A program made the position numbers and the translations under genes. The notes below the pieces were generated by a model that made no database searches, was not told where the DNA came from, and saw only the letters and a program-made list of their open reading frames with translations. From NCBI GenBank assembly GCA_024281375.1, contig JAJSAD010000028.1:1-52493 (forward strand): DNA of 52,493 nucleotides. The letters are read 5' to 3'. The DNA is from Alphaproteobacteria bacterium. GTDB lineage: Bacteria > Pseudomonadota > Alphaproteobacteria > Caedimonadales > UBA9215. Positions 1 to 52,493 of the stretch are shown piece after piece (the stretch's first letter is position 1; every line of letters begins with the position of its first letter).

Positions 1-2
1 AG

Positions 3-131
3 AGGCATAAAATCGAGTGTTTGTTTGGATTCTTAAAGCACTACCGAAGGCTCTGTTCGAGGTTTGATAAAAGCGTTGTGAAATTCAAAGGATTCCTGCA
101 TTTTGTTGCTGCTCTGCAGTGCTTGAAATGA
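3..131 (+). pseudogene. C-terminal end of an IS5-type transposase, cut by the window edge
   Basis: An open frame enters from the left edge and ends with TGA at 129-131. The peptide includes ECLFGFLKHYRRL followed by CSRFDKSVVKF and ends in AALQCLK. This matches the final part of IS5-family (IS427-like) DDE transposases, where an invariant Glu in an 'R-x-x-x-E-x-x-F-x-x-L-K-x-x-R-R' segment is followed by 'R-Y/F-D-K'. I infer that an IS copy lies mostly outside the window. Its end should be near 132-155 (an AATCTCAACACAACCTA stretch), but I cannot fix the terminal repeat without the other end. Whether the full transposase is intact cannot be seen from here. Confidence 0.7.
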
Positions 132-226
132 AATCTCAACACAACCTAAAAACAATCACTATATATAAAAAACAAATTATAAAAAATTAATTATAGAAAT
201 TAATTAACCCCTCAAGGAATAAAAAA

Positions 227-596
227 ATGAACAATTTAAATAAAAAATTAATAACAACTGCCTTTTTAATATCAGTATCCATAATAAGGCTTAAAGCTTC
301 TTATGTTGATGGCGTCTTTATCCCAGATGAAAGCACACTTTCTTTCACGAGAATTGACCATGCACTGCCTCGTAATAACGGCTCGACCAATACCTTTTGA
401 AGCCGGTGCAGATAAAGCGACTAAGACACTAGTTACTGATAAGATAGCTGAACAGCTTCAAGGTGATCGTTCTTTTACAATTAAATGGACTGATGAAAGT
501 GAAGCAGACAAATCTTTATGTACCTATATGCAAGCTCCTGACTTTATTTCACCTACTTCTCACCTTTGTGATGCAGTAAGAACGAAAAAGAGATAA
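227..596 (+). pseudogene. Small secreted protein gene broken by a frameshift
   Basis: ATG at 227 opens a frame with a lysine-rich start and hydrophobic core typical of a signal peptide (MNNLNKKLITTAFLISVSII). It hits TGA at 398-400, just after a T4 run at 395-398. Dropping one T from that run joins NGSTNTF to EAGADKATKT and continues in frame to TAA at 594-596. This gives a plausible exported protein of about 122 residues with two cysteines near its C-terminus. The downstream ORF that can be drawn from 303 has no signal and looks like a by-product of this shift. I do not recognise the family. It follows an IS end, which fits gene decay. A sequencing error in the T run is the main alternative. 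Confidence 0.5.
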
Positions 597-667
597 AATG
601 AAATAAAGAAACGTGATTTTAACACGTACCAAAAATTAGCAAATTTTAATCTTAGAACAATAACCAC

Positions 668-817
668 TATACCTATTCAGTTTCGACGTGTGAGTTTTAA
701 AATCAGACCAGAGCTCCCGGAGCGTCTACTTCATACGTGAGGACATTATGACTTTTGGATGTGTCGCCGTTTTGCCAATAAAGAGACTTGGCCACAGGTT
801 GAAAGAGGAGGGGTATA
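668..817 (+). repeat. Dispersed MITE-like repeat, family 1 (TATACC), copy A
   Basis: A 150-bp block with near-identical copies at 13590-13744 and 26081-26229 (reverse), plus a truncated copy at 47231-47305. It begins TATACCTATTCAGTTTC and ends in GAAAGAGGAGGGGTATA. The two ends form an imperfect terminal inverted repeat (14 of about 20 positions). The interior holds a small GCTCC-C-GGAGC hairpin. No coding capacity is conserved between copies: differences include indels near the right end. It fits a non-autonomous miniature element; no clear target duplication is visible. It lies between the decayed secreted gene and proQ, and the rest of 597-895 holds nothing else I can name. Confidence 0.75.
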
Positions 818-895
818 TAATAAAAAAAGTTGGACTTTTAAGCTTAAATGTGGCAGAAAGGCGTAACCGAAAAAATAACTTGATTAGAGAACCCC

Positions 896-1411
896 ATGAC
901 AGAGCGTAAAAAAATTACCCTCAAAGCCAATCTTAGCACCGAAAAATTGGCCGAGCTCGAAGAAATGAAAAAACCTGCAAAGCCTGCGGAACGCAAACCA
1001 TTTGTGCGTCCTGGACAAGGTGCCGGACGTGGTGGCCCTCGCCGTCATCAACCCCCTATCTCGGAATTGGGGCGTACCGTTAAGTGGCTTTATAAAACAT
1101 ATCCTGATTTATTCTTTAAAGAACGCAGCAAGCCTTTAAAACGTCATGTTGAAAAAGATATCTTTGAGGCGTTTGGTGATAAGCCTCCCGTTACAAAACG
1201 CATGATCAAAAAAGCCTTAAGCCATTATGTTTATAGCTACCCTTACATGAATGGTGTCTTGGCTTCTAAGGGCCGTTATGACCTGAAAGGGAAGATGGTC
1301 GAAGAACTTGAGGATGAGCATAAAACTTTTGCCATTGATTGGCTCCGAGGGCGTGAAGAAGAAAAAGCTTCTAAGGATTCTGACGAAAAAACTGTCGATA
1401 AAAAAGACTGA
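896..1411 (+). CDS. proQ: ProQ/FinO-family RNA chaperone
   Basis: A 171-residue protein. The basic, Pro/Arg/Gly-rich N-terminus (to about residue 50) leads into a ProQ/FinO domain at roughly 55-130, with 'WLYKTYPDLFF', 'KPLKRHVEKDI' and 'ALSHYVYSYPYMNGVL'. The tail after 135 is highly charged. Proteins of this family bind structured small RNAs and mRNA 3' ends and act as sRNA matchmakers or RNA stabilisers in the cytoplasm. The start is the first ATG of the frame and gives the usual length for alphaproteobacterial members. The gene stands alone, downstream of repeat copy A. The regulon cannot be read from the sequence. Confidence 0.85.
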   Translation: MTERKKITLKANLSTEKLAELEEMKKPAKPAERKPFVRPGQGAGRGGPRRHQPPISELGRTVKWLYKTYPDLFFKERSKPLKRHVEKDIFEAFGDKPPVTKRMIKKALSHYVYSYPYMNGVLASKGRYDLKGKMVEELEDEHKTFAIDWLRGREEEKASKDSDEKTVDKKD

Positions 1412-1447
1412 TTTCTTTGTATTGTCAAAAATGAATCAGGATTTTTT
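1408..1447 (+). terminator. Possible weak terminator after proQ
   Basis: CTGATTTC (1408-1415) can pair imperfectly with GAATCAG (1433-1439) across a loop of about 17 bases, followed by GATTTTTT. The stem is short and interrupted, so this is only a candidate rho-independent terminator placed just behind the proQ stop codon. Confidence 0.3.
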
Positions 1448-1457
1448 ATCTTACTTT

Positions 1458-1485
1458 TTGACAAACATTAGTGTACGATTAAAAT
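1458..1485 (+). promoter_or_regulatory. Sigma-70-type promoter for the secreted protein at 1510
   Basis: TTGACA at 1458-1463 (perfect -35) and TAAAAT at 1480-1485 (5 of 6 to the -10 consensus) are separated by 16 bp. The predicted transcript would start about 17 bases before the ATG at 1510, giving a very short leader without an obvious Shine-Dalgarno site. Confidence 0.55.
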
Positions 1486-1509
1486 ATAGTCTTTTTTTGT
1501 GTTTTTATC

Positions 1510-2247
1510 ATGGCTTTTATTGTTTTCATCCTACTAAACATCCAGTTTTCTTGGGCATCCTCTTCAACTTCTTTCGAAGACATTGATGACAATACAATTT
1601 TCAAAGTCAAAGATGTCAAGCCGTATACATCTGATATAACACTCCAATCCTCTAAAGATGGAATTCACAAAATAGACAGTGATAAATCTTTCAAATCTGA
1701 TTCATCCTTAAAGTCTTCAAAAAAACCAACCCTCATACGACGTATTTCCAAAAGAATTATAAATCCATTTAAAACAATAGATTCTATAAAAAATTATACG
1801 CCAAGAGAACTCTCTTTAATAGAGGCTGAACCGATAAGTAATTTATTCTTAGATGAGACACAACCCCATGGGTTGAATCTCCAAAATATCCACGAGCGGT
1901 GTTGGTTAATACGTCAAGTAAAGGAAGAAGCAGGTGGAAAAGATTTTTCTAATCTCATTATAATGCTAGAAGGCACAGTATCACGTCTTCAAGAAAAAAA
2001 AATAATGCTTGAACAATTAGAAAATGAAAAGAACCCTACAGAAGAAAATCATCAACAAATTAAAGACTTAAAAAATACAATTCAATGCTATAAAATTTCT
2101 ATGAAACGATCTTTCAAGACCATTTCCAATGTTATGAATTTACCTATAGATCAAATAGAGCTTTTGATTGACAGGGCACAATATAAAAATAAAATAAAAA
2201 ATTTGGCCCAGAGAAACAATGTGTTCAAAAGAAATAAGAATCTCTAA
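1510..2247 (+). CDS. Secreted coiled-coil protein of unknown function
   Basis: 245 residues. The N-terminus (MAFIVFILLNIQFSWASSS) is a short hydrophobic signal-like segment, with likely cleavage after WA-S. Residues about 20-75 are Ser/Asp/Lys-rich and probably disordered. About 120-205 is rich in Glu, Lys, Leu and Ile with heptad spacing and is likely a coiled coil. The last 30 residues are basic. I recognise no family. It has its own near-consensus promoter (1458-1485) and its base composition is more AT-rich than the flanking housekeeping genes, which fits an acquired or fast-evolving gene. A host-directed exported protein is possible but unproven. Confidence 0.6.
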   Translation: MAFIVFILLNIQFSWASSSTSFEDIDDNTIFKVKDVKPYTSDITLQSSKDGIHKIDSDKSFKSDSSLKSSKKPTLIRRISKRIINPFKTIDSIKNYTPRELSLIEAEPISNLFLDETQPHGLNLQNIHERCWLIRQVKEEAGGKDFSNLIIMLEGTVSRLQEKKIMLEQLENEKNPTEENHQQIKDLKNTIQCYKISMKRSFKTISNVMNLPIDQIELLIDRAQYKNKIKNLAQRNNVFKRNKNL

Positions 2248-2301
2248 ATTCTACAGCCTCTATAGAAGCAATTGACGAGGTCTGGGACTTTTTTGAATCG
2301 A

Positions 2302-5300
2302 CTACAACATCATTAAGCTTGCATTTCCACCTTGGGCTGTTGTGTCGATGGAAATGGTTTGTTCATTCACAAAGCGATAAAGATAATGGGGTCCACCAGC
2401 CTTAGGGCCTGTTCCTGAGAGTCCTTGCCCCCCAAAAGGCTGTACACCCACAGCGGCCCCAATCATATTACGATTCACATAAATATTACCGGCCTTAATT
2501 TTTGAAGCAATAGAGTCAACACGACTTTCAATCCTATAATGTAATCCAAATGTCAGACCAAAACCAAGGGCATTAATATCCTCAATCACTTTATCAAGGT
2601 CTTTCGCTTTAAAACGTTTTACATGTAAAATAGGCCCAAAATGCTCTTCTTTTAAAACATCTATCGAGGGAATTTCATAAGCACAAGGAGGCACGAAATA
2701 CCCTTGCTTGATCACCGGATCATTGGAGTGAACTTCATAGATTTTTGTACCAATTTTCTTAAGGTCTTCAATATGAGCTAACAAGGACTCTTGAGCGCTT
2801 TGATCAATAACAGGGCCCACATCCGTTGCGAGTTTCATCGTGTTCCCCATAGAAAGCTCTGCCATGGCCCCTGTCAGCATCTCCATGACCTTATCTGCAA
2901 TATCTTCTTGAATAATCAAAAGGCGTAAGGCGGAACAGCGTTGCCCTGCACTTTGAAAAGAGGATGTGATGACATCCCTGACAACCTGTTCAGGCAAGGC
3001 CGTTGAATCCACAATCATAGCATTTTGACCACAGGTCTCTGCAATAAAAGGAATGATCGCACTGCGCCGTGCAGCAAGAGTCTGATTAATATGCCAGGCT
3101 GTTTCCGTTGAGCCCGTGAAACACACACCCGCAAGACGGGGGTCCTTTAAGAGAGTCTCTCCCACAATGCGGCCAGAAGCCGGTATCAGGTGCAACACAT
3201 CCGTTGGAATCCCCGCTTTATGCATAAGCTCTACGGCTCGCGTTGCAATCATGATGGTTTGGCTCGCAGGTTTTGCGAGCACCGGATTCCCCGCCACAAG
3301 GGCAGCACACGCTTGGCCCATAAAAATAGCGAGGGGAAAATTCCACGGACTGATACAAAGGAAGGGACCCCGACCCCGAAGGCGCAGTTTATTTTCCTCT
3401 CCCGTCGGACCAGGGAGCTGAATATCCTTCCCTAATTTCCCCCGGGCTTCGTTGGCATAGTACCTGCAAAAATCGACAGCTTCTCTCACCTCAGCGAGGG
3501 CATCAGGAATAGATTTCCCTGCCTCAAAGGTACATAATGCCATTAACTCATCGCGGTTCTCTTCCAAAAGAATTGCGATGTTATCAAGGCATTGCGCCCT
3601 CTCTGCGGCTGGCCTTTGTGACCAACTGTTGTGAGCTTTTTCAGCACTTTTAAGGGCAGTTTTGAGATCTTCTTGCGAGGCCTTATGAACGCGTCCGATG
3701 ATTTTAGCATTAAGAGGACTCGTGACATCCTTTGCCTCGTTTGTTATTTTTTTGCCCTTAATAAGAGGTGCCGCAATCCATTTCCATCTCGAAGGATCTT
3801 GCGCTTCATAAACGGACTTTAAGGAAGAGGAATCTGTTATGTCCAATCCCGTCGAGTTAAGACGTCCCGGCAAGATATGAGAGGGTCGTGGAATAGAAGG
3901 ATGAGGAATATCATCCTCAGCCCATTGACTTAAGATGCTCAAGGGGTCCTCAAGAAGAGTCTCAATATCAATTTTCTCATCGGCGACTTCGTTTACAAAG
4001 GAAGAGTTAGCTCCATTTTCCAAAAGGCGTCTCACCAAGTAGGGCAGCAAATCTTTATAGACACCAACGGGGGCATAAATACGAACAGGAATGCCGTAAT
4101 TCTCTGTGAGGACTTGATTATACAAAGCTTGCCCCATGCCAAAAAGGCATTGAAATTCGAAATCCTTGGCCCCGTTCGCCAATTCTAAAATCGTTGCAAC
4201 ACTTTGAGCGTTGTGTGTCGCAAACTGCGGATAAAAGGCCTCTTGATTGTCCAAAATCTTTTTTGCACAAGCGAGATAAGACACATCCGTTGTTTTTTTA
4301 CGCGTAAACACAGGATAATCACTGAGGCCCAACTCTTGAGCTCGTTTGATTTCGCTGTCCCAATAGGCACCCTTAACGAGCCTCACCTTTAAACGACGTT
4401 GAGATCGTTTGGCGAGGTCCGCTAAATAATCAATGACTGTTGTGGCTCGTTTTTGATACGCTTGAACGGCTAACCCCAACCCATCCCAGTTTTTAAGATC
4501 GGGATCGAGAGCCACATTTTCTAAAATTTCCAAAGAAATTTCAAGGCGCTCAGATTCTTCTGCATCCACAGTGAGATCAATATTTTCTTTGTGCGCTGCA
4601 AGACAAAGTTTTTTCAGCGACTCCGTTAATTCTTTCACACAGCGCTCTCGTTGTTCAACTTCATAACGGGGATGAAGCGCAGAAAGTTTAACACTGATAC
4701 CCGATTTAAAAGGATGAGTAGTATCTTCAAGTTTCCCAATAGATTGGATTGCTTTTAAATAGGCTTCAAAATAACGTTTCGCATCAACCGCCGTATGGGC
4801 AGCCTCCCCGAGCATATCATAGGAATGACTATACCCTTTTTCCCTGTTCTGAGTGGCGCGTTTTTGAGTTTCCTTAATAGAGGTTCCCATAACAAATTGA
4901 CCCGCTAATAAAGACACAAGGCTTTTTGCCGTATGGGCAACAATCGGTTTTGACGCAACATGAAGCGTCGATTTTAAGGGTTTAAAGAAACGATTATCAC
5001 TCTCTTCTAGAAAACCTGTCGCCCAAGACAGAACCTTTGCGACTGCTTTTTCACTAAAGCGATCTTGAGAACTCATGGCATCGCCGAAATCAACACCCTG
5101 CATTTTATCTTGAATCAGGGCATGGGCTGTTAATTGATCTGGGACCCGAATAAGAGATTCCGCGAGAGCCATCAAAGCTAATCCTTCCTTTGAAGACAGA
5201 TCATATTTCGTCATGAGACGATCAACGGTAGACGCCTCTTTATGAGCTTCACGCACTTTTTTAACAAGGGTAGTTGCAGTTTCATGAATATTAACTCGTT

Positions 5301-5388
5301 GCTGCTGTGTCAAAGAAATGTCTTTTAAAAGACATTTTACAACATCTTTTTCAGAGGCTCGATACAAAGTATTAATCATCACAGACAT
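2302..5388 (-). CDS. putA: Bifunctional proline dehydrogenase / P5C dehydrogenase
   Basis: About 1028 residues. The N-terminal half is a PRODH (FAD) barrel with RLVKGAYWDSEIKRAQ near residue 340 and 'ATHNAQSV' shortly after. The C-terminal half is an aldehyde dehydrogenase with 'CISPWNFPLAIF', an 'FTGST' NAD loop and the catalytic cysteine in QSAGQRCSALR near residue 816. It oxidises proline to glutamate in two channelled steps at the inner membrane. There is no N-terminal ribbon-helix-helix domain, so this is the short, non-DNA-binding form (about 1000 residues) common in alphaproteobacteria. I chose the ATG at 5388 because AAGGA lies 10 bases before it; an in-frame TTG at 5397 is too close. 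It is 18 bases behind terC, probably co-transcribed. Confidence 0.95.
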   Translation of the reverse strand: MSVMINTLYRASEKDVVKCLLKDISLTQQQRVNIHETATTLVKKVREAHKEASTVDRLMTKYDLSSKEGLALMALAESLIRVPDQLTAHALIQDKMQGVDFGDAMSSQDRFSEKAVAKVLSWATGFLEESDNRFFKPLKSTLHVASKPIVAHTAKSLVSLLAGQFVMGTSIKETQKRATQNREKGYSHSYDMLGEAAHTAVDAKRYFEAYLKAIQSIGKLEDTTHPFKSGISVKLSALHPRYEVEQRERCVKELTESLKKLCLAAHKENIDLTVDAEESERLEISLEILENVALDPDLKNWDGLGLAVQAYQKRATTVIDYLADLAKRSQRRLKVRLVKGAYWDSEIKRAQELGLSDYPVFTRKKTTDVSYLACAKKILDNQEAFYPQFATHNAQSVATILELANGAKDFEFQCLFGMGQALYNQVLTENYGIPVRIYAPVGVYKDLLPYLVRRLLENGANSSFVNEVADEKIDIETLLEDPLSILSQWAEDDIPHPSIPRPSHILPGRLNSTGLDITDSSSLKSVYEAQDPSRWKWIAAPLIKGKKITNEAKDVTSPLNAKIIGRVHKASQEDLKTALKSAEKAHNSWSQRPAAERAQCLDNIAILLEENRDELMALCTFEAGKSIPDALAEVREAVDFCRYYANEARGKLGKDIQLPGPTGEENKLRLRGRGPFLCISPWNFPLAIFMGQACAALVAGNPVLAKPASQTIMIATRAVELMHKAGIPTDVLHLIPASGRIVGETLLKDPRLAGVCFTGSTETAWHINQTLAARRSAIIPFIAETCGQNAMIVDSTALPEQVVRDVITSSFQSAGQRCSALRLLIIQEDIADKVMEMLTGAMAELSMGNTMKLATDVGPVIDQSAQESLLAHIEDLKKIGTKIYEVHSNDPVIKQGYFVPPCAYEIPSIDVLKEEHFGPILHVKRFKAKDLDKVIEDINALGFGLTFGLHYRIESRVDSIASKIKAGNIYVNRNMIGAAVGVQPFGGQGLSGTGPKAGGPHYLYRFVNEQTISIDTTAQGGNASLMML

Positions 5389-5406
5389 ACAAGTCAAATC
5401 CTTAAG

Positions 5407-6318
5407 CTATTTTTTATGCTGCCGTCTTTCCAACATCAAAGAGGCAATTATAGATAGGGATAACGCAAATCCGATGACAGATAAAGAGATAAAGCTTGGA
5501 ATATGAACCAAATCATGAAGAATCATCTTAATACCTATAAACCCTAGAATAAAACCAAGCCCGTAAGAAAGGTAAGTGAATTTTAAAGCCATATTTGCAA
5601 TCACAAAATACAGAGCTCTCAACCCCAAAATTGCAAAGATATTGGAGGTGAAAACAATATAGGGGTCCGTTGTAATCGCAAAAATGGCGGGAATAGAATC
5701 GATAGCAAAAATCACATCAGCAAATTCAATGGCAACAAGAACGAGCAATAAAGGGGTTGCAACCCGTTTACCGTTTTCAACGGTGAAAAACTTTTCACCA
5801 TCTAGATTGTCACTAATGGCAAAGTGTTTTTTGCACCATCCAATAAGGGGGTGGTGAGCAAAGTCTATCTCATGGGTTTCTCCTCTAATAAATTGATAGG
5901 CCGTATAAATTAAAAACACACCAAAAACATAAAAAATCCAACTGAATTGTTGAATAAGAAGAGCCCCCACTCCAATAAAGATGCCCCTTAGAATAACGGC
6001 CCCTATAATGCCCCACAAAAGAACGCGATGTTGATATTTTAAGGGGATTTTAAAGGCTTGAAAAATCGTCAGAAAAATAAAGACATTATCCAAGCTTAGG
6101 GATTTTTCCACCAAATATCCTGTAAAGAAATCAATGCTCGCTTGTTGTCCCTTTAAATAATAAACATAAACATTAAAAACAAGGGAAAGGCCAAACCAAA
6201 TGCCTGTCCAAACAAGAGATTCTTTAATGGTAATCGCATGGGGTTTCTTATGGAAAATACCAAGGTCGATGGCAATCATCGTCACCAGAAAAACGAAAAA
6301 AAGAATCCAAGGAGCCAT
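5407..6318 (-). CDS. TerC-family integral membrane protein
   Basis: 303 residues with about eight or nine hydrophobic segments. It shows the TerC hallmarks: an acidic/polar intramembrane motif 'VEKSLSLDNVFIF' near residue 70 and a second one, 'VAIEFADVIFAIDSIPAIFA', near 195. TerC/Alx/MeeF proteins sit in the inner membrane and are linked to metal efflux (manganese) and to metal loading of exported enzymes. Tellurite resistance is a historic name. It is the upstream gene of a probable terC-putA transcript. I looked for the yybP-ykoY manganese riboswitch often found before such genes and did not see a convincing one. Confidence 0.88.
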   Translation of the reverse strand: MAPWILFFVFLVTMIAIDLGIFHKKPHAITIKESLVWTGIWFGLSLVFNVYVYYLKGQQASIDFFTGYLVEKSLSLDNVFIFLTIFQAFKIPLKYQHRVLLWGIIGAVILRGIFIGVGALLIQQFSWIFYVFGVFLIYTAYQFIRGETHEIDFAHHPLIGWCKKHFAISDNLDGEKFFTVENGKRVATPLLLVLVAIEFADVIFAIDSIPAIFAITTDPYIVFTSNIFAILGLRALYFVIANMALKFTYLSYGLGFILGFIGIKMILHDLVHIPSFISLSVIGFALSLSIIASLMLERRQHKK

Positions 6319-6521
6319 TTAAGTCACACCATTTTTATTTTCAGTCTACCCCATGATTCTTTAAAAATCTTAATTTTCCCTAAAGAAAACAACAAACCCA
6401 AAATTTCGAGTAATAAAAATTTAAGATTTTCGAGAGGACTTTTTTAGGGTTTATCAATCTCTCTTAAAGAAAGTCCTGTCAGGATACATCTAGGTCTATG
6501 AAGAATGAAGAGAGGTGTGCC

Positions 6522-7544
6522 ATGCAAACCACGAAGTCTTCCCCAAAAACATTTTTTCTCCTTTTCCTCCTTATTTTCTTTCTGTCTCATCCCCTCCAAG
6601 CTGACCCGCCCCTCGAGAAAGAACAGGGCACAGAAACCCCCTCTTTTTATATGCCTCCTGCAATTTATCCGTTGGATATTTCCGAAACCTACGTCGTTCC
6701 TGCAGTTAATAACAACCGGGCTGATTTAACAAATTTGCGTTTTATGACCATCGATCCAGAAGGTGCCCATGAACTTGATGATGCCCTTTATGCCGAACAT
6801 AGTGAAAAAGGAGGGTATCATATTGCTGTCGCTATTGCAGATCCCACTCATTTTGTACAAGCAAACTCTCCTATTGCTTTAGAAGCGAAACGCCGTGGTA
6901 TCACGATTTATGGGGATCGACAGTCGATTCCTATGTTGCCTCCAGAAATTGCAAAAATCTGTTCCCTCAAAGAAGGGAAGAAACGCCCCGCAATTATCGT
7001 CGATTTTCACATAGACAAAGACGGGAATTTTCAAAATGAAATTTCCATTTATAAAGCCCTTATTCGATCTCGTCATCAGTTGTCTTATGACTATGTTCAG
7101 AGAATATATCAAGGAAGAGGACGGGGTATTGTCTCCTTTCATCTGAGAACTGACCTTTCTACTTTGAGGAATGCCGCCCAATCCCTTCGGTTTTATTCAT
7201 CGGGCCAGTTTGAAAACCTCAGCAGCCAGGATGTTGTGAGCGAAATGATGATGACAGCTAATAATGCCGTCGCAATGTACCTCAAAGAAATGGTGGTTCA
7301 AGAAGAAATTACACGGGGACTCTATCGCACACAACGCACACTAGATGAGCGTGCCCATTATACAAGCACATCCTCTTATCATGCTACTCTTGATAGAATA
7401 TATACTCACTTCACTTCGCCTCTCAGGCGATATGCAGACATGATGGTCCACTGGCTTTTATTTGAGGAAGAGTATGATTTTTCTGATGACACTCTAGAGC
7501 ACATCGAAACACAACAACGCGCCCTCAAGCGCGCCCGATTATAA
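6522..7544 (+). CDS. Secreted stand-alone RNB (RNase II/R-type) domain protein
   Basis: 340 residues from the ATG at 6522, which has GAGAGG six bases upstream; an in-frame ATG at 6498 has a poorer site. Residues 9-27 form a strong signal peptide (FFLLFLLIFFLSHPLQA). The rest is an RNB exoribonuclease domain: metal-site motif IDPEGAHELDDALYAE (78-92), 'VAIADPTHFV' (103-112), 'IPMLPPEIAKICSL' (136-149), 'MMMTANNAVA' (242-251) and THFTSPLRRYADMMVH (295-310). RNase II and R have four metal-site aspartates; here the second is Glu84, the others being Asp78, Asp86 and Asp87. The cold-shock and S1 RNA-binding domains of cytoplasmic relatives are absent. Predicted location is the periplasm or outside the cell. 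Activity is inferred from motifs only. Confidence 0.8.
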   Translation: MQTTKSSPKTFFLLFLLIFFLSHPLQADPPLEKEQGTETPSFYMPPAIYPLDISETYVVPAVNNNRADLTNLRFMTIDPEGAHELDDALYAEHSEKGGYHIAVAIADPTHFVQANSPIALEAKRRGITIYGDRQSIPMLPPEIAKICSLKEGKKRPAIIVDFHIDKDGNFQNEISIYKALIRSRHQLSYDYVQRIYQGRGRGIVSFHLRTDLSTLRNAAQSLRFYSSGQFENLSSQDVVSEMMMTANNAVAMYLKEMVVQEEITRGLYRTQRTLDERAHYTSTSSYHATLDRIYTHFTSPLRRYADMMVHWLLFEEEYDFSDDTLEHIETQQRALKRARL

Positions 7545-7560
7545 TCCTTTGAAACGACCC

Positions 7561-8424
7561 TTAAGCAGAAAGGGCAAGGGCGTGATCAGTTTTGACATAA
7601 ATACCACGCTCTTCCTTAAGGGCGACGAACTTGTCACAAACCCCAACAGTAGATTCAGCCGCTCCAAGGAACATCATCCCGCCTGGATTAAGGGCCCCAT
7701 CAAGATTATAAAGAATTTTCTTTTTATCAGCCGGTTCAAAATAGAATAAAACATTACGGCAAAAAATCACATCAAACTTCCAAAGAGGTGCCGGAGATTG
7801 AAGCAAATTAAAATTCCTAAAATCTACCCGACGTTTCAGATCGTCCTTCACATGCCACCCATCACTTTCTTGCTTAAAATGCTTCATCAAGTACTGGATA
7901 GGAAGACCACGTTGGACTTCGAATTGAGAATAAATACCAGATTTTGCTTTCCGAAGAATCTTTTCAGAAAAATCAGAGGCTATAATTTTAACGGACCACC
8001 CTTTTAAAAGAGTATGTTGTAGTTCGTCAACAATCATGGCAAGTGAATACGGCTCTTGACCACTAGAAGACGCCCCACACCAAATAGAAAGACGTTTCAT
8101 CTTTTTATGCTGTTCGACAAGTTGGGGGAGCACAAAGTTCTTAAATTGATCGAAAGGTTTCTTGTCGCGGAAGAAAAAGGTTTCAGGGGTCGCCATTGCT
8201 TCAGCGATATCAACACGCAACTTCTGAGAACGAGGTCCTTTTAGACCATCAACCAATTGGTTTAAAGATTTAAACTCATACTCTTTCGCAACCGCTTGAA
8301 GGCGGGTTTCCACAAGATACATTTTATTATCTGTCAGATATAACCCAGAAACTTCTTTCAGCATACTTTTTAAGAGCTGATAGTTCGCAGGCAAAAGAGA
8401 TTTATCAAATTCTGATGAGGACAT
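7561..8424 (-). CDS. cheR: Chemotaxis methyltransferase CheR
   Basis: About 287 residues. The N-terminal helical CheR domain (about 10-90) includes 'TPETFFFRDKKPF'. The SAM-binding domain has IWCGASSSGQEPYSLAM near 120-136 and 'DVIFCRNVLFYF' near 225. It methylates glutamates on chemoreceptors, opposing CheB. It is the last gene of the chemotaxis operon. The CheB stop (TGA) and this ATG share a base (TGATG), and GGAG stands 10 bases upstream, so translation is probably coupled; a GTG one codon earlier is also possible. It converges with the secreted RNB gene, with 16 bases between the stops. Confidence 0.93.
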   Translation of the reverse strand: MSSSEFDKSLLPANYQLLKSMLKEVSGLYLTDNKMYLVETRLQAVAKEYEFKSLNQLVDGLKGPRSQKLRVDIAEAMATPETFFFRDKKPFDQFKNFVLPQLVEQHKKMKRLSIWCGASSSGQEPYSLAMIVDELQHTLLKGWSVKIIASDFSEKILRKAKSGIYSQFEVQRGLPIQYLMKHFKQESDGWHVKDDLKRRVDFRNFNLLQSPAPLWKFDVIFCRNVLFYFEPADKKKILYNLDGALNPGGMMFLGAAESTVGVCDKFVALKEERGIYVKTDHALALSA

Positions 8425-9590
8425 CACAAAGTTACTCCCAATTTTGGGTTAAGGGTATTAGCAATTTTTTCAAGAGCCGCTTGTATACTTTTTAAAGGCA
8501 AAATTGCCGAGCAAAAACCGGCTTGAGTCACAGCTCCCGGCATGCCCCATACAACAGATGTGGCCTTATCCTGTGCAATAATTGCCCCTCCAAGATCGAT
8601 GAAATTTTTAGCTCCCTGAGACCCATCTGTCCCAAGGCCCGTTAGCATGGTACACAACGCTTTGCCTTTATAAGCCGTTGCAACAGACCGCAAAAGAGGA
8701 TTCACAGAAGGGCGGCAAAAATTCTCCGGAGGAGCTTTTGTCAATTTAATGACTTTATCTCCCCCCCTTGAAACAACTTCCATATGATAATCCCCCGGGG
8801 CAATATAAATTTGTCCCCCTTGAACAACCTCACCATTTTCGCCTTCTTTTGCAAGTATGCCGCTTGTTCGTTCAATATGAGAGGCAAGAGACTTTGTAAA
8901 CAAAGGAGGCATATGTTGAGCCACAAAAATGGGCTGCTTAAATTTACCTTTTATGCTTTTAAGGACTTCGGCTAAAGCCTGGGGACCTCCCGTTGAACAT
9001 CCAAAAACAAGGGCTTCTGGGCGTATACGAGGGAGGGGCCGTAAATTAAATTCAGACTCTGGCGCTTCTGACGTTGAATCCGCAGCTCCCTTTGATTGAA
9101 CAGACGCTGGTGTTGGTCTCTTTGCTTCCTGTTTGCGCTCCCGTATAGACTGTGTAATATATTTTAATTTTCCGATAAGTTCACGCTTAAAAGCCCCCTC
9201 ATCATTGGCGAATGTTTGAGTTGTCGGCTTTGGAATATAATCTTTAGCCCCAAGCGTCAAGCATTTCATACTAATATCGGCATTCTTTAAAGAAAGAGTT
9301 GAGGCAACCAAAACAACAAGGTCTGGCTTTTTCTTAAGCATTAAAGGAAGAGCTGTAATACCATCCATCACAGGCATTTCAATATCAAGTATCACCGCAT
9401 CAATATCGGTTTTATCGAGTTCTTCAACGGCAAGTTTACCATTACCAACACCGGCAACAATTTCAATATCTGGATCAGACATCAAAATTTTACGCAAAAT
9501 ACCACGAACAACCAACGAGTCATCTACAAGCATAACATGGCACTTTGTAGAAACTTTAGTCTTCAAAAGAGGAGCCCTTGAAATAACCAT
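8424..9590 (-). CDS. cheB: Chemotaxis response regulator / protein-glutamate methylesterase CheB
   Basis: 388 residues. A receiver domain (about 15-135) contains 'LVDDSLVVRG' and the phosphorylated aspartate in 'VILDIEMPVMDGI'. A variable linker follows (about 150-185). The methylesterase domain has the serine in GCSTGGPQAL, the histidine in 'AQHMPPLFT' and the aspartate in LTGLGTDGSQGAK, i.e. a complete Ser-His-Asp triad. It removes receptor methyl groups when phosphorylated by CheA. The stop codon overlaps cheR, and cheY ends two bases before its start. Confidence 0.95.
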   Translation of the reverse strand: MVISRAPLLKTKVSTKCHVMLVDDSLVVRGILRKILMSDPDIEIVAGVGNGKLAVEELDKTDIDAVILDIEMPVMDGITALPLMLKKKPDLVVLVASTLSLKNADISMKCLTLGAKDYIPKPTTQTFANDEGAFKRELIGKLKYITQSIRERKQEAKRPTPASVQSKGAADSTSEAPESEFNLRPLPRIRPEALVFGCSTGGPQALAEVLKSIKGKFKQPIFVAQHMPPLFTKSLASHIERTSGILAKEGENGEVVQGGQIYIAPGDYHMEVVSRGGDKVIKLTKAPPENFCRPSVNPLLRSVATAYKGKALCTMLTGLGTDGSQGAKNFIDLGGAIIAQDKATSVVWGMPGAVTQAGFCSAILPLKSIQAALEKIANTLNPKLGVTL

Positions 9591-9592
9591 TT

Positions 9593-9961
9593 TTATAATA
9601 TCCCAACGATTTCAAGTTTCTCCTTAATGATTTCTTCGTTAAAAGGCTTCATAATATATTCGTTAGCCCCTTCGCTCATAGCCGTTTGAATGGACTCAAA
9701 TTCATTTTCTGTTGTGCAAAGAATGACCTTTGGCGCGTCCCCTCCAGGAGCTTTACGCAGTTCGCGCAAGAAATCAATACCAGACATCACGGGCATGTTC
9801 CAATCCAGCATAATAAATGCAGGCATTTCTGCAAGACAAGACTCAAGGGCTACCTGACCATTTTCTGCTTCACGAACTTCAAAGTCCATTTTTTGAAGCA
9901 TCCGCCCGATAACCTTTCGAATAGTTGTGGAGTCATCCACTACAAGACAATTTGCGGCCAT
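9593..9961 (-). CDS. cheY: Single-domain response regulator CheY
   Basis: 122 residues, a bare receiver domain. It shows the N-terminal acidic pair in 'VVDDSTTIRKV', the phospho-acceptor aspartate in 'IMLDWNMPVMSGID', Thr in 'LCTTENE' and the conserved lysine in 'YIMKPFNEE'. All catalytic residues are present. As CheA's phosphate acceptor it would carry the signal to the flagellar motor or another output; no flagellar genes are in this window. It lies inside the che operon between cheW and cheB. Confidence 0.93.
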   Translation of the reverse strand: MAANCLVVDDSTTIRKVIGRMLQKMDFEVREAENGQVALESCLAEMPAFIMLDWNMPVMSGIDFLRELRKAPGGDAPKVILCTTENEFESIQTAMSEGANEYIMKPFNEEIIKEKLEIVGIL

Positions 9962-10010
9962 TTTTTCTTCCCTCTTCCTACCTGTGCTTATTTTTTTTAT
10001 TATATACTAT

Positions 10011-10517
10011 TTATATTTTTTCTGATGTTCCGATTACTTTGTTAACATCCAGAACGATAAGAAGCTTACCCTCAAGTTTATAAATGCCAAGGGACAAGTC
10101 TTTCAACCGATCATCAAGAGTTGACGGATTTTCTTCAAAGTCTTTTTTCGCAAAAGTCATAACTTCAGAGACTGAATCCACAATAAAACTATACATTTCT
10201 TCCCCAACTTCCACAGCAATATTCATATTAGCTTTTTTCTCTCCCTCAACATGGGGGATACATAGTTTATGACGCAAATCTATGGCCGTTACAATATGAC
10301 CACGTAAATTAACAACACCCGCAATTTCTGGTGGTGTCAAAGGCACTTGGGTGATCTTTGCAGATTTAAAAATATCCTTAATAAAACTCACAGGAATGCC
10401 AAAGATTTGCCTGTCCAAATAAAAGGTAAGCAATTGATTCTGCAAACTCGCATTCACATCAATGGCAATCTCTTCTGCTGTTATAGGGTCAACATCTTGT
10501 TTTTCTAAAGCACTCAT
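10011..10517 (-). CDS. cheW: Chemotaxis coupling protein CheW
   Basis: 168 residues, one CheW (SH3-like) domain. Typical segments are 'QLLTFYLDRQIFGIPVSFIKDI', 'TPPEIAGVVNLRGHIVTAIDLR' and 'FIVDSVSEVMTF'. (The quoted segments are conserved positions of the family.) It bridges chemoreceptors and the CheA kinase. Its ATG overlaps the TGA of the preceding gene by four bases (ATGA), indicating coupled translation. A 49-base gap separates it from cheY. Confidence 0.93.
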   Translation of the reverse strand: MSALEKQDVDPITAEEIAIDVNASLQNQLLTFYLDRQIFGIPVSFIKDIFKSAKITQVPLTPPEIAGVVNLRGHIVTAIDLRHKLCIPHVEGEKKANMNIAVEVGEEMYSFIVDSVSEVMTFAKKDFEENPSTLDDRLKDLSLGIYKLEGKLLIVLDVNKVIGTSEKI

Positions 10518-11341
10518 GCTGCTAAACTCCGAGCTTGTTCGAGATAATCTCGAATCGTTGTAATAATAGAATCACGATCATTTTTCGCTAAGCACGCAAT
10601 ACAGTCATGTTCCTTGAAAAGACCTTCATCCTCAGCATTAAAATGGGACCCCACCACAAAGCAGGGAACGCCTGGGAAAGCCACCTTATGGGCTGCAAAG
10701 AATTCTGCTGGGTCTTCTCCAAGGGAATCTTTATCTAAAATGAACGCATCCATATCGGTGGGATGTTCTTCCAGATAAGAAAGAGCAGCTCCTCCCTCTT
10801 CAAAAGCGAGACTTCTGATATTTTGGAGCTCAAGAAGGGGCGTAATCAAATTACGATATAGCGTACAATGATCAATGAAACAAATAGTCATGTCATGGTT
10901 TAAGTTTTGGGAGACATCCACAGTACTACTCTCATCATCCAACATAGACCGCCAATTGGGACAAACTTGTTGAATAAAGTAGTCAATATCACGAAGGTCT
11001 GTTGTGTGTTCGGCAATCACAAGGCTTCCATAACTCCCCCCCTGGCTGGTATTCATTTTAATATCTAGATTATCCTCAACAATATCAACAATCTCATCAA
11101 CAACAAGACCAATATATTCACTCCCATGCTGGAAAACCAAAACAGACTTTTGGATTCCTGGCTCATAATCCAAAAATCCTTGGATCGATGTTAGAGGCAT
11201 CAAGCGATCACGATATTGCAAAACATGCATACCATTAGACACTTCAATATCATTTGTTTCAACTTCTTCCAAACGCACAATCAGCGCCAGAGGAATAGCT
11301 TTTGGTGCCCCCTCACCTGCCTTAAAGACCAAGAAACGCAT
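10514..11341 (-). CDS. Detached CheA C-terminus: CheW-like plus degenerate receiver domain
   Basis: 275 residues. Residues 1-140 are a CheW-like domain ('GAPKAIPLALIVRLEEVE', 'YRDRLMPL', 'LVVDEIVDIVED'). About 155-270 is a receiver-like fold with 'CFIDHCTLYRNLI' and 'AFILDKDSLGED'. The usual acidic pair is not intact (IDHC), though an Asp occupies the phosphorylation position (ILDKD). This arrangement is the known C-terminus of long alphaproteobacterial CheA proteins. The frame is the same as cheA: one TAA (11357-11359) and five codons separate them. The ATG at 11341 has no good Shine-Dalgarno site, so expression would need reinitiation or readthrough. It overlaps cheW by four bases. Confidence 0.8.
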   Translation of the reverse strand: MRFLVFKAGEGAPKAIPLALIVRLEEVETNDIEVSNGMHVLQYRDRLMPLTSIQGFLDYEPGIQKSVLVFQHGSEYIGLVVDEIVDIVEDNLDIKMNTSQGGSYGSLVIAEHTTDLRDIDYFIQQVCPNWRSMLDDESSTVDVSQNLNHDMTICFIDHCTLYRNLITPLLELQNIRSLAFEEGGAALSYLEEHPTDMDAFILDKDSLGEDPAEFFAAHKVAFPGVPCFVVGSHFNAEDEGLFKEHDCIACLAKNDRDSIITTIRDYLEQARSLAA

Positions 11342-11356
11342 GCTGCGTTCATCAGG

Positions 11357-13483
11357 TTAGTCCATTTTCTTTTCATTCTGCAATTCTTCACTAGAGCCAG
11401 CATGCATATCGCCCGCTTTATCTGAAATACTTTTCGGATCAAGAATCATCACGACAGACCCGTCTCCGAGAATTGTATTCCCCGCAAAAAGATTCGCAGA
11501 ACGCAGTAAGGGGGAAACGGGTTTAACCACGATTTCTTCCGTATCATAAACCTCATCTACAATAATACCAAATTGCCCAGATCCCACTTGCGCCACAATA
11601 ATAAACTGATCTTCAGCAATATTTTCAAGCGCTGTTCCATGAGCTATATGCCTTTCTTCTTCTCTTGTTTCCTCGGTCCTTTTTTCTCCTGTTTCCTTAG
11701 AGCTTTTCTCTTCTCCTATTGCCTTTGGCTTTTCCTCATCAGCACATTCATTCTCGCACTCTTTTTTAGGTCCTTTAGGAAGAGGCACAGGCTTTGCAGA
11801 ATCAGAAATTTCAAGAATATTGCTCAGAGTAACAAGGGGCAAGAGTTGATCACGGAGCCTTAAAACAGGATGGGCATTCACATACTCAACAGTGTGTTCA
11901 CTTTCCTCAGAGGCCTGCACGAGCTCTGTAATACTAACTTGGGGAATGGCAAAGCGCTGTCCTCCAGAACGAATAATAAGAGCCGAAACAATAGCGAGCG
12001 TGAGAGGAATCTTAACGGTGAAGATACTTCCCTCACCCGGTGTTGATTTTACTTCAACGGAGCCCCCTATTTTCTCGATATTTGACCGCACCACATCCAT
12101 ACCAACACCACGGCCAGAGACATTAGTCACTTTTTCTGCTGTCGAAAAACCAGCCGCAAAAATATGATTATAGATTTGCGTGTCACTAAAAGCCTCTATT
12201 TGTTCAGCTGTTGCGATATTATTCGTAATAATCTTATCGACAATACGGTCTCGATTCAGACCACGCCCATTATCATTGATTTCAATAATAACGTGCCCCC
12301 CCGCATGATAAGCTTTCAGGACAATTTTGCCCTTGCGTGGCTTCCCAGCATCAAGGCGCTCTTGAGGGATCTCTAATCCATGGTCCGCAGAATTTCGCAC
12401 CATATGCATGAGAGGATCTTTGATCACCTCAATGACTTGGCGGTCAAGTTCTGTTTCAGCACCCATCATCTCAAGTTCAATTTCTTTTTCTAGATCCTGA
12501 GACAGATCCCGCACAATACGAGGCAATTGAGACCAAGCTGTCCCAACAGGTTGCATACGTGTTTGCATCAAACCTTCTTGAAGCTCAGAAGTAATATGGT
12601 TTAAGCGCTGTAAAGGAACCTTGAACTCATCATTTTCTGAATTCCGAGCGAGCTGTAAAAGCTGGTTACGGGCCAAAACAAGTTCACTCACAGAAGTAAC
12701 CAAGTTTTCAAGGAGGGCAACATTGACACGGATATTCTGTGTTGCAATGGACCCAGCCTTATCAGATTTTGGAGGTGCCTTCCCCTGTGCTTCATTTTTC
12801 TTTGCAGCTTTCTCAGGTTTGGCAGCTTTTTCAGGTTTGGCAGCTGCTTTTTCCTTTTTTTGTTTCTTTTTTGTCACTTTCTTTGCCGCAGGAGCCTCTT
12901 CCTCTTCGGTAGGCTGGGCATCATCGGCTTTTTCTCCCTCAAAAGTAGCCCCAGGCGCAGGAATAGGTTCAAATCCAAAGGGATCTTCCTCTGGTGCCTC
13001 AGCCTTTTCCGGTGCTTCTATGTCTTTAGAATCTTCCGCAGCATCCACCTCTTTCGCCTCAACCGCCTCTTCTTCATTCGTCTCTTCAGAAACCACTTTC
13101 TCTCCCCCGTCTTCTAGAAATGCACTGAGTTGAGCAAGGAGTTCAGTATCATCTCCCTCGGGCTCACTACCTGTTTCTTCAAGGTGCCCCATAATCTCTT
13201 TAATCGTATCCACACAGTGTAAAATTGCCGTAATGGCATCTGCCGTCACGTCCAAATCTCCATCGCGGAATCTTCCCAACACATCTTCACCATGATGAGC
13301 TACCTTCTCTAAACGAGGCAACCCAATAAAACCACAAGTCCCTTTGATCGTATGAATAGTCCTAAAAATATTTCCAAGAAGCTCTGCATTGTTGTGGTCT
13401 TGCTCAAGAGCAACAAGATCAACATCAAGTTGAACAAGGTTTTCAGAGGTTTCCATTAGGAAATCTTGAATGATATCATCCAT
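11357..13483 (-). CDS. cheA: Chemotaxis histidine kinase CheA (ends early at an in-frame TAA)
   Basis: 708 residues. An HPt domain (1-105) carries the phosphorylated His44 in 'TIHTIKGTCGF'. A long Ala/Lys/Glu/Pro-rich linker (about 130-245) takes the place of a recognisable P2 domain. The dimerisation helices lie at about 250-315. The HATPase domain has 'MVRNSADHGLEIP', 'NDNGRGL' and 'SGRGVGMDVV'. A CheW domain follows, interrupted at about 560-625 by a Glu/Lys-rich insertion. The kinase core looks complete and includes a coupling domain, so this product may function alone. The second CheW-like and receiver parts continue in the same frame beyond the TAA (see 10514-11341). It is the first gene of the che operon; SD is AGG about 5 bases before the ATG. 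Confidence 0.92.
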   Translation of the reverse strand: MDDIIQDFLMETSENLVQLDVDLVALEQDHNNAELLGNIFRTIHTIKGTCGFIGLPRLEKVAHHGEDVLGRFRDGDLDVTADAITAILHCVDTIKEIMGHLEETGSEPEGDDTELLAQLSAFLEDGGEKVVSEETNEEEAVEAKEVDAAEDSKDIEAPEKAEAPEEDPFGFEPIPAPGATFEGEKADDAQPTEEEEAPAAKKVTKKKQKKEKAAAKPEKAAKPEKAAKKNEAQGKAPPKSDKAGSIATQNIRVNVALLENLVTSVSELVLARNQLLQLARNSENDEFKVPLQRLNHITSELQEGLMQTRMQPVGTAWSQLPRIVRDLSQDLEKEIELEMMGAETELDRQVIEVIKDPLMHMVRNSADHGLEIPQERLDAGKPRKGKIVLKAYHAGGHVIIEINDNGRGLNRDRIVDKIITNNIATAEQIEAFSDTQIYNHIFAAGFSTAEKVTNVSGRGVGMDVVRSNIEKIGGSVEVKSTPGEGSIFTVKIPLTLAIVSALIIRSGGQRFAIPQVSITELVQASEESEHTVEYVNAHPVLRLRDQLLPLVTLSNILEISDSAKPVPLPKGPKKECENECADEEKPKAIGEEKSSKETGEKRTEETREEERHIAHGTALENIAEDQFIIVAQVGSGQFGIIVDEVYDTEEIVVKPVSPLLRSANLFAGNTILGDGSVVMILDPKSISDKAGDMHAGSSEELQNEKKMD

Positions 13484-13589
13484 ATTATTAGCCTATAAAT
13501 CTTCTTAAGTCTCTTTGAAGCTTCTCAAGTAAATATTAACAAGTCGTTAAATTTTTCTCTTTTCTCAAAAGTCTTTAAAATAAAGGAAC

Positions 13590-13744
13590 TATACCTATTC
13601 AGTTTCGACCTGTGGGTTTTAAAACCAGACCAGAGCTCCTGGAGCGTCTACTTCATACGTGAGGACATTATGACTTTGGGATGTGTCGCCGTTTTGCCAA
13701 TAAAGAGACTTGGGGGCCACATTTTGAAAGAAGAGGGGTCTATA
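13590..13744 (+). repeat. MITE-like repeat, family 1 (TATACC), copy B
   Basis: A 155-bp copy of the element at 668-817. It has the same left end (TATACCTATTCAGTTTC), small differences inside, and a right end altered by short insertions (GGGGGCCACATTTTG, then GGGGTCTATA). It sits between cheA and the chemoreceptor gene, so it may separate the two transcripts. A short ORF that can be read out of it (from 13670) is a by-product of the repeat. Confidence 0.75.
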
Positions 13745-13752
13745 AAAAGTTC

Positions 13753-15885
13753 TTATGCCCTCTTCATAACATTATCAAGAGCCGCATTCAAAATCTCAAC
13801 ATTATTCGCCAAATCGTCTGTCATCATCAACACGTCTGAAGCAGAGGAAACATTTTCCTTCAAAGCGGTTTTAATCTCCCCTATATTATCCTTCACCTCA
13901 TTCACATTATTAGATGTGCTTTGCATATTACTGCTTATTTCTTGGGTCGCTAAGTTTTGCTCCTCTACAGAAGAGGTAATCTCATTAGAAATCTCATAAA
14001 CTTTTGCCATTGTCTCCCCAATGGTCTTAATACCAGAAACGATTTTTTCAGAGCCCTGCTGTATAGCCCCTATTTTCTCAATAATTTCTTCTGTCGCTTT
14101 TGCCGTCTGACCTGCTAGGTTTTTAACTTCACTCGCAACCACAGCAAACCCTTTTCCTGCCTCTCCAGCTCTGGCAGACTCGATAGTTGCGTTCAAGGCA
14201 AGAAGATTCGTTTGTTCAGCAATATCATTAATAAGCTCAATAACATTTCCAATACTATCAACTTCTGAAGCAAAGCTTTCAACGACCGCAACGACTTCAT
14301 TAACTTCACCTTGTGTTTGGGAAACAATCTTATTAGATTGATCTGTTTGAGCTGAAATTTGGCCAATAGAGGCAGACAATTCTTCCACAGCCGACGCAAC
14401 ACTAACGGCCCCTTCTTGAGAAACCGTCGCCGCTTGATCAACATCAGAGCTTTTTTCAACGGAATTATTTGATAAAGAAAGCACCATCTGAGAAGATTTT
14501 TTCATATCGATGGCAAGTTCTGATGTATCTTTTAGAACTGATTTAACGGTTTTCTCAAGATTATTCATGAGACCTTCAAGTTCATTAGACTTTTGTTCTG
14601 ATATAACAACGGCTGCATTAATAGCCTTTGATGAGGTTAAAAAATCTCCTTTCAAAGCATCTGTGGACATTTTTTTAGAATAATCTTCCTTGGCAACCCC
14701 ATCCATACAAGAGGACGCCCCCTTAATAAACAGATCGGTTTGCCTCATGAAATTATTTGTGCACTCTTGAACATCTTTCATTTCTCCCTGTGATTTTATA
14801 TCTTTAATTCTGTACCCTAAATTACCTGAAGCTCCTTTTATAAGAGCCGTCTTTAAAGCACTAAAGCACGTGTCTAAGGCGGAAACAAAATTCGTCCCAA
14901 AATAAAAAACACCCCCAAAAGACAATAACGTCAAAATAGATATGGCCACCAACCAATAAAGCGCTGAGTATTTTTTATGAATAACTGCGGATGTCAGGTC
15001 TTGAGCGAGTTTATCTTCGACCTTTTTTAGGTTATTTATTTTTCCAGTCATTTGCTTAAACCAATCACTTGCGGAAATTCCCTGCAAATCACCTGATTCA
15101 ACACTTGACCTTGCAATGTCACGCATACGGGCAACGTCTCTTACGGCCTCATTATTAAGAGCTGATTTAAAAAATTCTTTATGCTCTGGTAACGCTGTTT
15201 CATTAAAAATTGAAAAATACGTTTTTTGTATTGTGATTAATTTATTAAATCTTTTGATCTCTTGAAAACTAAAGCGCGTACTAAAACCGCCTGCACCAAT
15301 AGCCCGTTCAATACCAGCCCTTTCCTTTCCCATTAAAAAATTCACATAAGAGGATAATTGAAGGAGAATGGAGGCATCATGACTATTTTCTCGAGTAGAG
15401 CTCACTGCTCGCAAAAGATTCGTATTGATGTCTGTATAAAACCCAATAGCTTTTGGCGGTTTAATGGATAAAGAATCAACAGCTTTGCGATTTTGCGCCA
15501 ATTGAGTAAGACCCTTTAAAACATTTTTTAAACTTCTGTTAAAATCTGATGTTTCCCCTCCGGCCCGTACTGTTTTCGCATAAGCAACAAAATCCATCTT
15601 TTTTTCATCGGTAATCACCCGTTGTTTGGGGAGGTCGAGGGTAAACTTTTGGCCTCTACTTTTTATAAAGCCTGCGGTCATACCACGTTCTTTTTGCATT
15701 TCATGAAGAAGATTGGAAGCCTTAACAGAAAATTCGACGAGGTTTGATAATTCTTTATTTTCAGAAAAATCCGACCAGGTATTAAGGATCACACTAATTG
15801 AAAAAATAAGCATAACGGCACTCATAAAACCAAGCAAAGAAGTAATTTGCTCTCGTATACTGAAACTTAAAAAATACCTAATCAT
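13753..15885 (-). CDS. Methyl-accepting chemotaxis protein with NIT-type sensor domain
   Basis: 710 residues. TM1 is at about 13-33. The periplasmic region (35-310) contains '[15 protein letters not shown]' near residue 60 and '[15 protein letters not shown]' near 190, hallmarks of the NIT (nitrate/nitrite-sensing) all-helical domain. TM2 is at about 313-335, followed by a HAMP-like linker. The cytoplasmic signalling hairpin has the conserved tip '[19 protein letters not shown]'. It feeds the CheA/CheW complex encoded next door. Ligand identity is not determined by the motif alone. It ends eight bases after repeat copy B and probably has its own promoter in the AT-rich stretch 15886-15957. 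Confidence 0.9.
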
Positions 15886-15956
15886 TTCTCTGCCTTTTTT
15901 AACCTTTATGTATTAAGTGTTATGTTAAAATATTAATAAACTATTAAGGTATAAGA

Positions 15957-15984
15957 ATAAAAAAAGAGCCCCCATAGGGACTCT
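15957..15984 (-). terminator. Rho-independent terminator of bamB
   Basis: On the minus strand AGAGTCCC-TATG-GGGGCTCT forms an eight-pair stem with one G-U pair, followed by a run of T. It lies about 30 bases behind the bamB stop codon. Confidence 0.75.
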
Positions 15985-16012
15985 ATTTAATACATTGAAA
16001 TACAGTAATTAT

Positions 16013-17329
16013 CTAGCGATAGACAATCAGCTCCCCACGATCCGTGAGGAAAACAAGGTTCCCCTCAATGGCAATAGGGGATAAAAGAGTGCGCTCCCCT
16101 AGATCAAGTTCTTGAAGAGTTTCGCCATTTTGAACAGACAGCAAAAGAGCTTTGCCATTAGACCCGGCAATAACTAAGGCTTCATTCACAAGAATAGGAC
16201 CAGCCCACAAAAGAGCCTCTTCTTTCTTTTCTTCATTTTCATAGCGAGGCAGTTGTCTAACCCAATAGACGCGACCATCAAAGCGATTCATGCAGGTCAA
16301 CTCGTTATTGCTGGTCACCATAAAGAGATAATCTCCAGACACAGCAGGGCTTCGTGTGCCGCCAACCTTATGATTCCAAATAGCTTTCCCAGAGTTCACA
16401 TCCAAACAACGCATCACCTCTCCATTTCCAATCAAATATACATGATTTCCCTTAATCACAGGACGCGCCTTAATATGAAATAAGGAAGAAATAGGGTCTA
16501 ATTTTGTAAGACTCACAAGGCTTTCACTCCATAAGGGGAGACCATTTCCAGGATGGAGGGCATGAACTTCCCCCGATGTATAAGGCACAACCAAAAGATC
16601 CGGTGTTAAGGCTGGGCTTGCTCCTCCTAATAAACCCGCGATTTCCATGATACCAGAGTGAGACCAAAGAGGCTCTCCAGTTTGATAGTTAATGGCTTCG
16701 AGTTGGTTGTTAATATTGACGGCATAAATAGAGCCATTTTTCACCGTTGGGGCGGCTCGTACGGGAGCCGACAGCTCAAAACGTTTTTGAATATCACCGG
16801 TTTTTGCATTCATCATCACAATTTCAGCCGCTGGCGTGACCACAAAAACATGGTCGTTCTCATAAGCTAATCCACCGCTAAAGGCTTGGGTTGAACGATT
16901 TTCAGGAGTGGAATCCACATTCCAAATTTCTTTACCCTCTTCAATACTGTGAGCACTCACATACCCCCTTGTATCAACGGTAAAAATCATCCCTTCTGCT
17001 GCAACAGGTCCATTTAAAAGACGCTCAGAAGAACCAGAGCCTCGCCCAATGGATTCGGACCAAGCCCGCTTGAGATCAGTGCCAACAGAAACGGCATCCA
17101 GGGAATGATCAACGGAACCGCTGGCACTTGGCCAAGCCTGATTCACCATAGCTTTTGGGAGGGTAATCGGCGCATTTTTCAAAGAAGAATCAGCTTTTAA
17201 AGGAGCATCTCCCACAAAAATAGCTTCTCGTTCCCCTAAAATCGGAGGGCCTTTTTTACTATCACAAGAGGTTAGCAACAAGCCAGACGCAAGGATGGCT
17301 GTTAGAATGAAAGGAGATGGTGTACGCAT
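16013..17329 (-). CDS. bamB: Outer-membrane assembly lipoprotein BamB (PQQ-like beta-propeller)
   Basis: 438 residues. A lipoprotein signal ends in LLLTSC with Cys22 as the acylated residue. The rest is a repeating beta-propeller with PQQ-like blades: 'GMIFTVDTRGYVSAHS', 'GSIYAVNINNQLEAIN', 'NHVYLIGNGEVMRCLD' and a final blade ending 'LTDRGELIVYR'. BamB scaffolds the BAM complex that inserts outer-membrane beta-barrels. It follows a YfgM-like gene by 12 bases, a pairing seen in many alphaproteobacteria (often with der, which is not next to it here). A clear terminator follows. Confidence 0.88.
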   Translation of the reverse strand: MRTPSPFILTAILASGLLLTSCDSKKGPPILGEREAIFVGDAPLKADSSLKNAPITLPKAMVNQAWPSASGSVDHSLDAVSVGTDLKRAWSESIGRGSGSSERLLNGPVAAEGMIFTVDTRGYVSAHSIEEGKEIWNVDSTPENRSTQAFSGGLAYENDHVFVVTPAAEIVMMNAKTGDIQKRFELSAPVRAAPTVKNGSIYAVNINNQLEAINYQTGEPLWSHSGIMEIAGLLGGASPALTPDLLVVPYTSGEVHALHPGNGLPLWSESLVSLTKLDPISSLFHIKARPVIKGNHVYLIGNGEVMRCLDVNSGKAIWNHKVGGTRSPAVSGDYLFMVTSNNELTCMNRFDGRVYWVRQLPRYENEEKKEEALLWAGPILVNEALVIAGSNGKALLLSVQNGETLQELDLGERTLLSPIAIEGNLVFLTDRGELIVYR

Positions 17330-17341
17330 TATGATTTTACC

Positions 17342-17977
17342 TTATTTAGAAGATGTTAACATTTCAAGCATAGCGCGGGCTCTTATGCGCATAGATTGAG
17401 GTGCTTGAGGGTGTTGAGCAACAGAAGAAAAAGCTTGAAGTGCCGCCTTAATATTGCGGAGCTTAAGATAAGCAAACCCTTGGAGTTCAATAGCTGCAGA
17501 CTGCACAAAAGATTCTTTGCTCACAAGGTTTTCAAGATTTTCCAAAAGGACCTTACCATTTGTGGAATCAAATTTTTTCATAACCAATTGAAGCTCAGCC
17601 AATTGACGATAAAAACCCTCAAAAGAACTATTGTCCGCCAAAGATTTCAACAGATCACTGGCTTCTTGTGCCGTACCAGCGGATCGAGCTTGCTCAAAAA
17701 TACCCATAATCTTATAGCCCGTTGATCCCTCTTGAATCAAGGAACTATAATCGGGCTTTTCCCCTTTGCTTACCTCGAGATCAAGATTCTTTTCATAAGC
17801 TAAGGTTTGTTCTAAAAGCTTTTCTTCTTGATGATTATGCCAAAAAAGGTAGCCAATAGTCGCAAGGATAATAGCAATAATAGCCCCAATAATCACATTA
17901 CCGTAGTCATTCCAAATAGCCAACAATTGGTCATGACGAACATCTTCCTTGATCTCTTTCATAAAATCGTCGGACAT
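17342..17977 (-). CDS. YfgM-like tetratricopeptide-type membrane-anchored protein
   Basis: 211 residues. The N-terminus is cytoplasmic and charged, then one transmembrane segment at about 29-47 (VIIGAIIAIILATIGYLFW), then a periplasmic helical domain of the TPR_21 type with 'SAAIELQGFAYLKLRNIKAAL' near residue 160. (That stretch is the conserved TPR helix pair.) YfgM associates with the Sec translocon and periplasmic chaperones. It is the first gene of a two-gene unit with bamB, supporting an envelope-biogenesis role. Confidence 0.8.
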   Translation of the reverse strand: MSDDFMKEIKEDVRHDQLLAIWNDYGNVIIGAIIAIILATIGYLFWHNHQEEKLLEQTLAYEKNLDLEVSKGEKPDYSSLIQEGSTGYKIMGIFEQARSAGTAQEASDLLKSLADNSSFEGFYRQLAELQLVMKKFDSTNGKVLLENLENLVSKESFVQSAAIELQGFAYLKLRNIKAALQAFSSVAQHPQAPQSMRIRARAMLEMLTSSK

Positions 17978-18034
17978 AAAAACCTCTTTCGAATTAAGTT
18001 TACAGAACCATCTGCATAAAGCTCTTTTGGCGCT

Positions 18035-18116
18035 ACAAAGTCAAAGTCTCGACATGTCGCGGGACGCACGTACTATAGCTACGTTTGCGTTTCCACGATT
18101 CTCACTTTGCCTTTGT
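18035..18116. repeat. Long imperfect palindrome (82 bp) between yfgM and yqaA-like gene
   Basis: The left arm ACAAAGTCAAAGTCTCG (18035-18051) is the imperfect reverse complement of the right arm CGATTCTCACTTTGCC plus TTTGT (18096-18116). Inner arms CGCACGTA and TACGTTTGCG also pair with a two-base bulge around CTATAG. A 10-bp perfect palindrome (CGACATGTCG, 18050-18059) is embedded. The block is visibly richer in GC than its flanks. It could form a long hairpin or cruciform and is unrelated to the two TATA-ended repeat families. It fills the centre of the 319-bp gap 17978-18296, in which I see no gene. Confidence 0.6.
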
Positions 18117-18296
18117 TTCATCCAAAACCGCTGCGCTTAGCTATTATGCAGAAGGTTCTTACAGGCCTCACTCTACCTGTAGAGATCCCAAAAATCAAGA
18201 GCAGCCAAAACTTAAGAGCAAAGTTTTATTGAAAATCGTCCCTAAACTATGCTATCAGAAGACATACTAACTTAATTTCCATACTAGGATAAGCTT

Positions 18297-18875
18297 ATGC
18301 TTCGTAAAAGTTACGACTGGATTCTCGCCCATGCTGGCACGCCAAAAGCGAGATGGATGCTTGTTGCCATCTCCTTTGCGGAGAGCTCTTTCTTTCCCCT
18401 TCCCCCGGACCCCTTATATATGGCCATGATTTTGGCACGGGTTGAAGATGCCTGGAAACTGGCCTTTATCTGCACCCTCAGCTCTGTTGTGGGGGGTATT
18501 TTAGGATATTATATTGGCTATGCCCTTTATGAAAGCATCGGTGAATGGATTATTGATACCTATCACCTCCAGAATGCCTTTGATAAATTTCAACATAGCT
18601 TTAATAAATACGGTTTCTGGATTATCGCCCTTAAAGGCCTCACGCCTATTCCTTATAAAGTTGTGACGATCTTTAGTGGGGTTACAGAAGTGGATATGGG
18701 GATTTTCCTTGGCGCCTCTATTGTGGCCCGAGGATTCCGTTTTTATATGGTTGCTGCTGTTTTAAAATACTGTGGACCTCAAATCCGAGATATAATTGAA
18801 AAGAATCTCACTCTAGTGAGTTTACTCATTCTTGGTGCCATTATCGGTGGATTCATTATTTTAGCCTACATCTAG
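18297..18875 (+). CDS. YqaA/DedA-like membrane protein (VTT domain)
   Basis: 192 residues with four or five transmembrane segments. It has the SNARE-associated/VTT features: 'SFFPLPPDPLYMAMIL' near residue 30, a glycine-rich 'VVGGILGYYIGYALY' and 'LKGLTPIPYKVVTIFSG' near 105 with the conserved proline-flanked helix. DedA relatives are linked to lipid-carrier recycling and membrane homeostasis; the YqaA branch is less well characterised. It stands alone ahead of the broken zinc-finger gene, with an AGGA site before the ATG. Confidence 0.8.
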   Translation: MLRKSYDWILAHAGTPKARWMLVAISFAESSFFPLPPDPLYMAMILARVEDAWKLAFICTLSSVVGGILGYYIGYALYESIGEWIIDTYHLQNAFDKFQHSFNKYGFWIIALKGLTPIPYKVVTIFSGVTEVDMGIFLGASIVARGFRFYMVAAVLKYCGPQIRDIIEKNLTLVSLLILGAIIGGFIILAYI

Positions 18876-18949
18876 CAACACACGACCTTGCCACAAAACC
18901 ACAAATCTCTTATAGTAAGAGTTGTGAATTTTGAGTTTAAAGTCTACCC

Positions 18950-19624
18950 ATGATTATTACCTGCCCTACCTGCTCTAAACGTTACCTTGTTGAGGATAAT
19001 TCCATCGATAAAACAGGGCGCCAAGTACAGTGTGTGGCATGTGATCATTCTTGGTTTTTTAAACCCACACCCGGCGCAAAGTAACTTGATCAGGTTCACC
19101 TCGATCTCATTGGTGTCAAATCATCAACCTATGACAATGCGAGCGGTATCAATCTGGGTTGGCTCCTCCTGTTTATCACCCTCTTTATTTTAGGTGTTGG
19201 TGCTTTTGTTGCCCGCCAACCGATTATGCAATTCTGGCCGACATCCCACATTTTTTATCAAACCATTGGCCTTGGCCCTTCTGCTTCTCAGGAAGGATTA
19301 CAGTTCGAAAATCTACGTCCGATGATTGAACCCACAGAAAAAGGTCAAAGACTCATGCTCACAGGAACTATCATCAATGAGGGCTCTGATGTCCGTGAAG
19401 TCGAAACGCTTAATATTATCGTTAAAGGAGATTGTACTTATGCAACGTGGTGGGAACGGACCTTGAACACCTACCTTAAACGCAATGCAAACGACCAATG
19501 CCGCCTTGAGAAATGGACCTATGAGCCCAGCGAATCTAAAATATATCCAGGCGAACGTGTTTCTTTTGAGACATCTTCTCCCACGTTTTTAAAAGGCGCA
19601 AAATCCATTCAAATTCAGTTTTAA
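18950..19624 (+). pseudogene. MJ0042 zinc-finger/DUF3426 protein gene with an in-frame TAA
   Basis: The ATG at 18950 starts an MJ0042-type zinc ribbon: CPTC near residue 5 and CVAC near residue 32. A TAA at 19082-19084 stops it after 44 codons. The same frame then runs open to 19624 with a membrane segment (GWLLLFITLFILGVGAFVA) and a DUF3426-like domain (about 100 residues, 'LTGTIINEGSDVREV', 'VKGDCTYATWWERTLN'). This is the normal order of the alphaproteobacterial family, so the stop splits one ancestral gene. No ATG, GTG or TTG lies between the stop and the membrane segment; the first ATG (19226) would omit it. Nonsense mutation, readthrough or a base-call error are possible. Confidence 0.75.
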
Positions 19625-19651
19625 CTCCTTCAAGAAAAGTACTCAGAAAAT

Positions 19652-20290
19652 ATGACAGCTAAAAAATTCTATATCGACCCCCATTCTCAGATTTTTGGAA
19701 CACAGAAAGGTGATCTTTCTACCTTTTACAAAGAAGAATTCCAAGAACACAAGCAAGTGGTTGAAGACACCCTTGCGTCCCTTGAAAAGGATTTTATTCA
19801 TCTTTATGATGTGTGTTTAGAGGCCATTAAAAAAGGCAATAAAATTCTCTTTTTTGGCAATGGGGGCAGTGCAGCAGATTCTCAACACCTCGCAACGGAG
19901 CTTACCATTCGCTATAAAGAAAATCGCCCCGCCATCCCAGCGCTCGCCCTCACAACAGACTCCTCAGCACTCACGGCAACACCCAATGATTTTTCCTTCG
20001 AGGTGATTTTCAGTCGACAAATAGAAGCCTTAGGTCAACCCGGAGATGTTGCTATTGGTATTTCGACTTCCGGTAAAAGCCCTAATATCATTAAGGCTCT
20101 TCAAGTTGCAAAAGAGCTCGATCTTATTCCCGTTGCTCTTTCCGGTAAGGGTGGTGGAGATCTTGTGGGCTTGGCTGACCCTCTCTTGATTGTCCCCTCC
20201 AATACCACCAGCCGCATTCAAGAAATGCATATTACCTTGGGGCAAATGTTATGTGGAGCCCTTGAAAAAGGCCTTGGCCTGGTAGAATAA
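19652..20290 (+). CDS. gmhA: Sedoheptulose 7-phosphate isomerase GmhA
   Basis: 212 residues, a SIS-domain protein. It shows 'ILFFGNGGSAADSQHLATEL' (the sugar-phosphate loop), 'ALTTDSSALTATPNDF' and 'GISTSGKSPNIIKAL'. It converts sedoheptulose 7-phosphate to D-glycero-D-manno-heptose 7-phosphate, the first step toward ADP-heptose for the LPS inner core. It is followed after 13 bases by hldE, which performs the next steps, so the two form one pathway unit. The N-terminus is about 15 residues longer than the E. coli enzyme, within family range. Confidence 0.93.
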   Translation: MTAKKFYIDPHSQIFGTQKGDLSTFYKEEFQEHKQVVEDTLASLEKDFIHLYDVCLEAIKKGNKILFFGNGGSAADSQHLATELTIRYKENRPAIPALALTTDSSALTATPNDFSFEVIFSRQIEALGQPGDVAIGISTSGKSPNIIKALQVAKELDLIPVALSGKGGGDLVGLADPLLIVPSNTTSRIQEMHITLGQMLCGALEKGLGLVE

Positions 20291-20303
20291 GAGGCAAAAT
20301 CAA

Positions 20304-21770
20304 ATGACTTCTCTGTCAATCTCCCTTCTTGATAAACTTAAAGATGTTCGTATCCTTTGTGTGGGAGACGTTATGCTAGACCGTTTTCTTTATGGAAAAG
20401 TTGACCGTATTTCTCCTGAAGCACCTGTCCCTGTTGTGCATATTTCCCAAGAAATCGAGATGCTGGGAGGGGCTGGAAATGTTGTGCAAAACATAACGTC
20501 CCTTGGAGCTTCCGTTGATTTTATTTCTGTTATTGGAGATGACCCCGCCGGACAAAAAGTCGATCAAATCCTAAGTGACCTTAAGACAGTTACCTCCTTT
20601 TTAGATAAACAACCTCACCAAGAAACAACCGTTAAAACCCGCGTCATTGGTGATCGTCAACAACTCGTGCGTATTGATCGTGAAAATTCCCTCACCCTTG
20701 ATACGACACAACAAGCAACTCTGTTTAAAACCATCGAAAAAAGTCTACCCACATGCCATGTCGTTATTTTATCGGACTATGGCAAAGGAGTCTTGAACCC
20801 AGCTCTTAATGCCAAAATTATAAGGGCTGCAAAAGCTCTTAATATCCCTGTGGTCGTTGACCCAAAAAGCACCAACTATACTGATTATGCGGGCGCTACC
20901 TTCATCACGCCGAACTTAAAAGAATTCCAAAATGCTTGCGCTACTAAGGTGCAGGGAGATGAAGCGATTTATCAAGCCGCTCGAACCCTTATGGCTGACC
21001 ATAACTTACAAGGCCTCTTGGTGACTCGAAGCCAAGATGGCATGAGTCTCATCGAAGAAAAATCTGATGCCCATATCACAACTCAGGCCCGGGAAATTTT
21101 TGATGTTTCTGGAGCTGGTGACACCGTCATTGCAACCTTTGCTCTTGCCCTTGGTGCTGGCCTTTCTTCCCTCGATGCTGCACAGCTTGCCAATATAACG
21201 GCTGGTATTGTGGTTGGAAAAATTGGGACAGCAACGGTCACCCCCCCGGAACTCTCAGAGGCTCTTAAAACCTCGAATTTTGACGAACCCCATAGCCATG
21301 ATGCCCACCCGACAACGTCTTGGAATGAAGCCCTCAACATTGTTTTGAAATGGCGTGCAGAGGGTAAAACCATTGGCTTTACCAATGGCTGTTTTGATAT
21401 TTTACATCCGGGTCACACAACTCTTCTAAAAAATTCAAAGGCACAATGCGATCGCTTGGTCTTAGGGCTGAATAGTGATGCGTCCGTTAGGAAACTGAAA
21501 GGACCCACCCGTCCTATTAATGATCAAAGTTCACGGGCTCATGTTTTAATGGCCCTTGAAAGCATAGACTTGGTTATTGTTTTTGATGAGGATACACCCC
21601 TTGAGCTTCTCAAGCATCTCAAGCCTGACCTTTTGGTGAAAGGCTCTGACTATACAATCGATCAGGTGGTGGGTGCCAAAGAAATCCAAGCCTGGGGCGG
21701 AAAGGTCTGTCTTGTGGACCTTGTCCCCGGACATAGCACCACCAATACGATCAAACGCGCCGCTCAATAA
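20304..21770 (+). CDS. hldE: Bifunctional heptose-7-phosphate kinase / heptose-1-phosphate adenylyltransferase
   Basis: 488 residues. Residues 1-320 are a PfkB/ribokinase domain with 'VGDVMLDRFLYGKVDRISPE', 'LGGAGNVVQN' and the catalytic 'FDVSGAGDTVIA'. Residues about 345-488 are a nucleotidyltransferase domain with 'GFTNGCFDILHPGHTTLL' and 'KGSDYT'. Both active sites look complete. The protein makes heptose 1,7-bisphosphate and later ADP-heptose; the intervening GmhB phosphatase is not in this window. A TATAGT repeat starts two bases after its TAA. Confidence 0.95.
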   Translation: MTSLSISLLDKLKDVRILCVGDVMLDRFLYGKVDRISPEAPVPVVHISQEIEMLGGAGNVVQNITSLGASVDFISVIGDDPAGQKVDQILSDLKTVTSFLDKQPHQETTVKTRVIGDRQQLVRIDRENSLTLDTTQQATLFKTIEKSLPTCHVVILSDYGKGVLNPALNAKIIRAAKALNIPVVVDPKSTNYTDYAGATFITPNLKEFQNACATKVQGDEAIYQAARTLMADHNLQGLLVTRSQDGMSLIEEKSDAHITTQAREIFDVSGAGDTVIATFALALGAGLSSLDAAQLANITAGIVVGKIGTATVTPPELSEALKTSNFDEPHSHDAHPTTSWNEALNIVLKWRAEGKTIGFTNGCFDILHPGHTTLLKNSKAQCDRLVLGLNSDASVRKLKGPTRPINDQSSRAHVLMALESIDLVIVFDEDTPLELLKHLKPDLLVKGSDYTIDQVVGAKEIQAWGGKVCLVDLVPGHSTTNTIKRAAQ

Positions 21771-21772
21771 AA

Positions 21773-21865
21773 TATAGTCCGTTCCAAAAAGGGTTTACTC
21801 TAAGTATCTGTTTTATAGGTGAAGAGCGCAATAATGATGTCTGGGGCTTTTTGAGAGTAACTATA
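21773..21865 (-). repeat. MITE-like repeat, family 2 (TATAGT), copy 1
   Basis: A 93-bp block bounded by TATAGTCCGTTCC and its inverted counterpart GAGAGTAACTATA. Read on the minus strand it starts TATAGTTACTCTCAAAAAG and continues CCCCAGACATCATTATTGC, matching copies at 30901-31006 and 35342-35415. The ends form an imperfect terminal inverted repeat. It lies immediately behind the hldE stop codon. The rest of 21866-21985 shows no gene. Confidence 0.65.
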
Positions 21866-21985
21866 GGAAGGTCTTAGATATCTCATTCATATTATAAAGG
21901 AATAGGTCAGGTGGTATTTTTCCTTTTTATTTTCCCTATTTTTTCACCAGGGATTACCATTCTACCAAGATTCCTATAAGTCCTT

Positions 21986-24310
21986 TTAAATACGGCATGC
22001 CCGGGTTGCAAAAGGGAGCATTTTGCTTTTATCATCTCCTTGCTCAACATGACGGGTTGCATCAACGGACGCAAAGGCTGTCATGTTCACAATACCGCGC
22101 ACCGTTGCAGCCGTTGTTAAAATATGTGCAGAGCTTGCAAAACCTAATAAAATGGGGCCAATGGGCTGGGCATCTGCGAGGGTTTTAACCAAATTAATAC
22201 TAATATTAGCCGTATCAATATTGGGCATCACAAGCATATTGGCTTGACCTTTTAGCTTCGAGTTAGGAAAGTTATCCTTGCGAATTGCCTCAATCAACGC
22301 CGCATCTCCGTGCATTTCACCGTCCACTTCAAGATCAGGTGCACACCGCTGAATAATCTCAACGGCCTCTCGCATTTTAAGACTTGTGGGGGTCGCACTT
22401 GTTCCAAAGTTTGAATGAGCCAAAAGAGCAATCTTAGGTTCCAGGCCAAATTGACGGACTTGTTCTGCTGCCAGTAGCGTAATTTCAGCAAGCTCCATGG
22501 CATTTGGATCCAAATTGACATACCCATCGGCAAAAAAGAAAATCCCTTTATTCATAGACATAATACTCACCGATGCTGCCGAGGTGACACCCTCTTTGAG
22601 AGCAATGATATCCTGAATCGTTTCGAGATGATGACGATAGCGACCAACAGCCCCACACAACATACAATCTGCATCTCCAAGGGTCACCATCAACGCTGCA
22701 ATGACAGAGTTGTTGGTGCGCACAACCGTCTTGGCAAAGTCTGGGGAGACTCCTCTCCGTGCCATTTTATCATGATAGGTTTGCCAATATTGTGTGAAAC
22801 GGGGGTCGTCTTCAGGGTCTACAAGATCAAGCTCCTTACCTAACCTCATGCGTAACCCAAGGTGCTCAATACGTGCCTCTATCACACGACGGCGCCCAAT
22901 TAAAATAGGTTGTCCAAGGCCCTCATCCAACACGATTTGTGCAGCTCGTAACACTCGTTTATCTTCACCATCAGCATAGGCAATGCGTTTTTTCTTTTCC
23001 TTCGCTTTAACAAAAATCGGCTCCATAGCAACGCTCGAGCGGTAAATATATTGGCTGAGGCGCTGCCGATAAGCAGCCATATCCTCGATAGGACGCATTG
23101 CAACGCCAGAGTCTTGAGCTGCCTTCGCAACGGCCGGGGCGATATTCATCATCAAGCGAGGATCTAGGGGCTTTGGGATAATATAATCGGGGCCAAATTT
23201 AAGGTCCTCAGCGGCATAAGCCTTAGCAACAATATCCGTTGCTTCCGCTTTTGCGAGCGCTGAAATCGCCTCGACACAGGCCACTTTCATCTCATCATTA
23301 ATACAAGTTGCCCCACAATCCAAAGCGCCTCGAAAAATAAAAGGGAAACACAAAACGTTATTCACCTGATTCGGGAAATCTGAGCGACCCGTTGCAACGA
23401 TGGCATCGGGACGCACTTTCTTGGCTAAATTAGGGTCAATTTCAGGATACGGATTAGCTAAGGCTAAAATCAATGGCTTTTTTGCAAATTTCTTAATCAT
23501 CTCTTCCGTTAGAACATTCCCCGCCGACAGCCCCAAAAAGAGATCAACTCCCTCAACAACATCTCCTAGTTTTCGGGCAGATGTGTCTTGAGCATAACGA
23601 CCTTTATATTTATCGACCTTCTCACGACCTTTATAAATAACGCCTTTTGCATCACATACCGTCACATTTTTGCGCTTTAATCCCATGGTGATAAGCAAAT
23701 CAAGGCAAGCCAAAGATGCAGCCCCGCCACCAGAAGCAACGACTTTAATATCTTGAATTTTTTTACCCACAACCTCAAGACCGTTACGTACCGCCGCCGC
23801 CACAATAATGGCCGTTCCATGTTGATCATCATGGAACACAGGAATTTTCATGCGTTCTTTAAGTTGACGCTCCACTTCAAAGCACTCTGGTGCTTTAATA
23901 TCTTCAAGGTTAATGGCCCCAAATGTTGGCTCTAAACTCGCAATAATATCCACCAATTTATCAGGGTCATTTTCATTGACTTCGATATCAAAAACATCAA
24001 TGCCCGAGAATTTTTTAAAGAGAACAGCCTTTCCTTCCATCACAGGTTTTGAGGCTAAGGGTCCAATATTCCCAAGGCCTAAAACGGCGGTCCCATTGGA
24101 AATCACCGCCACCATATTGCCGCGATTGGTATATTCAAAGACATCTGCTGGGTTTTTAGAAATTTCTTCACAAGGGGCTGCAACTCCTGGAGAATAGGCA
24201 AGGGACAGGTCTCGTTGGTTTGCCATAGGCTTCGTTGCTTGAATTTGGAGCTTCCCTTTACGGGGGGAACGGTGATACTCCAACGCACTATTGTAGAGAT
24301 TCTTATCCAT
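21986..24310 (-). CDS. maeB: NADP-dependent malic enzyme with phosphotransacetylase-like domain
   Basis: 774 residues. The N-terminal malic enzyme domain (about 10-400) shows '[11 protein letters not shown]', '[18 protein letters not shown]', 'FHDDQHGTA' and the NAD(P) loop '[13 protein letters not shown]'. The C-terminal half (about 430-770) is a PTA-like domain common to this class and usually regulatory. The enzyme decarboxylates malate to pyruvate. I used the ATG at 24310, with AGG about seven bases upstream; a GTG one codon earlier is less likely. The gene is monocistronic, facing hldE across repeat copy 1. Confidence 0.94.
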
Positions 24311-24386
24311 CACTTAACCTATCATAAACGTTATACTGGTTCAGTTTATCATAGAGGACCAAAAAACAACAGGCGTAAGGAAATCT

Positions 24387-26057
24387 CTAATCAAAGGCCG
24401 CAAGGCTTTCCTCTCTTTTTTCTAATACAGCAGGTAACCCCTTATTCCAGGGATTCCAGTATTGAAACCTTTCTAAATAACCTTCTGTTTTTTTCTTCAA
24501 TTGACTCATTAAGACTTCTCGGGCTTTACGCCACTTCTTAAGGTCTGTGCCCTCTGGGCATTCAGAGGCGAGAGCTGTCTGCATTCCTTTAAGAGTTGCA
24601 GGACCCGTAACACCAAACCAAGGTGTTGTGGTCTCCACACAGGGCACTAACGTTCTTAGAATAGGCAATTTTAACTCTAAAAGGGATTGTGTATTTTCCC
24701 TTAAATACGGGTGCCTCACAAGTAGCAATCCCTGGGCAGAAAAGGCATCTAATGCGTTACTTATAAAGTCTACATAGATTTCTGAAAAAGCAGAAACATC
24801 TTTTTGAGCCTTCATAAAAATGGGATTAAAATGAAGTGTTTTGTCAAAAGCCTCTTCTCTGGTTAAGTCCGTTGTACTTGGGTCCAATACAAAAGGTTCC
24901 AAGGCCTCAAAGCGTAATCTCTGATACTCAAATTCTTCCTCTGACCCTTCCTCTAAGCCTGTTATTTTCATACTCTTCATCATTGCCTCTACAGTGAAAT
25001 AGGCTTCCATGATCATATGGTGGATAGTCAACATCTTTAAGCGTAGAGGGGCACGTCGCTCATCGGGGGTTAAGTCTAAATCTGGTTTTGATTCCTCCTC
25101 CTCAAGATTTTCAACCACAAATTCAACAAATTCTTCCTCCCATTCCTCCATCGCCCCATCAGAAAACAACGCAAAAAGATCAGCGGTAAATTTTGACAAA
25201 AATGTCCCAAGATCCCTAACAGAGTCAAGAAGTGTTGTCGCCTGGGGGGCCGTTAACTTTTCACCCTTTGCTAATTGAAACCAACCTCTAAAGGTCGTCT
25301 CGAACCACTCTGTCGGACTCTCACCATGGTCTCGTATAAAATCAACGTTGTCCTCTGCATAAGGAATAACAAAGCGTTCTTTTAACGACTCTACCCAGGC
25401 TGGAAAATGCTCTACCAAGGCATCAGGAGACAGAGGCGCACTTTCAAGGTCTTGTAACAAGCTCTCTCTGCCTAGATCTTTTAAAAGAGCTTTAAAACGG
25501 GCATGGGCCAAAAGGGCTTGAGGATTTTTTGCAATCACAGCAGTTCTTAAAGAAATGAAATAAGGACGCAAACCCTCTCTCTTAATGTCTTTATCAGCCG
25601 GAAAGAGAAACGGTTCAATTATCTTCCCCTCATCATCTAAAATGTGAACAGTGTCTTTGATCTCACCCGGCTTAAAAATCACATCTTCGGTGGTCATGAA
25701 ATTATCTGGCACAGGAGATTCCACGAGAGCCTCTACGGAAAAAATTTTCAAAAATTCATCCCAGGGATCTAAGGCGACATCAACGTCAACATCAACTTCG
25801 ACAACAACTATCTCTTCTTCCCCTTCATCCCCTAGAACAACAGGCGGAGGCAGAACCTCTTCGTCCTCTCCTCCTTCTACTTCAAGGTGCACAGCTCCTG
25901 TTCTAACAACAGCGGATAAATCAATAACGGGACTTCCAGAAAGAGAAACACTCGCCCCGGCAGTAAATACAGCTCTCGCCTTTTGAAGAGAAAAACTCAC
26001 CCCGAACACAGCAAAAAAGATAATGGACCAATATAGTGTTTGTCGACAAAGAATCAA
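24387..26057 (-). CDS. Large secreted protein of unknown function
   Basis: 556 residues from a TTG at 26057, supported by GGGAGGA seven bases upstream; no other start fits. Residues 1-30 are a signal peptide with an Ala-x-Ala-like end (KARAV). Residues about 60-95 are an acidic stretch with Glu/Asp/Val runs (VEVDVDVDV). The rest is mostly helical and acidic, with two cysteines near the C-terminus ('LVPCVETT', 'LASECPEG'). I recognise no domain. Repeat copy C lies 24 bases upstream of the start, so the promoter must be within or beyond that element. An exported structural protein or effector are both possible. Confidence 0.65.
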   Translation of the reverse strand: MILCRQTLYWSIIFFAVFGVSFSLQKARAVFTAGASVSLSGSPVIDLSAVVRTGAVHLEVEGGEDEEVLPPPVVLGDEGEEEIVVVEVDVDVDVALDPWDEFLKIFSVEALVESPVPDNFMTTEDVIFKPGEIKDTVHILDDEGKIIEPFLFPADKDIKREGLRPYFISLRTAVIAKNPQALLAHARFKALLKDLGRESLLQDLESAPLSPDALVEHFPAWVESLKERFVIPYAEDNVDFIRDHGESPTEWFETTFRGWFQLAKGEKLTAPQATTLLDSVRDLGTFLSKFTADLFALFSDGAMEEWEEEFVEFVVENLEEEESKPDLDLTPDERRAPLRLKMLTIHHMIMEAYFTVEAMMKSMKITGLEEGSEEEFEYQRLRFEALEPFVLDPSTTDLTREEAFDKTLHFNPIFMKAQKDVSAFSEIYVDFISNALDAFSAQGLLLVRHPYLRENTQSLLELKLPILRTLVPCVETTTPWFGVTGPATLKGMQTALASECPEGTDLKKWRKAREVLMSQLKKKTEGYLERFQYWNPWNKGLPAVLEKREESLAAFD

Positions 26058-26080
26058 GACAAATCCTCCCTATTAAAAGC

Positions 26081-26229
26081 TATACCCTCCTCTTTCAACC
26101 TGTGGCCAAGTCTCTTTATTGGCAAAACGGCGACACATCCCAAAGTCATAATGTCCTCACGTATAAAGTAGACGCTCCGGGAGCTCTGGTCTGGTTTTAA
26201 AACTCACACGTCGAAACTGAATAGGTATA
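26081..26229 (-). repeat. MITE-like repeat, family 1 (TATACC), copy C (reverse)
   Basis: A 149-bp copy of the element at 668-817, in the opposite orientation and differing from it at only a few positions. It begins TATACCCTCCTCTTTC on the plus strand and ends CTGAATAGGTATA. It lies immediately upstream of the large secreted gene (start 26057) and downstream of the O-antigen ligase gene. The remaining bases to 26339 show nothing recognisable. Confidence 0.75.
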
Positions 26230-26339
26230 TTATGTAGAGGGTTTTTCAAAAGGGTCAAGGAGTATTTTCTATCTGAATTTCTACAATCTGAACTTCCCTC
26301 ATATTTTTTACTAATACCAATTACTGAAAGTACTGTCCT

Positions 26340-27545
26340 TTAAAGGGCGCTTTTTTTATGTCTTTGGATGATGATAATGAAGAGGATGGTCATTGCCCCA
26401 AGCCAGGTGATCCACCACTTATGCCAGATGCTATGGGAAAGGCTCAGAATAACAAAATTCACAATAGCAAAAAATAATGCCCAGGCTGTGGCTAAGGGAC
26501 TCTCTAATTTTGCAATGGCCCGGAAGGCAAAAAAGTGAAGGGCCGCTAAAATAACGGCACCAACGGCTCCCATTTCGAGCCACACTTGCATGATATGATT
26601 ATGGGGGTGTGAGGGGAAAATGTTCTGAGCATCAGCAACAAGCAGATTTTGTGTAGGGAAGCCCCTTGATGTTGTCGCCCCCCAGCCAAGAAATGGTTTT
26701 TCCCAGATATTTGTTGTAATAAATTCCCAGATATAGAGTCGATGGGCAAAAGAACTCAAAAAAGGCATATTCCATATAGCGCTGATGTCCAAAGTAGGAA
26801 TAATTAGATGAAAAAACAGAGGTAGAATAAGACATATAAAAGCGGAAAAATAAGCTAAAACCATAGGAATAAATCGTGAGTAGCGATAGCTTAATCCGGC
26901 GGCAACACTGGCAATTATTATCCCTAGTAAACCCGCCAAATAATCTATTTTATAGGATAAAAAGAAAAGAACCCCTAGCAAGATAAGAGGTAGGAATTTC
27001 TTTTTGTATGTTAAGTGAAGATAGGCAATAACAGGAATCGTGAGGGTTAGGAGAAGAGTCACATTGGGTTTAAGGGTGCTCCACGAATATCCAGAAAGGG
27101 TTTTCAAGGTACCCAAGCCAAGGGTTTGTAAGAAGAGAACAACGCTGCTTAGTAATATAAGGGGGGGGAGCGTTCTCATAAAAAAGGTAAACAGGTCTTT
27201 GCTCCAGGATCGTAAGTGGGTGACAAGAACGGCAAACAATAAGAGAGTGGCGCCAAAGGAAAGAGAGGCTCTGAAGGTTTGGGAAGGGTTAAGAGACCAG
27301 AAAGAGGTGATAAAAGACCAAGCTAAAAATATTTCTAAGAGGATGAATCCCGGATGTTTTAGGACTTTCCAAAGTTCTTTAAAAAATGCTTTTGTCGGTG
27401 GGGTAAAGGCCATTAAGGTAACACCAATTCCCCAAAGAACAGCCACGCTAAAATGTCGTAAGGAAACAAGGGTTGCAAAGGTCGCCAGCATAAAAAAGAT
27501 AATAAAGAATTGCTGTGGGCGGCTGAAGGTTTTAAAGTAACTCAT
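26340..27545 (-). CDS. O-antigen ligase / Wzy-type polysaccharide membrane protein
   Basis: 401 residues with about ten to eleven transmembrane segments. A large loop near residues 280-330 carries 'PFLGWGATTSRGF' and 'HPHNHIMQVWLEMG', the hallmark of the Wzy_C/WaaL superfamily with its conserved His-Asn-His. It would attach lipid-linked glycan to lipid A core (WaaL) or polymerise repeat units (Wzy). The nearby WecA/MraY-like transferase and heptose genes favour an LPS role. Sequence alone does not separate ligase from polymerase. It is transcribed divergently from ygfZ, 33 bases apart. Confidence 0.8.
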   Translation of the reverse strand: MSYFKTFSRPQQFFIIFFMLATFATLVSLRHFSVAVLWGIGVTLMAFTPPTKAFFKELWKVLKHPGFILLEIFLAWSFITSFWSLNPSQTFRASLSFGATLLLFAVLVTHLRSWSKDLFTFFMRTLPPLILLSSVVLFLQTLGLGTLKTLSGYSWSTLKPNVTLLLTLTIPVIAYLHLTYKKKFLPLILLGVLFFLSYKIDYLAGLLGIIIASVAAGLSYRYSRFIPMVLAYFSAFICLILPLFFHLIIPTLDISAIWNMPFLSSFAHRLYIWEFITTNIWEKPFLGWGATTSRGFPTQNLLVADAQNIFPSHPHNHIMQVWLEMGAVGAVILAALHFFAFRAIAKLESPLATAWALFFAIVNFVILSLSHSIWHKWWITWLGAMTILFIIIIQRHKKSAL

Positions 27546-27578
27546 TATTAGTTTTTACTCATTCATTAGGAATTATGT

Positions 27579-28427
27579 ATGGTTATGCTTATTCATAAAA
27601 ATCGGTCTGTTTTTAAGCTCAGTGGCCCCGACACGTTTTCTTTTTTACAGGGCGTGATCACCAATGATATGGAGACTCTACCAGAAAAAGAAATTTTGTA
27701 CACGGTGATGCTGACACCAAAAGGACGATTTCATTTTGAGTTCTTTTTGTATAGAAACCCCGAAGAAAAAAAGAGTTTATATCTTGAGACCCCCACGGCT
27801 TTTGCGGGTGATCTGTTAAAAAAGTTATCCCTTTTTAAACTGCGTTCTAATGTTGAGATTAAAGACATATCCCAAGAAGTTTTTGTCGTGACATATCATG
27901 ATGAAAGTCCTGACGGTGAGCTGATTTTTAAGGATCCGCGGTGTGAACAATTGGGATATCGAGGTCTGTATTTTGGGGTTTTGACAGAAAGAGCGAGGGA
28001 GGATGAGAGTTTTTATAGGTCGCTTTGTATAGACCATTGTATTCCCCGGGCTGGTTTTGAGCTCCTCCCTGAAAAAACAATTCCCCTAGAGGCAAACCTC
28101 GAAGAATTGGGCGCATTGTCTTTTACAAAAGGGTGTTATTTAGGACAAGAGTTAACGGCTAGGACCAAGCATCAAGGCCTTGTTCGAAAGAAACTTTATA
28201 CGGTTGGTGTTGACGGTGACATGATAGAAGAGATGTTACAAAAAGGAGTTATTATCTATGGGGATGATCATAAAATTGGAGAACTTCTTTCCTATGAACA
28301 AGGGAAGGGAATTGCTAAATTGCGTATAGAAGAGGTTGAGGAACATAAAGATCTTATTTATTGGCAGGGGATTTTGAAAGAAACCAAAACAGAATGCTGT
28401 ACAATAAAGTATTTGCCCCATAAATAA
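27579..28427 (+). CDS. ygfZ: Folate-binding YgfZ/GcvT-like protein
   Basis: 282 residues, a short GcvT-fold protein. The C-terminal signature KGCYLGQELTARTKHQG (about 184-200) is the YgfZ motif K-G-C-Y-x-G-Q-E with its cysteine. YgfZ binds tetrahydrofolate and supports iron-sulfur cluster enzymes such as MiaB. AGGA lies about eight bases before the ATG at 27579. The last 74 bases overlap the convergent WecA/MraY-like gene on the other strand. Confidence 0.88.
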   Translation: MVMLIHKNRSVFKLSGPDTFSFLQGVITNDMETLPEKEILYTVMLTPKGRFHFEFFLYRNPEEKKSLYLETPTAFAGDLLKKLSLFKLRSNVEIKDISQEVFVVTYHDESPDGELIFKDPRCEQLGYRGLYFGVLTERAREDESFYRSLCIDHCIPRAGFELLPEKTIPLEANLEELGALSFTKGCYLGQELTARTKHQGLVRKKLYTVGVDGDMIEEMLQKGVIIYGDDHKIGELLSYEQGKGIAKLRIEEVEEHKDLIYWQGILKETKTECCTIKYLPHK

Positions 28428-29334
28428 TGCTGAGGGTGAAGGGGTCTCGCATATTAAAGATAAAGGCCGTGATACCTTGGAGGACAACAAGGCTTGCATA
28501 AAGGCTCGTGACTTTAAGGTGGGGCCATCCTTTGAGGTTGAGTTTATGAAAGAAAAATCCTTTATGGGGTTGAGTGACGGTTTTATGGTGTAGAATCCGG
28601 CTTGCAATGGTCACGCTAATATCAAAAAGCATGGGAAAAAAGAGATGCCCCATGAGGAGGACAGAGTCTGAGATGTCATGCAATTCTAAGAGGAGGAAGC
28701 TCGGGAGGCATAATCCGGTGAAAAAGGTTCCCACATCTCCTTGAATGATTTTTCCTTTAAGATTCCAATAAAGAAACCCTAGAAACCCAGGCACGAGAGC
28801 GAGATAGAAAATGGCTGCCCCTTGGAAAAAGCCAAAGGCAAAAAGACTGACCATCAGGGCAGAGGAAACCGCCAGTCCGTTCAAGCCATCAAAGAAGTTA
28901 TAAGCATTGATGAATCCTCCCAAAAGAATAAGGAGGACAAAAAATTTAAGACTCATGATGTCGATATGGGGGAAGGCTTTGGTGATCACAAGAGTACTGA
29001 TAATCAGTTGGATGCTCAATCGCTTTAAAAAGGAAATTTCAATAATTTCATCGATGAATCCCATGGCTCCCAGGATGAGGGCCCCGGAGAGAATCCATAA
29101 CAATTGCTCTGTGATGAGAGGGGCCACATAAAAATGATACCCTATGAGAAAGGTAAGAAACCCTGCGATAATGCCCATGCCACCGGATGTTGGCATAGGA
29201 GTTTTATGGGAAGAACGTTCTTCGGGGTGATCTAAGACCCTAAGGAGCATCATGCCCTTGGTGACCAAGAGGGTTATGAGGGTGCTTGTGATGAGGATCA
29301 CAAGGGTTTCAATTTCACTTTCAAAGGCACTCAA
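28354..29334 (-). CDS. WecA/MraY-like phospho-sugar:undecaprenyl-phosphate transferase
   Basis: 326 residues with ten or so transmembrane segments. It shows 'HKTPMPTSGGMGII' near residue 45, 'NAYNFFDGLNGLAV' near 143 (the Asp-rich motif) and a 'HFFPMLFDI'-like segment plus 'HPHKG-F-H' region around 245-255. The family moves a sugar 1-phosphate to undecaprenyl phosphate to begin glycan synthesis. It is shorter than MraY and lacks MraY-specific context, so O-antigen or a similar glycan is more likely. The TTG start has GGGAG ten bases upstream. Its 3' end overlaps ygfZ by 74 bases tail to tail. Confidence 0.8.
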   Translation of the reverse strand: MSAFESEIETLVILITSTLITLLVTKGMMLLRVLDHPEERSSHKTPMPTSGGMGIIAGFLTFLIGYHFYVAPLITEQLLWILSGALILGAMGFIDEIIEISFLKRLSIQLIISTLVITKAFPHIDIMSLKFFVLLILLGGFINAYNFFDGLNGLAVSSALMVSLFAFGFFQGAAIFYLALVPGFLGFLYWNLKGKIIQGDVGTFFTGLCLPSFLLLELHDISDSVLLMGHLFFPMLFDISVTIASRILHHKTVTQPHKGFFFHKLNLKGWPHLKVTSLYASLVVLQGITAFIFNMRDPFTLSIIYGANTLLYSILFWFLSKSPANK

Positions 29335-29348
29335 TATTGAGAAACTCC

Positions 29349-30449
29349 CTAAACGTTAAATCTAAAGTGGAAGACGTCTCCATCAGCGACGACGTAATCG
29401 CGGCCTTCTTGACGGAATTTACCGGCAGCTTTGGCCCCTTGTTCACCCTTGTTATCCACATAGTCTTGATAAGCGATAGTTTCTGCACAAATAAAGCCGC
29501 GCTCAAAGTCCGTATGAATCTCACCGGCGGCTTGGGGTGCTGTGCCAAGACGTTTGACAGTCCACGCCCGGGCTTCCTTGGGGCCTACGGTAAAAAAGGT
29601 AATAAAATCGAGGAGTTTATAGCCTTCGCGAATGGTTTGGGTAAGGCCTGTTTCTTTCAAGCCAATGCTCTCAAGGAATTCAGCCTTTTCTTCGTCGGAT
29701 TCAAGGGAGGCAATTTCAGCCTCGATAGCAGCAGAAATCACAACATATCGCGCACCCTCCGATGTGGCACGCTCTGCCATTTTAGTGGTGAAATCATTAC
29801 CTGTTGCGGCCTCATCCTCGCCCACATTACAGACATATAAGACAGGCTTGCTGGTAATGAGTTGTAATTGTTTAAAGATTTTCGCTTCGTCCTCAGTCAC
29901 ATCTGTTTCCCGGGCTGGTTTGCCTTCTTCAAGAATAGCCAACACACGTTTGACCATCTCAAGGGTTTCTTTAGCTTCTTTATCACCCCCCTTGGTTTTC
30001 TTCTCTAGGTTTGTGACCCGTTTCTCAAGGCTCTCAAGGTCAGAAAGCATGAGCTCTGTTTCAATAATATCGACATCTCGTAAGGGATCAATTCCCCCTT
30101 CAACATGGGTGATATCATCATTCTCAAAGCAACGGACCACATGGATAATGGCATCAACTTCTCGGATATTTCCCAGAAACTGATTACCAAGACCTTCTCC
30201 TTTGCTGGCGCCTTTCACAAGACCGGCAATGTCAACAAATTCAAGTTGCGTGGGAAGAATAACCTTAGAGCCCGCCAGAGCTGCTAGGGCTTCCAAACGA
30301 TTATCGGGGACGGAAACGCGCCCTACATTGGGCTCGATGGTGCAAAAGGGATAGTTGGCTGCTTCGGCCGCCGCCGTTTTGGTGAGGGCATTAAAGAGCG
30401 TTGATTTTCCAACATTAGGCAACCCAACAATACCGCACTTAAAACCCAT
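29349..30449 (-). CDS. ychF: Redox-regulated ATPase YchF (Obg-related)
   Basis: 366 residues. The nucleotide loop is GLPNVGKSTLFNALT (about 8-22) and switch II is 'EFVDIAGLVKGASKGEGLG'. A coiled-coil insertion lies at about 130-200 and a C-terminal TGS domain ends 'GRDYVVADGDVFHFRFNV'. The base-specificity motif NxxE ('CNVGEDE') replaces NKxD, which marks YchF as an ATPase. It binds ribosomes and has been tied to stress responses. It lies 14 bases upstream of the WecA-like gene on the same strand. Confidence 0.95.
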   Translation of the reverse strand: MGFKCGIVGLPNVGKSTLFNALTKTAAAEAANYPFCTIEPNVGRVSVPDNRLEALAALAGSKVILPTQLEFVDIAGLVKGASKGEGLGNQFLGNIREVDAIIHVVRCFENDDITHVEGGIDPLRDVDIIETELMLSDLESLEKRVTNLEKKTKGGDKEAKETLEMVKRVLAILEEGKPARETDVTEDEAKIFKQLQLITSKPVLYVCNVGEDEAATGNDFTTKMAERATSEGARYVVISAAIEAEIASLESDEEKAEFLESIGLKETGLTQTIREGYKLLDFITFFTVGPKEARAWTVKRLGTAPQAAGEIHTDFERGFICAETIAYQDYVDNKGEQGAKAAGKFRQEGRDYVVADGDVFHFRFNV

Positions 30450-30591
30450 GATAATTTTTCCTTAAATAGTAAACTTGATCATATTATACAGATGAACGTA
30501 AATTTCTAAAGAAAAATCGATTTTTGAAAGAGGATGGGTATAATGTTATAAAAGAGATAGAGTTTTTCCCATTTGACCCTTTCGCAGTTTT

Positions 30592-30909
30592 CTATAAAGA
30601 GGACATTTTAATCCAATACAGAACACTTGATACAAAGAAGTACCCTGAGGAAAAAAGAAAAACAAGGTACATCAAATAGTACGACAAGCGATCAAGAAAC
30701 CCCAAGGGGAGAAGAATACCAACCTCGATAACCCCTAAAAGGATAAGAGAATAATAGGTATAAAAATACCCAGCGGTATTAATAAGGTTCGAGACAAAAA
30801 ACAAGCTGATATTGAGGATAATAAGAAGACTCGCAAGGCGCGATAAATGCGCCCAGTAAATGTCAGGGTGGTTTTTAAATTCTTCTGCACAATGTTTATA
30901 TATAGTCAT
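30592..30909 (-). CDS. Small membrane protein, unknown; start lies in a repeat
   Basis: About 105 residues from the ATG at 30909 (a TTG two codons earlier is possible). It has a charged N-terminus with Cys and His, then three hydrophobic segments at about 26-45, 54-74 and 80-98. The topology is reminiscent of small DoxX-like proteins, but no family motif is clear. Its first three codons lie in the terminal repeat of the TATAGT element at 30901-31006, so the N-terminus may have been rebuilt when that element inserted. No terminator or partner gene is evident. Confidence 0.5.
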   Translation of the reverse strand: MTIYKHCAEEFKNHPDIYWAHLSRLASLLIILNISLFFVSNLINTAGYFYTYYSLILLGVIEVGILLPLGFLDRLSYYLMYLVFLFSSGYFFVSSVLYWIKMSSL

Positions 30910-31006
30910 TCCCAAAAAATCCCAGATGTCGTCAATCGCTCCTAAACTAGGAAATATAGTCGTCGATCGCTCTTTCCTAGACTAGAATCTTTTTGAAAGG
31001 ACTATA
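30901..31006 (+). repeat. MITE-like repeat, family 2 (TATAGT), copy 2
   Basis: A 106-bp block with ends TATAGTCATTCCCAAAAA and, inverted, TATAGTCCTTTCAAAAAG. This is the most complete copy of the family. The centre contains CCCAGATGTCGTCAATCG and a second, inner inverted pair (TCCTAAACTAGGAAA and TTTCCTAGACTAGAA are related). It overlaps the start of the small membrane gene and occupies most of the gap to the transporter gene. Confidence 0.7.
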
Positions 31007-31067
31007 AACCCATCTTCTCAGTATAGTGTAAAAATCTTAAAAAAAGATAAACAACTTTGAGATTTTT

Positions 31068-32477
31068 TTAAATCCACAAAAGATGAACGAGAATAAGGAA
31101 AGGACCTAAAATCCCAACGGACCAAAGTATATATCCAAAGAAACTCGGCATGGCAATTTGATCTTGTTCCGCAATAGCCTTGACCATAAAGTTTGGCGCA
31201 TTTCCGATGTAGGTAAGGGCTCCCATAAAGACGGAAGCAGCCGAAATTGCAAGCAACGTTTGGGAGAGAGTCGTCATCAACTCGGAAGCATCCCCGCCAG
31301 CAAGGTTAAAGAAGACAAGATACGTTGGCGCATTATCCAACACAGCAGATAATCCTCCCGTTATCCAGAAATAAAGTCCATTATGAGGCCCCTCGGCTGT
31401 GTTCACGAGTTGCACCAATCCTGAAAGTGCTCCTCCTTGACCGACTTTTAAAATAGCAATAACGGGCGCCGCCGTGATAAAAATAGCCGCAAAAACCTTA
31501 AAAACCTCCATAAAAGGACCCCAAGTAAAGGAGTTTTCTGCACGAACGCGTTTATTACCATAAAAAATAGAAAGGGAAGTGAGCCCTAAAAGAATAATAT
31601 CCCGTGCAATATCAGGGGCTTTAAGGAAAACAGTTCCAATATAAATACCCATATCCGTTTTCCATATACCTGAAAAAATAATGCTCGCCACAGCACATAA
31701 AAGCAAAAGAAGATTACGTTGCCCCCCTAGACGAACGATAAAGCGCACATCTTCTTGATTATCCCTTAAGGTTGAATAGTCGTCATTTTCCTTTTTGAAC
31801 GCTCTTTTATCAAAGAAATAAAAGATAACAAGCAAGGGAATGGTCATCGTCAAAAAAGGACCAAACATATGGGTCGTTGGCCAAAAGAAATCAACGCCAT
31901 TTAAAAATCCAAGGAAAAGAGGCGGGTCTCCAACGGCCGTTAACGACCCCCCAATATTACAAACCAAAAATATAAAGAAAATCACGAGGTGTTGACGACA
32001 TTTTCTCCCCTGATTCACATGCAAAAAAGGGCGAATAAAGAGCATGGCTGCCCCGGTTGTGCCAATCCAACTTGCCACAAAAGTTGTGACGCCTAAGAAA
32101 AAGGTGTTAAAATAGGGGTTAGCTTTTGTGGTGATATCAATTTTAATCCCCCCACAAATCACATAAAGGGATAAAATAAAAATAATAAAGGGGATAAAGT
32201 GATGAAGATATGTTTCCAAAACTTCATGAATAGCAGTCCCAACACCAAAAACATAACCAATCATCCCCAGGGCAATAAGAGCCCAGACGCCTGAAATTTT
32301 ACCAAAGTGATGGTGCCAAAAATCACTGGCAACAATGGGCATGATAGCAAGGGATAAAAGCACCCCCGCAAAAGGCAGTACCCACCATAAAGACATTGCG
32401 GTCCCATCCAACCCAGAAGCCTTTACCGGAAGAGAGATCAAACAAACCAAAACAAATGCAGCTAAAAAACGACCCAT
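31068..32477 (-). CDS. ArsB/NhaD-superfamily ion transporter (sodium:proton antiporter-like)
   Basis: 469 residues with about 11-12 transmembrane segments. Recognisable ion-transporter features include 'GTTGAAMLFIRPFL' near 140, 'NIGGSLTAVGDPPLFLGFLNG' near 175 (the family's 'G-x-x-T-x-x-G-D-P-P' turn), 'SAVLDNAPTYLVFFNLAGG' near 380 and 'YIGNAPNFMVKAIAEQ'. This composition matches the group annotated as NhaD-type or citrate-transporter-like sodium:proton antiporters. The substrate is uncertain. The start codon follows the AsmA gene stop directly (no gap), so the pair is co-transcribed. Confidence 0.82.
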   Translation of the reverse strand: MGRFLAAFVLVCLISLPVKASGLDGTAMSLWWVLPFAGVLLSLAIMPIVASDFWHHHFGKISGVWALIALGMIGYVFGVGTAIHEVLETYLHHFIPFIIFILSLYVICGGIKIDITTKANPYFNTFFLGVTTFVASWIGTTGAAMLFIRPFLHVNQGRKCRQHLVIFFIFLVCNIGGSLTAVGDPPLFLGFLNGVDFFWPTTHMFGPFLTMTIPLLVIFYFFDKRAFKKENDDYSTLRDNQEDVRFIVRLGGQRNLLLLLCAVASIIFSGIWKTDMGIYIGTVFLKAPDIARDIILLGLTSLSIFYGNKRVRAENSFTWGPFMEVFKVFAAIFITAAPVIAILKVGQGGALSGLVQLVNTAEGPHNGLYFWITGGLSAVLDNAPTYLVFFNLAGGDASELMTTLSQTLLAISAASVFMGALTYIGNAPNFMVKAIAEQDQIAMPSFFGYILWSVGILGPFLILVHLLWI

Positions 32478-35267
32478 CTAAAACAAATCTTTCAGCAGGC
32501 CACCAACGGCCTTGCCAATAGCATCAACATCACTTTGTTTTTGAGGCTGGGATTGTTGTTGCGGTTGAGTCTTGTGATGTTGTGAGGGTGCTTGTTCTTT
32601 CTTCCCAAGCCCCAAAACACCTTTAATGATATCTTCGGGTTTTCCTTTACCAAAGCTATCCATAACGCCGGACAAGACATTTTGAAGCAAATATTGCTCA
32701 AGCTTTCCCGTTTTTAATTTATGATCTGGATTGTCTAAAGGACCATAAATACGAGCCGAGAACGGCGGAAGTTTTTTGCCTTCCAAGGTAATAGTCGCAG
32801 AAATATCCATCCAATATTTCAACAAATTCACCGACCCCTCAGCCGTGACATCAGCCCCCACAGCATCCAGAAGGAATTTCTTAATACGCGCCTCTCCCTT
32901 AGAAATCGACGTGATACAATCAATAGAGTTAAAAGCCGTTTGCCCTCCTGAAAAAGCCGTGTTCAAAAGACCGATAGCCGCCCCTAAATTCCGGGCATTT
33001 TCAAGGTCACGAACAATACGCTCAATATTAAATCCACTAATGGCTCCCTTTGTGCCCTTAAAATTCATAGACCCCGACAGGTTAGCCACATATTGATATT
33101 GACTCTGACCGCTGGTTGAGAGGTCTGCATCCAGGCTAAAACGACCCTTCACAACTTTAATTTCTTTTTGCTTAGGCACAATATTTTTGAGCTGTGCATT
33201 TTTTAAATGAGCCGTCAATGTTATAGGCTGTCCTTTTTGCGACGAAGCCCTCGCCTTAACAATCAACGCCCCTCCATAAAGATTCCCCTTCAAAGATGTT
33301 AAATCTAAAATACCATTAGCAACACGCATATCCATTTTTATGGAATCAAAAACAAGAGAGCCTTTACGAAGGCTTGGGATAGACACCTTGATGTCCCCAT
33401 CAAAATCACGCAAGAAAGCAAGATCAATTTTATCATGACTCCAATGGGCTTTGGGTTTTGCATGGGACGTCCCACGACGCTTTGCAACAAGTTGAACCTG
33501 TCCTTTAGCAGGCTCTTTTTCAAAAGCCGCGAGCAAACGATCTAGGTTCAAAGAAGATAAAGAAATATCGACTGAAAGTTTTGGTTTCAATCCACTGAGG
33601 AACAAATCAGCACTCCCTTTTAAATCAATACGGTCACGCCCCACAGTTATAGAAGATTTCTGAAAGACAATCTTCACTCGTTGAGGAATATCTCCCTTTA
33701 ATTGAGCCTTGATATTAAAGCCACCAAGAGCTTTCGATGGGTTTTGTTGGCCCAAATACCGAAGAGTCGATTGCAAACTTTTCCCCGTACTCACAAGAGA
33801 AAGATTGGGCTTTATGGCCTTTCCAACTTGACGCACATCCCCTTTAATTTGCGTCTGGGCATTGGCTGCATAGATAGACAAATCAACGGTCAACTGATCG
33901 GGTTTGCCCGAGGCGACCCCCTTGAATTTTGCGGGACCAATCGCTTCGGGAATTTGTATATCCATCAGTTGCCCCAAAGCACTTAGATCTTTTGTTCGTA
34001 AATCAAAGGTATATTTACCGTCTTTATCCCAATCTTGAAGGGTCAAATTGCCATCAAGTTTTGCTTTTCCGACATCAAGGTTGATGTCCTTAAAAGCAAT
34101 ATGTTGGTCTTTATAGGTCACATGTGTTGCAAAAGAAAAAGCTTTCAATAAAAAGGGAGGGAGATCTTTTGTCTTAACTTTAAGTGCTTGAAGCAATTGC
34201 AAAACTTCTTTTGCCTTCACGGACATAGACCCTGAAAATTGATTTTTTTGAGGCGCATCAGGGCGCACTTCCACATACACAACACCTGGCATCAGGTCTA
34301 ACTTCAAAGCCCCCGTCGTTTTCTTGAGATCAACCACAACAGATCCATGGGCCTGCAACGGCGTTAAATTAAAATCAATCTCTTCAAGGGACACCTTATC
34401 GGCTGTCGCAAAAATATTGGCTTTCAGTTTATATTTTTCTTTTAAGGCATCAGGAAGGGGGAGGTCAGGCATCAACTTTTTCAGTTGTGTCAAGTGTCCA
34501 CTCAGCTCTAAATCTCCCTTAAAGCTTTGGTTCTCAAGGTTAATAATACCACCAACATTAAGTTTTTTACCCAGCATTCTAAGCTTGGCTTCCACAGGAA
34601 TCTGAGAACCTATTTCCTTTAAACGCCCCCCCAAATCAACATCTTCCCCAAAAGCCTTAAACTCGAGTTCAAAATCGATGGGTCCTTGGAAACTTTCAAT
34701 ATCCAAAGAAAGATTAATGTCTTCCACTTCCGTTACTTTTTTGCCCTCAACATAGCGAATATGGGCATTTTTTATTTTAATAGTTTTCACAAGAACAGGG
34801 GAATCTTGAGGAAGAATAGGAACACCCCCCCCTCCTTTCTCCAAATCTTTATTGTCTTCTTGAGAACTCGGGGGGACATTAAAATCAAGCTCCCAATTTC
34901 CCTTCCCATTTTTTAATTTTTCTAAAATGAATTTGGGATTTTCTAAAATAATTTTTGCAACCTCTATTTTCCCTGAAAACAAGGGCAAAATAGATAAAAC
35001 AACCTCAAGTTCTTTCACAGAAACCATCGTTGGTTCTTGAGCATTCGGAGCGGAAGCAAGGGTGATTTTTTTGAGTTTCAGATAAGGGCGCGGCAATATG
35101 CTAAATTTAATATCACCCTGAATTTTAAGCTCACGACCAATGGCTTCTTTTGTTTTTTGCGTAATCTCGTCCTTGTAGGAATTCAAACTCACAAAATAAG
35201 GGAGAATGAGAATCAAAACAGCAAGAGTGAGAACAGTTGTTCCAAGGTATTTCAAAAATTTAAGCAA
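32478..35267 (-). CDS. AsmA-family protein
   Basis: About 929 residues. One N-terminal transmembrane helix (about 5-25) is followed by a long periplasmic region. The AsmA start is seen in 'NSYKDEITQKTKEAIGREL' and repeated beta-rich blocks ('KVSLEEIDFNLTPLQAHGSV', 'HIAFKDINLDVGKAKLDGNL') are typical. The AsmA C-terminal domain includes 'LNTAFSGGQTAFNSI' and ends with a Gln/Pro/Lys-rich tail. AsmA-like proteins are thought to carry phospholipid to the outer membrane. Start choice: GAGG precedes the TTG at 35267 by six bases, whereas the TTG at 35288 lacks a site. The transporter gene follows with no gap. Confidence 0.87.
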   Translation of the reverse strand: MLKFLKYLGTTVLTLAVLILILPYFVSLNSYKDEITQKTKEAIGRELKIQGDIKFSILPRPYLKLKKITLASAPNAQEPTMVSVKELEVVLSILPLFSGKIEVAKIILENPKFILEKLKNGKGNWELDFNVPPSSQEDNKDLEKGGGGVPILPQDSPVLVKTIKIKNAHIRYVEGKKVTEVEDINLSLDIESFQGPIDFELEFKAFGEDVDLGGRLKEIGSQIPVEAKLRMLGKKLNVGGIINLENQSFKGDLELSGHLTQLKKLMPDLPLPDALKEKYKLKANIFATADKVSLEEIDFNLTPLQAHGSVVVDLKKTTGALKLDLMPGVVYVEVRPDAPQKNQFSGSMSVKAKEVLQLLQALKVKTKDLPPFLLKAFSFATHVTYKDQHIAFKDINLDVGKAKLDGNLTLQDWDKDGKYTFDLRTKDLSALGQLMDIQIPEAIGPAKFKGVASGKPDQLTVDLSIYAANAQTQIKGDVRQVGKAIKPNLSLVSTGKSLQSTLRYLGQQNPSKALGGFNIKAQLKGDIPQRVKIVFQKSSITVGRDRIDLKGSADLFLSGLKPKLSVDISLSSLNLDRLLAAFEKEPAKGQVQLVAKRRGTSHAKPKAHWSHDKIDLAFLRDFDGDIKVSIPSLRKGSLVFDSIKMDMRVANGILDLTSLKGNLYGGALIVKARASSQKGQPITLTAHLKNAQLKNIVPKQKEIKVVKGRFSLDADLSTSGQSQYQYVANLSGSMNFKGTKGAISGFNIERIVRDLENARNLGAAIGLLNTAFSGGQTAFNSIDCITSISKGEARIKKFLLDAVGADVTAEGSVNLLKYWMDISATITLEGKKLPPFSARIYGPLDNPDHKLKTGKLEQYLLQNVLSGVMDSFGKGKPEDIIKGVLGLGKKEQAPSQHHKTQPQQQSQPQKQSDVDAIGKAVGGLLKDLF

Positions 35268-35341
35268 AACGAGCCTCTTTGAAGACAATATTTTTGTTCT
35301 TATAAGTTATACCCATAGGTCCAAAACACCAAGTCATATAT

Positions 35342-35415
35342 TATAGTCCTTCCAAAAAGGTCCCAGACGTCGTCATTCGTTCCTAAACTATAAGGCATAG
35401 TCGTCGGTCACTCTT
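35342..35415 (+). repeat. MITE-like repeat, family 2 (TATAGT), copy 3 (partial)
   Basis: A 74-bp copy lacking the right end. It starts TATAGTCCTTCCAAAAAGG and runs CCCAGACGTCGTCATTCG, TTCCTAAACTA and ATAGTCGTCGGTCACTCTT, parallel to copy 2. The homology runs through the stop codon of tssA (35408-35410, TCA on the plus strand) and ends at about 35415, inside the last codons of that gene. Confidence 0.65.
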
Positions 35416-36538
35416 GCTCATTCATCCCCAAAAGATGCATAGCATTTTGAAGACCCCCACTTTGTTGAGCAAGCTCGGTCATCAACTCACCAAGAGACAT
35501 ATCCCCCCAACTCACTGCCCGCCTAATTAAATAAGGGGTTGGGCTATGGGGCTCAATCTCTGCGAGATAATCAGCTATTTGGCTCAACAATTCATAAGCC
35601 TGTTGGCGATTTTGAAGGGTCCCTTCAACGGTAAGATTTTTTATAATCATAGGTGCGCTCATTGATAGTGTGTTAGTCGGTTGATTTTTTTTATCAGATT
35701 TAATGTCAACAACCTCGGCATCGCTTTGTGTTGCCCCAGAAGATCTTTCTTGGTAAATATTTTTTGTAAAGTGAAGAATTTTTTCAAGACGTCCGCGAAG
35801 ATGCATCAAACACCCTGGAAACTCTTTATAGTTTTTTTCGATAAGCTTTTCAATGTCTTTGATTAAAACTAAAGAGTCACTAACTTCATCAATAAGAGAC
35901 CCATAAAATTCTGTCGAGGTTTGCTTCACCGCCCCATAAAAAGCCACCGCCTCTGAAGACATTTTATTTTTATGGGCACCTGCCACTGATTTTTGTTGAT
36001 TGGGGGGCGTAATTAACACTTTGCTTTGATAGTCCCAAAAGGTCAAAGCCCGTTGAGGATCACCCTCCGGTAACGCAATAATCAACTGCGTTAAAGCCTT
36101 AGAAAGCTCCTTGTCAAACCACAAAAGTGGCACCACTCGATACTCAGGGTCATCTTTTGAAAAAGGGTGAAAAGAATCCCAAAAATTTTCCAGCAATTGT
36201 TTGGTGAGGTTTAAGCCATTTTTCAAACCATAGGCCTGATATTCATGGTACCAGCACTCCGTGAGCCAGAGGGATAATTGAAGATCTTTTGATTTTGTTT
36301 GAAGGGCCCCAACACAAATTTCTTCGGCCTTATCCCATTGGGACTCTTTCAGGTCATGGGCCCAAACCCCTTGAGGTAAATCTTCTTCGGACTTACGGGC
36401 TAGTTGAATATCATCGTATTCCTGTTCATAACGAAGAGATTTACCACTGGGTTCTGCCTTGGAGACAGGTTTTAAAAACGCAGCCAAAGCCTTCTTATCA
36501 AGGAGATCAGGATAGTCTTTTGCTTGTTTAAAAAACAT
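35408..36538 (-). CDS. tssA: Type VI secretion protein TssA (ImpA N-terminal domain)
   Basis: 376 residues. The ImpA_N domain (about 25-150) is clear: 'EPSGKSLRYEQEYDDIQLA', 'LPQGVWAHDL', 'SKDLQLSLWLTE' and 'GLNLTKQLLENFWDSFHP'. A variable middle follows, then a short C-terminal part with 'IRSRQQAYELL'-like paired helices and 'PHSPTPYLIRRAVSW', which is the TssA C-terminal signature (P-x-S-P-x-x-x-L-I-x-R). TssA contacts baseplate and membrane complexes and guides sheath assembly. It is the last gene of the tss operon, 18 bases after tssM. Its stop codon lies in a repeat element, so the original C-terminus may have been slightly different. Confidence 0.88.
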   Translation of the reverse strand: MFFKQAKDYPDLLDKKALAAFLKPVSKAEPSGKSLRYEQEYDDIQLARKSEEDLPQGVWAHDLKESQWDKAEEICVGALQTKSKDLQLSLWLTECWYHEYQAYGLKNGLNLTKQLLENFWDSFHPFSKDDPEYRVVPLLWFDKELSKALTQLIIALPEGDPQRALTFWDYQSKVLITPPNQQKSVAGAHKNKMSSEAVAFYGAVKQTSTEFYGSLIDEVSDSLVLIKDIEKLIEKNYKEFPGCLMHLRGRLEKILHFTKNIYQERSSGATQSDAEVVDIKSDKKNQPTNTLSMSAPMIIKNLTVEGTLQNRQQAYELLSQIADYLAEIEPHSPTPYLIRRAVSWGDMSLGELMTELAQQSGGLQNAMHLLGMNEQE

Positions 36539-36556
36539 ATTTTTTAAATTCCTGTT

Positions 36557-39500
36557 TTACCTCTTTTGGTACGGGGGCGCTGTATAGGGGAAGCTTGGCA
36601 CGGGTACCGCCTTATTTTGTTCTTCTCCGGGAGGAGGCGCTTCCCCTTCTTTGGGTGGCTCAACAGGTGTTCCCATGGTCAAACGCATATAAATCTTAAC
36701 AGGGCGGCTTTCCCGTTCAAAGGGCATCACGGTTTTGCCCCGATAACAATTAGGATTAAAGGCCGTTGGAATCGCAAATTCTAGCAACTGAGACCCTGGA
36801 TTTGCATCAGTATCCAAAGCTGTTTCCGGTAAAACATGCTCCCGCAGTAAACGCACCAAAGACCACCTACCATCATAACTAAAGATCGCATGGTTGCCAA
36901 AAACATTTAGCTTCTTGAGACGCGGGTCCGGCAAGGGAACTGTCTCCCCATTTTTGGCCCACTTAATCATCATATTAATGGGCATCCCAACACGCCATTC
37001 AATAATAGGCGTGCTGTCGCGCATGGTGCTCACAGCACTCGCAACCTTCATGCTCCAATCGATAATGTTTTCTCCCCCGAATTCACGCTCCTGATCAGTC
37101 CTGAAACTCGCAAGAAGGTTCACTTTTGCAATTTGATCAGCATTGGCCGAATCCATAGCAGAGAGCATCAAAGGCCTGATGCTCACGATATCCTTCACAA
37201 ATTTACCAACGGAATTTTTAGCCCCCACATTCTTTGCAGACATTTTTAACATCTCAAGTTGTTGAAGCTTCATAGAATCAAAAATCTTAAAGAATGTCGC
37301 CACATCAGCAGGTGCTGCCTCAGGCCCGTCACCCAGTTCTTTTGTAAAAGGAAAACGTCCTGCTAAGTTTGCATTAAAGAAAGCAGCGGCTTGATTATAT
37401 TTCTTAACTGCATCCTTAAAGCCAACGGACTCGCACTGTTTTTCTACAGCCTCAAAATAATGATTCCGCACATCAAGGAAGTAATCCCCTGTTTGGGCGA
37501 ACTTATCAAAGTCTCCAACCTTATCCAAACAGTTAGCCAAGGAAATAGAGTTCAACTCTTCGCTTAAAAATTTCTCAAGAACTTGAAGAGAGTTGCCCGG
37601 CACTTTTTTCTCATAATCTGCCAAAACAGAAATAATACGTGCCCACTTAGACACCAAAGGCATATCCATGGGAATCCCACTCAAGAAAGGTTGTGACAGC
37701 ATTCCTAAGATTGGTTTCGCCATCTCATTGGCCAAGAACGTAATACTAAAACGTTGCGCTGCAAGGTAAGCCCCCATATCATTCCCGTCACTCACATTAA
37801 AGAGCTTGAAGGCGATCATTTCCCCGCCTTTCCACCAACGCAATTCTTCCTGATTCGCACTATAAAGATTATCCACGGACAGAAGATTATTTATTTTCTC
37901 GAGGACATTATAATTTTGATTAATAAGGAGCTCACGCAGATTAGCCGTTGTCATCACAAAACTACCATCATCAAACACACCCATAATCTTGGCAAACAAC
38001 GGCGTGGCAACGGCAATATTACTCACTTGTTTTGATAACAATTCCCTGGCTCCAAAGCCTGTCATACTCGCGGGCTCCGCTTGGTAAGATTGCGCAAGAG
38101 CCACATAATTCACAATTTTCTTACGCACCCCATTACGCCCCACTTCCCGGAAAAATTCTTGTACAGAAGGTGAATAAGCACTTAACCGTTTGGCCGTGAA
38201 ATCTTCATAAGAGAGCACCACATTAACGGCTTTGTTCAAGGTCACATCATCCCAGAACATCAGTTTACCTGGAGGAATTTTAAAGAGAATCTGATAACTA
38301 TCAACAGGAGCCATAAAGGGTTCATTCAAAAAGGATGTCAACGAATCAATAAGATTAATCAAACCCGAAGAGGGCTCTGAAACCAACTGACCATTTTCAA
38401 CACTAAAAAACGTCCCCACAAGTTCGGAGCGCATACCCGCCAAATTCAATCGATACCTCGAAAAGGCAAGGTTTGCTACCCGTCCTAAATCAGACGCCAT
38501 TTGCCGCCCAAGGAGTTGAGAGCTCACCATTTGATCCATCGCCTGATCATAAAGCTTTCCAGGATCAAAGAGTGTTTTAGAGAGCCAGGCTAACTTACCG
38601 CTGATGGCAAGGTCGGCAAAGGAAATGGCTTTTTCCGTCAACTGACGTAAATCTTTTTCATCCATTTTCTTGTAAGCAGAATAATTCACAATGGCATTTA
38701 ATTCTTTTTGAAGGTCGATGAGAACAGGTAAGTTTTGCTTCACATCTAAAACCTCAATTAAGAAATTACGATACAAAAGGCGTAATTTTTCTTGCGCTGC
38801 TTGGCTATGTTGATCAAAGGCGATTTGCTCCCCAAAAATTTCAGCCAACGCCACACGATAATAATCAGCATTGGAAAAGAACTGGCGGGGCAACTCCCGA
38901 TTAAAGAGGTACTTTGTCAATCGCCCAAGCATGCGCACGCTTGTTGTACTTTTCAAACGATTAAAAGCAATGATATTATCTTCAAGATTAGCAACCTCTT
39001 GAATAAAATATTGGAGCCGCTTAAAAGAAGGGGCCGTTGTTGGATTTGGAAAAGGCTGAGTGCTTTTAACGGACGGTTGAACACCAGAATCTTTGGAAAC
39101 AACCTTTTGAATACGAGATTTAAGAGCCCCTGACAAAGAAGGTAAAATAATCTTATCATAGGCAGATGTAAAACTTTTTCCTATTTTTTCATCCACCAGC
39201 GAAAACCAAGACGCTGGGATAAAAATTGAAAAAGAATTCACGGCATCAACCTTTACAAATTCTGCCATGACTTTTTCAGACTGAACATTGAGATACTTTT
39301 CAAGTTTTTGTGGATTGCCTGTAGAGGTACGTTCATTCACCCCAAGAATAGAATCATTAATCAAGTTTAAGGACGGGTAGAGACTCCGATTCGCCGTTTT
39401 TAAATCTCCATAAGAATTAAACAACCCCACAAGCCATATCACCGTTACAACACCCCCAATAACCTTTGCAGAATTAAGGGCTTGATTTGTAGAGACCAAC

Positions 39501-40771
39501 AAGCGGGTATTGGGCTCACAAACCCCAAATTCTTTAAAGACTTTTTGAGCCAGTAAATCCTTAACAAAGACAACCTTACCCAGTTCTGGGTCTGCATTTT
39601 TTGCAGAAGAACCCTCTTTTTGTTGTTTTTGCAAGAACTCAATCACATCTTGATTATCGCCCAGGCCGGAAAAATAAACTCCCCGCAAAAAGAACGAATC
39701 GTGATAACTACTTTCTTTGAACATCGAAACCAAATACAGTCCCAAACTCTCCTTCATCGAAGCAAGCTCTATAGGAAAAAGGGCATTACCAATGCGACGA
39801 TCATCCATCAAGTCCCGCGTAAAGATCGATGACCGGAGACGATTAAATCCTGTACGCAACCCTTGAAAAATCGTGTCGATCCACTCTTCCGTAAAGGCTG
39901 TGTGAATATCATAAGGAGAGGACCAGCCCAACATTTCTTGGCGTTTGTTCTCTGGAATTTGGGCAACAAGGCTTGAGAATCCGGGAATCTTATCGCTTTT
40001 TGTCACCACAATATAAATAGGAACACGCATCCCAAGAGTGTTTTGCATTTTCCAAAGTTTGGCATAAATCGCACGCCCGCGCGCTGATAAATTATCTTTT
40101 GAGAGCTGTCCATCCCCCACAAGTTCATTGGCAGGAATCGTCAGAATCACCCCATCAATGGGACGTTTGGGGCGATGATATTTAAAGAGATTTAATAAGT
40201 AGCTCCACTGACCGTCATCGGAATTGGTCCCTTCTTCACTCAGGACCAAATCCCCCCGCACATCGGCAATAACCGCTTGATCAAAAAACTTCCAATTCAC
40301 AGGAGAGAGGTCTGATGTGATCTCATTAACGGGATCACCAATGGGCAACTCAAGTTGAGCACCATCCAAAAATGTTGATTTACCAGACCCCTCACACCCA
40401 ATAACCATATACCAAGGAAGGTGATACTGAGCTTCTTTAGGGCCAAAATACCCTTGAAGAACCTCAATGGCTAATTGGAAAGATTTCGCTGTTTCATTGC
40501 GCAAATCACCCACATATTTCTGGCGCACCTTTGAGGAAATCCCCTTCAAGCGCCCAAAAAATCCTTTCGTAGACTTCACATAATCCGAGAGGGATTTTTT
40601 CTCCACAGGCAGACCCGCAGAAGCGCGCGCAGCAGCCTTTTCGCGCGCATAATTTCGAATAATTTTTATCAGCAACATCCCGGCAAGAACAAGAACAATA
40701 AGGCCTATTAAAAACAACCAAAAGATCGCCCATGTCAGGTCTGGAAGTAACTGTTTGACTAATTCACTCAT
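36557..40771 (-). CDS. tssM: Type VI secretion membrane-complex protein TssM (IcmF)
   Basis: 1404 residues. TM1 is at about 12-38. A cytoplasmic NTPase-like domain has a complete Walker A GCEGSGKS (125-132) and 'NELVGDGQLSKDN' downstream. A further membrane helix lies near 433-452 (VIGGVVTVIWLVGLFNSYG). The long periplasmic region ends in the IcmF C-terminal domain with Pro-rich tail. TssM spans the inner membrane and forms the TssJLM trans-envelope channel with TssL and TssJ. It is somewhat longer than usual for the family. tssL lies 12 bases upstream and tssA 18 bases downstream. Confidence 0.95.
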   Translation of the reverse strand: MSELVKQLLPDLTWAIFWLFLIGLIVLVLAGMLLIKIIRNYAREKAAARASAGLPVEKKSLSDYVKSTKGFFGRLKGISSKVRQKYVGDLRNETAKSFQLAIEVLQGYFGPKEAQYHLPWYMVIGCEGSGKSTFLDGAQLELPIGDPVNEITSDLSPVNWKFFDQAVIADVRGDLVLSEEGTNSDDGQWSYLLNLFKYHRPKRPIDGVILTIPANELVGDGQLSKDNLSARGRAIYAKLWKMQNTLGMRVPIYIVVTKSDKIPGFSSLVAQIPENKRQEMLGWSSPYDIHTAFTEEWIDTIFQGLRTGFNRLRSSIFTRDLMDDRRIGNALFPIELASMKESLGLYLVSMFKESSYHDSFFLRGVYFSGLGDNQDVIEFLQKQQKEGSSAKNADPELGKVVFVKDLLAQKVFKEFGVCEPNTRLLVSTNQALNSAKVIGGVVTVIWLVGLFNSYGDLKTANRSLYPSLNLINDSILGVNERTSTGNPQKLEKYLNVQSEKVMAEFVKVDAVNSFSIFIPASWFSLVDEKIGKSFTSAYDKIILPSLSGALKSRIQKVVSKDSGVQPSVKSTQPFPNPTTAPSFKRLQYFIQEVANLEDNIIAFNRLKSTTSVRMLGRLTKYLFNRELPRQFFSNADYYRVALAEIFGEQIAFDQHSQAAQEKLRLLYRNFLIEVLDVKQNLPVLIDLQKELNAIVNYSAYKKMDEKDLRQLTEKAISFADLAISGKLAWLSKTLFDPGKLYDQAMDQMVSSQLLGRQMASDLGRVANLAFSRYRLNLAGMRSELVGTFFSVENGQLVSEPSSGLINLIDSLTSFLNEPFMAPVDSYQILFKIPPGKLMFWDDVTLNKAVNVVLSYEDFTAKRLSAYSPSVQEFFREVGRNGVRKKIVNYVALAQSYQAEPASMTGFGARELLSKQVSNIAVATPLFAKIMGVFDDGSFVMTTANLRELLINQNYNVLEKINNLLSVDNLYSANQEELRWWKGGEMIAFKLFNVSDGNDMGAYLAAQRFSITFLANEMAKPILGMLSQPFLSGIPMDMPLVSKWARIISVLADYEKKVPGNSLQVLEKFLSEELNSISLANCLDKVGDFDKFAQTGDYFLDVRNHYFEAVEKQCESVGFKDAVKKYNQAAAFFNANLAGRFPFTKELGDGPEAAPADVATFFKIFDSMKLQQLEMLKMSAKNVGAKNSVGKFVKDIVSIRPLMLSAMDSANADQIAKVNLLASFRTDQEREFGGENIIDWSMKVASAVSTMRDSTPIIEWRVGMPINMMIKWAKNGETVPLPDPRLKKLNVFGNHAIFSYDGRWSLVRLLREHVLPETALDTDANPGSQLLEFAIPTAFNPNCYRGKTVMPFERESRPVKIYMRLTMGTPVEPPKEGEAPPPGEEQNKAVPVPSFPYTAPPYQKR

Positions 40772-40783
40772 TGTTGATCAACC

Positions 40784-41596
40784 TTATCTTTTAACAGAAC
40801 TATTGTGTATAATTTTCTCAGCAATTTCTTCAACGTCTGATGTCGCACTTTGCCACATCACAAAGGACATTAACAAAACAACACCAAAAACACTTGCAAA
40901 GGCCCCCGTCCAAAAACGAACATCCTGAAAACGACGGGCATGACCATCGGTCAATGTATGGCTGTAGGCTTGGGCAAACAAACGGTCTTCTCCCTGATAA
41001 AAACGGGGTTCTTCGTGATTAATAAAAATATAAAGTTCTTGGCGGTAATAATCGAGTTGACGTTGATCGGGCATACCGCGAAATTTTCCCTTAAAACCAA
41101 CACCCAAAGCCAATAAATAAACTTCTGCAATGTCACGACGCAACGGGTCACGCTTTTCAAGGAAATCATCCAATCTGACAAAAAAAGTATCCCCAGAATC
41201 ATGGGTTCCATAAAGACGCGCCTCAACGAGATTCTCACTCCAATACTGCTTGCCGGCAAAGTCAGGTAAATTCAAGAACAGCTCATCGGTCAAAGCTGCC
41301 ATAATGTATTGCGCTTCTTTGTAATAGGTGACTGCAAACTCCCCGCCTTTTTGAGCAGAAATAAGGGCTTGGCGTTCTAGGGTTTCATAAAGATCGTTAA
41401 GGATAAGCTGAATACGCTCCACCATGGTACTATCCGCATCACCAGGAATTCCATCCGCCGCCGATTTAGCTGTTGAGAGCTCTGCATTACACGTCTTTAA
41501 ATGTGTTAAAATGAGGCGATAATAATCCTCAAAAAAGCCCATCACAAAACCTGTATCGTTCCCCGTATCCATTTGTCGTTTAAGAGCGTAACTCAT
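40784..41596 (-). CDS. tssL: Type VI secretion protein TssL (DotU/ImpK)
   Basis: 270 residues. The cytoplasmic DotU domain (about 20-225) contains 'YYKEAQYIMAALTDELFLNL', 'YWSENLVEARLYGTHDSGDTFF' in part, and 'EVYLLALGVGFKGKFRG', all family hallmarks. A single C-terminal transmembrane helix (about 230-250) and roughly 20 periplasmic residues follow. There is no OmpA-like peptidoglycan-binding extension, so wall anchoring must come from another protein; the SPOR-domain protein of this operon is a candidate. Confidence 0.93.
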   Translation of the reverse strand: MSYALKRQMDTGNDTGFVMGFFEDYYRLILTHLKTCNAELSTAKSAADGIPGDADSTMVERIQLILNDLYETLERQALISAQKGGEFAVTYYKEAQYIMAALTDELFLNLPDFAGKQYWSENLVEARLYGTHDSGDTFFVRLDDFLEKRDPLRRDIAEVYLLALGVGFKGKFRGMPDQRQLDYYRQELYIFINHEEPRFYQGEDRLFAQAYSHTLTDGHARRFQDVRFWTGAFASVFGVVLLMSFVMWQSATSDVEEIAEKIIHNSSVKR

Positions 41597-41661
41597 CTAA
41601 AAACTCCGAACCTATTTTATTTTAACAACACTCAGCACTCACGATAAAAATCGTTCTCATG

Positions 41662-43029
41662 CTAAGATGAGGGTTTAACTATCTTCTTTTTCTTTTGTTC
41701 TGTCTTCTTAGGGACATACATCACAATATCCGTTGGGCGCTTTAAAAGCGTATCTCCCACATTAAAGATTTGGAATTCTTCATCCGCATTAATAAAGGAG
41801 TGATCATAAACAACTTCTAAAAGGATCATGTCTTTACTAGGCATAAGACGCAGAGCCTTATTCCCAGAAATGAGCTTACGAGGGGCCCCCAAGATACGTT
41901 TATCACGCACACCAGCTACAAAATCTCGCGTCGCAATCACAGCGGATGTCGCCCATTCAATCAAATCTTTCTCACGCATATTGACCGACCCTTTAATGCC
42001 AATGGTCAATTTATCCGTCATCCAATCCCGCTCAAGGTCAACCTTAAAGACACGATCATCCTTGGCAAACGCAATAATACTAAAGCCTTCTTGCAATGCA
42101 TTTAAACAATGGGCAATATAATCAAAAACCGCCCTAAAAGAAGTCATGAGGGCATTATGGGTATAAGGCTCAAAAACAGGGGGGATTTCGCTGGGACGCA
42201 GAGCACTCATATGACCCGCAAGATTACAGAGCCCCACATATAAATCAAAGGGATGGGTGCTCCCTGTTTGCACAAGAGCCTCAAAACTCACCAAACCGGA
42301 CATCATTGTTTTAATATGAGCCTGAGATTCCTGAGCCATAATAGAGCGATTGTCATTACGGATTTGCTCACTTAAAAAAGCAGCTTTGTTACGAATATTT
42401 TTAGCCGTATGAGCGCATAAACTCCCGAGCTTAGAGGTTAATGAAACCCCTAAAGACGGCGGTGTAAAATCATCTAATACATAATTAGATTTAACTTGAC
42501 TAACCTTTGCAATGGGAAAAAACACAAAGCGCCCTGACGGCTCCTCCCCCGCGAATAAGGTCAAATGAGGTTTTAAACAAGGAAACCTGGGGGCTTCTTC
42601 ACCGGTATTTTGATTAATGACAAAACCAGATTCCGTCGACTCATAACGGGGAAATTCAGATGTTAAACTCGCCGCATCTGAGCGATGCTCTGGAATCGCT
42701 AAATAAACATAGATACTTTTTGATTTTTTAAATTGCTTGGCATAATCCCCTAAATCAAGCTCTAGGTGATCACCATCTTCTGCATTCAACCCCACAACCA
42801 TACCATCGGGCATAATAGCATCGAGCTCCATAATACGAAAAAGTCCCGACGCTAAGAGAACATCATCAATTGTAAGATGACTAACCCCCCAATAATGAGG
42901 CAAAGCTTTTGAAAGTTGAAAATGCTGTAATTGCTCTAAGCGCCGATCAGCCTGTTGAAAATGCTCTGGGCGCAACAACATACCGTCATGCCATTGAACT
43001 GCTTTTTTTAACTGACGTAGTGCGCTCAT
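41662..43029 (-). CDS. tssK: Type VI secretion baseplate protein TssK (ImpJ)
   Basis: 455 residues. The N-terminus has 'VQWHDGMLLRPEHFQQADRR', matching the family motif W-x-x-G-M-x-L-x-P-x-H-F-Q. The body has 'LNAEDGDHLELDL' and 'YVYLAIPEHRSDA'. The C-terminus carries 'KLISGNKALRLMPSKDMILL'. TssK links the baseplate to the TssJLM membrane complex. The ATG at 43029 leaves 25 bases to tssJ. A basic tail (KKTEQKKKKIVKP) ends the protein. Confidence 0.93.
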   Translation of the reverse strand: MSALRQLKKAVQWHDGMLLRPEHFQQADRRLEQLQHFQLSKALPHYWGVSHLTIDDVLLASGLFRIMELDAIMPDGMVVGLNAEDGDHLELDLGDYAKQFKKSKSIYVYLAIPEHRSDAASLTSEFPRYESTESGFVINQNTGEEAPRFPCLKPHLTLFAGEEPSGRFVFFPIAKVSQVKSNYVLDDFTPPSLGVSLTSKLGSLCAHTAKNIRNKAAFLSEQIRNDNRSIMAQESQAHIKTMMSGLVSFEALVQTGSTHPFDLYVGLCNLAGHMSALRPSEIPPVFEPYTHNALMTSFRAVFDYIAHCLNALQEGFSIIAFAKDDRVFKVDLERDWMTDKLTIGIKGSVNMREKDLIEWATSAVIATRDFVAGVRDKRILGAPRKLISGNKALRLMPSKDMILLEVVYDHSFINADEEFQIFNVGDTLLKRPTDIVMYVPKKTEQKKKKIVKPSS

Positions 43030-43054
43030 TTAATGTCTCCTCAACATCGAAAAA

Positions 43055-43768
43055 CTATTTTGGTGAAAATTTAGCTGCCTGCGCCGCCATTTTTTTAGCC
43101 GCATCCCCACTTCCTTTAACAGCCTGAGCGGCTTTTGCAGCCTCCACACTCGCAATAGAAGATTGGGGATTCGCCTTCTTCACCTCTTTAAAAACAAAAT
43201 TAGCTTGCATGGCTGCTGCCTGATCAGACATATCCGGGTTCGGTTCCCCAAAACATCCTTGCTCAATAACACAAAAATCATTGGCCTTAAAATGAACATG
43301 GATAATCTTCGAAGACCCAATTCTGACCCGTTGAGGGCCTGGTGCATAATAATTTGCAAACATCACAACACCCTGCGGATCATCGGACCGTAAATTAATG
43401 GGATAATTTTTAATCACCTGACCGGGGGTCAGTTCCCAATGAAGGATATCTGCCAACTCGGGATAGTCTTGCTTGACTTGCTTGACGATAGAGTAATAGT
43501 CCTTTGCTTCCAATCCCAAAAGAACCTTCAAGAGATCGGGATCATAAACAATTAAAAGATCAATAGCCGTTGCAGAATTAGAATTCGCATCACTATCAAG
43601 GGACAAATTCACTTCTTTAAGGTAAATAGGCGGAATGGGAGAGGGGGTAAAGAGAGAACATGCAGACAAACCCATTACCGCTATAAGGGGCATCACCCGC
43701 AAAGCCATAGAAAAATACCTTGGCGATAATTTAAATCCAAAAAATTTTACTAATTTATCTTGTGTCAT
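43055..43768 (-). CDS. tssJ: Type VI secretion outer-membrane lipoprotein TssJ
   Basis: 237 residues. A signal peptide ends in the lipobox LSAC with Cys at about 37. The beta-sandwich that follows has 'LKEVNLSLDSDANSNSATAI' and 'LLIVYDP', then 'VMFANYYAPGPQRVR', as in TssJ/SciN. The C-terminal 60 residues are Ala/Lys-rich and extend beyond the usual domain. TssJ anchors the TssM C-terminus at the outer membrane. The gene sits between the SPOR-domain gene (13 bases) and tssK (25 bases). Confidence 0.85.
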   Translation of the reverse strand: MTQDKLVKFFGFKLSPRYFSMALRVMPLIAVMGLSACSLFTPSPIPPIYLKEVNLSLDSDANSNSATAIDLLIVYDPDLLKVLLGLEAKDYYSIVKQVKQDYPELADILHWELTPGQVIKNYPINLRSDDPQGVVMFANYYAPGPQRVRIGSSKIIHVHFKANDFCVIEQGCFGEPNPDMSDQAAAMQANFVFKEVKKANPQSSIASVEAAKAAQAVKGSGDAAKKMAAQAAKFSPK

Positions 43769-43781
43769 AACTCTACCAACT

Positions 43782-44840
43782 TTAATAATTCAAATGATCA
43801 TCACTGCGCGTTGCCATAACAACACGGCTGGGATGGCCGATTAATTTACGTGTCTCACTAGCATCCGCATAATTTGCAAAATTACCAACACGCACTTTAT
43901 AAATCATATTACCACCAGAGTGTGCTCGAACAATATAGGTCGCCGAATACCCTTTGGCTTTCAAATCTCGCATAAACATAAACGCATCCGTACTATCCAA
44001 AAAACTCTGTAATTCTAAAGCGAACAACTCACCAACACCACCCGCAGGGGCAGTAGTGGTACCCGTAGCAGAAGCGCCTCCAGCTGCATCTTCACCTCCA
44101 GCTGCTTTACCAGGCTCTGTTCCAGGAGTGACCTCTTTGGTCGGTATACCTTGCTCAATAGCCGCCCCAACGGTATTTTCAACAACGGATTCCGCTAAAG
44201 GATTGAAAATCCTTGCAATACTATCCCCTACAACACCCCGCACAGCAGATTTAATTTTATTGGTTGTTTTAAAGGCCATACGCTTTGCTTCATTTTGGGC
44301 CGCAAGCTGAACACGATTTTCTGTCTCACCATAAACTTTATCAGCCAAGACTTCATTGCGCTCTAAGTACGTTCGTCTTGCCATATAGGTTGTGGGGATG
44401 CTCGCTTCCTTTGCCGCAACCCGTCCCTCTATGACTGTTCCCAGACGCCAATCCGGTTTATTTTGATTAACCGCCGCTGAACTCGCAGAAATAGCACTCC
44501 CTGGCGGCGGATTACTGTAGCTAAAGAGATACCCACCGGCAAAAAATAAAACACCGGAAAGCGCAAAAAGCAAGACAACTAAGATCGTTGAAAATTTCAA
44601 GAAACCACCCCCTGTTGGTTTGGATATAACCAGATGTTGACGCTTTTTTCGATCAATATCCAGCAATTCATCTTTAAATTTTTGTAATTGGTTCGTATCG
44701 GGAGGAACGTCGGGTGCACCGGGTAAATGGCTCGTGTCTCCAAAACCCAAAAATTCGGGTAAGTCTTCGGCTGCACTGCTTTTCAGAGCTGCTAAACTTT
44801 CTTTTCTACGTATTCGTGCACCGAGGCTTATGCCTTCCAT
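43782..44840 (-). CDS. SPOR-domain inner-membrane protein heading the tss operon
   Basis: 352 residues. The cytoplasmic N-terminus is about 90 residues and charged. One transmembrane helix lies at about 85-110 (ILVVLLFALSGVLFFAGGYL). The periplasmic part has a Gly/Ala/Thr-rich linker (about 235-270), then a SPOR-type domain to the end ('FALELQSFLDSTDAFMFMRD', 'YKVRVGNFANYADASETRKL'). SPOR domains bind glycan strands stripped of stem peptides. The gene is 13 bases ahead of tssJ and the first of the operon, so it is probably part of the secretion machine. It is not one of the core Tss proteins I can name. An AT-rich stretch upstream holds no strong promoter match. Confidence 0.8.
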   Translation of the reverse strand: MEGISLGARIRRKESLAALKSSAAEDLPEFLGFGDTSHLPGAPDVPPDTNQLQKFKDELLDIDRKKRQHLVISKPTGGGFLKFSTILVVLLFALSGVLFFAGGYLFSYSNPPPGSAISASSAAVNQNKPDWRLGTVIEGRVAAKEASIPTTYMARRTYLERNEVLADKVYGETENRVQLAAQNEAKRMAFKTTNKIKSAVRGVVGDSIARIFNPLAESVVENTVGAAIEQGIPTKEVTPGTEPGKAAGGEDAAGGASATGTTTAPAGGVGELFALELQSFLDSTDAFMFMRDLKAKGYSATYIVRAHSGGNMIYKVRVGNFANYADASETRKLIGHPSRVVMATRSDDHLNY

Positions 44841-44921
44841 AACGCGCTGTTACTCCCTGAATCCATTTATTCTAATTTATGTTAACATTTAAACAAAATC
44901 CCAACAAGCCTCTGTTTGCCA

Positions 44922-44948
44922 TAAAAAAAGACCCCCTGAGGGGGCCTC
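44922..44948 (-). terminator. Rho-independent terminator of the porin gene
   Basis: On the minus strand AGGCCCCC-TCA-GGGGGTCT forms an eight-pair stem followed by seven T. It lies about 30 bases behind the porin stop codon and would also insulate the tss operon from porin transcription. Confidence 0.85.
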
Positions 44949-44976
44949 ACTTAAAGATATCAAAATTAAAAAATCC

Positions 44977-46305
44977 TTAGAAGGAAATAGCCGTTCCAAA
45001 CATCAACGCATGGCCATTATTACTGCCTGTTGAGGCTGATGCAGGAGCCCCTGTTGTGGCTGTATTCCAAGCCATTGCTTGGTTAAAGCTCGATGTTTTG
45101 TAATTAAAGGCAACCCCTTCTGCATAGACTTTGAGACCTTTGGCAACTTTATAATCATAGGATAACGCGCCAATTTTAGCCGTTGTATTTCCATAATCAT
45201 AACCAGTATCTCTATTTTTTCCAAGCTTACGCTTGCTGTACAAATACCCTAAGGTGACGGCATGACGCCCTTGTGCATACCCAAGACCAAGATTGTAAAC
45301 ACGGCCCGCGTCACTATCTTGAAGACATTTCCACTCAAGACTGCGTCCATTATTCAGGTATTCACCCCCCAGAGAAAAACCAGCATAGGTCATCACAAAC
45401 CCCAGGGCAAAAGAAGCGGTATCCCTGTGACCTTGTGCGATAAAACGCTCCGTATTTTTAGCCTCTCCAAAAAGACCTGTGGCGGATAGTTGTATACCTA
45501 AGCCTTCCATAGCCTCTTTTTTGAAATTCACACCAAATTCATGCAAATTTTGACTAGAAGGTTTAACGACACCAGCGGTTGCAACAACTTTCGTTGCGAC
45601 TTTGGCTTCACCGGCATGATTGCCATCAGGGGTAAAGCTATAACCCGCTTGAACCCCTCCAAAACGAGGCGTTACATAAGTCACTTTTGTCTCATTCTTA
45701 GCATGTCCTGCTGGATCATCCCTCACAACAACACCCGTCGTGGGGACAATGACATTGCCATGGTTTCCGAGAACATTACCCGTTCCCGCATGAAACGTAA
45801 AAGCACCAACGGCCATAAAGTCTGTCACACCCCGATGATCCCCCATAATCAATGTGCCATAACGATGTTTAAACTTGAGGCGGTTTTCTTCAACGGACGT
45901 TTTTCCCGCTTCTGTATTACCCGTCAAACCAATCAAGAAGCTATATTCAAGACCATCAAGGCGTGGCCCTGCTTTTCCAAGAACCTCAAAGTTAATACGA
46001 GAATCATCCGCCGCAAAATGTGTGCCACGGCCATAACCAGCGCCAGCTTCACGTTGACGTTGCTTGAAGACATACGTATTGAAAGAGGTACCGCCAGAAA
46101 TTTCTAAACCGGGACCTGTGCCTTCCGCATTAGAGGCGTCCGTTGCAACGATATCGTTTCGACCACTAACATTAATCCCAGCCCCTTCGACATTAGTTGT
46201 TTTCTGTTCACGCTCACCTTGAGCACTCACGGCTCCTTGAACTTGGGGGGCAACGACCACCAACGAGAGAGCTACCACAGACACATTTGTTAACAATTTA
46301 GACAT
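44977..46305 (-). CDS. Gram-negative porin
   Basis: About 442 residues. The ATG at 46305 has GGAG seven bases upstream; a TTG four codons earlier is unlikely. A signal peptide ends near VQGA-VSAQ. The rest is rich in alternating beta strands: 'RLDGLEYSFLIGLTGN', 'FKHRYGTLIMGDHRGVTDFM', 'GVQAGYSFTPDG', 'GLGIQLSATGLFGEA', 'LGLGYAQGRHAVTLGYLYSK', and the last residue is Phe, as in outer-membrane barrels. This fits a general-diffusion (porin_4-type) trimeric porin. It has its own terminator. Confidence 0.87.
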   Translation of the reverse strand: MSKLLTNVSVVALSLVVVAPQVQGAVSAQGEREQKTTNVEGAGINVSGRNDIVATDASNAEGTGPGLEISGGTSFNTYVFKQRQREAGAGYGRGTHFAADDSRINFEVLGKAGPRLDGLEYSFLIGLTGNTEAGKTSVEENRLKFKHRYGTLIMGDHRGVTDFMAVGAFTFHAGTGNVLGNHGNVIVPTTGVVVRDDPAGHAKNETKVTYVTPRFGGVQAGYSFTPDGNHAGEAKVATKVVATAGVVKPSSQNLHEFGVNFKKEAMEGLGIQLSATGLFGEAKNTERFIAQGHRDTASFALGFVMTYAGFSLGGEYLNNGRSLEWKCLQDSDAGRVYNLGLGYAQGRHAVTLGYLYSKRKLGKNRDTGYDYGNTTAKIGALSYDYKVAKGLKVYAEGVAFNYKTSSFNQAMAWNTATTGAPASASTGSNNGHALMFGTAISF

Positions 46306-46413
46306 AATTTTCTCCAAAATTTAATTAAAACACAATAAATCTTTCCTAGTTAAAACAGGGTTTTATTCTCTTGGCAAGAAACTTTTTACCCCCGGAAGAC
46401 AATAATTTTTCAT

Positions 46414-46442
46414 GTGACATTTTTGACAGAAAAATATATAAT
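46414..46442 (+). promoter_or_regulatory. Sigma-70-type promoter of the amidotransferase gene
   Basis: GTGACA (46414-46419, 5 of 6 to -35) and TATAAT (46437-46442, perfect -10) are 17 bp apart. The start site would be near 46449, which supports translation from the ATG at 46470 and rules out the longer ORF that begins at 46371. A perfect TTGACA at 46423 is too close to the -10. Confidence 0.6.
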
Positions 46443-46469
46443 AAACTCAAATTTTTAGGATATGATACC

Positions 46470-47216
46470 ATGGAAAAACCTCTTAAAGCTTCCAAACCCC
46501 TCATTGGCTTGAGTGTTGATTCTTCTTGCGATAAACATTATTCAGACTATCCCTGGTATGCCTTGCGGGAAAATTACTGTGACACCATTCATCAATCCGG
46601 TGGCGTTCCGATCATGATTCCCCACAATGTAGATCTTATTGAAAACTACCTCAATATTGTAGATGGTATTGTCATTACAGGAGGAAACTTTGACCACGAT
46701 CCAAAAATGTATGGGGAGGATTTTCAGCACCCCAAGACAGCCCTGAATCCTGAGCGGTCGGCTTTTGATTTTTCCCTCGTTAAAAGCTCTCTTGATTATG
46801 ACATTCCTTTTCTTGGTATTTGCGCAGGGCAACAGATGCTTAATATTGTACGTGGTGGTACCCTCATTCAATCCATTCCCGACGAAATGCCCCATGCTCT
46901 CAATCACGCTCAAGAAGAATGCCGCCATAGACCAACTCATGATATTCGTATTGTTGAAAATACACTCCTTGCGAAATGCAATAAGGGAGCACAAACAGCC
47001 TCTGTGAATACCAGTCACCACCAATCCATCAAAGACCTTGGTCAGAATCTAATCATCAATGCCACCACATCCGATGGCATCATTGAAGGGATCGAAGACC
47101 CCAGCATGACCTTTTGCCTCGGTGTTCAATGGCACCCCGAGTTCTTTGTATGTGATCTCGACCGCGCTATCTACAAACAGTTTATTCTAGCTTGCCAAAG
47201 ACAAACAGGAGTCTAA
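46470..47216 (+). CDS. Class I glutamine amidotransferase-like hydrolase (peptidase C26)
   Basis: About 248 residues. The class I amidotransferase triad is visible: Cys in 'FLGICAGQQMLNIVRGG' near residue 116, then His-Pro-Glu in 'LGVQWHPEFF' near 222. The N-terminus 'KPLIGLSVDSS' and 'DGIVITGGNFDHDP' match the gamma-glutamyl-GABA hydrolase (PuuD-like) family. It would cleave gamma-glutamyl compounds in the cytoplasm; the exact substrate is not determined. The ATG at 46470 has AGGA nine bases upstream and follows a good promoter. It is divergent from the porin gene and stands alone. Confidence 0.82.
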   Translation: MEKPLKASKPLIGLSVDSSCDKHYSDYPWYALRENYCDTIHQSGGVPIMIPHNVDLIENYLNIVDGIVITGGNFDHDPKMYGEDFQHPKTALNPERSAFDFSLVKSSLDYDIPFLGICAGQQMLNIVRGGTLIQSIPDEMPHALNHAQEECRHRPTHDIRIVENTLLAKCNKGAQTASVNTSHHQSIKDLGQNLIINATTSDGIIEGIEDPSMTFCLGVQWHPEFFVCDLDRAIYKQFILACQRQTGV

Positions 47217-47230
47217 ATTCTAAACAAGTC

Positions 47231-47305
47231 TATACTTATTCAGTTTCGACGTGTGGGTTTTAAAACCAGACCAGAGCTCCCGCAGCGTCTACGTTATACG
47301 TGAGG
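47231..47305 (+). repeat. MITE-like repeat, family 1 (TATACC), copy D, truncated
   Basis: The left half of the element at 668-817 (TATACTTATTCAGTTTCGAC through ATACGTGAGG). It stops at the first base of the long inverted repeat that follows. The missing right half is not found beyond that structure, so a rearrangement rather than a simple insertion removed it. Confidence 0.7.
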
Positions 47306-47561
47306 GGGACTGTAGAATAATTCATTAGCTTTCATTAAAATTTTCTGCCTTTTTCCCTTAGATTTGATATAATATATTGATCTCCTGAGGAAAATATCCT
47401 GAAATCTTACGATAAACATGATCCAAAGGGACCAAACCTTCCAACGTAACCATTTCAATTTGATGAATTTTCTTCTCCAAAGGTGATCAATATATTATAT
47501 CAAATCTAAGGGAAAAAGGCAGAAAATTTTAATGAAAGCTAATGAATTATTCTACAGTCCC
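47306..47561. mobile_element. Fold-back element: two IS ends as a 77-bp perfect inverted repeat
   Basis: 47306-47382 and 47485-47561 are exact reverse complements of each other (77 bp), starting GGGACTGTAGAATAATTC at the outer edges. The 102-bp centre encodes, on the minus strand, the N-terminus of an IS1182-like transposase. Each arm contains TTGATATAATATATTGATC, a likely transposase promoter. Natural IS1182-type terminal repeats are much shorter, so this looks like two copies of the same IS end placed head to head, i.e. a miniature derivative or a deletion/inversion scar. Confidence 0.7.
47383..47480 (-). pseudogene. N-terminal stub of an IS1182-like transposase
   Basis: On the minus strand the frame from the TTG at 47480 reads QIEMVTLEGLVPLDHVYRKI and then leaves homology at the inverted-repeat arm, meeting TAA at 47358-47360. 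The segment 'Q-x-E-x-V-x-L-x-x-L-V-P-x-D-H-x-x-R-K-I' is the start of DUF772-type transposases of IS1182/IS5-like elements. Only about 32 residues remain, without any catalytic residue. Confidence 0.65.
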
Positions 47562-47729
47562 ACTCTGCAAAGCTCCCTTTTTGAAAAAATTTTCGGAAAA
47601 TAAGGTGAGCTCATGGGAAAAGGTATCTTTCTACGGTCCCGATATCTAAATTTTTTTTTCATGAGGTAGCCCTGATGGGTATATAGATATTTCTTTACAG
47701 TTCCCCTAGAAAAAGACATACTATAAAGC
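47562..47729. other. Remnant region with two more IS-end-like sequences
   Basis: No gene is visible. TTTCTACGGTCCC (ending 47640) and TTTACAGTTCCCC (ending 47706) resemble the outer end of the fold-back element on the minus strand (GGGACTGTAGAA). They differ at one to three positions. This fits repeated insertion and loss of related elements at this site, ahead of the mgtC-like gene, but the matches are short. Confidence 0.4.
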
Positions 47730-48215
47730 ATGAGCATTATTCCTGATACGATTTCTTGGCAAATACAATTATTTTATGTGGCCCATTTGGCCTTTGCTTT
47801 TCTTTTGGGGGCAGTTATTGGGTGGGAGCGGGAACACGCGGGTAAAGAAGCTGGTATTCGAACCTTTGGGTGTATTTCCATGGGCTCTGCTGCTTTTTCT
47901 ATTCTCTCGCCCCTCTTGGGGTTTGCTGATAATTCTCGTATTGCCGCTCAAATTGTTTTGGGTATTGGTTTCTTAGGGTCGGGTCTTTTTGTCAGGACAG
48001 GGGATAAACCCTCTGGTTTGACAACGGCGGCGTCCCTTTGGGTATCTGCGGCTGTTGGGATGGCCGTTGGATTCTCCCTCTATTTTCTTGCAACGGGCCT
48101 TGCAGCCATTACGGCGATGTCTCTTTATTTGCCATCTGTTCGAGCTTGGAAGCGTGTTTCTAAGAAGAAAAAACGTCGCATTAAAGCAGAAGCAAAACGT
48201 GTCGAAACAAAATAA
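47730..48215 (+). CDS. MgtC/SapB-family membrane protein
   Basis: 161 residues with four to five transmembrane segments. It shows the family pattern 'LAFAFLLGAVIGWEREHAGKEAG' at the start, 'RIAAQIVLGIGFLGSG' and 'GLTTAASLWVSAAVGMAVG'. MgtC proteins help bacteria cope with low magnesium and survive inside host cells; other members have housekeeping roles. It lacks the extra C-terminal ACT-like domain of Salmonella MgtC and ends in a basic tail. The gene lies 168 bases past the IS scar, with a poor Shine-Dalgarno site. Confidence 0.82.
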   Translation: MSIIPDTISWQIQLFYVAHLAFAFLLGAVIGWEREHAGKEAGIRTFGCISMGSAAFSILSPLLGFADNSRIAAQIVLGIGFLGSGLFVRTGDKPSGLTTAASLWVSAAVGMAVGFSLYFLATGLAAITAMSLYLPSVRAWKRVSKKKKRRIKAEAKRVETK

Positions 48216-48288
48216 TTCTACCTTGTCTTTGACTGTGAAATTGTGCCATATTACTGGTAAATTATAGATAAAAAGGCACGTCAATTCA

Positions 48289-48870
48289 ATGATTCTTCCC
48301 GATAAAACCATCCGTACTCTCGCCCAAGATCCTGATCGTCCTATGATTGAGCCCTTTGCGGACCGTCAACATGGCAATGGTATGATCTCCTATGGGGTAT
48401 CGTCCTATGGGTATGATGCGCGGGTTGCCGATGAGTTTAAGATTTTTACCAATGTGGATAGTGCTGTTATTGATCCTAAGAATTTTTCCGACGAGAGTTT
48501 TGTGGAGCGCAAAACGGATGTGTGTATTATTCCGCCCAATAGTTTTGCATTAGCAAGAACTGTTGAGTATTTTCGGATTCCCCGTGATACTCTCGTGATT
48601 TGCCTCGGAAAATCTACTTATGCGCGGTGTGGTATTATTGTGAATGTGACACCCCTTGAACCTGAGTGGGAAGGGCACGTGACCTTAGAATTTTCTAATA
48701 CAACGCCGCTGCCGGCAAAGATTTATGCTAATGAAGGGGCTTGTCAATTCTTGTTCCTACGGGGCGAAGATACGTGTGATATTTCCTATGCAGATCGGGA
48801 CGGCAAGTATCAAGGACAGCGTGGTGTGACATTGCCTCGCATGATTGAAAAATCTTCTAAGGCGGCTTAA
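48289..48870 (+). CDS. dcd: dCTP deaminase
   Basis: 193 residues. Signature segments are '[18 protein letters not shown]' near residue 37, '[20 protein letters not shown]' near 106 with the substrate-contacting Ser and Arg, and '[14 protein letters not shown]' with the catalytic Glu. The enzyme converts dCTP to dUTP for thymidylate synthesis. AAGG stands upstream of the ATG. It precedes murA by 26 bases, possibly co-transcribed. Confidence 0.95.
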
Positions 48871-48896
48871 TTTTTTAAAGAAAGAGAAATGTAAAA

Positions 48897-50207
48897 ATGG
48901 ATAAATTCCGCATTATTGGATCAGTCCCTCCTAAGCCTTTGAGGGGAAAGATCAGGATTTCCGGGTCTAAGAATGCAACGCTGCCGTTGATGACAGCTGC
49001 TTTGTTGACGGATCAATCGATCAAGTTTACCAATTGTCCACGCCTTGTGGATGTCTTTACCTTGGAGACTCTTTTGAATCACCATGGGGTTGAGTCATTT
49101 TTTGACGGCAACACCATGACCTTGACGGCTTCTCGCATTAAAGATCATTGTGCTCCCTATGAGCTGGTACGGAAAATGCGCGCTTCTTTTTTGGTTCTAG
49201 GCCCTTTATTGGCCCGCGAGGGGAAGGCCTCTGTGTCTCTTCCAGGAGGCTGTGCCATTGGCTCTCGCCCGGTGGATTTGCATCTGATGGGGTTCGAGAA
49301 AATGGGCGTAACCATCGACATTGATCAGGGTTATATTAACGCAACGGCTCCTGAAGGCGGTCTTCACGGTGCTGAAATTGCTTTTCCAACGGTTTCCGTT
49401 GGCGCGACAGAAAATCTGTTGATGGCTGCAACCCTTGCTAAGGGAACAACAAAACTTGTGAATGCCGCGTGTGAGCCCGAGATCACGGATCTTGCTCGCT
49501 GTCTTATAAAAATGGGTGCGAAAATTGAGGGTGTTGGAACCAGCATCTTAACCATTGAAGGCGTTGAAAAACTCTCCGGGGCTATTCATCCTATTATCGC
49601 TGATCGTATTGAGACGGGGTCTTATGCCGTTGCAGCAGCCATCACAGGAGGAGAGATTGAGCTCACAAACACGAGTCTTGATCTACTACCAACCTTCAAA
49701 GAATCTTTAGAGGCAACGGGAACAACCCTCACGCCGACCAAAGGGGGCTTTATTGCCAAAGCTCCTTCTGGAAAAATTCAGCCCGTTGATATCACAACGG
49801 CTCCTTATCCGGGATACCCAACGGACCTTCAGGCTCAGTTTATGGCGTTGATGACTTTGGCTGAGGGGACGTCAACCATTACGGAAACTATCTTTGAAAA
49901 CCGCTTTATGCATGTACCCGAATTGAATCGTATGGGAGCTAATATCTCAACATCGGGGCGCACAGCAACCATCAAAGGTGTAGACTTTTTGAAAGGCGCA
50001 GAGGTTATGGCAACGGATTTGCGAGCGCCTATTTCCCTTATTATGGCAGGTTTAACTGCTGAGGGTGAAACAACTCTTTCTCGGATTTATCATCTTGACC
50101 GGGGCTATGAAGACATAGAGAATAAAATAAGGGGTGTCGGCGGTAACATAGAGAGATACAAAAATGGTGAGGCGCAAAATAGGGAACGCGAGACAGAGAC
50201 AGCGTAA
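48897..50207 (+). CDS. murA: UDP-N-acetylglucosamine 1-carboxyvinyltransferase MurA
   Basis: 436 residues. It has 'LRGKIRISGSKNATLPLM' at the N-terminus, the active-site loop 'SLPGGCAIGSRPVDLHLMG' with the catalytic cysteine at about 119, and 'YPGYPTDLQAQFMAL' near 303. This is the first committed step of peptidoglycan synthesis. The end overlaps the following DUF2948 gene by 44 bases. The extra C-terminal residues past 'YEDIENKIRGVGGNIERY' are mostly charged and short. Confidence 0.96.
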   Translation: MDKFRIIGSVPPKPLRGKIRISGSKNATLPLMTAALLTDQSIKFTNCPRLVDVFTLETLLNHHGVESFFDGNTMTLTASRIKDHCAPYELVRKMRASFLVLGPLLAREGKASVSLPGGCAIGSRPVDLHLMGFEKMGVTIDIDQGYINATAPEGGLHGAEIAFPTVSVGATENLLMAATLAKGTTKLVNAACEPEITDLARCLIKMGAKIEGVGTSILTIEGVEKLSGAIHPIIADRIETGSYAVAAAITGGEIELTNTSLDLLPTFKESLEATGTTLTPTKGGFIAKAPSGKIQPVDITTAPYPGYPTDLQAQFMALMTLAEGTSTITETIFENRFMHVPELNRMGANISTSGRTATIKGVDFLKGAEVMATDLRAPISLIMAGLTAEGETTLSRIYHLDRGYEDIENKIRGVGGNIERYKNGEAQNRERETETA

Positions 50208-50709
50208 TTTTTTGTCTCAAAAACAGGAACAGGTGCAGGCGCGAGCCCTTGCGGCCACTCTCCATGAGCCGTTGAAGTTGAGAGCTCAGGACCCTGTTGA
50301 TCTCAAAGTAATGTCAGCGTTGTTACAAGATGCCATTGTGCCGGGGACGAACTTTCATTATGACCCCAAGGATAAAACTTTCACGATCCTTGCCAATCGC
50401 TTTTGCTGGGAAGAATCCCCCGAACGTTTCAATCACAAAAAAGTTTATGGCCGCATTTTGTGTTGTCTCCAATTTCAGCATGTTGAAAAAGTCCAACATA
50501 TTGATATTGATCCTAAAGCCCCCGAAAATCACTATGACCTTTTAAGTATGGACGGGGACACTGAGGGCGAAGTCTTGTTAACTTTTGCGGGTACAGCGCG
50601 TTTAAAATTAAGGGTAGGGGAGTTATCCTGTTTGTTAATGGACCTCGAAGATATGTGGTACACAACCACCAAGCCTGATCATAAAGAAGCCATGAGAGAT
50701 GTTGCTTAG
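50164..50709 (+). CDS. DUF2948 family protein
   Basis: 181 residues. The DUF2948 domain starts near residue 37 ('LKLRAQDPVDLKVMSALLQD') and contains 'FTILANRFCWE' and 'LKLRVGELSCLLMDLEDMW' near the end. Its function is unknown; it sits directly after murA in many alphaproteobacteria, as here. The ATG at 50164 has AGAGAG eight bases upstream and overlaps the murA coding end, so coupled translation is likely. The first 35 residues are basic and outside the domain; a GTG further in (about 50233) could also start it. Confidence 0.85.
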   Translation: MVRRKIGNARQRQRNFLSQKQEQVQARALAATLHEPLKLRAQDPVDLKVMSALLQDAIVPGTNFHYDPKDKTFTILANRFCWEESPERFNHKKVYGRILCCLQFQHVEKVQHIDIDPKAPENHYDLLSMDGDTEGEVLLTFAGTARLKLRVGELSCLLMDLEDMWYTTTKPDHKEAMRDVA

Positions 50710-50723
50710 GGATATCTTCCTCT

Positions 50724-51194
50724 CTAGCTATTCTTCAAAATGCGTTCTTTTTGACGTTTCCAGTCTCGTTGCTTATCGGCTTCGCGCTTGTCGGCCTTCT
50801 TTTTACCAGTGGCAATGCCTAATAGAAGCTTTACGAGGCCGCGCTTATTAAAGTACATTTTTAAGGGAATCAAAGCGATACCTTGTCGTTTAACGGCGGC
50901 GGATAATTTATTTATTTCTTTCTTTTTTAACAAAAGCTTTCGGGGGCGTCTTGGTTCGTGATTGAACTGATTGGACATCTTGTACTCAGGGATATTGGCA
51001 TTGAAGAGGTAGATATCGCCTTGTTTTTCTCCTGCATGGGATTCCATGAGGCTAACCCCCCCTTGCATGCGAATGGATTTTACCTCGGACCCCAGCAGCA
51101 TAATGCCAGCTTCAAGGGAGTCTTCAATAGTATAGTCGTGTCGGGCTTTGCGGTTTTCGGCAATATAGCCGTCGCTTCTTTTCTTTTTAGCCAT
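50724..51194 (-). CDS. smpB: SsrA-binding protein SmpB
   Basis: 156 residues from the ATG at 51194, which has GAGG nine bases upstream; an in-frame TTG at 51209 is less likely. Hallmarks are 'YIAENRKARHDYTIEDSLEAG', 'GSEVKSIRMQGGVSL', 'NANIPEYKMSNQFNHEPRR' in part, and 'RKLLLKKKEI'. The basic tail (KKADKREADKQRDWKRQKE) is usual. SmpB carries tmRNA to stalled ribosomes. Its start overlaps the end of dapA by eight bases (ATGGCTAA). No tmRNA gene is visible in the window. Confidence 0.95.
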   Translation of the reverse strand: MAKKKRSDGYIAENRKARHDYTIEDSLEAGIMLLGSEVKSIRMQGGVSLMESHAGEKQGDIYLFNANIPEYKMSNQFNHEPRRPRKLLLKKKEINKLSAAVKRQGIALIPLKMYFNKRGLVKLLLGIATGKKKADKREADKQRDWKRQKERILKNS

Positions 51195-52098
51195 GGGAAG
51201 CGGCCTCAAGGTGTCCCGTATAAAGGTGCTTCAGACCCGCCTGTTGGATAGCGTCATCTATGATTTTCTGGGCACTTTGTGTTGTGGGGGTAAGGGGTTG
51301 GCGCACTTCCGGTGTGCAATAGCCAAATTGAGAGAGGACATACTTTGCAGGGGCTGGGTTTGAGTCAACAAACATGGCTCGGTGTAAAGGGTTCAAAAGA
51401 GTACGTATTTCTGAAAGGCGTTCTAAGTCTTTTTCACACCACGCTTTCCATTGAGTTGCCACAAGGTTGGGTGCCACATTAGAGCTTACAGACACAACGC
51501 CAACGCCTCCTTGGGCGAAATAAGCCGGTGCTGTCGCATCTTCCCCTGATAAAAGGGTAAAGTCGGCGGGAAGGTGCTCTAATAAAGCAGACGGTCTGGT
51601 GAGGTCACCCGTTGCATCTTTTAAGCATTGAATGCGGGGAAGTTTTGCAAGCGCAAGGACCGTTGTGTCTTCAAGATTTCGGCAGCTGCGACCTGGGTTA
51701 TCATATAAAATAAGAGGTGTTGATGTCTTATTATGTATGGCTTTGAAATACTCATAAAGAGCTTCTTGGGTTGGTTTGACATAGGGAGGTGTGACAATCA
51801 TCAACCCGTCAACGCCGATGGACTCCGCTTGTTGTGTGAGCTCAAGGGTCTCCTTTAAAGTCATAGAGCTTGTGCCTGCAATAACGGGAACCCTTTTGTT
51901 GGTAGCCTTAACAACCGTTTGGATAACTTTTTTCTGCTCTTCGTGGGAGAGGAAGAAAGCTTCCCCTGTGCTGCCGCAAGCTACAAGGCCATCAATACTC
52001 TCGTCAATTTGCCAATCCACAAGAGTGTGCAAGGCCTCATAATCAACGTTTCCGTCTTTGAAGGGCGTGACCAACGCTGTGTAAGCACCTTTAAACAT
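51187..52098 (-). CDS. dapA: 4-hydroxy-tetrahydrodipicolinate synthase DapA
   Basis: 303 residues, a class I aldolase barrel. It has 'CGSTGEAFFLSHEEQKKVI', 'VDGLMIVTPPYVKPTQ', the Tyr of 'PLILYDNPGRS' and the Schiff-base lysine in 'IQCLKDATGDLTR' near residue 161. It condenses pyruvate with aspartate semialdehyde toward lysine and diaminopimelate for the cell wall. AGGA stands eight bases upstream of the ATG. It is divergent from the lytic transglycosylase gene and overlaps smpB. Confidence 0.95.
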   Translation of the reverse strand: MFKGAYTALVTPFKDGNVDYEALHTLVDWQIDESIDGLVACGSTGEAFFLSHEEQKKVIQTVVKATNKRVPVIAGTSSMTLKETLELTQQAESIGVDGLMIVTPPYVKPTQEALYEYFKAIHNKTSTPLILYDNPGRSCRNLEDTTVLALAKLPRIQCLKDATGDLTRPSALLEHLPADFTLLSGEDATAPAYFAQGGVGVVSVSSNVAPNLVATQWKAWCEKDLERLSEIRTLLNPLHRAMFVDSNPAPAKYVLSQFGYCTPEVRQPLTPTTQSAQKIIDDAIQQAGLKHLYTGHLEAASHG

Positions 52099-52149
52099 AA
52101 TATTATCCTTATCTTCACAATGTCGATGAACCGCTGTACCCTTAATCTT

Positions 52150-52493
52150 ATGCAGAGATTATTTTATTTAGTGTTCATTTCCTTCTTGTTTATAGCACCA
52201 GGGGCCGTTGCGGAAAACCCCGAAGTTTCAAGCTGCCCTGAGGCTGCAAAGGCTTTTAAAGAAAAAGATTATGCAAAGGCCTATAAGAGCTCTCAAAAGA
52301 AGTGTTCAACCTTAAGAGACCTTGCGAGGTGGAAACAGCTACGGTATGCGAGGGGAGATGTGTCTTTTGAGGATTATAGAGTTTTTGTTAAAACCCATAG
52401 TGACTGGCCGTGGATGAGCGATGTGCGTAAAACGGCGGAGCGTTTTATGAAGGAGGACACCTCCGCACAGCAAGTTGTAAATTGGTTTCAAAA
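52150..52493 (+). CDS. Soluble lytic murein transglycosylase, N-terminal part (runs off the window)
   Basis: The frame opens at the ATG at 52150 and is still open at the right edge (about 114 codons seen). A signal peptide (MQRLFYLVFISFLFIAPGAV, cut near AVA-EN) leads into helical repeats with 'CPEAAKAFKEKDYAKAYKSS' and 'FVKTHSDWPWMSDVRKTAER', the typical 'H-x-D-W-P-W' of alphaproteobacterial Slt superhelical domains. The catalytic domain lies outside. The neighbouring order slt-dapA-smpB is common in alphaproteobacteria and supports the call. Confidence 0.75.
   Translation, partial: MQRLFYLVFISFLFIAPGAVAENPEVSSCPEAAKAFKEKDYAKAYKSSQKKCSTLRDLARWKQLRYARGDVSFEDYRVFVKTHSDWPWMSDVRKTAERFMKEDTSAQQVVNWFQ

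What the first reader, a model, noticed from the sequence alone, without database searches (positions are those of the whole stretch)
6522..7544. Exported stand-alone RNB ribonuclease-like protein
RNB enzymes are normally cytoplasmic and flanked by cold-shock and S1 domains. This one has a strong signal peptide and only the RNB core, with the SPLRRY-type motif and three of four metal-site Asp residues; the other is Glu84. An exported exoribonuclease could scavenge RNA in the periplasm, or act on host or competitor RNA if exported further. A chemotaxis cluster follows on the opposite strand and a T6SS operon lies about 28 kb away, so direct linkage is not shown.
Basis: partly seen in the sequence, partly recalled or inferred. 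Interest (0 to 1): 0.75.

Follow-up and report, generated by a model that had tools for sequence, protein, structure and literature searches.

The report
Exported, stripped-down RNase R-like enzyme
A bacterium related to protist endosymbionts makes a small, apparently exported version of an RNA-shredding enzyme that normally works inside the cell; it keeps most of the catalytic site but has lost the parts used to grip and unwind RNA, and its job is unproven.

Summary
Window 6522-7544 (+) encodes a 340-aa protein: an N-terminal export signal, a ~38-aa linker and one RNB domain (E=3e-61), with no cold-shock or S1 domains. It is not a fragment of the cell's RNase R: an intact 752-aa copy lies on another contig, and an orthologue (51% identity, same architecture, different position) under purifying selection occurs in Holosporales MAG UBA9215. 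None of 81 comparison RNB proteins has such an N-terminus. No third member appeared in 10 order, 385 class and 398 phylum genomes, a narrow GTDB scan, phages or plasmids.

The RNB is itself trimmed: it lacks the ~52-residue trihelix used to unwind duplex RNA, and the F358 segment. Metal ligands (D78, E84, D86, D87), Y130, Y189 and R302 remain. E84 matches the Glu conserved in Dss1 and is Asp in the orthologue. RNase II E390 is Ser in both.

Best reading: a Sec-exported, single-strand-specific 3'-5' exoribonuclease acting in the periplasm or beyond, perhaps cleaning up or scavenging RNA. Export and activity are inferred. No link to the chemotaxis or T6SS genes was found. This is a new lineage-restricted variant of a known enzyme kind.

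The parts
6522..7544 (+). exported compact RNB protein, 340 aa plus stop
   Evidence: orthologue G001/UBA9215 52% identity over 4-336
6522..6602 (+). predicted Sec signal peptide (aa 1-27, cleavage LQA|D inferred)
   Evidence: hydropathy 3.07 against a maximum of 1.38 in 81 RNB proteins; helix 7-22 in the model; property kept in the orthologue though only 23% identical over aa 1-40
6603..6716 (+). low-confidence linker (aa 28-65) where CSD1/CSD2 would lie in RNase R
   Evidence: pLDDT below 50 at 23-40; alignment gap opposite the CSDs
6717..7340 (+). RNB domain, first stretch (Pfam positions 1-229): D78/E84/D86/D87, Y130, Y189, S240-E241
6753..6782 (+). metal-site signature D78-P-E-G-A-H-E84-L-D86-D87
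   Evidence: Dss1 signature DxxxxxELDD in PMC8097288
7299..7340 (+). junction (about aa 260-273) where the RNB trihelix is missing (E. coli RNase R 480-531)
   Evidence: trihelix defined in PMC10023572 and PMC10901742
7341..7541 (+). RNB domain, last part with SPLRRYAD (R302 = RNase II R500) and the terminal helix; no S1 domain follows
6507..6515 (+). Shine-Dalgarno-like sequence GAAGAGAGG upstream of ATG 6522
   Evidence: read directly

Best explanation
A Sec-exported, minimal RNB-family 3'-5' exoribonuclease. Shown by sequence and model: an N-terminal export-signal-like segment; an RNB fold with the metal site, end-product tyrosine, catalytic tyrosine and R500-equivalent arginine; loss of CSDs, S1, trihelix and the F358 segment; purifying selection. 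Inferred: after cleavage by signal peptidase the enzyme works in the periplasm (or beyond, through a secretin system, since secretins are present), trimming accessible single-stranded RNA 3' ends with a divalent metal to 5'-NMPs and a short end product. It would be weakly bound and distributive and unable to unwind duplexes. The likeliest role is clean-up or scavenging of RNA reaching the envelope of a host-associated alphaproteobacterium. Step probabilities: exported 0.85, catalytically active 0.7, single-strand specific if active 0.75, scavenging or clean-up role 0.4.
For: RNB match; signal-like N-terminus unique among 81 RNB proteins and kept in the orthologue despite low identity there; purifying selection (pN 0.33, pS 0.78); catalytic residues retained; confident models of both proteins, with PDB matches of the window model to RNase R/II, Dis3, Dis3L2 and Dss1 at E about 1e-21 to 1e-16. 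Glu at the Asp207 position is the conserved state in Dss1 (PMC8097288). RNase R RNB alone functions in vivo (PMC10579198). Trihelix deletion in Dis3L2 impairs dsRNA but not ssRNA decay (PMC10023572). Three TLC nucleotide translocases and Holosporales membership of a congener fit a host-associated life.
Against: No export or activity data. RNase II Glu390, Glu in 30 of 32 aligned proteins, is Ser in both compact proteins. The junction at 261-290 is poorly modelled in the window protein. RNB products are 5'-NMPs, and neither a PF02872 5'-nucleotidase nor S1/P1 nucleases were found, so a scavenging route is incomplete. The third genome of the genus has TLC carriers but no compact RNB.
Confidence: 0.55

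Rival explanations
1. Secreted effector: the enzyme passes both membranes and degrades RNA of a eukaryotic host or of competing bacteria.
For: Host-associated order (PMC11909080); three secretin genes in the genome; T6SS genes in the window; narrow distribution and faster evolution than the RNase R pair (51% against 75.5% identity).
Against: A Sec signal suits the periplasm or T2SS, not classical T6SS loading; no immunity gene, adaptor or effector domain next to it; T6SS genes lie 28 kb away and the orthologue has another neighbourhood. An exonuclease without RNA-binding domains would be a weak toxin.
Confidence: 0.15
2. Pseudonuclease: an exported RNB fold that binds RNA or a partner but no longer cleaves, like fungal Ssd1.
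For: Two active-site-region substitutions (E84 in the window protein, S240 for RNase II E390 in both) and loss of RNA-binding parts; Ssd1 precedent (PMC8097288).
Against: Asp209, Asp210, Asp201, Tyr313, Tyr253 and Arg500 equivalents are kept in both; the RNB core is the best-conserved part, 60-62% identity; Glu at that place is conserved in Dss1.
Confidence: 0.2
3. Membrane-tethered RNB: the N-terminal helix is not cleaved and anchors the enzyme at the inner membrane facing the periplasm.
For: The hydrophobic stretch is long in the orthologue (helix 7-27; 19-mer hydropathy up to 1.97); no cleavage predictor could be run.
Against: LQA|D in the window protein and VFA or ASA in the orthologue look like signal peptidase I sites; the window protein has no 19-mer above 1.6.
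Confidence: 0.15
4. Decayed or truncated copy of the cell's RNase R without function, or a mis-called start of a cytoplasmic protein.
For: It lacks CSDs and S1; no clear sigma-70 promoter upstream; origin of the gene unresolved.
Against: Intact RNase R elsewhere; the same architecture in a second species with purifying selection; the alternative Met44 is Asn in the orthologue; no stops or frameshifts.
Confidence: 0.04

Closest known systems
RNase R (bacterial rnr; TIGR02063)
   Same: RNB catalytic core; HFTSP-RRYAD motif; best NCBIfam score (182.7 bits)
   Different: No CSD1/CSD2/S1, no trihelix, export signal; far below the family cut-off of 597.85
RNase II (rnb; TIGR02062 / NF003455)
   Same: RNB core; DDAL and AIADPT residues resemble RNase II; groups with it in trees, but long branches meet
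   Different: Lower profile score (133-146 bits); lacks CSDs, S1, the F358 segment and trihelix; exported
Dss1 (mitochondrial mtEXO exonuclease)
   Same: Glu in place of the second metal-site Asp (DxxxxxELDD); RNB fold match (6f3h)
   Different: Dss1 has auxiliary domains and a helicase partner, Suv3; weak sequence relation
Dis3L2 trihelix-deletion mutant (laboratory construct, PMC10023572)
   Same: RNB lacking the trihelix wedge
   Different: That construct was made to remove the trihelix and linker; the compact protein also lacks CSDs and S1
Deinococcus radiodurans RNase II-family protein (2r7d)
   Same: Smaller RNB protein (469 aa in the crystal); fold match E=4e-19
   Different: Larger and only 23% identical; other features not compared here

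Membership tests
RNB / RNase II superfamily (PF00773) | Significant RNB profile match | tested here: met
   E=3.1e-61, 207.9 bits against cut-off 29.3
RNB / RNase II superfamily (PF00773) | Four metal-site Asp residues and catalytic Arg | tested here: inconclusive
   Three Asp plus Glu84 and R302; the orthologue has all four Asp
RNase R (TIGR02063) | Full-length equivalog score of 597.85 or more | tested here: not met
   182.7 bits
RNase R / RNase II | Two CSDs before and S1 after the RNB | tested here: not met
   Only 65 aa precede the RNB and nothing follows its last helix. Pfam silence alone is no proof: it also misses these domains in the cell's full RNase R
RNase R | Trihelix in the RNB for duplex unwinding | tested here: not met
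   Gap opposite E. coli RNase R 480-531
RNase II (TIGR02062) | Equivalog score 641.9; Tyr253-Phe358 clamp | tested here: not met
   133 bits; Tyr kept, Phe358 segment missing
Ssd1-type pseudonuclease | Loss of catalytic Asp residues | tested here: not met
   D78, D86, D87 retained; E84 conservative
Sec-exported protein | n/h/c-region signal peptide | tested here: inconclusive
   Hydropathy and site inspection agree in two orthologues; no SignalP, no experiment
T6SS effector | Linkage or fusion to T6SS parts, immunity gene | tested here: not met
   T6SS genes at 35.4-43.0 kb, no linkage; no T6SS gene in the 9-kb contig stretch around the orthologue
3'-5' exoribonuclease activity | Releases 5'-NMPs from RNA 3' ends | not testable with these tools
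   needs an assay

The most novel reading that the evidence does not exclude
A secreted, trihelix-free RNB exonuclease acts on RNA of a eukaryotic host (or of competitors), a use of the RNase II/R fold outside the producing cell for which I found no precedent in the open-access library searched.
Probability: 0.13. Interest if true: 0.8.

Novelty: new variant of a known kind. Interest (0 to 1): 0.5.

Why it matters
RNase II/R enzymes are regarded as intracellular RNA-turnover machines whose accessory domains feed RNA into the RNB channel. A naturally evolved, exported RNB without those domains, without the trihelix and with a Dss1-like Glu would show how little of the enzyme is needed, offer a minimal natural scaffold for testing single-strand against duplex specificity, and open the question of what an RNA exonuclease does in the envelope of a host-associated bacterium.

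Tried and rejected
Truncated RNase R: rejected. Viral or plasmid origin: 80 viral loci were fetched, and the 51 whose ORFs were examined have no signal-like N-terminus; they run 503-785 aa apart from two cut by contig ends. Phage and plasmid hits were all under 60% identity, and those with annotation are RNase R/II or RNB-domain ribonucleases or nucleases. Origin: trees put the compact pair with RNase II when it is present and inside alphaproteobacterial RNase R when it is removed; the AU tests made (p 0.138 and 0.51) do not reject an RNase R origin, so origin is left open. Synteny: orthologues are in different places (terC/cheR against mscS-like/mreB; mreB in the window's genome has an AFG1-like ATPase upstream) and the congeners' cheR loci sit near contig ends. 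Promoter scan: no match on the coding strand. Literature searches for exported RNB proteins found none. The role of RNase II Tyr313 and Glu390 in RNA/DNA discrimination is from memory: the 2009 paper is cited in PMC3293843 but is not held.

Full report
OBSERVATION. The ORF at window 6522-7544 (+) is real: 340 aa, ATG start with a Shine-Dalgarno-like GAGAGG, no internal stops. Pfam gives PF00773 (RNB) at E=3.1e-61 in two stretches, profile 1-229 and about 280-320. The N-terminus MQTTKSSPKTFFLLFLLIFFLSHPLQA|DPP looks like a Sec signal peptide. Its best 12-residue hydropathy is 3.07, against at most 1.38 in 81 comparison RNB proteins from alphaproteobacteria, E. coli and viral contigs, and in the window mainly known or likely exported or membrane proteins exceed 2.3. 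No dedicated predictor was available.

NOT A BROKEN RNASE R. The same genome has an intact 752-aa RNase R on contig C49. An orthologue of the compact protein occurs in a congener, the MAG UBA9215, titled 'Holosporales bacterium'. It is 346 aa, 51% identical, also begins with a signal-like segment, and has the same internal gaps. Codon comparison gives pN 0.33 against a saturated pS 0.78, so amino acids are under purifying selection; the RNB parts are 60-62% identical, the first 40 residues only 23%, although the hydrophobic character is kept. The alternative internal start Met44 is Asn in the orthologue. A third genome of the genus (89% complete) lacks it.

DISTRIBUTION. Searches of 10 genomes of the order, 385 of the class and 398 of the phylum found no third compact member; the hits listed outside the genus are long RNase R-type proteins, apart from one cut by a contig end. 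The scan of 84,980 species used two narrow peptide patterns and returned only UBA9215, so divergent members elsewhere may have been missed. Phage, plasmid and viral collections gave none.

ANATOMY. Aligned with E. coli RNase II and R, the compact protein keeps D201 (D78), D209 (D86), D210 (D87), Y253 (Y130), Y313 (Y189) and R500 (R302); D207 is Glu84 in the window protein and Asp in the orthologue; E390, Glu in 30 of 32 aligned proteins, is Ser240 in both. It lacks CSD1, CSD2 and S1. It also lacks two pieces around RNase II 348-379, which include F358, and the stretch of E. coli RNase R 480-531. That last stretch corresponds closely to the trihelix, defined as RNase R 477-534 in the 30S-bound structure (PMC10901742) and P612-M669 in human Dis3L2 (PMC10023572). 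The boundary match is my alignment inference. AlphaFold2 models of both proteins give a confident RNB core (mean pLDDT 80.1 and 82.1; the blocks holding the metal site, Tyr189 and Arg302 above 90) with a poorly defined trihelix junction in the window protein. Foldseek matches are RNase R, RNase II, Dis3, Dis3L2 and Dss1.

MECHANISM. In RNase II four Asp and Arg500 form the active site, Asp209 is the most critical, products are 5'-nucleoside monophosphates, and Tyr253/Phe358 clamp the last nucleotides (PMC3293843). Glu at the Asp207 position is the conserved state in Dss1, and the authors infer it is tolerated in active enzymes (PMC8097288). [quoted passage not shown] Removing the trihelix and linker from Dis3L2 impairs duplex but not single-strand decay (PMC10023572). 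From these I infer a metal-dependent 3'-5' exonuclease for single-stranded RNA, weakly bound and distributive. The Ser at E390 may alter sugar discrimination; that residue's role is recalled from memory, not tested.

WHERE AND WHY. The genome has three TLC-type nucleotide translocases (no hit in 14 control genomes), which fits a host-associated life, as does the placement of UBA9215 in Holosporales, an order described as obligately associated with eukaryotes, mostly protists (PMC11909080). Three secretin genes mean passage beyond the periplasm is conceivable. PF02872 5'-nucleotidase and S1/P1 nuclease were not found, so a complete scavenging route is not shown. The gene stands alone on its strand, between terC and the end of the chemotaxis cluster on the other strand; the orthologue lies between an mscS-like gene and mreB (gene names there by inspection), so neighbourhood gives no functional clue. 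The T6SS genes (TssA, TssM, TssL, TssK at 35.4-43.0 kb) are real but unlinked.

ORIGIN. Unresolved. Profile scores favour RNase R over RNase II. Trees join the compact pair to RNase II through two long branches, and place it among alphaproteobacterial RNase R when RNase II is left out; the AU tests made do not reject an RNase R origin.

VERDICT. A genuine, selected, lineage-restricted, exported-looking minimal RNB protein: a new variant of a known kind. Activity, location and role remain to be tested.

Noticed in passing
window 1510-2247 (+): Exported-looking 245-aa protein with no Pfam or NCBIfam family.
   Followed up: partly
window 24387-26057 (-): 556-aa ORF with a hydrophobic N-terminus and no Pfam or NCBIfam match.
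   Followed up: partly
window 13753-15885 (-): Chemoreceptor with a NIT (nitrate/nitrite sensing) domain in a genome that also carries three nucleotide translocases.
   Followed up: no
window 35408-43768 (-): T6SS gene set (TssA, TssM, TssL, TssK) plus a 237-aa protein without a family; the Holosporales T6SS is described as probably non-standard in PMC11909080.
   Followed up: no
L138 (G092:C7:688600-691000): A second RNB gene in another alphaproteobacterium whose RNB begins soon after the first start codon in the fetched stretch (512 aa there); possibly another short RNB, but the stretch is cut.
   Followed up: partly
L145 994-1620 (-): Upstream of mreB in the third genome of the genus: an exported-looking 208-aa protein with two similar W-R/K-PGRP-containing repeats.
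   Followed up: no
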